IMG/VR virus record: IMGVR_UViG_3300048672_001114
Span: 1-28,478 of that record
Source: a virus
DNA: 28,478 nt
Direction: 5' to 3' (one strand)
Shown here: in pieces, positions 1 to 28,478 of the stretch
Layout of the letters: every line of letters starts with the position of its first letter
How positions within the stretch are numbered: the first letter of the stretch is position 1
Notes under the pieces: generated by a model
The model's input: the letters and a program-made list of their open reading frames with translations, nothing else
Told to the model about the DNA's origin: nothing
Database searches by the model: none
Translations under genes and position numbers: made by a program

Positions 1-2
1 TA

Positions 3-629
3 ATGATTTCTTCTGGGGCTGGGAATGGGAAATCTTTGTTATATAATCATTTATTAACTAATTTGGCAACTTTGAATGAAGTTATTGTGTGTAATTTTCC
101 ATTGGAAAACACGGGAATGAGATCACACACTCACACCGTCAATTTATGTCCCAATGGATTTATGCGTACTTATTCCCCATCAAGAGGGTATGGTACCTCT
201 GTGTTAGATATGAAATTACATGTACCAGACCACATGAAGTATATCGTGGCAGTCGACCCAGTGAATCTAATAACCAGCAATTGTAGCGATAATACAACGA
301 CAGCGGATGAATTACAATCCATAATGACAGAACTAATGTCGTTTAAGCAGGAGCCAAATTGTGTAGGGATTGTGCTTACCAGTCATTGCGCGCGTGCTGA
401 GTGGAAAGATCAAACAATCGAGCCGCTTGTTCCAGTGCCGGATGCTGAATTGGTACACTGGTGTGATTTAGTACTAACATCTAAAGTCACTAGGGACGAA
501 GTTAATCCTTACATGACTGTTAATGCAATCAAATCCCGGATATCCGATTTACCAATATCACCTTTGTACTTTGTTATATCTAATACTCGAGAACTCGTCC
601 AAGTTCCCAATTCGTTAATAACTAGGTAG
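3..629 (+). CDS. DnaB-like (SF4) helicase, C-terminal RecA-type domain; 5' end outside window
   Basis: P-loop ATPase. A Walker A motif (SGAGNGKS) lies at residues 4-11. A hydrophobic strand ending in Asp, IVAVDP, follows at about 80-85 and fits Walker B. A strand IVLTSH fits the SF4 helicase sensor position, and near the C-terminus a strand followed by NAIKSR matches the family's conserved (K)xR region. This order is that of the RecA fold of DnaB/T7 gp4-type replicative helicases, which translocate on single-stranded DNA as hexamers. Because the P-loop is only four residues from the first available ATG, the N-terminal part almost certainly lies before the window, so this is a partial gene. 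Another RecA-fold ATPase is possible. It is followed by an intergenic promoter, so it ends a transcription unit. Confidence 0.6.
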   Translation: MISSGAGNGKSLLYNHLLTNLATLNEVIVCNFPLENTGMRSHTHTVNLCPNGFMRTYSPSRGYGTSVLDMKLHVPDHMKYIVAVDPVNLITSNCSDNTTTADELQSIMTELMSFKQEPNCVGIVLTSHCARAEWKDQTIEPLVPVPDAELVHWCDLVLTSKVTRDEVNPYMTVNAIKSRISDLPISPLYFVISNTRELVQVPNSLITR

Positions 630-646
630 CACGAGGTATCCAATTG

Positions 647-674
647 TTGAGTAAATATAAAAGTATTGTATAAT
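647..674 (+). promoter_or_regulatory. sigma70-like promoter
   Basis: TTGAGT (647-652), 16-base spacer, TATAAT (669-674), about 70 bases upstream of the start at 744. Same architecture as the other promoters in this window. Confidence 0.55.
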
Positions 675-743
675 ACTCAAGTGAATTAAGTAATTCACAA
701 ATAACTTTTTAAACTAACGACGTTTTCGAACGAAGGACAGTAT

Positions 744-1784
744 ATGTTACACGAATTAATCAGAAACGCAAACGTAGTCGCTTCTGTAGTATCAAAAGAT
801 GACAAAGCACAGGCTCATATCGTAGTAAATGACAAGTATGAGCACACATTCCCCCGTACCAGTAGAGTATCTAAACATTTAGATACGATGACGCCTGAAA
901 TGCTCAGCAAGAGATTATCTGGCGGTAACTTCTATTTTGTTGAAGACACATTGGTTGATTGGAGAGACGGTCAATACGACGGGTTCATCCATGAAGACAA
1001 AACAATCCAACTTTATATGGATATCATCGGATGTCAGAAAGGTTCTGAGATCACCTTACGACACAGAAGAACTAAACCAGATGATATCGTTTTGCGCAAG
1101 CCATGGGATCACCAACACATCGAAGTTCCAGGATACGCCAACGATAGTGGTAAATTTCAATCAGTATTAAACTATCAATGGAGTCCATTCACTCATCACG
1201 TCGACAGTAGCTTTGACATAGTAAGACAGATTTGTACTAATGGCATGATCGGAGTGGCATCGTTTCTCAATACCAAGATCCCGTTGTATAACAAAGAGGT
1301 AGAACATCTTCATATTGGTGCGATGCAGATTCAAAGCAAGATTGATCGTATTGTGGTAGATCGATTGCAGATTATGAGAGGTCAGGCAGCATCTCTGGGG
1401 GATGCGTTATTGTTAGAATCGCATATTAGAGAGCGTATGATGAATACGATTGATTCTAGTGAGTATGATAGACTGAAAAATTTGTATGAGTTAGTATCAC
1501 CCGTGATGCATTTATCTCATGTGTATCGTCCGAGTGTGTTTGATGATAAGATGAGGGCGAAAATGTTGCCTAGTCATTTGAGTCAAGTTGCTTTATTCAA
1601 CATGACAACCGAAGCGAGAACGTACACTGCTCAAACGCACAAAAGTTCAAATTTTGGGTTGGATAAGTTAAGTAATGATTTATTATTCTTTAATGGAGAA
1701 CAGGATAGAGTTGTTGCTAAGTCTTCATCTAATACTGATTACTTCGCTGATACAGATCGAGCATTCTATGGAATAGCCGCATAA
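744..1784 (+). CDS. DUF932-like phage protein
   Basis: 346 residues. The start follows an AAGGA ribosome site about 8 bases upstream. The central segment FDIVRQICTNGMIG (about residues 157-170) resembles the conserved Cys-Thr-Asn-Gly region of the DUF932 (phage/plasmid-like) family. The C-terminal half is helical and rich in Met, Arg and charged residues. DUF932 proteins are common in large phages and plasmids, and their role is unknown to me; some lie near recombination genes. It has its own promoter upstream and a strong intrinsic terminator directly after the stop, so it looks monocistronic, consistent with an abundant product. The family assignment rests on recalled motif resemblance only. 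Confidence 0.6.
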   Translation: MLHELIRNANVVASVVSKDDKAQAHIVVNDKYEHTFPRTSRVSKHLDTMTPEMLSKRLSGGNFYFVEDTLVDWRDGQYDGFIHEDKTIQLYMDIIGCQKGSEITLRHRRTKPDDIVLRKPWDHQHIEVPGYANDSGKFQSVLNYQWSPFTHHVDSSFDIVRQICTNGMIGVASFLNTKIPLYNKEVEHLHIGAMQIQSKIDRIVVDRLQIMRGQAASLGDALLLESHIRERMMNTIDSSEYDRLKNLYELVSPVMHLSHVYRPSVFDDKMRAKMLPSHLSQVALFNMTTEARTYTAQTHKSSNFGLDKLSNDLLFFNGEQDRVVAKSSSNTDYFADTDRAFYGIAA

Positions 1785-1793
1785 TATCATACT

Positions 1794-1825
1794 AGGCGGT
1801 GGAGTAATATCCACCGCCTCTTTTT
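1794..1825 (+). terminator. Rho-independent terminator
   Basis: A perfect 10-bp stem (AGGCGGTGGA / TCCACCGCCT) with a 6-base loop, followed by a T tract, 9 bases after the stop of the DUF932-like gene. Confidence 0.9.
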
Positions 1826-1854
1826 GGTGTACCATTTTTAATTATATTAATACT

Positions 1855-3282
1855 ATGACTCAATCAATGTTTACATTATCAAACAACCCTCTATATAAAA
1901 TCCATTACACCGGACCGGTAAATCCCGCGCTAATAGATCATAACATATTTAACCTGGAGATTCTAGATCCACAGGCGATGTTGCCTTTTGTTGACATCTT
2001 AAATAAATTAACATCACCATCCGAACTACCAGATGAGGGCATACTTGGGTTTGTTGTGGGTGGAGCTGTTCAATACTTAACCCCTACTGGAACTAGATGG
2101 GGCGTTATCAGTAAGTACAATCCCACAATTGACACAATCGAGGTGTTCTTTGATGGGGATAGAGAACACATATCGAGTACCTTATCCTTCGATCTATCTG
2201 GGCGAAAATATAAAACAGATAAATGTCCTTCGTTGTTTACTATAGGGTTGGCTCCCATTACTCGACAATCTCATATTATTTTTTATGTAGATGGGATCGA
2301 ACTTAGAGGACGAGTTATCGATATTATTGTTGCAGCTTCCAGTAGAGCCACCAACAGTAACGTGGTTGATATAAATGATACTTTATATAACTCTCACGAA
2401 TACGACGCATTACAATCAGCAAACCATCAACTATTGGATTATCGAGCGATATTGGATGAATGTGATATATGGGATATTCAATATGATCTCCGCGATGGCT
2501 ATTGTCACACATCAGCAAGACCACTGGTAGTGGTAGCAATTAATGATGAAGTGGTATTATTAGATTTGATTACACGAGATATGTTCAGACCGACTCCTTA
2601 CGCAAAACCAGTCGATCAACCACTTAACCCATCAAATTTGAAGTATTGCCATGACGACAGGGTGTATTGGTTAGCTGATAATCGAATTAATACTGGAGTG
2701 GTTATGGAGCACTTGGATGGCGTCCATCATCTGTATCCAACAAATGTATTATCTGATGCGTGTCCAATATCATTAGTACCTCACGATTTATTGCCACTTC
2801 AACCTGATATTTGGGTGGTTGAAGTTGGACAAGTATATGATTATCGCATTACTTTAGAGGAGCAGTATGCTCGTTGTGTAATACAACAAATAACACAACA
2901 CCCTATGTATCCTATTGTAGTGAAGGATTTGCAAACTGAACTGGAATACAAGATTAGTATAACAGGCGATCGTAGACTCACCCTATACGAAACCGGATCA
3001 GCTGATTATCCAATAGCAATATATAATCGAAATAATCCATACTCATTTGTTACTGGAATGACCGTTGTAGTAGAAAACCATCCACATAGTGGACGAGCTA
3101 TAGACGAACACCCTGCTAGGATAATATACGTGAATCATGATAAGGTGTGTAGTGGAACGCAATGCCCCAAACCCGATCCACATCCAATTAAAGTACTATA
3201 TAGCGATGGTAGTGTAGTCGGATTTGACAAATACGGCTGTACCGCACATAATTGCGTTTTTACATGCATCATTCCTAATTAA
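1855..3282 (+). CDS. Unknown beta-rich phage protein with repeated GV-W-TGVV modules
   Basis: 475 residues, no recognised family. At least two internal modules look alike: around residues 70-100 (GGAVQYLTP..TRWGVIS) and around 265-290 (DRVYWLADNRINTGVVM). Both resemble the single module in the next gene (GGRVYWERHSSLNTGVVV). Short beta strands around Gly and Trp suggest SH3/KOW-like barrels. The C-terminus (HPIKVLYSDGSVVGFDKYG) also matches the end of the next protein (YPIKVLTWTGEMLAFNRNG), so the two are paralogues of different length. No good ribosome site precedes the ATG, so the start is uncertain; an in-frame ATG lies four codons further in. It ends at the point where the next gene begins. 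Confidence 0.75.
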   Translation: MTQSMFTLSNNPLYKIHYTGPVNPALIDHNIFNLEILDPQAMLPFVDILNKLTSPSELPDEGILGFVVGGAVQYLTPTGTRWGVISKYNPTIDTIEVFFDGDREHISSTLSFDLSGRKYKTDKCPSLFTIGLAPITRQSHIIFYVDGIELRGRVIDIIVAASSRATNSNVVDINDTLYNSHEYDALQSANHQLLDYRAILDECDIWDIQYDLRDGYCHTSARPLVVVAINDEVVLLDLITRDMFRPTPYAKPVDQPLNPSNLKYCHDDRVYWLADNRINTGVVMEHLDGVHHLYPTNVLSDACPISLVPHDLLPLQPDIWVVEVGQVYDYRITLEEQYARCVIQQITQHPMYPIVVKDLQTELEYKISITGDRRLTLYETGSADYPIAIYNRNNPYSFVTGMTVVVENHPHSGRAIDEHPARIIYVNHDKVCSGTQCPKPDPHPIKVLYSDGSVVGFDKYGCTAHNCVFTCIIPN

Positions 3283-3293
3283 TGAGGTTACCC

Positions 3294-4163
3294 ATGTTTT
3301 CATTACATATATTAAATTGCGCAGATCCTAACCAGGCCTCATTAGTATTACGATATACTGGACAGAATCCAACAATTGTTCCATATACTCAATTGCTGGT
3401 GGCGGATCAAAAAACGCTGTTGAATGTCCAACAGTCATTCGCCCAAAACATTCTTCCTCTTATTAATGAGTTAGATGTGGTTGGGTATTTTAAATTAGGT
3501 GGTAGAGTATATTGGGAACGCCATAGCTCATTGAATACTGGGGTGGTAGTGGATTTGGAATTGAATAAAAGCCACCCACTCATTTTACCTCAATATACTA
3601 TAGGAGTTAAGTCTGATGCTAATGGAAACGTAGAGAGTTTTACATTAGATGGCCGACTATTAGATACTGGACCCAGACTCTTACACAAGATTCCTGACGA
3701 TCAAGCATCGCCTAATGTGGTATATACTATTGGGGATGTGTATGATGTGTTGTATAGTGGAGTAAGAGACGGAACCCCTGTTTCGACTATTACACGAGTA
3801 GAAGTAGTATCATTTGAAACATCTATGGATGGTACCCAATACATAAAAACACACTCAGTAGTTTCCAATCTTACTATTGTATACAAACTAAGTGGAGAAC
3901 AGGCGACCAAACGATCAGGATCGGAAGGTGTGTATAATTGGACGCCTGTGAATCTTCAGTTCGAACCAGGATCATCAAGGACCTTGACAAATAGCCAATA
4001 TCCTATATTATCAGCAAACCCATGTACAATAATGTATGTAGCCGGTGCGGATGATCTATATCCTATTAAAGTATTAACCTGGACTGGTGAGATGTTAGCA
4101 TTTAACCGAAATGGTATAGGTGACCGTAATGAGTTTACAGACCCTCAACGGTTTTTGTCATGA
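3294..4163 (+). CDS. Unknown protein, shorter paralogue of the preceding gene
   Basis: About 289 residues from the ATG at 3294, chosen because GAGG lies 6 bases upstream; an ATG at 3282 overlaps the preceding stop codon but has no ribosome site. It carries one copy of the GGRVYW..TGVVV module (about residues 65-85) and the YPIKVL..G.MLAF C-terminal strand pair seen in the preceding protein. Function unknown; a virion or particle-surface role is possible but nothing shows it. Its stop overlaps the phosphatase start by four bases, so the two are translationally coupled. Confidence 0.75.
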   Translation: MFSLHILNCADPNQASLVLRYTGQNPTIVPYTQLLVADQKTLLNVQQSFAQNILPLINELDVVGYFKLGGRVYWERHSSLNTGVVVDLELNKSHPLILPQYTIGVKSDANGNVESFTLDGRLLDTGPRLLHKIPDDQASPNVVYTIGDVYDVLYSGVRDGTPVSTITRVEVVSFETSMDGTQYIKTHSVVSNLTIVYKLSGEQATKRSGSEGVYNWTPVNLQFEPGSSRTLTNSQYPILSANPCTIMYVAGADDLYPIKVLTWTGEMLAFNRNGIGDRNEFTDPQRFLS

Positions 4164-4990
4164 AACACTTACATTTGGAATCTAACACTGAAGGTCGCGA
4201 TATTATAATCGGCGACCTTCATGGTCACTTAGATGAGTTAACATCAGCTCTTAATATATTGCAGTTCGATCCTAACATCGATCGCATTATATCCTGTGGC
4301 GACCTAATCGATAGGGGCCCGAACTCACTTGAGTGTGCTCAACTAATATACGAACCTTACTTCTTTGCGGTGAAAGGAAATCACGAAGAACTAATGGAAA
4401 AGTCAATTATATCTCAATCACATATGCACATCAAATGTTGGATGGAAAATGGAGGCACTTGGGCTATAGATGAACTGAAATATAATTCTGTGTTTATGTT
4501 AGATATTGCCAATAAATTCAAGGAATTACCCTTGATTATATCATTAGGGGAACGTAAAAATAGAATTAATATTGTTCATGCGGAGTTAACGAGGAGATTT
4601 CCTGCAAATGGATTTAGTATGGTTACTGATGATGATATTGATCGTTGGAATTTCACTGATGCTGATGAAGATGCTATGATGTGGGGTAGAACGGTATATG
4701 ATAGTCATATTAATACTACGTATGATCCATATCCCTATAATAGAACTAAATCATACAAAGAAGCCAACCAGAGTTTTCATTCTCCAGATTTATCATTGAC
4801 CTTGGTTGGTCATACGTTCCCATTAGACCACCATCCAGTTCAACTACAAAGACAGTTGTATATTGATACTGGAATGTGTGCTCAACAAAAGTTAACATTA
4901 GTTGTTATTGCAAACGATGAAATGACTGTATACCAGAAACAATATAAGGTATTCAGCCTAAATACAGTCACAATACGAACTTTATTATGA
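4160..4990 (+). CDS. PPP-family serine/threonine protein phosphatase (lambda-phosphatase-like)
   Basis: 276 residues with all core metallophosphoesterase motifs of the PPP family in order: GDLHGH (18-23), GDLIDRGPNS (about 48-57), GNHEE (about 75-79), a later VHAE (about 137-140) and VGHTFP (about 219-224), with YIDTGM near the end. These Asp, His and Asn residues bind the two metal ions that activate water for hydrolysis of phosphoserine, phosphothreonine or phosphotyrosine; diadenosine tetraphosphate can also be a substrate in this family. Length fits phage lambda-type enzymes. ATG overlaps the previous stop and the next gene's ATG overlaps this stop, so it is the middle of a coupled operon. 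Possible role: resetting host protein phosphorylation during infection. Confidence 0.93.
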   Translation: MKHLHLESNTEGRDIIIGDLHGHLDELTSALNILQFDPNIDRIISCGDLIDRGPNSLECAQLIYEPYFFAVKGNHEELMEKSIISQSHMHIKCWMENGGTWAIDELKYNSVFMLDIANKFKELPLIISLGERKNRINIVHAELTRRFPANGFSMVTDDDIDRWNFTDADEDAMMWGRTVYDSHINTTYDPYPYNRTKSYKEANQSFHSPDLSLTLVGHTFPLDHHPVQLQRQLYIDTGMCAQQKLTLVVIANDEMTVYQKQYKVFSLNTVTIRTLL

Positions 4991-5166
4991 TAACAGTTGG
5001 ATCTATTATTACCGCTAAGGTCAAGAAGTGCCAATGTACTGGAGGTGGAGAGGCTGAGATTGTCGTCACAGTGCTTAAAATAATTACATCAGCTAATGGA
5101 CAGAACTGGTACTATACTAGCCAAGGCAGCACAGTAAGCGAGTCTCAGATAGTTAAGGTCCATTAA
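4987..5166 (+). CDS. Small coupled protein, 59 residues, unknown
   Basis: Starts in an ATGA overlap with the phosphatase stop and ends with TAA two bases before the next ATG. It begins MITVGSIITAKVKKCQC and ends with SESQIVKVH. The pattern of short strands around Gly, with the Ser-Glu-X-Ile-Val ending, resembles the 68-residue protein at 18033-18236 (PVSEIVRNW near its end), so both may be small SH3-like barrels. No function can be given. Strict coupling on both sides argues for a real gene. Confidence 0.6.
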   Translation: MITVGSIITAKVKKCQCTGGGEAEIVVTVLKIITSANGQNWYYTSQGSTVSESQIVKVH

Positions 5167-5167
5167 T

Positions 5168-6280
5168 ATGGCTACCCGAATAACATTAGTCGATTTTATA
5201 GAGCTTGCAAGAGAAGCTCATGGCGAGGTATATGATTATTCATCGGTAGTATGGGTTAACAGCATAACCAAAATTGACATCATCTGTCCCATTCACGGAA
5301 CCTTCACCCAGAACCCACAGAGTCACATCAGGGGAACTGGGTGCAAGCGTTGTGGAATGCTTCAGAGAGCTGCCAATAACTTGGTAAAATATGGAGTTAC
5401 CAACCCATCGCAAACGAAATTAGTTCAAGATAAAACCAAAGCTACTAATTTGGAAAAATATGGAACAGAATACGCCATTAGTTCTTCGGTCGTTAGGAAC
5501 CGGATTAAAACCACCAACTTAGATCGCACCGGACACGAAAATCCTCTTAGTTCTCCATTAATCAGAAATAAATTAAAAGCGACTAATTTAGAAAAATATG
5601 GACATGAGCACATACTTATTTCTCCTCACAGAAAAGCAAACAATTTAGAAAAATATGGATGTGAATATTCATCACAATCAGAATTAGTTAAAGACAAAAT
5701 AAAAGCGACTAATTTAGAAAAATATGGACACGAAAATCCATTTGGTTCTGATTTAATAAAGGAGCAGCTAAAAGCGACTAATTTAGAAAAATATGGGACG
5801 GAATCCCACTCACAAAAGCATCTGTTAGATATTCTTCCTCAGCTAACTAACTTAGAATGGCTAATCGACCAATACGCCACTTATTCAAAAACTGCCTGGC
5901 AGATCAGCAAAGAATTAGGTATTAGTGACGTTACTGTAGGAAAGTACCTAAGACGAGCAGAAATAGAAATTAAAGCCACCAGACAAACCAGTTATAGATC
6001 TAATCAATGGCTGGATTCCTTAGGCATTACCAACAGAGAGTATCAGTGGCATCCAACAAATAAACGACTAAAATCAGATGGATACGACCCAGAAACAAAT
6101 ACCATTTACGAATTCCACGGTGATTATTGGCACGGCAATCCGGTAGTATTTGCTTCCGATAAGATATTTCATGGAGACCTCACATTTGGTGAGTTATACC
6201 AGAGAACCAAGTTAAGAGAAGAAGAAATTCTTAACTTGGGATATAATTTAGTGGTTATGTGGGAAAATGATTTTATTTAA
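5168..6280 (+). CDS. Homing endonuclease with EDxHD/Vsr-like C-terminus and tandem NLEKYG repeats
   Basis: 370 residues in three parts. Residues 1-65 have the pattern F..LA.EAHG..YDYS....N....I.CPIHG.F.Q.P..H..G.GCKRCG, a zinc-binding module (DUF723 type) common in phage endonucleases. Residues about 75-220 hold a tandem repeat, ATNLEKYG(H/T)E followed by a variable stretch, six or seven times, with an HTH-like segment after it (about 235-265). The C-terminus has SDGYDPETNTIYEFHGDYW then HGNP, matching the Asp/Glu/His pattern of EDxHD (Vsr-like) homing nucleases such as the I-Bth0305I family. It probably cuts DNA at a phage site and spreads by homing. It lies at the plus/minus operon boundary and overlaps the convergent gene by 8 bases, as expected for an inserted endonuclease. 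Confidence 0.8.
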   Translation: MATRITLVDFIELAREAHGEVYDYSSVVWVNSITKIDIICPIHGTFTQNPQSHIRGTGCKRCGMLQRAANNLVKYGVTNPSQTKLVQDKTKATNLEKYGTEYAISSSVVRNRIKTTNLDRTGHENPLSSPLIRNKLKATNLEKYGHEHILISPHRKANNLEKYGCEYSSQSELVKDKIKATNLEKYGHENPFGSDLIKEQLKATNLEKYGTESHSQKHLLDILPQLTNLEWLIDQYATYSKTAWQISKELGISDVTVGKYLRRAEIEIKATRQTSYRSNQWLDSLGITNREYQWHPTNKRLKSDGYDPETNTIYEFHGDYWHGNPVVFASDKIFHGDLTFGELYQRTKLREEEILNLGYNLVVMWENDFI

Positions 6281-7376
6281 AACTCTGACCTAATTTTATC
6301 AACCCAGATGTGTATAAAAAGGTAGCATCTGGTTTTCTGATTGATTTTAGCTTAGCTTCATACTCTGGCCATCTCTTTTTCTTTACCTTTAATACGTAAT
6401 CAGTGATCAACCTCAAATCAGAAGATTGCAATATCAACTGTTCTAATTGTGGGTGTTGAATTTTATTAGTTATAGCATACCTGAGGGCCATCCGATCATT
6501 ATCGGTTTTTAATATTTCTTGTTCGAGTGCTGGCCATGATGCTAATAACTCAACGCGCATGAAGTCCAATGCGGATTCTCCACAATCTTTTAGTAATAAC
6601 TCAACAAACCACTTATCTGTACAATGATAGTCGTTAATTAACGTAGTTGATGTCTTATCAAACATAAACTGGGAGTAGTTCGATCTGGACATATTGATCA
6701 ACATCAATTTGAGATCCTCAAATTCCCTCTTCTTATTATCAAATGAAGCTACGCTTTTTATTACTTGATTATTCAGGAATAATGCTTGAGTTGGTTCATT
6801 TGTGTGAATGATTCCGTGTCCCCAATCTAATATAGCATCTATCCCAGCAGCCATCAATATACTTCTTGTTATTGAGTTTCTCCTCTTTGCTTTCGGATTT
6901 TGTGATGCTTGTATCATTTTGGTGATTAAGCTACCTCCTTGCGCCGGCGCTGGAATATTGGAAATGCCTTTATACATGGCATACCACAATTGTTTTGCAT
7001 TAGTTGCCTCTTTTGCAGCAGTGGCGTCGAATTGCTTAGCCTCTAATGCTTTTATTATCCTTGGTTGTATGTCTTGTATATCATCACTCAGGTTCCACAT
7101 ATTGGATCCAGTATATTCAAACACTTGAACATTAGGAGATGATCCTGCAAATGGTACTTGTCCCTCTTCATCAATAACATACTTTATTGGGTAGGAGTAA
7201 ATCCCGATTGGGGTGTCGTATGTACTCTTAGGATTGATGCCCAATTTATCAACTGTCGTGAAAGTAACAAACGAATTCGGATGCTGTTTGCTAATTTGCA
7301 ATAACTTATCCAATGTAGAATGCTTTTTATTCATTTCAGGTTTCTTTCTTGCTTCTAGCAACTCTAATATTTTCAC
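6273..7376 (-). CDS. CTS-bearing putative head-packaged protein, TPxGIYxYP family
   Basis: 367 residues, GTG start overlapping the upstream stop (GTGA). The N-terminus, KILELLEARKKPEMN after the start, resembles T4 capsid-targeting peptides (MKTYQEFIAEAR type) that route internal proteins into the prohead and are cut by the prohead protease after (L/I)xE; LLE-A here would be such a site. Next comes FVTFTTVDKLGINPKS.YDTPIGIYSYPI, shared with the two larger neighbours. The C-terminal third has helical repeats around W-P-x-x-E-x-x-I (WPALEQEILK, RWPEYEAKLK). Inferred role: internal head protein injected with DNA; enzymatic activity unknown. Last gene of a four-gene minus-strand operon. Confidence 0.75.
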   Translation of the reverse strand: MKILELLEARKKPEMNKKHSTLDKLLQISKQHPNSFVTFTTVDKLGINPKSTYDTPIGIYSYPIKYVIDEEGQVPFAGSSPNVQVFEYTGSNMWNLSDDIQDIQPRIIKALEAKQFDATAAKEATNAKQLWYAMYKGISNIPAPAQGGSLITKMIQASQNPKAKRRNSITRSILMAAGIDAILDWGHGIIHTNEPTQALFLNNQVIKSVASFDNKKREFEDLKLMLINMSRSNYSQFMFDKTSTTLINDYHCTDKWFVELLLKDCGESALDFMRVELLASWPALEQEILKTDNDRMALRYAITNKIQHPQLEQLILQSSDLRLITDYVLKVKKKRWPEYEAKLKSIRKPDATFLYTSGLIKLGQSFK

Positions 7377-7954
7377 ACTAACATCCTCAATGCTTTTTTA
7401 ACTCCCATTTTCACTAAATCCGGAATCTTATCCATTCCAGGTAATGTATCGAACGACCCCAATAACTTATCATAATATTCGGATGATGCCACAAAGAACT
7501 TAGTAGCATCTCCAACATCATTATATGATAGGGTAACACTACCATCATTATTTATTGATGTAGGAACATCACCCCATACACTAGCAGGAATTACTTTCAT
7601 CAATAACTTAATAACAAACGCAGGAGGAGACTTCAATCCATACCGACCAGCCATTCCAACCATGTCCTTTGAAATTAACCCCCAAATTGGCTTACCGCCT
7701 AACTCAGACATACCTTTCATAATACTACGAGGCGAACCACCCACCCCAACTAACTTGACAAATCCCCCTCTCTGAACTCTAACAGCAACATATCCATTAT
7801 AATCGCCGTAAAATTCCCAATTAGACGCCCTAGACAGGAATTTCTCCTTACTCCAGGCGATGCCAGTGCTTTTTGTATAACTCGCCTTAAACAGCTCATA
7901 TGCCCGGTTTAAATCGATATCCTGATTTTCATACAACAATTCTAATATTTTCAT
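7373..7954 (-). CDS. CTS-like putative head-packaged protein, 193 residues
   Basis: The N-terminus MKILELLYENQD is close to that of its three operon neighbours, but the rest is different: no TPxGIY motif and no W-P-x-x-E repeats. Residues about 60-105 are Gly-rich (VKLVGVGGSPRSIMKGMSELGGKPIWG). The C-terminal 60 residues contain DGSVTLSYNDVGDATKF and an amphipathic helix. ATG overlaps the upstream stop by four bases (ATGA), and its own stop overlaps the next GTG. A shared targeting peptide on an unrelated body is what is seen among T4 internal proteins. Molecular function unknown. Confidence 0.72.
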   Translation of the reverse strand: MKILELLYENQDIDLNRAYELFKASYTKSTGIAWSKEKFLSRASNWEFYGDYNGYVAVRVQRGGFVKLVGVGGSPRSIMKGMSELGGKPIWGLISKDMVGMAGRYGLKSPPAFVIKLLMKVIPASVWGDVPTSINNDGSVTLSYNDVGDATKFFVASSEYYDKLLGSFDTLPGMDKIPDLVKMGVKKALRMLV

Positions 7955-9057
7955 GATGCTATCCTTTGTGCTTCATTAAAATCAGGTAGTTCTATATTAA
8001 ATAATCGGTTCATGGATCGACGATAGGAATCGTACTTGCTGGCGTTTGGATTTGTGACTAATATATTGTGTTCTAGTTCGGGCCATCTTCCTTGAATGAA
8101 TACATTACCATACTCAATAACGTTGCTCGGATGTGCAGTGGCAATGATTTCAGCCTCCCATTTTGGTCGTCTTATCTTTAGTTCTGGATGATAATAGTTT
8201 AGGCAATATTTTGCCATTACATCTCCATTAGACGACAACGACTGCTCTAATTCAACCCATTTGGTATGTTTCATCGTTTTACTCCAATACAATATGGTGG
8301 TATCGGATGGATACTTTATCAATAATTTCTCTAACCACTTAACCCGCTTGCCCTCACCAGCATGGCGTATAATCCACCACACATCATCAAAGTGTAACTT
8401 CATCTCCGCTGAACTACTAACAGACTCTATTTTCGCTCTCATTTCTGAGTACTTGGTTACTGATCCAACATTTCGCATAGATTCAACTACTTCCAATGCC
8501 CCTCTAATTAAGAAGAATGCTTGATTCCGTTCATTTCCATGGATTATCCCTTTTCCTTTGTCATCCACCACCAAATCAATTCCAGCCTTTCTTAAAATAC
8601 TAGAACTAAGTAAATGTATATTCCCTACTTTGGCCTTCATGATTGCCCAATACATCCCTCTCCACAAATCACGATTATTAGCACTAGCAACACATTTACT
8701 AACATCTAACTTCATATTTGCCATAACACCAATAATTGAAGACTTGATGTCCTCATCCCACCCCGATAGCGTCCAGGTCTTACGAGATTTACTTCTCAAT
8801 ACATTAACAAAAGGAGCAAATGGAGCAAATGGAACTTCCATCTTCTTCTTTATCACGTAATCGATTGGATAACAATAAATCCCTAATGGAGTATTATACT
8901 CAGACGTTGGATTAATTCCAACCTTTTCTAATTCGGTAAATGTAACAAACAAATCACCTTTTTGTTGTTTTCTTATCAATTTCAATCTATCTAATGTAGA
9001 TTGCTTTGTATTCATTTCTGGGTTCTTTCTTGCTTCTACTAGTTCAATTAATTTCAT
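7951..9057 (-). CDS. CTS-bearing putative head-packaged protein, TPxGIYxYP family
   Basis: 368 residues, paralogue of the genes at 6273 and 9058. N-terminus MKLIELVEARKNPEMN, then LFVTFTELEKVGINPTSEYNTPLGIYCYPIDYV (about residues 35-68). The C-terminal half has at least three helical repeats around W-x-x-x-E-x-x-I/L (RPKWEAEIIA, RWPELEHNIL). Its ATG directly abuts the stop of the upstream gene. An APFAPF duplication near residue 80 is a small in-frame direct repeat in the DNA. By analogy with T4 internal proteins, the first ten residues may be a capsid-targeting peptide removed after LVE. Function of the mature protein not recognised. Confidence 0.75.
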   Translation of the reverse strand: MKLIELVEARKNPEMNTKQSTLDRLKLIRKQQKGDLFVTFTELEKVGINPTSEYNTPLGIYCYPIDYVIKKKMEVPFAPFAPFVNVLRSKSRKTWTLSGWDEDIKSSIIGVMANMKLDVSKCVASANNRDLWRGMYWAIMKAKVGNIHLLSSSILRKAGIDLVVDDKGKGIIHGNERNQAFFLIRGALEVVESMRNVGSVTKYSEMRAKIESVSSSAEMKLHFDDVWWIIRHAGEGKRVKWLEKLLIKYPSDTTILYWSKTMKHTKWVELEQSLSSNGDVMAKYCLNYYHPELKIRRPKWEAEIIATAHPSNVIEYGNVFIQGRWPELEHNILVTNPNASKYDSYRRSMNRLFNIELPDFNEAQRIAS

Positions 9058-10284
9058 TTAGTTCTCCACACTAATGTTGTATTTAGCATATAAATGGTTA
9101 ACATACCACTTCCAAATATCTTTATCTTGTTTGATTGCGGTTTCTGCTTCTTTCCATCTTCCTTTTATCGAAAACACAGCATACTTAGCTGCCATATTGG
9201 GAATGTCCACCATATATGGTTCAAACACAGGCACTCTTTTATTTACCGCTTCCGCATACAAATTCATGAGTCCAAATGCCTGATCAGCAATAATAATTGA
9301 CTCCAATTCGGGCCAATTTGTCATCTTCTTCCTTCGGACCATACCACCCAGATATCCACATGCGTATTCGGGCTTTTGTAATATTATAGGTTCAGCCTCT
9401 TCCCATCGTTCCGGCAACACCGAAGCTCTCATCAGTCTCATGATCTCATACCGGTTGCCAGATTTTATTAACAACTCCTCAAACTCATTTATTCTACTAA
9501 TAGGCAAATTAGCAGGAGATTTATTGCCACCCAAGTTACACCCAATCATATATACAGCCAACCCCTTAACGGACAACTCCCCAGATAACCACCTCCGTTC
9601 TAACCAAGTCAATCGCTTCTTGTCATTATACAGATATTGACCAACATCATCCACATCACTATCCGTTAATTCCGTACTCGTTAACAAATGGCTAATGGTT
9701 GGCTTACCCTGCTTCACCACATCATATTGTTTCAGCCCAACTGAACGCAAAAACAAAGCCTGTGTTGGCTCATTTTTATGAATAATTCCCTTACCTGGAT
9801 CTAATACCCAATCAATTCCAGCCCTCATTAGGATCTGACGAGATAATATCTTCTCACTCCCTTTAGTTTTCCGAATCATCCGATACATATAATACCACAC
9901 ACTCTTATTATTCGCAACAGGACGCTTACCAGATATCCCCAATACAGAACCAACACTATCATATACCCTATCAGCAATCTGCGAATCATATACACCCAAA
10001 TTCCAACAAACCCCATTAGAACTAAACACTTGCAAATTTGGATGATCACCAGCATATGGAACTCGCAAATTCTTTTCAATCACATAATCAATTGGATAAG
10101 CATAAATCCCTAATGGAGTATCAAACACAGAACCAGGATTTATGCCCAATTTATTAATTGACGTAAATGACACAAATAAATTAGATCCATGCACATCTCG
10201 CAACTCTTTCAACCTAGCTAATGGACTAATTCGCCCATTCATTTCGGGATTCCTACGAGCCTCCACTAATTCAATTAACTTCAT
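9058..10284 (-). CDS. CTS-bearing putative head-packaged protein, TPxGIYxYP family, first gene of operon
   Basis: 408 residues, the longest of three paralogues. N-terminus MKLIELVEARRNPEMN, then LFVSFTSINKLGINPGSVFDTPLGIYAYPIDYV, then a linker with IDWVLDPGKGIIHKNEPTQALFLR, also present in the gene at 6273. The C-terminal half is a longer array of helical repeats (RWEEAEPIIL, NWPELESIII, RWKEAETAIK). The TPLGIY block and the GIIH.NE.TQA.FL block are the most conserved parts across paralogues and are likely the functional core; I do not recognise the fold with certainty. The next gene starts at the base after this stop. Its promoter should lie in 10285-10385. Confidence 0.75.
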   Translation of the reverse strand: MKLIELVEARRNPEMNGRISPLARLKELRDVHGSNLFVSFTSINKLGINPGSVFDTPLGIYAYPIDYVIEKNLRVPYAGDHPNLQVFSSNGVCWNLGVYDSQIADRVYDSVGSVLGISGKRPVANNKSVWYYMYRMIRKTKGSEKILSRQILMRAGIDWVLDPGKGIIHKNEPTQALFLRSVGLKQYDVVKQGKPTISHLLTSTELTDSDVDDVGQYLYNDKKRLTWLERRWLSGELSVKGLAVYMIGCNLGGNKSPANLPISRINEFEELLIKSGNRYEIMRLMRASVLPERWEEAEPIILQKPEYACGYLGGMVRRKKMTNWPELESIIIADQAFGLMNLYAEAVNKRVPVFEPYMVDIPNMAAKYAVFSIKGRWKEAETAIKQDKDIWKWYVNHLYAKYNISVEN

Positions 10285-10385
10285 ACCAACACCAAATTCA
10301 GTTAAAGATATTTATCCTTAACTTCTATTCTCATAAAAATTATATGATAATAAACTCTAATAAATTCACTCAATGAGATCAATCA

Positions 10386-10964
10386 ATGTCAATTTTACTC
10401 ATCACAGCCATCACCAATATCATCACACTCCTAACTATCCTCTTCAAATCAAACCAACTACTTCAAACACTTAAATTATCCACCAATGACCACGCACTTG
10501 AATTTATAGCATCACATAAACACACACAAGAAATAACACTTAAACATATCACAATTACCAAAATTTACACCCACTTCCTAACACCAATTCAATTGATTAT
10601 CACCCTAACTCCACTTATCCTTATATCACTCAACTCACTCCACCTAACACACATAACTCTCCAACATATCATTAACTCACAAATTATACTAACTTTATCC
10701 TTCCTCCTCTTCCTCTCATTAGATAAATCAATAAAATTACACTGGCTGAAAAAATGGCACAATACACTCCAACAACATATAGATACTACCCACCTAGAAT
10801 CACTACTATTCGAACTACACAAATTCGAAGCAATACTTGAACAACATAACAATAATACACACACACTCGAACCATACGACCTAATATCAGCCGTACAAAA
10901 TACTAAAAATTTACTAGTAATCATCAAAGACCTAACCCACAAAGTAGAACAATATAATAACTAA
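10386..10964 (+). CDS. Putative membrane protein, 192 residues, G-poor
   Basis: Open frame with three strongly hydrophobic segments (about residues 2-20, 64-86 and 97-113) followed by an amphipathic C-terminal half (LHWLKKWHNTL.., LESLLFELHKFEAIL) likely to form a coiled coil. The sense strand is exceptionally poor in G, giving a protein rich in His, Thr, Ile, Leu and Asn and unlike neighbouring genes. The ribosome site is weak. A frame this long without TAA in A-rich DNA argues for a real gene, and a competing frame on the other strand (10589-10942) is less protein-like. It is divergent from the minus-strand operon ending at 10284. Function unknown. Confidence 0.5.
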   Translation: MSILLITAITNIITLLTILFKSNQLLQTLKLSTNDHALEFIASHKHTQEITLKHITITKIYTHFLTPIQLIITLTPLILISLNSLHLTHITLQHIINSQIILTLSFLLFLSLDKSIKLHWLKKWHNTLQQHIDTTHLESLLFELHKFEAILEQHNNNTHTLEPYDLISAVQNTKNLLVIIKDLTHKVEQYNN

Positions 10965-11813
10965 TTCGTTATCCTACTTCACTACTAGTAAACACAACCC
11001 CAATTATATAACATAAACATAATTGGGGAGGAAGATAACAAAAACTAATCGTAATAGTATTCAGGGGATACTCATGAGACTATACTATAGGGATATACAC
11101 AGGGTCGCCAATACCCACAACAACATAACACAACTCACAATATTAACAAATTATTAACAAAGGGACTAACAATTAACAGCTTACTCAATATCACAATAAC
11201 ATAAATCAATAAGTTGATGGCGGTGCTCACCATAGATATAACAAAAAAGAATAATACTCCCAATATCAACAAGTTATAGCATATTGAAGTTAGTAATATA
11301 CGTGCCAACTTCAATATATTATACAGAGATATAGACATTATTTCATAACCAATATAACCAAGGGGTTACAATATGGGCGAACATAGGTAGACACGGAATG
11401 CGGATAGGTCGTTGTTTTTAAAGGGCTTTTTTTCAAACCACCTGTATCGATTTTCGTAACTGTTTGATTTTAAAGCAGAATGTTTTTGGAGATGATTATG
11501 ACCGTAACTAATTGTTTTTAGTCAGGTTTTTGAAAAAACAGATGAGGACCTATGGTACAGTACCAGGTACAGTGAGGCACAGGTACAGGACCTACAGGCA
11601 CAGGTCCACCTCGCCATAGGAGCGCTGGTGGACCAAACAGCCACAATCCTTCGGTTGGTCCGCGGACCAACAGGATGCCGTTCCAGTTACAATAGTAACT
11701 GTTTGATAATGAACCGATTCTTTATAATCTGATTATTTCATAATGTGAATAATGTTTTTTGAAAAAAATAAATTATATAATAGTCAATGGGGTAAAAAAT
11801 AGAAAGGACATAT
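10965..11813. other. Long non-coding stretch
   Basis: About 850 bases with no confident gene. 10998-11028 is a perfect 10-bp inverted repeat (CCCCAATTAT / ATAATTGGGG, 11-base loop) without a T tract on either side. 11030-11340 is A- and C-rich; the reverse strand has a T-rich hydrophobic frame of 67 codons (11135-11338) that lacks a ribosome site and may be compositional. GTAACT occurs three times (11456, 11503, 11695), and a T6/A6-like motif (TTTTTGAAAAAA) occurs at about 11527 and 11756. The GC-rich folded island is listed separately. An origin, packaging region or non-coding RNA is possible. Confidence 0.6.
11549..11701. other. GC-rich, strongly folding island
   Basis: A sharp GC-rich patch in AT-rich DNA with nested hairpins. 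CCTATGG (11549) pairs with CCATAGG (11614), enclosing repeated AGGYACAGG units and a GGACC (11588)/GGTCC (11603) hairpin. GTTGGTCC (11654) pairs with GGACCAAC (11664) around GC and is enclosed by ATCCT/AGGAT. CAGTTAC (11684) pairs with GTAACTG (11695) around AATA. No frame of useful length crosses it. The strand is undetermined because the palindromes fold on either strand. Confidence 0.6.
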
Positions 11814-12359
11814 CTATTCTATTTTGTCTGTATCTTGATGTATATATTTTTTAGTACCGTCTGGGAGTGTTACCAGTTTCTTACCTGTTCTATTAGCTGA
11901 TATTTTTGCTCTTGTTTCATCCGAGATATTTCGTTTTGCTGCTGACATTTTAGCTTTTGATTCATCTGAGTGAACGTGACCTAATTTAGTAGCGGACATC
12001 TTTGCTTTGGTTTCATCCGAAACGACTTTTCCTCGTTGACCATTACCTATTTTTGCTCTGGTTTCTTCGGAGTGGGATGAATTCAACCCGCCTGTCATTA
12101 GGTTATACCCATTAGGAGCAAGAGTATTATGTTCTAATATCAGAGCTGGTTCCCAACGATTGGCTTCTTCTAATGATAGTCCTTCCATTAAGATTTCGTG
12201 TTGGAAGTTGTCCCATTCGTATTTCTTAATGGCAGAACTAAGAGCTCTACAATCAGTAGATATTTGGTGTTGCCAGCATCTTCTATCATAGTCATTGGTT
12301 TGACCAATATATGACTTACCTGAAGGACTGGTGTGTTTATAAATTAAATAATTGTCCAC
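11814..12359 (-). CDS. GIY-YIG homing endonuclease with NUMOD3 repeats (seg-like), copy 1
   Basis: About 181 residues. The GIY-YIG domain is clear: YLIYKHTSPSGKSYIGQT at the N-terminus, YDRRC with the catalytic Arg, a helix containing AIKKY.WD.F, the Glu in RWEPALI, and NGYNL closing the domain (about residue 95). The C-terminal half is four to five NUMOD3-type DNA-binding repeats (S(D/E)ETRAKxSAxxxGK). GTG (12357-12359) is taken as the start because GGAG lies 6 bases upstream of it; an in-frame TTG four codons earlier overlaps that ribosome site, and other copies have ATG at the GTG position. Acts as a site-specific DNA nickase or cutter that spreads itself between phages. Stands alone, divergent from 12433. 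Confidence 0.9.
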   Translation of the reverse strand: MDNYLIYKHTSPSGKSYIGQTNDYDRRCWQHQISTDCRALSSAIKKYEWDNFQHEILMEGLSLEEANRWEPALILEHNTLAPNGYNLMTGGLNSSHSEETRAKIGNGQRGKVVSDETKAKMSATKLGHVHSDESKAKMSAAKRNISDETRAKISANRTGKKLVTLPDGTKKYIHQDTDKIE

Positions 12360-12413
12360 AATTGACTCCAATTAAAAATTATATTATAATATAATCTATT
12401 AAATAAATCAACA
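12332..12413 (-). repeat. GIY-YIG leader repeat, copy 1 (promoter, ribosome site, first codons)
   Basis: Almost identical to 13990-14070, 16735-16812, 17600-17682 and 24517-24599. Read on the minus strand it holds TTGATT, a 17-base spacer, TATAAT (12383-12411), GGAG and the start. It contains an 18-base perfect palindrome made of TA-rich half-sites (ATTATATTA / TAATATAAT), so the -10 region could serve both directions, including the gene at 12433. Confidence 0.8.
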
Positions 12414-12432
12414 ACTTATAAGGAAACTTGAT

Positions 12433-12777
12433 ATGACTGAAGCAGAAAGAGATGACCAAATTACAGCTCAAATGGACAACCTGGCACGCGAATGTGCGGA
12501 ACAAAGCAAACCGTTCGTTGATGGATTAATGAAAGTATTAGCAGGTACTATTACGGAAGTAGCTGTTTTAATTGAAGGTTGTGATGGCAATGACAGTCTC
12601 GAACAGACTAGAGGTAAGTTGATTCAGCAGATGACCAGTAGTTTACTGGAAGGTATAACAATGACGCTGCTCATAGAATTGTGTCCTAACATAGTTGAAG
12701 AAGCGAGTCGTATGGCTATGGCAGACAAACTATCCGAAATGATGGGTAATTCTGCGCCATCACACGTTTTACATTAA
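12433..12777 (+). CDS. Unknown protein, 114 residues
   Basis: Acidic, helical protein beginning MTEAERDDQITAQMDN with AAGGA about 9 bases upstream. Two amphipathic helices span about residues 25-50 and 65-105 (MTSSLLEGITMTLLIELCPNIVEEASRMAMADKLSEMMG). No family recognised. Expression may come from the palindromic -10 region shared with the divergent GIY-YIG gene. Typical of small early phage genes that modify host functions, though nothing specific shows that. Confidence 0.75.
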   Translation: MTEAERDDQITAQMDNLARECAEQSKPFVDGLMKVLAGTITEVAVLIEGCDGNDSLEQTRGKLIQQMTSSLLEGITMTLLIELCPNIVEEASRMAMADKLSEMMGNSAPSHVLH

Positions 12778-12788
12778 TTTATCCCACA

Positions 12789-12816
12789 TTTACTTTTCCC
12801 AAATTTACTCTATAAT
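12789..12816 (+). promoter_or_regulatory. sigma70-like promoter, TTTACT-N16-TATAAT
   Basis: TTTACT (12789-12794), 16-base spacer, TATAAT (12811-12816), preceded by ATCCCAC as in the promoters at 21511 and 22411. It serves the gene at 12850. Confidence 0.75.
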
Positions 12817-12849
12817 ATACTCATCATTTAAACAAAAAAAGGGAATAAA

Positions 12850-13452
12850 ATGAATACTTTACCAGTTCTGGCTCGTCATAATTTTCGTTCATTTACTGTT
12901 AATGGTTTAGTTACTGATGCTGTAGTGTATTTGGGTGAGTCTAATGATGTGTGTCACACATCCACCAAGTTAGTAAAAGAATTGGTGGATGTTCCAATTG
13001 TATTTGATGATGAAGTGTACGCCAGGATGTTCGTAAAGGCGCTGATGGTGCAGTTATTCAACCATAAATTTGATATTGATGATTTGATTGTGCCTGAATT
13101 AATTGAGGAGTGTCATCATCGTGCGTTCGCTATAACTGGTTCACCTAACTGGTCATTTTTGTATAGTGGTGAGAAAGCAGAGGTAGTGCGGGCTGTTGTT
13201 GATAAAGTGGTTCCAGTTAAAGTAATGGACCAAAAGACTGGTGCTGTGCGTATTAAGAAAGGCGGCAAACAGGTGATTGCTCGTGACTTGTTCTTGGAAC
13301 ACATTGTAAACGCTTCGGTTCCTATGGAATTCAAAGCGTTTCACAAGGTTCTGATGGAGGAAGCAGGTCTTACCAATTGTGGTGCTTCCACCTATTTGTA
13401 CAACCTCAAGACTGAATTTGGTCTAACAACTCCGCGGGCTGTGAAAAAATAG
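12850..13452 (+). CDS. Unknown protein, 200 residues
   Basis: ATG preceded by AAAGGG with a 6-base gap. The middle has a Lys/Val-rich stretch (KAEVVRAVVDKVVPVKVMDQKTGAVRIKKGGKQVIARDLF, about residues 108-148). The C-terminus (FHKVLMEEAGLTNCGASTYLYNLKTEFGL) looks like a small helical, possibly DNA-binding, unit. No family recognised. It has its own promoter at 12789. Its 3' end overlaps the convergent GIY-YIG gene by 47 bases, suggesting that the endonuclease cassette was inserted just behind it. Confidence 0.75.
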   Translation: MNTLPVLARHNFRSFTVNGLVTDAVVYLGESNDVCHTSTKLVKELVDVPIVFDDEVYARMFVKALMVQLFNHKFDIDDLIVPELIEECHHRAFAITGSPNWSFLYSGEKAEVVRAVVDKVVPVKVMDQKTGAVRIKKGGKQVIARDLFLEHIVNASVPMEFKAFHKVLMEEAGLTNCGASTYLYNLKTEFGLTTPRAVKK

Positions 13453-14017
13453 ATATTATATCGGGTGGCACGTCTAATATCTTTTTCGTTTTAGCCTTTC
13501 TGATATTATCTTTGTGCTCTTGTGTGAATACCATTCCTTTCCTACCATCTGATATTTTTTGTTTAGTTTCTGCTGATTTAGGTTTACCCTTACGGACAGC
13601 AGAAACTTTATCCTTTGTTGCTTGAGTGTGAGTCGTGCCAGTTCTAATCGCACGGATAGTTTGTTTGTGGGCTTCTGATTTGGGCTTACCTCTATTAGCT
13701 TCTGACATTTTGGTTTTAGTCTCTTCACACAATAATCGTGAAGTTCCACCAGTTTGGAGGTTATAGCCATTAGGAGCAAGTGTATTAAGTTCTTCTATCA
13801 GAAACTCTTCTAACTCGTTGGCTACTGCTAACGATAGGCCTGAATCAACGATAGTATGCGTAAAGTTGTCCCATCCGTACTTCTTAATAGCCGAGTGAAA
13901 GGCTCTACAAGCAGGTACTCTCTGGTGTTCATTACACCGTCTGTCATAATCATTAGTAAGTCCGATATAAGATTTGCCAGATGGGCTTGTGTGTTTGTAA
14001 ATTAAATAATTGTCCAC
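13406..14017 (-). CDS. GIY-YIG homing endonuclease with NUMOD3 repeats, copy 2
   Basis: About 203 residues from the GTG at 14017. The nuclease domain is intact (YLIYKHTSPSGKSYIGLT, YDRRC, ELEEFLIEELNTLAPNGYNL). The C-terminal modules have diverged further than in the other copies (SEAHKQTIRAIRTG, TQATKDKVSAVRKG, SAETKQKISDGRKG, TQEHKDNIRKAKTK), so it likely recognises a different DNA site. It then runs on about 25 residues past the modules, into the 3' end of the convergent gene at 12850-13452. Same leader repeat as the other four copies. Confidence 0.9.
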   Translation of the reverse strand: MDNYLIYKHTSPSGKSYIGLTNDYDRRCNEHQRVPACRAFHSAIKKYGWDNFTHTIVDSGLSLAVANELEEFLIEELNTLAPNGYNLQTGGTSRLLCEETKTKMSEANRGKPKSEAHKQTIRAIRTGTTHTQATKDKVSAVRKGKPKSAETKQKISDGRKGMVFTQEHKDNIRKAKTKKILDVPPDIISIFSQPAELLDQIQS

Positions 14018-14070
14018 AATTGACTCCAATTAAAAATTATATTATACTATAATCTATTAAATAAATCAAC
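13990..14070 (-). repeat. GIY-YIG leader repeat, copy 2
   Basis: Same minus-strand promoter (TTGATT-N17-TATAAT, 14041-14069), GGAG and start region as copy 1; one base breaks the palindrome seen in copy 1. Confidence 0.8.
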
Positions 14071-14124
14071 GAATTAGGCACAAAAAGTATGTATATTTTG
14101 TTGCTGTTATATTAGGGGGTTAGT

Positions 14125-14193
14125 GTGGAAATATCTATTCTGTTAATTTGTGTATTTGTAGTGATGCTAATTGAGGCTGGTGGTAGAGTATGA
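14125..14193 (+). CDS. Micro-gene: 22-residue single-span membrane peptide
   Basis: GTG start with GGGGG 5 bases upstream. The peptide is ISILLICVFVVMLIEAGG after the first two residues: one hydrophobic span with a short charged end. Its TGA overlaps the next ATG (ATGA). The good ribosome site and coupling argue for translation. Function unknown. Confidence 0.45.
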   Translation: MEISILLICVFVVMLIEAGGRV

Positions 14194-14246
14194 GTCTCTT
14201 ATTCTTAATTTTTGTATATTGTTTCTTAACTAACAGATTTCGTTGA
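14190..14246 (+). CDS. Micro-gene: 18-residue hydrophobic peptide
   Basis: MSLLFLIFVYCFLTNRFR, a single hydrophobic span with a basic C-terminus, starting in an ATGA overlap with the preceding micro-gene. Low certainty because of its size. Confidence 0.35.
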   Translation: MSLLFLIFVYCFLTNRFR

Positions 14247-14253
14247 GGTTATT

Positions 14254-14325
14254 GTGAGTACTTGGATGATATTGAATGGTATTGCTTGTGTATTGTGTAT
14301 CGGTTATGCCATGGTGATCCAATGA
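14254..14325 (+). CDS. Micro-gene: 23-residue hydrophobic peptide
   Basis: GTG start with GAGG 5 bases upstream. The peptide continues STWMILNGIACVLCIGYAMV, one membrane span. Its TGA overlaps the ATG of the 75-residue gene at 14322. Third of three consecutive coupled membrane peptides. Confidence 0.4.
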   Translation: MSTWMILNGIACVLCIGYAMVIQ

Positions 14326-14549
14326 GTTATTTTGATGTAGTTGACCGTCCTGAAATTCAGGATCGTATTAGTGAGTGGGTTGTTGATAATGAGCGGTCGT
14401 TTCCGTATGGATTGAGTGATGATGCGGAGATTTGGGACATTATTGATAATTACGTTATGTCTTTGGAAGAAGAGTTGAGGTTACTCAAAATTCGGTTAGC
14501 TTGGACTGAAATGGAAGTAAAGCGAGCAGCCACAACGCATCAATATTAG
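14322..14549 (+). CDS. Unknown acidic protein, 75 residues
   Basis: Starts MSYFDVVDRPEIQDRISEWV in an ATGA overlap with the preceding micro-gene; the frame is open 20 codons further upstream to a TTG, but coupling makes 14322 the better start. It ends with an amphipathic helix (MSLEEELRLLKIRLAWTEMEVKRAA) that may be coiled coil. Unknown function. The 250 bases after it hold no clear gene. Confidence 0.6.
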   Translation: MSYFDVVDRPEIQDRISEWVVDNERSFPYGLSDDAEIWDIIDNYVMSLEEELRLLKIRLAWTEMEVKRAATTHQY

Positions 14550-14796
14550 GCAGACACGAAAAAATCCCAGCCAAGGGAGTCTAAGTGCCTACTGGTTCTT
14601 TATGTAGGTCTGGTGGTGTGTAATTTGTAAAAGAGCATCATAGCATTATTCTGTTAACTCATTTAAAGATTAGAGTTATTATCTAGTTCTTAATGAATTA
14701 GAAGGTAGTTCTGTACTGTGTCTCATTAAAGAGTGCCAACTTATGTGGTTACTACTGGTGCTAACTAATTAAGTTTGTTGCGTAGTTGATATCTTA

Positions 14797-15135
14797 TTGA
14801 AGTTCAGGCTCGTTAGATGTGACGATAATAATTTAACAACTGAATGTATTTATGGTTGGGGTGAGAAAAGTATGTATATTATGTTGGTGTGTAGTATGTA
14901 TAGTCAGGATGAATTTAACGAGACGGAGCCATTTTTTTCTGGATCTGATGATGTAGGTGACGCATTTAGTAATATGTATCATTCTTTTGTTAAGTGGGCC
15001 AAATATACAGAAGATGATTTAGTGATATTATTGGAGTGGTTAGAGGATCAATGTAAGATATTGTCTACTAGTCCAAACGCAACCGAATATCAATTTAATG
15101 ATAATGAGTATCAGTTTCGGTTGTTGCGGCTATAA
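14797..15135 (+). CDS. Unknown protein, 112 residues or fewer
   Basis: Open from a TTG at 14797 without a clear ribosome site. An internal ATG at 14872 (MYIMLVCSMYSQDEF) is preceded by GGTGAG with a 6-base gap and may be the true start, giving 87 residues. The middle is acidic and aromatic (FVKWAKYTEDDLVILLEWLEDQCKIL). No family recognised. It lies 28 bases before the kinase-like gene. Confidence 0.55.
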   Translation: MKFRLVRCDDNNLTTECIYGWGEKSMYIMLVCSMYSQDEFNETEPFFSGSDDVGDAFSNMYHSFVKWAKYTEDDLVILLEWLEDQCKILSTSPNATEYQFNDNEYQFRLLRL

Positions 15136-15163
15136 ATATAGCATAATCCGTTAGGATATTAGA

Positions 15164-15841
15164 ATGTTATTATGTGAGATTGGGAGGTTAACCAAACCGA
15201 TTCCTATGATGAAGGACGTCAATAAACATAGTGGTTTTGATTTGAATCCGATTCTGTCTAAATGGACAGATGATGGTAAACGAGTTGGCCGTGGACAAGC
15301 AGCACAAGTATTTGCATCTCCTAATGATAATGTAGTAATAAAGACCTTCTCTACATTTCTCGGTAATTCAGAAGCAACTATGCAATTCTTACGCATGGCA
15401 ACTAAACACCAAGACAACCCATACTTTCCCAAAATTTATTCAATTAAACAATATAAAGGTCCAATAGGTCCTAAGACTCAAGCAGGTAAGGATACTAGAG
15501 GTCTTCCAACGATAGTAGTAAAGATGGAGAAGTTGCAGAAGATAACCACCCAGGATATTGATTGGTGGTTAGATTGTTTGGGTATTGTGCGTCCTGCTGG
15601 TATGGTAGATGATGATCCAAATGAAACATTAAGCAACCATGTTAAAGCCTTATTTGATTCATCTGAGTGGGTGACTGAACTATATCATACTACCAGAGAT
15701 CAAAATTTGAAAAAGGCACTTAGACTACTACGCCCATTATTAGCTATATACGGTTCTGATTTGATTCGTGGCAATTTTATGATGCGTTCAGGAAGTACCA
15801 ATCAATTAGTTTTCACCGATCCATTAGATGATAGTTTGTGA
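15164..15841 (+). CDS. Protein-kinase-like (PKL fold) protein, 225 residues
   Basis: Small kinase-like protein. A glycine-rich loop VGRGQAAQVF (about residues 41-50) is followed by the NVVIKTF strand with the candidate ATP-anchoring Lys (about 60). A hinge-like VVKMEKL lies at about 122-128. Near the C-terminus SDLIRGNFMM supplies a catalytic-loop-like Asp and Asn, and VFTDPL stands where DFG would be. The order fits compact kinase-like enzymes, including phage and aminoglycoside-type phosphotransferases, but the activation segment and C-lobe helices are missing. AGGA lies 7 bases before the ATG; a later MM pair at residues 15-16 is an alternative start. Possible role: phosphorylating a host protein or nucleotide-like substrate. 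Activity is inferred. Confidence 0.65.
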   Translation: MLLCEIGRLTKPIPMMKDVNKHSGFDLNPILSKWTDDGKRVGRGQAAQVFASPNDNVVIKTFSTFLGNSEATMQFLRMATKHQDNPYFPKIYSIKQYKGPIGPKTQAGKDTRGLPTIVVKMEKLQKITTQDIDWWLDCLGIVRPAGMVDDDPNETLSNHVKALFDSSEWVTELYHTTRDQNLKKALRLLRPLLAIYGSDLIRGNFMMRSGSTNQLVFTDPLDDSL

Positions 15842-15853
15842 TTTTATACCTCC

Positions 15854-15881
15854 TTTTAATTTAATTAATTTAATGTATAAT
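15854..15881 (+). promoter_or_regulatory. sigma70-like promoter with 16-base spacer
   Basis: TTTTAA (15854-15859), 16-base spacer, TATAAT (15876-15881), then the TTTTTAAGTTAATTAA leader shared with the promoters at 19165 and 19586. It serves 15910. Confidence 0.75.
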
Positions 15882-15909
15882 AATTTTTAAGTTAATTAAG
15901 GGGATGTAA

Positions 15910-16131
15910 ATGACCAATTATAGAATCGACCAGTGTGATTTCTACGCGAACGAATGTATTCGGCGTGTGTATATCGCTGCTCCCGATGAATTAACTGCAC
16001 TAATCGATGCTGAATACGTATCTGTTATTAGTCGTGATGTGATAACAACTTTTATCAAAAATCAAGATGGATATTATGTATCTGATTGGAGAGATGATGG
16101 ATATTTTAATATTTCCGAAGCACTCACCTAA
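15910..16131 (+). CDS. Unknown protein, 73 residues
   Basis: Begins MTNYRIDQCDFYANECIRRVYIAAPDE, with AAGGGG 6 bases before the ATG. It has a short alternating strand/helix pattern with two Cys. No family recognised. Monocistronic behind its own promoter; the next gene is convergent. Confidence 0.7.
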   Translation: MTNYRIDQCDFYANECIRRVYIAAPDELTALIDAEYVSVISRDVITTFIKNQDGYYVSDWRDDGYFNISEALT

Positions 16132-16164
16132 ATATTAGGTGAGATAGCTTGGCACATCAACGAA

Positions 16165-16761
16165 TCAGTAATTGTCTGATTCGTCAAGTACTTTCTTTTT
16201 ATATGGCCCACGTTTCTTTCCCATTTGATTAGCAGACATTTTCGCTCTTGTTTCATCCGAATGAGTTTTGCCTGTTCTCACAGCCGATATTTTAGCTTTA
16301 GTTTCATCGGAACTAGTGTGGCCTAATTTAGTAGCCGACATTTTCGCTCTTGTTTCTTCTGAACGAGGGTGGCCTTTCTTGCCTGTTCTGGTTTCTGACA
16401 TTTTCGCTCTTGTTTCATCCGAATGTGTTTTTCCTGTTCTGGTAGCAGATAATTTTGCTCTTGTTTCTTCTGAGGGAGATGAATTTGCTCCACCTGTAGT
16501 TAGATTATATCCATTAGGAGCTAACGTATTAAGTTCTTTAATCAGTACTTCTTCCCATCTATTGGCTTCATCTAATGATAGTCCTTCCATTAGGATTTCA
16601 TGCTGAAATTTGTCCCAGTCGTATTTCTTAATAGCAGATGCTAGTGCTCTACAATTGGTAGATATTTGGTGTTGCTGGCATCTCTTATCATAATGTTTGG
16701 TTTGACCGATATATGACTTACCAGAGGGGCTGGTATGTTTGTAGATTAAGTAATTGTCCAT
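16165..16761 (-). CDS. GIY-YIG homing endonuclease with NUMOD3 repeats, copy 3
   Basis: About 198 residues from ATG at 16759-16761. Nuclease domain YLIYKHTSPSGKSYIGQT, YDKRC, RWEEVLIKELNTLAPNGYNL, then six NUMOD3 units (S(S/D)ETRAKxSATRTGK type), the most regular array of the five copies, ending in a basic KKRGPYKKK tail shared with copy 5. The repeated units are nearly identical at DNA level, which allows copy-number change by slippage. The ATG here corresponds to the GTG in copies 1, 2 and 4 and supports that start choice. Confidence 0.9.
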   Translation of the reverse strand: MDNYLIYKHTSPSGKSYIGQTKHYDKRCQQHQISTNCRALASAIKKYDWDKFQHEILMEGLSLDEANRWEEVLIKELNTLAPNGYNLTTGGANSSPSEETRAKLSATRTGKTHSDETRAKMSETRTGKKGHPRSEETRAKMSATKLGHTSSDETKAKISAVRTGKTHSDETRAKMSANQMGKKRGPYKKKVLDESDNY

Positions 16762-16812
16762 TATTGACTCCAATTTAAAATTATATTATAATATAATCTA
16801 TTAAGTAAATCC
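16735..16812 (-). repeat. GIY-YIG leader repeat, copy 3
   Basis: Same leader as copy 1, including the 18-base TA palindrome; the -35 side has drifted (TGGATT instead of TTGATT). Confidence 0.75.
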
Positions 16813-16826
16813 ACTGGAGGGTTAAT

Positions 16827-17105
16827 ATGATATTGATCGCTGAAATTGAAGCTCTACATGAATTAGAAAAACAGAATCCTCGGGTACTAACGGACTATGA
16901 GATTTATAAGTCATTGCGATCTACGATGGAACATATGGAAACCGATCCCAACTTCTATCAGTATGAAGATATTAATGACTTAGTTGATTCTATTTGTTAT
17001 GACGATAATGGTTGGACGCACAGTATGGTTCGCCCTATCTTTGATGAATATTTTACTGTTAGATTCGCTGCTTTAATGGATCGCCTATATCCATACCGAT
17101 ACTAA
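16827..17105 (+). CDS. Unknown protein, 92 residues
   Basis: Begins MILIAEIEALHELEKQNPRV with GGAGG 7 bases upstream. Acidic and aromatic (YQYEDINDLVDSICYDDNGW). No family recognised. It lies between two GIY-YIG cassettes and ends one base before the convergent copy 4. Confidence 0.7.
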   Translation: MILIAEIEALHELEKQNPRVLTDYEIYKSLRSTMEHMETDPNFYQYEDINDLVDSICYDDNGWTHSMVRPIFDEYFTVRFAALMDRLYPYRY

Positions 17106-17106
17106 A

Positions 17107-17628
17107 TTAACGATACTCATTATCGAGTTCGGTTGGTCTACGCTTTTTCCCTTGTTTGGCAGCAGACATTTTTGCTCTGGTTTCATCAGATATATTTTGT
17201 TTGGCTGCCCTCATTTTAGCTTTTGTGTCTTCTGTATGAGGTCCTTGTTTCTTGCCTAAATGAGCAATAGACATTTTAGCTTTTGTTTCAACTGACATAT
17301 TTCGTTTGGCGGTAGTCATTTTAGCTTTGGTTTCTTCCGATAGGCGCGAATTTAATCCACCGGTGTTTAAATTATACCCATTAGGAGCTAATGTATTAAG
17401 TTCTTTAATCAGAACTTCTTCCCATCGGTTGGCCTCATCTAATGATAGGCCTTCTATTAAGAGTTCATGTTGGAACGAATCCCACCCGTATTTCTTAATA
17501 GCTCGTGATAGGTATCTACAATCAGTAGATGACTGGTGTTCTCTACACCTCCTATCGTAATTATTGGTTTGTCCAATATAAGATTTGCCCGAAGGGCTTG
17601 TGTGTTTATAAATTAAATAATTGTCCAC
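17107..17628 (-). CDS. GIY-YIG homing endonuclease with NUMOD3 repeats, copy 4
   Basis: About 173 residues from GTG at 17628. Nuclease domain YLIYKHTSPSGKSYIGQT, YDRRC, RWEEVLIKELNTLAPNGYNL, followed by five shorter NUMOD3-like units (SEETKAKMTTAKRN, SVETKAKMSIAHLG, TEDTKAKMRAAKQN, SDETRAKMSAAKQG). It is the shortest of the five copies. Flanked by two small unknown genes. Confidence 0.9.
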   Translation of the reverse strand: MDNYLIYKHTSPSGKSYIGQTNNYDRRCREHQSSTDCRYLSRAIKKYGWDSFQHELLIEGLSLDEANRWEEVLIKELNTLAPNGYNLNTGGLNSRLSEETKAKMTTAKRNMSVETKAKMSIAHLGKKQGPHTEDTKAKMRAAKQNISDETRAKMSAAKQGKKRRPTELDNEYR

Positions 17629-17682
17629 AATTGACTCCAATTAAAAATTATATTATACTATAATCTATTAAATAAATCAACA
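17600..17682 (-). repeat. GIY-YIG leader repeat, copy 4
   Basis: Same promoter, ribosome site and first codons as copy 1, with the same one-base palindrome change as copy 2. Confidence 0.8.
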
Positions 17683-17695
17683 AATTATCCTCAGT

Positions 17696-18046
17696 ATGAG
17701 GCTCTTAATATTAACTGATGGTAGGTTTTGTATGCGAATTTTATCGAAGGCGGATGTGCAAGTAATTGAATATTTGCGTACATTAGTTTGTACAGCATAT
17801 ATTGATATGTTAGATGCAGATGAACAATACTACGAAGACGAGTTATTAGTTCTATTGCCTGGTATTGTTGAAGACTGGATTACTGATTATGCATTATTGC
17901 AATGGTATGAAAACGTATTGGATAACGTGATGGAAATGGCAGCTGATGGATATGATCAACCTGCTTGGGAATACGCCAACGAACGAAATGCTGGATGGTT
18001 GGCTTTTGTAGAAGAATATTGTGGAGACAGAGATGCAGAAGAGTAA
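17696..18046 (+). CDS. Unknown acidic protein, up to 116 residues
   Basis: Two possible starts: 17696 (MRLLILTDGRF) without a clear ribosome site, or 17732 (MRILSKADVQVIEYL) behind a weak AGG. The body is acidic and helical with many Trp and Tyr (DEQYYEDELLVLLPGIVEDW, ADGYDQPAWEYANERNAGW). No family recognised. Its 3' end overlaps the start of the next gene. Confidence 0.65.
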   Translation: MRLLILTDGRFCMRILSKADVQVIEYLRTLVCTAYIDMLDADEQYYEDELLVLLPGIVEDWITDYALLQWYENVLDNVMEMAADGYDQPAWEYANERNAGWLAFVEEYCGDRDAEE

Positions 18047-18236
18047 ACATTATCCGGTTCATATTGGGGATAATATATGGGTTCCTGCTTGTTCCATTAT
18101 CGATGTTGATTCCGAATCAGGCGTTGGTGTGAATGTTACATCAGTACGATACCACTATTGTGGTAAGGTAATGGGAGTAACCACCAAGACCCCAGTAAGC
18201 GAGATTGTCCGTAATTGGCAACTAGCAACCAGTTAA
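18033..18236 (+). CDS. Unknown small beta-rich protein, 67 residues
   Basis: ATG at 18033 has GGAG 6 bases upstream; an ATG four codons earlier would overlap that site. Sequence HYPVHIGDNIWVPACSIIDV then VTSVRYHYCGKVMGV suggests five short strands as in SH3/KOW-like barrels. It ends with PVSEIVRNW, reminiscent of the 59-residue protein at 4987. Function unknown. It ends 32 bases before the secreted Gly-rich protein. Confidence 0.65.
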   Translation: MQKSKHYPVHIGDNIWVPACSIIDVDSESGVGVNVTSVRYHYCGKVMGVTTKTPVSEIVRNWQLATS

Positions 18237-18268
18237 TTAATTTTTTTAACCACAAAGGAAGTAAAAAT

Positions 18269-19105
18269 ATGAAAGTTGTAAAAATGAATTTGATGGCAAT
18301 TATGATGGTGTTTACTAGTGCAAGTTTTGCTGGTGGATATGGGAGCGAAGGTGGATATGGGAGCGAAGGTGGGCATAGTGCACCTGGAACTGGCGATGTA
18401 GTTAAAGTGTATAACGATACTACAAATACCAATCAATTGACGACCACGAACACGAATACCAATCAATTGACAACATCAGCTACTGGTGGACATTCCAAAT
18501 CAAATGCGATATCTAATGCCACGGGTGGAAATTCCACATCATCCGCTGCTGGTGGGTTAGGTGGTGCTGGTGGATCTGCAACCGCATTCGGTGGTAAAGG
18601 TGGGTTAGGTGGAACAGCCACGGGAGGTAATTCATCAGCTACTGGTGGCACATCAACCGCAACTGGAGGTACCAGTACGGCAGGAGGTGGTAATGCATCT
18701 AATAATGGGGTGAATACCAGCTATACGAATACATATAGACCAGCTGCTAATACTGCAATTGGACCTATTATCATACCAAACAGCAACTCCTTCAATTGTG
18801 ATTCTGCAATTAGTTTGGGTGGTATGGCTATTGTGGCTGGTGGTTCATTAGGATTTCCAATTGGAAATGATGATTGTCGAGTGTTGTTAGAAGCAGCGGT
18901 GTTGCGTAATATGGGAATGGAAGAAGCAGCTTGTCATCGCATCATGATCGAAGACGGTGAAATGGCAGAGGCAATGAAAAAAGCAGGCGTTGTGTGCGGC
19001 AAGCAAGCAATCGCTACCCCAGTTCAAGTATTAGTCCCACCAAGACAAGGTCCTGATGTTAATGGTAAACTAGACCGAATGTTTGAATCAGAAATGCAGA
19101 AGTAA
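18269..19105 (+). CDS. Secreted Gly/Ser/Thr-rich phage protein with Cys-containing C-terminus
   Basis: 278 residues from ATG 18269, chosen because AAGGAAG lies 8 bases upstream and a signal peptide follows at once: MKVVKMNLMAIMMVFTSASFA, cleavage likely before GGYG. Residues about 24-160 are low complexity with short repeats (GGYGSEG twice, TNTNQLTT twice, ATGG(N/T)S many times). The C-terminal 110 residues (FNCDSAISLGG, NDDCRVLLEAA, ACHRI, VVCG) have four Cys that could form disulfides, a pattern I recall from secreted proteins of many myoviruses. Likely periplasmic or virion-attached; precise role unknown. A strong terminator follows. Confidence 0.75.
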   Translation: MKVVKMNLMAIMMVFTSASFAGGYGSEGGYGSEGGHSAPGTGDVVKVYNDTTNTNQLTTTNTNTNQLTTSATGGHSKSNAISNATGGNSTSSAAGGLGGAGGSATAFGGKGGLGGTATGGNSSATGGTSTATGGTSTAGGGNASNNGVNTSYTNTYRPAANTAIGPIIIPNSNSFNCDSAISLGGMAIVAGGSLGFPIGNDDCRVLLEAAVLRNMGMEEAACHRIMIEDGEMAEAMKKAGVVCGKQAIATPVQVLVPPRQGPDVNGKLDRMFESEMQK

Positions 19106-19118
19106 CCACTCAACACAT

Positions 19119-19144
19119 AAAAAAGGGCCAATAGGCCCTTTTTT
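19119..19144 (+). terminator. Rho-independent terminator
   Basis: AAAAAAGGGCC, 4-base loop, GGCCCTTTTTT. It can act in both directions; here it follows the secreted protein gene. Confidence 0.9.
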
Positions 19145-19164
19145 TTATTTAAAATTTTGTCCAC

Positions 19165-19192
19165 TTTTTATTTAATTAATTTAATGTATAAT
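19165..19192 (+). promoter_or_regulatory. sigma70-like promoter with 16-base spacer
   Basis: TTTTTA (19165-19170), 16 bases, TATAAT (19187-19192), then CTTTAAGTTAATTAA and AGAGAGAAA. The leader from the -10 to AGAGAGAAA is nearly the same as at 19586. Confidence 0.75.
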
Positions 19193-19225
19193 AATCTTTA
19201 AGTTAATTAAATAGAGAGAAATTAA

Positions 19226-19573
19226 ATGAACAAGCTAACCCAAAAATTCTATCCAATTAGTTCTGGTTTAACTCGTGGTCATATTGTGGATGATATGAAT
19301 GAGATTCATGAAGTAGTGGCTGATCTGTATCGTGATATGGGTCATATTATTCCTCTTGTATCGATGGATGATAGTTGTTTGACTGATAATTTCTGTCAAT
19401 TCTTTGCTGATATGCAAGGCGCTATGCGTGATGAATGTGCTGAAGATTTTACCGATACGTACTATGAAATTACTGATACGTGGTATAAAAAGACTCTGCC
19501 TATGTTATGGGCTGTTATGTTAGAAGCCCAAGGCATTCCTCATCCAGAATCAATTAAAATGGTTAGTGAATAA
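19226..19573 (+). CDS. Unknown protein, 115 residues
   Basis: Begins MNKLTQKFYPISSGLTRGHI; the ribosome site is AGAGAGAAA. Helical and acidic in the centre (FADMQGAMRDECAEDFTDTYYEITDTW). No family recognised. It has its own promoter, and the next gene again has its own, so these genes are expressed as separate units. Confidence 0.7.
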   Translation: MNKLTQKFYPISSGLTRGHIVDDMNEIHEVVADLYRDMGHIIPLVSMDDSCLTDNFCQFFADMQGAMRDECAEDFTDTYYEITDTWYKKTLPMLWAVMLEAQGIPHPESIKMVSE

Positions 19574-19585
19574 AAAATTGTCCTC

Positions 19586-19613
19586 TTTTTAAATTTTCAA
19601 ATTATTGTATAAT
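19586..19613 (+). promoter_or_regulatory. sigma70-like promoter with 16-base spacer
   Basis: TTTTTA (19586-19591), 16 bases, TATAAT (19608-19613), followed by the same CTTTAAGTTAATTAA leader and AGAGAGAAA ribosome site as at 19165. Confidence 0.75.
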
Positions 19614-19648
19614 ATCTTTAAGTTAATTAAATAGAGAGAAACAAAATT

Positions 19649-20404
19649 ATGGCACATTACTCAATTACACCAATTAATGAATATTTGACTCATGTACAGT
19701 TTGTTTCTTTAGAGGAAGCAACTGATGTTGTGTATTCAGCTGAAGAGATACAAGAGTTGTATGGGTTAGATGTTGATAGAGGTAGTACTGATAATGATGT
19801 GTATCATGCTGACGCAAACTGGCGCAGAGGTAGATACAACTTTGTGATATCGAATGTTCGATCGATTAATGAGGAGTTACAAGCCAGATTCTCCAATCCA
19901 AAAACCAAACGTGTATCTTGGGCTGATATGGGATTGGATAGAGAGGCACTTGAAAGAGCTGATCTTCCATATCATTCTAATCCTGCTTGGCGTTTGGATA
20001 ACAAATTAAATGGTCCTGGTTGGCGCAATTCTGATAGAGCCCAAGCGTTTTTGAGAGGAGCTACTCCCAAAGCAACAAAAAAAGGTCCTGCTCCTCTTGT
20101 TACTAAAATGCGGCAGCATCAAATGGCTAGCGCGTTGTGCCAATTAAGTTTGAATTGGTTTGCTACACAAGAAGAGTGGGCGGTCGATAGAATGGCACGT
20201 ACTAACAAATGGGCCCAATTGCGATTGATTCGATTCATGTTGAAGCAAGGTTGTCCAAGAACTTTGTTACAAGAAAGAAGGTCAACGAAGAACACGTTTA
20301 GTTATGCTACGTTCCCTGACTTAACAGAAGAAGAATTTGCTGCTAATGTTGGAGCGTTGTATGAATGGGTTGATACTGCTGTATTAGAAAAACCAGTTGA
20401 ATAA
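19649..20404 (+). CDS. Unknown protein, 251 residues
   Basis: Begins MAHYSITPINEYLTHVQFVS. The N-terminal third is acidic. The middle is basic with an unstructured Lys/Pro stretch (GATPKATKKGPAPLVTK, about residues 137-153). A helical part follows (MASALCQLSLNWFATQEEWAVDRMARTNKWAQLRLIRFML). The basic middle and long helices would fit nucleic-acid or protein binding, but no family is recognised. Own promoter at 19586; the next promoter follows the stop. Confidence 0.7.
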   Translation: MAHYSITPINEYLTHVQFVSLEEATDVVYSAEEIQELYGLDVDRGSTDNDVYHADANWRRGRYNFVISNVRSINEELQARFSNPKTKRVSWADMGLDREALERADLPYHSNPAWRLDNKLNGPGWRNSDRAQAFLRGATPKATKKGPAPLVTKMRQHQMASALCQLSLNWFATQEEWAVDRMARTNKWAQLRLIRFMLKQGCPRTLLQERRSTKNTFSYATFPDLTEEEFAANVGALYEWVDTAVLEKPVE

Positions 20405-20422
20405 TTAAAAATTTATACCCTC

Positions 20423-20450
20423 TTTTTAACTTTTAAAATTAATGTATAAT
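20423..20450 (+). promoter_or_regulatory. sigma70-like promoter with 16-base spacer
   Basis: TTTTTA (20423-20428), 16 bases, TATAAT (20445-20450), then CTTTAAGTTAAGTAATTAAC. Serves 20514. Confidence 0.75.
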
Positions 20451-20513
20451 ATCTTTAAGTTAAGTAATTAACTTAAAACAAATCAAATTTATTTACTTTA
20501 TAAGGTACTAATC

Positions 20514-21098
20514 ATGAATAAGAATACTGTTATTGCTACTTCTGCTCCTACTTCTTCTGTTACTTTGAATGTTTCAGCTGAATCAGTTGTAGCGATTTAT
20601 GTATCGCAACATGAAGATAAGTTGTATGATCGTCAGGCTGCTTTAAAGAAATTATTAACTATTTTGAACAAACAACTTGAAACGACTCGTGAAACTGCTG
20701 TAACAAATGCTGGTTTTAATACAGCAACAGTTGAACAACATTTTGGTACTTATAAAACGATTGTAACGACTGATGGGGAACCAACAGTTGATTTTAAGAA
20801 AGGTGTGGTAACGTTACCATTAAAGGTTCAGTTGATTGCTGTTTGTTCTTCTGGTAGTAATGCTTCTTGTCGCACCGAACAAAAAGAAACGATTAATAGT
20901 TCATTAGTTGATTCATACAACCAGTTATTGAATGAAAAACAAGTGGTACTTGATGAACTGAAACTTATTAATGATGATATTATTAATATTGGTCGTAACG
21001 AACGTAAGGCTCGCGCAGCAGTTGCTCTGAAATTGTTAGATGATGCTGGTATTACAGATTTCACTTCTGTATCACCTTTAAGTCTACCACAACTATAA
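20514..21098 (+). CDS. Unknown coiled-coil protein, 194 residues
   Basis: Begins MNKNTVIATSAPTSSVTLNV with AAGGTA 7 bases upstream. Two helical coiled-coil-like segments (about residues 33-65, YDRQAALKKLLTILNKQLE, and 128-165, VDSYNQLLNEKQVVLDELKLI) flank a beta segment (VTLPLKVQLIAVCSS) with two Cys. Base composition is more T-rich and regular than in neighbours, with many ACT/GCT codons, compatible with high expression. Followed by a hairpin terminator-like structure. Function unknown. Confidence 0.75.
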   Translation: MNKNTVIATSAPTSSVTLNVSAESVVAIYVSQHEDKLYDRQAALKKLLTILNKQLETTRETAVTNAGFNTATVEQHFGTYKTIVTTDGEPTVDFKKGVVTLPLKVQLIAVCSSGSNASCRTEQKETINSSLVDSYNQLLNEKQVVLDELKLINDDIINIGRNERKARAAVALKLLDDAGITDFTSVSPLSLPQL

Positions 21099-21107
21099 TG
21101 ATTGAAA

Positions 21108-21132
21108 GGAGGGTGGATTAGTACCACCCTCC
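21108..21132 (+). terminator. Hairpin, probable terminator
   Basis: Perfect 9-bp stem GGAGGGTGG / CCACCCTCC with a 7-base loop, 9 bases after a stop. The following bases are C/T-rich rather than a pure T run, so termination may be partial and feed the gene at 21172. Confidence 0.65.
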
Positions 21133-21171
21133 TCCCTCTACATCTTCTTTGTTTACTAGTGAGAATCTAAT

Positions 21172-21498
21172 ATGAGCCAATACAAAGTAACGATTACAGT
21201 TGATGGTGACGAACATATTGATGTAGTTACTGCTTTATCTCCTTCTGATGCCATCAGAAAAGTATCATTTGATTTTTTGTATGATGTTGAGTTCTACAAC
21301 CCATCAGAAGAAGATGCTGCATCGATGGATGATGATGAGTTGCGCGAACTCGCTTGTGAAGTAGCAAGTGATGGCGTAAAAGTCATCCTACGTGAGTTAC
21401 ACAATCAAGAAACAACTGCCACATACACACAAAATGACGAAACTGAATATTGGCCATTGGCATTCGGTTCAACCATCGTAGCTGAACTAATTGCTTAA
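21172..21498 (+). CDS. Unknown acidic protein, 108 residues
   Basis: Begins MSQYKVTITVDGDEHIDVVT, a beta hairpin, followed by a helix (SPSDAIRKVSFDFLY) and a very acidic stretch (SEEDAASMDDDELRELACEV). The overall beta-alpha-beta look is shared by several small phage proteins, but I cannot name a family. The GTGAGAATCTAAT region before the ATG gives only a weak ribosome site. A promoter for the next unit starts 13 bases after the stop. Confidence 0.7.
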   Translation: MSQYKVTITVDGDEHIDVVTALSPSDAIRKVSFDFLYDVEFYNPSEEDAASMDDDELRELACEVASDGVKVILRELHNQETTATYTQNDETEYWPLAFGSTIVAELIA

Positions 21499-21510
21499 TT
21501 TATCCCACTA

Positions 21511-21538
21511 TTGTAAATCTTAAAATTTGTTGTATAAT
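21511..21538 (+). promoter_or_regulatory. sigma70-like promoter with 16-base spacer, for a non-coding transcript
   Basis: TTGTAA (21511-21516), 16 bases, TATAAT (21533-21538), preceded by ATCCCAC as in other promoters here. No gene follows before a terminator at 21761. Confidence 0.7.
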
Positions 21539-21544
21539 TATTAC

Positions 21545-21791
21545 AAGTTTTTAAGAAAAGTTTTTAATCTTAACTGAGCAAGCCTGCTCCCCATGAGGTA
21601 ACAAATGACTTGGAGCTGACGTAGTTAAACTAATACTTTAATGACATATGATACATTGAAGCTTATTAACTAGACTAACAGTGGGGTGGGTTATGTAACC
21701 ATTAATGATAGTACAGGTACAAATATCATTAGAGGATTAAGTCGACTAAGTCGATAACAGAGGAGGAGCTACTACAGCGTCCTCCTTTTTT
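21545..21791 (+). ncRNA. Candidate phage small RNA, about 245 bases
   Basis: Bounded by a clear promoter and a clear terminator, with no frame longer than about a dozen codons inside. Predicted pairings include GAGCA/TGCTC near 21580, GGTTA/TAACC near 21690, and an 8-bp helix TAATGATA / TATCATTA enclosing GTACAGGTACAAA near 21703-21731. Direct repeats of AAGTCGA occur near 21740-21755. It could be a regulatory or structural RNA. Exact 5' end inferred from the promoter. Confidence 0.6.
21761..21791 (+). terminator. Rho-independent terminator
   Basis: AGGAGGA / TCCTCCT 7-bp stem with a 12-base loop and a run of T immediately after. Confidence 0.85.
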
Positions 21792-21859
21792 GTTTCTTAA
21801 AATTATCGTTTTTAAAAAGAATTTTATTTATTAATATGATTATATTAATTATTATTTTA

Positions 21860-21908
21860 ACACGTTTAAATCGCAAATTTGACGTGTATTTTTACATAAA
21901 TATATAAT
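21860..21908 (+). promoter_or_regulatory. Promoter with overlapping inverted repeat (possible operator)
   Basis: TTGACG (21879-21884), 18-base spacer, TATAAT (21903-21908). ACACGT (21860) and ACGTGT (21882) form the arms of an inverted repeat whose inner AAAT/ATTT also match, overlapping the -35 region. The 18-base spacer differs from the other promoters here, so this gene may be regulated separately. Confidence 0.5.
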
Positions 21909-21941
21909 GATATTAATGAGTTATAAGAGGAAGTAAATTAT

Positions 21942-22394
21942 ATGAGTGGAGTATGGGAAGTAAAGACTGTTGAGTTTGGTGGTCATTTGTATGTTGATTA
22001 TGCTGATTATCAGTCGCTGTTAGAAAAATACACAAATGCCATGGAAGTGATGTTGATTGAGGACCGGGAGTATTGGGAAGTTGAAGATGTCCGTGAGCAA
22101 GAAGCTAAAGCTGTCCTGGAAGAAAATAAAGTTCTTAAAGGACAGGTTGCTGAATTAGAGAAGGAGAAGGCGCTACTATATAAAGCAAATGTTTGTGCTT
22201 CTCAACGTTTGTTTGGACTTCAGATGGAATCAAGAGGATTGGGAACTGATTTTCTCAATAATAAAATTGACGAACTGACTAACAAAACAGAAGTTCTTAA
22301 AGAACAGGTTGTTGAATTGGAACGCAAGTGGAAACTTGAGCAAGCTGATAATATATTGGCTCATCAACGAATCAGACAATTAATGATTGGTTAA
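21942..22394 (+). CDS. Unknown coiled-coil protein, 150 residues
   Basis: Begins MSGVWEVKTVEFGGHLYVDY; GAGGAAG lies about 9 bases upstream. After a short beta-like N-terminus, residues about 50-150 are long heptad-patterned helices (ENKVLKGQVAELEKEKALL, NKTEVLKEQVVELERKWKL), clearly coiled coil, with an internal duplication of the xVLKxQVxELExK unit. Probably a dimer or trimer. No enzymatic motif. Confidence 0.75.
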   Translation: MSGVWEVKTVEFGGHLYVDYADYQSLLEKYTNAMEVMLIEDREYWEVEDVREQEAKAVLEENKVLKGQVAELEKEKALLYKANVCASQRLFGLQMESRGLGTDFLNNKIDELTNKTEVLKEQVVELERKWKLEQADNILAHQRIRQLMIG

Positions 22395-22410
22395 GAATTT
22401 TATCCCACTA

Positions 22411-22438
22411 TTTACTTTTTTATAATTTAATATATAAT
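22411..22438 (+). promoter_or_regulatory. sigma70-like promoter, TTTACT-N16-TATAAT
   Basis: TTTACT (22411-22416), 16 bases, TATAAT (22433-22438), preceded by ATCCCAC. Serves 22491. Confidence 0.75.
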
Positions 22439-22490
22439 ATCTTCATATTTTACAGAAATAAATACATTATCATTTTTGAGGAATATTACG

Positions 22491-22922
22491 ATGGCTACTA
22501 TTACAGTAGATAAGAACACACTAACTGATTTTTTGGGTGAATCAGGCACGTATTCATTTGAAGTAGAAGAGTTCAATTACTCACGATATTCGGCGCATAG
22601 TGCTGCTAATGTTGATGTAAGTGGGAGTGTAAATGTTGATAGTGATTTTGTATTTGAAACTGATGATTTTGTTGCCATTGATGAATATTGTGCTGTGGCT
22701 GATGAATTGGAAGCAGCAGAAAGACGCATTAAAGAATTAGAAGTTGAACTCGAAGATGCGGAAACTCATAGAGCTGAACGAGCTCAAACGTTATTTGAAT
22801 TGATGGAAGAACACGAAGAGTTCGGCAAGATTATTGAAAACCAACGATTATTATTGGAAGGAGTTCATGTTACTCCTGCTGGTGGTTTTCTTAGTCAAAC
22901 ATTCGCAGCAATGGGATTGTAA
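22491..22922 (+). CDS. Unknown acidic protein with coiled-coil C-terminus, 143 residues
   Basis: ATG 22491 is used because GAGG lies 9 bases upstream; the frame extends five codons to a TTG that overlaps this site. Residues 1-80 are acidic and beta-like (FEVEEFNYSRYSAH, VDVSGSVNVDSDFVFE). Residues 83-125 form a coiled coil (ADELEAAERRIKELEVELED). The layout mirrors the neighbour at 21942: short N-terminal domain plus coiled coil. Function unknown. Confidence 0.7.
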   Translation: MATITVDKNTLTDFLGESGTYSFEVEEFNYSRYSAHSAANVDVSGSVNVDSDFVFETDDFVAIDEYCAVADELEAAERRIKELEVELEDAETHRAERAQTLFELMEEHEEFGKIIENQRLLLEGVHVTPAGGFLSQTFAAMGL

Positions 22923-22928
22923 TGAGTT

Positions 22929-23108
22929 ATGGCTAAATCTAAACAAACATTCTTTGCTCACGATGATGGGTTAACTCGCAAGCACTTGAATGACGTATTA
23001 AAAGCAAAACGCAGTGGTCCGCATGACGAAACTAAACCAAAGAAATCTGCATTTAAGAACGAAGTTAATCGTATCTTAGATGAAGATGACGAGTTTGATA
23101 ATGACTAG
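22929..23108 (+). CDS. Small charged protein, 59 residues
   Basis: MAKSKQTFFAHDDGLTRKHL to start, ending DEDDEFDND; basic middle and very acidic end. It starts 7 bases after the previous stop, and its stop overlaps the next micro-gene. Probably expressed with 22491. Unknown function. Confidence 0.6.
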   Translation: MAKSKQTFFAHDDGLTRKHLNDVLKAKRSGPHDETKPKKSAFKNEVNRILDEDDEFDND

Positions 23109-23184
23109 AGTGGTTTTTATTGGATCGGTGATGGTTGTTGTAGTACTGATAATAGTTAATGAAATAATCAGTTGGGTGGTATAA
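23101..23184 (+). CDS. Micro-gene: 27-residue single-span membrane peptide
   Basis: MTRVVFIGSVMVVVVLIIVN then a short polar end. It overlaps the previous gene by 8 bases and ends 3 bases before the next ATG. It is like the coupled membrane peptides at 14125-14325. Function unknown. Confidence 0.5.
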   Translation: MTRVVFIGSVMVVVVLIIVNEIISWVV

Positions 23185-23187
23185 GTT

Positions 23188-23373
23188 ATGGGACTATTTA
23201 CTCTTACATGCCCAAATGCGTCTACCGAACAATTAGTGGATGATGCAGTTTCTAACATAGAAATATGGAAAGAGAATAATAGTCCCAATAAACCATCCAC
23301 TTATTTGTTATACCTAGCTATACATAACTTACAAGAAGCAGTTAAAAACCTTCACAATGTTGATTTAAATTAA
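23188..23373 (+). CDS. Unknown protein, 61 residues
   Basis: MGLFTLTCPNASTEQLVDDA to start; a helical protein with a C-terminal amphipathic helix (LLYLAIHNLQEAVKNLH). Its last codons contain the -35 of the next promoter. No family recognised. Confidence 0.6.
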   Translation: MGLFTLTCPNASTEQLVDDAVSNIEIWKENNSPNKPSTYLLYLAIHNLQEAVKNLHNVDLN

Positions 23374-23387
23374 TTTATGTGTATAAT
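23360..23387 (+). promoter_or_regulatory. sigma70-like promoter, TTGATT-N16-TATAAT
   Basis: Positions 23360-23387 are base-for-base identical to 23689-23716: a duplicated promoter. This copy serves the gene at 23414; the other serves the tRNA cluster. Confidence 0.8.
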
Positions 23388-23413
23388 GTTGTTTTTATTG
23401 AGAGATTAATTAA

Positions 23414-23674
23414 ATGACTACAATTAATGTGCGTACAGAAGATTTAACAGATATTGTTGATGTGTTGTATGAAGGATTGTTGATGTTTGGTATCATTGAT
23501 GATTGGGATGAAATCATTAATGATGTAATACTCGATTTAGGTCACCAAGCAGCGGTTGAGTACGCGGCCAAAGTACAAAAAAGTTATGATTTGGTTCGGT
23601 TGTTACACCCAGAATACAAGTTGGTTGAAAGAGATTTTCGTGAAGAAACAGTATCTTTTTTGGATGGTGAATAA
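23414..23674 (+). CDS. Unknown acidic helical protein, 86 residues
   Basis: MTTINVRTEDLTDIVDVLYE to start, GAGAG upstream. Helical, with the segment HQAAVEYAAKVQKSYDLVRLL. No family recognised. It is the last protein gene before the tRNA cluster promoter. Confidence 0.7.
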   Translation: MTTINVRTEDLTDIVDVLYEGLLMFGIIDDWDEIINDVILDLGHQAAVEYAAKVQKSYDLVRLLHPEYKLVERDFREETVSFLDGE

Positions 23675-23688
23675 ATATTATCCAACAG

Positions 23689-23716
23689 TTGATTTAAATT
23701 AATTTATGTGTATAAT
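23689..23716 (+). promoter_or_regulatory. tRNA-cluster promoter, TTGATT-N16-TATAAT
   Basis: Identical 28-base copy of 23360-23387. Transcription would begin about 30 bases before tRNA-Gly. Confidence 0.8.
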
Positions 23717-23753
23717 ATACCACATAAAGTAAGTACATAAATAAAGCCTTAAA

Positions 23754-23829
23754 GCGGGTGTAGCTCAATTGGTAGAGCATCAGTTTTCCAAACTGGTTGT
23801 TGTCGGATCGTACCCGATCACCCGCTCCA
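23754..23829 (+). tRNA. tRNA-Gly (TCC)
   Basis: Complete cloverleaf: acceptor GCGGGTG/CACCCGC, D-stem GCTC/GAGC, anticodon stem TCAGT/ACTGG with loop TTTCCAA, T-stem GTCGG/CCGAT. CCA is encoded after discriminator T. The T-loop is ATCGTAC instead of the usual TTCGANN, an unusual feature shared in part with the Tyr gene below. Confidence 0.92.
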
Positions 23830-23834
23830 ACTAA

Positions 23835-23902
23835 GCACAAGTAAGTTAATTGTAAACTGCCTCTTCCAAGAGGTAATGCCATTTCGTTAATGGCCTTCTG
23901 CT
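23835..23902 (+). tRNA. Shortened tRNA-Gly-like sequence with six-base anticodon loop
   Basis: Folds as a full but short cloverleaf: acceptor GCACAAG/CTTCTGC (6 of 7 pairs), D-stem AGTT/AACT, anticodon stem GCCTC/GAGGT with a six-base loop TTCCAA, three-base variable loop, T-stem GCCAT/ATGGC with loop TTCGTTA. TCC sits after T in the loop as in the preceding tRNA-Gly. Base 26 and one loop base are missing. Could be a decayed duplicate, a decoy or an unusual functional tRNA. Confidence 0.5.
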
Positions 23903-23907
23903 CTAAG

Positions 23908-23992
23908 AATAGGTATTGATGCGATAGCTGGTGGTTACTTCTAATTTTAAACGAAACCAACACCTCTGGCAAATTTAATCTCAGTACCTATT
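23908..23992 (+). ncRNA. Two-helix RNA element, copy 1 (no tRNA insert)
   Basis: P1: 23908-23918 with 23982-23992 (11 bp). Then ATGCGATA; P2: GCTGGTGG (23927-23934) with CCTCTGGC (23963-23970), one T-T mismatch. P2 is followed by TTACTTC, and its return strand is preceded by CGAAACCAACA; the closing strand before P1 ends TTTAATCT. All single-strand motifs recur in the other three copies while helix sequences differ. The P2 loop has 28 bases and no tRNA. It begins 5 bases after the Gly-like sequence. Confidence 0.7.
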
Positions 23993-24545
23993 TTACTTTC
24001 TTTTTATATGGCCCGCGTTTCTTTCCCATTTGGGCAGCAGATATTTTAGCTTTAGTTTCGTCAGACTTATTTTGTTGAGCAGCGGACATTTTCGCTTTTG
24101 TTTCTTCAGACTTTGGTATTCCTAGGCGAGCAGCAGATATTTTAGCTTTAGTTTCATCTGAAACGTTTTGTTTAGCAGCAGACATTTTTGCCTTGGTTTC
24201 GTCTGTATGGGTGGTTCCCAGTTTAGCAGCGGACATCGCTGCTTTTGTTTCTTCGGATAGACTAGAATTGAATCCACCTGTTCGTAAATTATATCCATTA
24301 GGAGCCAACGTATTATGCTCTGATATGAAAAATGGTTCCCAATGATTAGCCTCTTCTAACGACAATCCCTCTATTAATATTTCGTGAGTAAAGTTATCCC
24401 ATCCGTGTTTCTGGATAGCAGATTTAAATACTCTACATCCAGTAGATGTTTGGTGCTCGAAACATCTCCTGTCATAATCTTTGGTTTGGCCGATATATGA
24501 CTTACCCGAAGGACTTGTATGTTTGTAAATTAAATAATTATCCAT
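23988..24545 (-). CDS. GIY-YIG homing endonuclease with NUMOD3 repeats, copy 5
   Basis: About 185 residues from ATG at 24545. Nuclease domain YLIYKHTSPSGKSYIGQT, YDRRC, HWEPFFISEHNTLAPNGYNL, then about six NUMOD3 units (S(D/E)ETKAKxSAAxxG) and the KKRGPYKKK tail shared with copy 3. It sits inside the tRNA cluster on the opposite strand. Its 3' end overlaps the last 5 bases of the RNA element at 23908-23992. Confidence 0.9.
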   Translation of the reverse strand: MDNYLIYKHTSPSGKSYIGQTKDYDRRCFEHQTSTGCRVFKSAIQKHGWDNFTHEILIEGLSLEEANHWEPFFISEHNTLAPNGYNLRTGGFNSSLSEETKAAMSAAKLGTTHTDETKAKMSAAKQNVSDETKAKISAARLGIPKSEETKAKMSAAQQNKSDETKAKISAAQMGKKRGPYKKKVK

Positions 24546-24599
24546 TGTTGACTCCAATTTAAAATCGTATTATAATATAATCCATTAAATAAATCAACT
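24517..24599 (-). repeat. GIY-YIG leader repeat, copy 5
   Basis: Same promoter and ribosome-site cassette as copies 1-4, with a few substitutions, directly upstream (minus strand) of GIY-YIG copy 5. Confidence 0.75.
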
Positions 24600-24600
24600 G

Positions 24601-24628
24601 TTGACTATAAATAATCTATGTGTATAAT
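24601..24628 (+). promoter_or_regulatory. tRNA-cluster promoter, TTGACT-N16-TATAAT
   Basis: TTGACT (24601-24606), 16 bases, TATAAT (24623-24628), about 18 bases before tRNA-Leu. Restarts the cluster after the inserted GIY-YIG gene. Confidence 0.8.
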
Positions 24629-24645
24629 ACACATAAATAAAGAAT

Positions 24646-24728
24646 TACTCCTGATAATCTGGTGGATTCGTCGAAGGGAATTTTAAGCCTCCTGGTCGAT
24701 TAGATCGGTTCGATTCCGGTAGGAGTAA
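24646..24728 (+). tRNA. tRNA-Leu (TAA)-like, irregular anticodon arm
   Basis: Acceptor TACTCCT/AGGAGTA (7 bp) and T-arm ATCGG-TTCGATT-CCGGT are good, and a long variable region suggests class II. The anticodon stem pairs only four outer bases (AGGG with TCCT), leaving a loop of about 11 bases containing TTTTAAG, so TAA is a likely but not certain anticodon. Positions 8-9 are GA instead of TA/TG. CCA is not encoded. Confidence 0.65.
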
Positions 24729-24729
24729 C

Positions 24730-24809
24730 AAAAAGTATTGTTGCGATATTGATCGGTTACTTCATTGGCGAAACTAACACCGATTGAGACTTATACCTCA
24801 GTACTTTTT
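24730..24809 (+). ncRNA. Two-helix RNA element, copy 2 (no tRNA insert)
   Basis: P1: AAAAAGTATTG (24730) with CAGTACTTTTT (24799), 11 bp. TTGCGATA, then P2: TTGATCGG (24749-24756) with CCGATTGA (24780-24787), 8 of 8 pairs. TTACTTCAT begins the 23-base loop, and CGAAACTAACA ends it. Closing strand GACTTATACCT. It fits exactly between tRNA-Leu (ends 24728) and tRNA-Asn (starts 24811). The T run at the P1 end could also terminate transcription weakly. Confidence 0.7.
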
Positions 24810-24810
24810 T

Positions 24811-24882
24811 TCCATCTAACGCACTAGGTGTGCGGCCGAGCTGTTAACTCGTGTGAGTCTCGTTCGAATCGAGAAGATGGAG
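24811..24882 (+). tRNA. tRNA-Asn (GTT)
   Basis: Acceptor TCCATCT/AGATGGA, D-stem CGCA/TGCG, anticodon stem CCGAG/CTCGT (outermost pair mismatched) with loop CTGTTAA, T-arm TCTCG-TTCGAAT-CGAGA. Positions 8-9 are AA. CCA not encoded. Confidence 0.88.
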
Positions 24883-24885
24883 CTA

Positions 24886-25030
24886 AGTGATCATTGCGTA
24901 GTGTAGACTTACTTCATTAGGAACCGTCGGTCGTGGGTTCGAATCCCACTCTTCCCCATCAATGGGAAGATAGCTCAGTCTGGTAGAGTGGTGGTAAAAA
25001 AAGCGTTTATGCGAATTAATCTTGATCATT
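24886..25030 (+). ncRNA. Two-helix RNA element, copy 3, carrying a permuted tRNA
   Basis: P1: AGTGATCA (24886-24893) with TGATCATT (25023-25030), 8 pairs. TTGCGTA, then P2: GTGTAGAC (24901-24908) with GTTTATGC (25005-25012), 8 pairs including G-T. TTACTTCAT follows P2; AAAAAAAGC precedes the return strand; closing strand GAATTAATCT. The same arrangement and motifs as copies 1 and 2, but the P2 loop contains 24918-24995, a circularly permuted tRNA. Confidence 0.72.
24918..24995 (+). tRNA. Circularly permuted tRNA gene (3' half before 5' half)
   Basis: 3' half first: anticodon 3' strand ACCGT (24923-24927), variable CGGTC, T-arm GTGGG-TTCGAAT-CCCAC, acceptor TCTTCCC (24950-24956). Then a 7-base linker and the 5' half: acceptor GGGAAGA (24964-24970), TA, D-arm GCTC..GGTA-GAGT, anticodon 5' strand GTGGT (24991-24995). 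Acceptor pairs 7 of 7; the anticodon stem pairs 5 of 5 with two G-T. The open ends are in the anticodon loop. If the upstream ATTAGGA (24916-24922) fills the loop, the anticodon would read TAG, but the junction is unknown and the short variable loop does not suit tRNA-Leu. Amino-acid identity open. Confidence 0.75.
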
Positions 25031-25108
25031 TTATAGTCTTATGTGCCATGTGTACAAAAAGCAGACGGGTCCGTATTAACTATGTGCGGGTCCAGGAGTA
25101 GTTAAAAG

Positions 25109-25238
25109 AAACAATTATTGCGAAGATTGGTGTTACTTCATAATCCACGCTGGAGGTTCTCGTTCGATTCGAGATTAATAGTGTATTGGTCGCACGCTTG
25201 CCTTAATAAGCCACTAATCGATATTATCTTAATTGTTT
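25109..25238 (+). ncRNA. Two-helix RNA element, copy 4, carrying a degenerate tRNA insert
   Basis: P1: AAACAATTA (25109-25117) with TAATTGTTT (25230-25238), 9 of 9. TTGCGAA, then P2: GATTGGTG (25125-25132) with CACTAATC (25212-25219), 8 pairs with one G-T. TTACTTCAT follows; TTAATAAGC precedes the return strand; closing strand GATATTATCT. It ends 6 bases before tRNA-Tyr. The 78 bases between copies 3 and 4 (25031-25108) contain duplicated short motifs (TATGTGC and CGGGTCC, twice each) but no clear gene. Confidence 0.7.
25142..25202 (+). tRNA. Degenerate permuted tRNA-like insert
   Basis: Inside copy 4 of the element. It holds a good T-arm (TCTCG-TTCGATT-CGAGA, 25158-25174), followed by ATTAATA and TATTGGT, which pair 7 of 7 across a 3-base linker, as a permuted acceptor stem would. 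The expected D-arm is missing or reduced to GCA-CGCT-TGC, and no anticodon stem is found. Probably a decayed or minimal version of the permuted tRNA in copy 3. Confidence 0.45.
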
Positions 25239-25244
25239 TATTTT

Positions 25245-25327
25245 GGTGTCGTATGCAGTTAAGGAGACTGCTTGGTCTGTAAAACCACCGCCTTCGGGCT
25301 CGCTGAGATCGTTACTCAGAGGCACCA
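25245..25327 (+). tRNA. tRNA-Tyr (GTA)
   Basis: Class II tRNA: acceptor GGTGTC paired with GGCACC, D-stem GCAG/CTGC, anticodon loop CTGTAAA on TGGT/ACCA, a long variable arm of about 15 bases, T-stem CTGAG/CTCAG with loop ATCGTTA. CCA not encoded. Confidence 0.85.
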
Positions 25328-25341
25328 CAAATTTATACAAT

Positions 25342-25379
25342 GCCGGATGATTCACTGTTATATCGCAGTGCCGGCTCCA
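25342..25379 (+). tRNA. Acceptor/T-arm minihelix ending in CCA
   Basis: GCCGG (25342-25346) pairs with CCGGC (25371-25375), and CACTG/CAGTG (25353-25370) forms a hairpin stacked directly on it with loop TTATATCG. It ends TCCA. This is what remains of a tRNA if the D and anticodon arms are deleted and six bases join the parts. It may be a tRNA remnant or a processed tRNA mimic. Confidence 0.4.
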
Positions 25380-25385
25380 ATTAAC

Positions 25386-25460
25386 GCTGAAATAGCACAA
25401 CGGTAGTGCAACGCACTTGTAATGCGTAGGTTGTGAGTTCAAATCCCACTTTCAGCACCA
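25386..25460 (+). tRNA. tRNA-Thr (TGT)
   Basis: Acceptor GCTGAAA/TTTCAGC, D-stem GCAC/GTGC, anticodon stem ACGCA/TGCGT with loop CTTGTAA, T-arm GTGAG-TTCAAAT-CCCAC, encoded ACCA end. Confidence 0.92.
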
Positions 25461-25466
25461 ATTTAT

Positions 25467-25542
25467 CCTCCCTTAGTTCAACGGTAAGAACACCATCCTC
25501 ATAAGATGAGAGATACTGGTTCGAATCCAGTGGGGAGGACCA
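25467..25542 (+). tRNA. tRNA with CAT anticodon (Met or Ile2)
   Basis: Acceptor CCTCCCT/GGGGAGG, D-stem GTTC/GAAC, anticodon loop CTCATAA on CATC/GATG, T-arm ACTGG-TTCGAAT-CCAGT, encoded ACCA. Initiator use is unlikely because the first acceptor pair is a normal C-G. Elongator Met and lysidine-modified Ile cannot be separated by eye. Confidence 0.9.
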
Positions 25543-25563
25543 AGTTATACAATAGGAGCAATA

Positions 25564-25989
25564 ATGGATAATTGGTATTTGAGTGATCATGATGTGATTG
25601 AAGATGAGCGGTTTTTATCTAAGGTAGAGGACATTCAGCCATATTTTGAAGAAAATTATTATGATCATTTTGATTGTGGTCAAGGTTATTATGATGATGA
25701 GGTTACCAAATTAATTAAAATTGGTGATAAGTTTTATCAAGTAAGATTAACGGCAGACATAGGTTCTGCTAAACAAGAATATGGTGACCGATTATATTGG
25801 GTGGATGGTTTAAGTTCTGTATCTTGGATGGAAATTCAACCTCCTACTGAACCAACACAACGATATATTCATTTAGAAGTATGTATGGATGAAAATAAAG
25901 TTGAGCGATTCAAGAAGTATATGGAATCTAATGGTATTAAATTGACTTACTTTGCTTCATTTGATAATGAAGAGACTATTGGTCATTAA
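25564..25989 (+). CDS. Unknown acidic protein inside tRNA cluster, 141 residues
   Basis: MDNWYLSDHDVIEDERFLSK to start; AGGAG lies 7 bases before the ATG. The N-terminal half is acidic and Tyr-rich (YFEENYYDHFDCGQGYYDDE). The C-terminal part (YIHLEVCMDENKVERFKKYM) looks like a beta-alpha unit, similar in character to the 85-residue protein at 26156. No family recognised. It lies between tRNA genes, so it is likely co-transcribed with them. Confidence 0.7.
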   Translation: MDNWYLSDHDVIEDERFLSKVEDIQPYFEENYYDHFDCGQGYYDDEVTKLIKIGDKFYQVRLTADIGSAKQEYGDRLYWVDGLSSVSWMEIQPPTEPTQRYIHLEVCMDENKVERFKKYMESNGIKLTYFASFDNEETIGH

Positions 25990-25992
25990 AAT

Positions 25993-26066
25993 GGGGTGAA
26001 TGGTTTAAATGGGAAAACGTGGTGGGTAAAGCTTCCAAGATTGAGATTCGAGTTCTCATCACTCCT
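25993..26066 (+). tRNA. tRNA-like sequence with abnormal anticodon arm
   Basis: Acceptor GGGGTGA/TCACTCC (7 pairs with one G-T), D-stem GTTT/AAAC with GGG in the loop, T-arm TGAGA-TTCGAGT-TCTCA. The anticodon arm is poor: the best fold pairs TGGTGG with CTTCCA (one T-T mismatch), leaving a six-base loop GTAAAG, and three bases instead of two join the acceptor and D-stems. Identity unclear. It starts directly after the preceding gene. Confidence 0.5.
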
Positions 26067-26096
26067 CTAATGGTTAAGTAATTTTTTTATACCTCA

Positions 26097-26124
26097 TTTA
26101 CTTTTTCTTAAATTACTTTATAAT
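26097..26124 (+). promoter_or_regulatory. sigma70-like promoter, TTTACT-N16-TATAAT
   Basis: TTTACT (26097-26102), 16 bases, TATAAT (26119-26124), then CTTTAAGTTAAATAAA and GAGAGA, the same leader as at 19165 and 19586. Serves 26156. Confidence 0.78.
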
Positions 26125-26155
26125 ATCTTTAAGTTAAATAAATGAGAGATAATTT

Positions 26156-26413
26156 ATGATTCCACCAGCATATTATAGTACAATTAAGTGGTTTCGGGTT
26201 TCTGCTACTTGGGATGAGTTTCAAGCATTTGAATCTGTTTATCGTGATAATGGAAGATTTCCATTTGTGGCATCTTTTGAAGAAGGTAACACTAGCGAAA
26301 CTGAAGTTCAGATTAAGATGAATAAGGTAGTAGTTACACAACAACAATTACAAGCAATTGTAGATTGGATGGTATTATATAGTAAACCAACTATTAATTT
26401 AGTGGTAATGTAA
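26156..26413 (+). CDS. Unknown protein, 85 residues
   Basis: MIPPAYYSTIKWFRVSATWD to start; GAGAGA upstream. Mixed alpha/beta: FRVSATWDEFQAFESVYRDN, then TEVQIKMNKVVVTQQQLQAI. No family recognised. Monocistronic behind its own promoter, inside the tRNA cluster. Confidence 0.7.
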   Translation: MIPPAYYSTIKWFRVSATWDEFQAFESVYRDNGRFPFVASFEEGNTSETEVQIKMNKVVVTQQQLQAIVDWMVLYSKPTINLVVM

Positions 26414-26447
26414 TACCCAATTGATTTATCGATATAAATAAAACAAT

Positions 26448-26521
26448 AGCGAGTTCTAATTCTGGTGAGTTACCAAGTCTCATAAGCTTGTGCAGGTGGG
26501 TTCGATTCCTCACACTCGCTT
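26448..26521 (+). tRNA. tRNA with CAT anticodon (Met or Ile2), second copy
   Basis: Acceptor AGCGAGT/ACTCGCT, anticodon stem CAAGT/GCTTG with loop CTCATAA. The D-arm is weak (TAA/TTA around TTCTGGTGAG). The T-stem has a bulged T on the 3' side (GTGGG against CCTCAC). CCA not encoded. Clearly different from the CAT tRNA at 25467, so the two probably have different identities. Confidence 0.82.
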
Positions 26522-26564
26522 CTTAGATAAAAACTATTATAAATACATATTTGAGGAATTGAAT

Positions 26565-27233
26565 ATGTATTATATAGTGTATAAGACCACCAATTTAGTA
26601 AATGGAAAGATTTATATTGGTGCTCATAGAGGAGATGCTCTTGATGATTCTTATTTGGGGTCAGGGCATTTATTGAAGTATGCCATTAAGAAATATGGCA
26701 AGTATAATTTCATCAGAGAAACTCTGTTTGTTTTCGATAATAGAGAAGAGATGTTCTCAAAAGAGGCTGAATTGGTAACAGAGGAATTTGTTAAGGATAA
26801 GAATACATACAATATGAAAACTGGTGGTATCGGGTTAGATTCGTCTACAGCTAAACAAAATCGCATTAACACAAACCAAAAATTGCTCGAAAAGTATGGT
26901 GAAGATTGGCGTAGTATTATTAGTGCAAAAGGTAAGGTCCGATCCAATGAAGTATTGACTGAATTGCGCAAAGATCCCATCTTTATTGGAAGAAGTAAAG
27001 ATAACCTCAAGAAAGCGCGTGATAAAGCGCGTGATGCGGCGTTATCATCTGAATCCAAACAAAAGAGAAAAGCCACATTTGATTTGATTGGTCATCAAAG
27101 AGGTGAACTGAATAGTCAATTCGGGACCAAGTGGATAACTGATGGTGTTGTGAATAAGAAGATTAGTAGAATTTCTGACATTCCAGATGGTTGGAGAGTT
27201 GGAAGGGTTCTAAAGAGTAGAGAGATAGTTTAA
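26565..27233 (+). CDS. GIY-YIG homing endonuclease, plus strand
   Basis: 222 residues from ATG 26565 with GAGGA 7 bases upstream; the frame is open further back into the preceding tRNA but this is non-coding. N-terminal GIY-YIG domain: MYYIVYKTTNLVNGKIYIGAH, then LGSGHLLKYAIKKYG, F.RE.L, EAELVTEEFV and NMKTGG, the order seen in T4 SegA-E and Mob-type enzymes. The C-terminal half is basic and would bind DNA (KARDKARDAALSSESKQKRK). It belongs to a different subgroup from the five minus-strand copies and lacks NUMOD3 repeats. It is inserted between a tRNA and the split Glu-type tRNA. Confidence 0.88.
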   Translation: MYYIVYKTTNLVNGKIYIGAHRGDALDDSYLGSGHLLKYAIKKYGKYNFIRETLFVFDNREEMFSKEAELVTEEFVKDKNTYNMKTGGIGLDSSTAKQNRINTNQKLLEKYGEDWRSIISAKGKVRSNEVLTELRKDPIFIGRSKDNLKKARDKARDAALSSESKQKRKATFDLIGHQRGELNSQFGTKWITDGVVNKKISRISDIPDGWRVGRVLKSREIV

Positions 27234-27237
27234 TTTT

Positions 27238-27268
27238 GACCCTATCGTCCAGTGGTTAGGATATCGCA
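27238..27268 (+). tRNA. 5' half of a split Glu-type tRNA
   Basis: GACCCTA acceptor strand, TC, D-arm GTCC-AGTGGTTA-GGAT, A, anticodon 5' strand TCGCA (27264-27268). The TCGTC..AGTGGTTAGGA core is typical of tRNA-Glu. No partner follows. The matching anticodon 3' strand TGCGA occurs 880 bases later at 28150, on the far side of an endonuclease gene. Confidence 0.65.
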
Positions 27269-27281
27269 ATTTGATCATTAG

Positions 27282-27370
27282 CCTTGATTTGGTGAGGTTG
27301 AGCCTCAGTTGGCTCACTAATAAGGACAACCAAATCAAGGTGTATTTGTGGGTTCGATTCATAAATACAC
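27282..27370 (+). ncRNA. Two stacked hairpins between the tRNA 5' half and the endonuclease gene
   Basis: CCTTGATTTGGT (27282-27293) pairs perfectly with ACCAAATCAAGG (27329-27340), enclosing a TGAGCC/GGCTCA hairpin. Immediately after, GTGTATTTGTG (27340-27350) pairs with CATAAATACAC (27360-27370), one G-T, around GGTTCGATT, which looks like a T-loop. This second hairpin resembles a fused acceptor/T-arm. It may be the 5' part of an intron, or tRNA debris. Confidence 0.5.
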
Positions 27371-27389
27371 AACAATAACAAGGATGGTT

Positions 27390-28157
27390 ATGAAAAGTTG
27401 TCCAAAGTGTGAAACTCAACACAGTAAATCCGGAATATTCTGTTCCAGAAAATGTGCTAATAGTAGAACGTTCTCTATTGGCACTAAAGAGAAAAAGAGG
27501 GAAAAAGCCATCGAGAGTAGATTACGACGTGGTTTGCCTCTTGGTAAGACTGTAATAGAAAAAGAATGTATAATCTGTAAATCAATCCATACTTTGGTCG
27601 GAAAAACTTGTAGTAGAGAATGTAAGAGGTTATATCAATCACGAGGACAAAAGGAACGAAAGGCTGGCGGCTATAGAGAAGGGTCTGGTAGATCGAATTC
27701 AGGATATTATAAAGAAATTTTTTGTGGTTCCACGTATGAGTTGATTTGGGTAATATACAGATTGGATCGTAATTTATTAGTTAAAAGATTTAAAGGATAC
27801 CTGTCAAATGAAATATTAAAATATTATCCAGATTTTATAGAAAATAATCACATTTTCGAGATTAAAGGTTATTGGACTGATTCCGTTGATAAAAAGACGG
27901 AACTAGCGAAAGAAAATGGATATACTATTTCAGTATTATACAAACAAGATTTGGAAAAAGAATTTGATTGGGTCAAAACTAAGTATAAGTATAAACACAT
28001 AACAGAACTATATGATAATTATAAACCATCATATACTTTTAATTGTGAATATTGTGGACATGTATTTAATACTGAAATAAAAAAAGAAACAGATGTTGTT
28101 TTCTGCTCAAGACGCTGTGCTGGATTGGGACATAAAGGGAGAAAACAACTGCGATAA
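27390..28157 (+). CDS. Zinc-finger PD-(D/E)XK-type homing endonuclease inside split tRNA
   Basis: 255 residues from ATG 27390 (MKSCPKCETQHS), chosen because AAGGA lies 5 bases upstream. The N-terminus has two Cys pairs plus FCSRKCAN, and a second set (CIICKSI..CSRECKRLY); the C-terminus has another zinc ribbon (CEYCGHVF, FCSRRCAG). Between them, CGSTYELIWVIYRLD, YYPDFI and HIFEIKGYW give the Asp and Glu-x-Lys of a PD-(D/E)XK fold. This layout is familiar in phage homing endonucleases. The reading frame runs into the 3' half of a tRNA (stop 28155-28157), so gene and tRNA share bases, typical of intron or insertion homing. Confidence 0.82.
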   Translation: MKSCPKCETQHSKSGIFCSRKCANSRTFSIGTKEKKREKAIESRLRRGLPLGKTVIEKECIICKSIHTLVGKTCSRECKRLYQSRGQKERKAGGYREGSGRSNSGYYKEIFCGSTYELIWVIYRLDRNLLVKRFKGYLSNEILKYYPDFIENNHIFEIKGYWTDSVDKKTELAKENGYTISVLYKQDLEKEFDWVKTKYKYKHITELYDNYKPSYTFNCEYCGHVFNTEIKKETDVVFCSRRCAGLGHKGRKQLR

Positions 28158-28186
28158 CGCCGGTTCGAACCCGGCTGGTGATGCCA
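28150..28186 (+). tRNA. 3' half of a split Glu-type tRNA
   Basis: TGCGA (pairs 5 of 5 with TCGCA at 27264), variable TAAC, T-arm GCCGG-TTCGAAC-CCGGC, acceptor strand TGGTGAT, discriminator G and encoded CCA. The acceptor strand pairs only 5 of 7 with GACCCTA (A-A and C-T mismatches), so either the acceptor has drifted or this half came from another tRNA. No better 5' partner is present in the window. Confidence 0.6.
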
Positions 28187-28192
28187 ATTAAT

Positions 28193-28264
28193 AGGTCAGT
28201 AGCTTAATTAAAGCGAGACGGATCAGCTAGACAGATATAGGTTAAACTCCTATCTGGCCTGCCA
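28193..28264 (+). tRNA. tRNA-like sequence lacking a normal anticodon arm
   Basis: Acceptor AGGTCAG/CTGGCCT (7 pairs with one G-T), TA, D-stem GCTT/AAGC with a five-base loop lacking GG, T-arm ATAGG-TTAAACT-CCTAT, discriminator G and CCA. The 22 bases between D- and T-arms have about the right length but give no anticodon stem better than ATC/GAT. Identity cannot be assigned. Confidence 0.5.
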
Positions 28265-28294
28265 AACATTGTAAGTATATTAAGGGAGTAGTGA

Positions 28295-28478
28295 ATGAAG
28301 AAGTTAATTGTTGTGATTGGTTTGTTAGTTTCGTTTAATGTATTTGCATTGGATTGTGATAAGATAACGCCAGCGATTGAAGTTTTTGCTGAAACTGATT
28401 ATAAGAATGCTGATGATGATGTGAAAGAATTCACACGAATGGCAATTGCTGAAGAAATCGGCACTGCTAATATGTTGG
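28295..28478 (+). CDS. Secreted protein, N-terminal part (runs off window)
   Basis: ATG with AAGGGAG 6 bases upstream. MKKLIVVIGLLVSFNVFA is a textbook signal peptide, cleavage before LDCDK. The mature part begins acidic and helical (DCDKITPAIEVFAETDYKN). Open to the window end after 61 codons. Likely periplasmic or inner-membrane; family not recognised. Confidence 0.75.
   Translation, partial: MKKLIVVIGLLVSFNVFALDCDKITPAIEVFAETDYKNADDDVKEFTRMAIAEEIGTANML

Follow-up and report, generated by a model that had tools for sequence, protein, structure and literature searches.

The window analysed here, a stretch of 28,478 nucleotides from a viral contig (IMG/VR record IMGVR_UViG_3300048672_001114), contains a tRNA-Glu gene in two halves, at 27238-27272 and 28150-28186 on the plus strand, with the gene of an endonuclease between them.

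The split tRNA-Glu gene and the endonuclease within it

The 5' half is of the native type and comprises the acceptor strand GACCCTA (27238-27244), a fully paired D-arm (GTCC/GGAT, 4/4, 27247-27262), the anticodon-stem strand TCGCA (27264-27268) and the first bases of the loop, ATTT, up to 27272. The 3' half starts with the opposing anticodon-stem strand TGCGA (28150-28154) and continues with the variable region TAAC, the T-arm GCCGG-TTCGAAC-CCGGC (5/5 Watson-Crick), the acceptor strand TGGTGAT, a G and the CCA that ends at 28186. A preliminary description of this DNA had proposed that both halves are of Glu type and that the break falls in the anticodon loop, and a direct reading agrees on both counts, the Glu type being visible in the D-arm TCGTCCAGTGGTTAGGAT, the variable TAAC and G73-CCA. 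The anticodon stem pairs 5/5 across the halves, as that description had counted, and 7 pairs form with the extension (TATCGCA/TGCGATA). Its doubt about the acceptor was also well placed, as 5/7 positions pair, three by Watson-Crick and two by G-U, and the mismatches are A-A and C-U. A D-arm of the consensus sequence is found a single time in the 28.5 kb when both strands are considered, and the six perfect T-arms of the window are all on the plus strand and all within the tRNA array. ARAGORN recognised no tRNA in the split gene, nor in any of the joined versions or junctions that we tried.

The endonuclease gene (27390-28157, plus strand) begins with the ATG at 27390, 5 nt downstream of a likely ribosome-binding site, AAGGA (27380-27384), and encodes 255 amino acids with Cys-rich ends. 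Between 27273 and the stop codon the insert is nearly all reading frame, with a leader of ~120 nt preceding the intact ORF, and the stop codon TAA (28155-28157) lies inside the 3' half of the tRNA, into which the frame had been said to run. The catalytic motif E..PD..ExK (E117, P147-D148, E157-x-K159) is intact and invariant among 15 aligned members of the family. Structure prediction yields a restriction-endonuclease-like core, with pLDDT mostly >90 in the core and a pTM of 0.52, whose nearest folds are TnsA (Z 7.2), the catalytic domain of I-Bth0305I (Z 5.6, rmsd 3.7, 78 residues) and Vsr (Z 4.5). As the Z scores alone are middling, it is motif and fold together that point to a PD-(D/E)XK enzyme, in line with the PD-(D/E)XK zinc-finger endonuclease of the preliminary description, the Cys-rich stretches being zinc-finger-like. 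The EDxHD motif of the I-Bth0305I type is not present in the window enzyme, and no sequence in the PDB matches it.

Other elements of the window deserve mention in their own right. The Rfam family YrlA (Y RNA-like) matches 24925-24993 (wider, 24885-25045) at a sub-gathering score of 40 bits; with its T-arm, acceptor and D-arm order and a closing outer stem this element is a possible phage Y RNA, a better reading than that of a permuted tRNA, which we rejected. The elements at 23905-23996, 24730-24812 and 25095-25250 have a TTACTTC-type stretch in common and may be further Y RNA-like RNAs, and two of them also share TGCGATA..CGAAAC..AACACC with closing stems. Five paralogous GIY-YIG-like ORFs (11814-12371, 13406-14029, 16165-16773, 17107-17640, 23988-24557 (minus strand)) are scattered over the contig, start with MES..DNYLIYKHTSPSGKSYIG and have repetitive tails. 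Several degenerate tRNAs, for which ARAGORN at default settings gave a poor call or none, are found at 24640-24731, 25243-25330, 25993-26067, 26448-26520 and 28193-28261, and a minihelix-like remnant at 25343-25380 consists of an acceptor and a T-arm-like hairpin ending in CCA, without D-arm or anticodon arm. The inverted repeat 27230-27246/27966-27982 was dismissed as a chance match on a rough estimate that took length and composition into account, and the frequency of TGATCATT near tRNA junctions is at chance level.

A family of endonucleases at tRNA-Glu loci

Protein-based searches with the endonuclease (P0001) alone or with the protein at 744-1784 returned no close relatives, and blastn gave no useful phage relatives of the window; an alignment was needed, and with it a search of virus contigs recovered more than 100 relatives, 110 distinct copies once duplicates were removed. 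A search of the genome collection returned just two distant relatives. Of 106 loci, 59 have a tRNA-Glu at most 100 nt away, and Ser, second among the isotypes, is found at 13, which suggests that the window endonuclease belongs to a family targeting tRNA-Glu.

The gene order in close relatives is a tRNA-Glu 5' half, the leader, the endonuclease, and a complete tRNA-Glu of different sequence that overlaps or abuts the stop codon; a 5' relic similar to that of the window precedes the endonuclease in many relatives. Several close relatives also contain the 3' half of the first, native tRNA-Glu, downstream of the complete one, and in L006, L026, L068, L105, L106, L121 and L144 these outer native halves flank the endonuclease with its complete tRNA-Glu and pair 7/7 in the acceptor (GCACCGT/ACGGTGT in L006). 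L096, in which native halves flank a naked endonuclease, has the layout of the window itself; the complete replacement tRNA, present in relatives such as L006, L026 and L106, is absent in these two. An intact tRNA-Glu at the empty site in close relatives, which the preliminary description had named, next to the lack of a spliced product, as what would refute its reading and show simple gene disruption, was obtained for L006/L008 and not for the window. The native tRNA-Glu of L006/L008 is uninterrupted in L084, L086 and L087, where the insertion is absent from the homologous site: the first 25 nt of the intact gene in all three are identical to the relic of L008, and the T-arm and acceptor of L086 to the 3' relic of L006. 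For the window's own tRNA-Glu, neither an exact match to its 5' half nor a relative with an empty site was found.

In tRNA-Glu genes 15 nt separate TTCA, made up of the anticodon and A37, from the TTCRA of the T-loop, which gives the pattern TTCA-N15-TTCRA. This pattern is intact in 21 of the 65 tRNA-Glu genes beside an endonuclease as compared to 102 of 118 in the background (p = 1.3e-13), and after clustering in 15/47 versus 38/52 (p = 5e-5), the background having been fetched via the D-arm consensus, which favours regular tRNAs. An unselected though cruder check is provided by the non-Glu tRNAs of the same loci, 593 of 684 of which keep the TTCRA T-loop. The pattern is lost through T-loops altered to ATCGT/ATCGA, GTCGG or GGCAG, through a longer variable region, or through a change of A37 to T, C or G, and on the tree of the enzymes the state of the site changes at least 15 times. 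The replacement-type tRNA-Glu genes of L012 and L036 have long variable regions (spacing 23 and ~31, respectively) that are unusual for Glu.

A tRNA-Glu look-alike in the endonuclease leader

The two long hairpins noticed earlier at 27282-27370 withstand statistical scrutiny (z = -4.3). Hairpin 1 (27282-27340, plus strand; CCTTGATTTGGT/ACCAAATCAAGG, 12 bp, with an inner hairpin) belongs to the window's leader only and was absent from those of the relatives. Hairpin 2 (27340-27370, plus strand, 14 bp) has a T-loop-like loop, and its 3' arm contains CATAAATAC (27360-27368), a T4-type late-promoter-like box that has a TAAATA-type counterpart at the same place in relatives. Together with this box, a sequence that mimics the spacing between anticodon loop and T-loop of tRNA-Glu, ATCA-N15-TTCGA (27334-27357, plus strand), lies in or touches hairpin 2, a hairpin that is the endonuclease leader and combines a tRNA-like site with a late-promoter-like box.

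The motif [AT]TCA-N15-TTCRA, at a spacing of exactly 15 nt, is present in 22 of 110 leaders, nearly always as ATCA, as compared to 0.3 in shuffled leaders; among these, L109 at least lies in coding sequence, probably by chance. Other spacings are represented 0-2 times each, except for six at 16. In the leaders of the family the mimic abuts a TAAATA-type late promoter box. The mimic is reversed in nine leaders, and where a tRNA-Glu is found within 300 nt the two orientations agree, forward mimics going with a sense tRNA (14/14) and reversed mimics with an antisense tRNA (6/6).

I-TevI, encoded in the td intron of T4, binds a look-alike of its homing site, scarcely cleaves it and in this way represses its own late promoter (PMC2988022). 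The same arrangement, a homing-site look-alike adjoining the late promoter of an endonuclease, is present in the window at 27334-27368, although I-TevI is an intron-encoded GIY-YIG enzyme and the mimic of the window and its family copies a tRNA gene, with repression putative. The steady change from TTCA to ATCA fits a look-alike that is left uncut, and by analogy with I-TevI we propose that the site serves as operator and that the enzyme probably represses its own gene through it. Truncated endonucleases, devoid of the N-terminal Cys-rich part, have no leader mimic and several of them are found beside a tRNA-Glu with an intact pattern, indicating that recognition is not uniform across the family; these enzymes may recognise a different block, possibly the D-arm.

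Origin of the split and a proposed home-and-rescue reading

We propose that a phage tRNA-Glu gene received, in its anticodon loop, a free-standing PD-(D/E)XK homing endonuclease gene. The enzyme would recognise what is common to every tRNA-Glu gene, TTCA in the anticodon loop and TTCRA in the T-loop at a distance of 15 bp, cut the gene at this pattern and then copy itself in. The complete second tRNA-Glu that many copies bring along has the pattern broken, by a change of T54, of A37 or of the spacing, and as the pattern is broken the host phage would keep a working tRNA-Glu that the enzyme is predicted not to cut. The element of the family would hence be a natural home-and-rescue element. The window copy appears to be a naked insertion, and as it comes without a replacement tRNA the split tRNA-Glu is most likely disrupted and non-functional. 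Taken as a whole, from homing into tRNA-Glu and rescue in the family to autorepression through the mimic and loss of the tRNA in the window, we consider this reading probable.

Whether the two halves of the window were once partners is a separate matter. The anticodon stem favours true partners, the acceptor argues against them, and on account of the mismatches in the latter the halves may not be the original pair. Among random halves drawn from 125 different tRNA-Glu genes, an acceptor pairing at 5/7 or better arises in ~30% of unrelated pairs. It is conceivable, and we hold it tentatively as a real possibility, that the 3' half is the remnant of a replacement tRNA-Glu that lost its 5' half by deletion, that the upstream half is a native relic, and that the two never were partners. 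The 3' half occupies the exact place of the replacement tRNA of the relatives, overlapping the endonuclease stop; its acceptor strand does not match that of the 5' half, and the replacement tRNA of the near relative L004 has an identical TCGCA/TGCGA stem. However, a 5/5 anticodon stem is found in just 5.9% of the unrelated half pairs (1.4% if Watson-Crick only), L096 is a naked insertion whose native halves do match, and the T-loop of the window's 3' half is the unmodified TTCGAAC.

We regard it as unlikely that both halves are native and that the distal acceptor strand was swapped by recombination in the T-arm with another tRNA, leaving a hybrid. All stems are perfect except the acceptor, where 2/7 pairs fail, and the tRNA array has GIY-YIG genes within it and nearby; SegB, a free-standing GIY-YIG homing endonuclease of the T4/T6 tRNA cluster, has the reported motif RAWTSGAAC, a T-arm sequence that corresponds to the complement of the T-arm (PMC13096335), and tRNA-cutting enzymes of this kind cut at T-arm-like motifs, yet no donor tRNA carrying TGGTGAT was found in the window. 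Like SegB, the window enzyme is a free-standing phage endonuclease that lives in tRNA genes and presumably acts on them; it differs in its nuclease fold, and SegB is intergenic and not described with a replacement tRNA or between the halves of its target.

A self-splicing intron, of group I, group II or an unknown kind, with the endonuclease as passenger and splicing to restore the tRNA, is very improbable. Such an intron had been expected in the preliminary description, which itself saw no standard group I core. The core's absence was confirmed and the expectation was not, as covariance models for group I and II introns gave no Rfam match in the window (cmscan, gathering score and E<=10) and the loci of L006, L068, L096 and L106, at gathering score, yielded nothing but tRNA matches; the endonuclease gene is accordingly outside any detectable self-splicing intron at these loci, and for want of Rfam support the self-splicing intron was rejected. 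In its favour, the break follows a U of the anticodon loop, the usual place of group I introns in tRNAs, the anticodon stem is paired, and PD-(D/E)XK enzymes do occur in tRNA introns, I-Ssp6803I residing in one of group I. Against this, the ~120 nt beside the ORF leave no space for a ribozyme core, the acceptor is poorly paired, the joined tRNA escapes ARAGORN, and related enzymes are free-standing beside complete tRNA-Glu genes. I-Ssp6803I and I-Bth0305I are PD-(D/E)XK-fold homing endonucleases whose restriction-endonuclease-like fold the window enzyme may share; the former differs in its intron home, no intron being detectable in the window.

Hardly credible is a tRNA in pieces, in which the halves of the window and of L096 would be cut from one transcript, held by the anticodon stem and sealed, a phage RNA ligase being one candidate, into a functional tRNA with the endonuclease gene as the removed piece: the stems are kept (5/5 in the window, GTAGG/CCTAC in L096) and the split nrdA of phage Aeh1 functions in pieces (PMC2988022), but the window's acceptor pairs 5/7, neither a processing signal nor a ligase was recognised in this fragment, and a recent insertion accounts for intact stems. 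MobE, which splits nrdA, resembles the window enzyme as a free-standing endonuclease inside its target gene that leaves two halves (PMC2988022), whereas its target is a protein gene that still works and ours is a tRNA of which other members supply a whole replacement copy.

Returning to the home-and-rescue reading, no open-licence paper was found that describes a tRNA-Glu housing an endonuclease and accompanied by a spare tRNA, and what is new and testable in this reading is that members of the family carry altered replacement tRNAs. HomeR (home-and-rescue) is reportedly an engineered Cas9 gene drive in flies that inserts in its target and carries an uncuttable replacement. The phage element would likewise insert into its target and carry a replacement predicted to be uncuttable, unlike HomeR as a natural family deduced from sequence, with a window copy that lacks the rescue. 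If this reading of the family is true, phages would have evolved unaided the engineers' design, in which a cutter sits in an indispensable gene and brings an uncuttable version of that gene with it, the recognition rule would be readable from sequence as TTCA-N15-TTCRA, and a tRNA look-alike is predicted to act as a gene switch. The family would also hold a natural record of immunity mutations at tRNA positions that are otherwise near-universal, T54 and A37, and would bear on the cause of the strange T-loops in some phage tRNAs.
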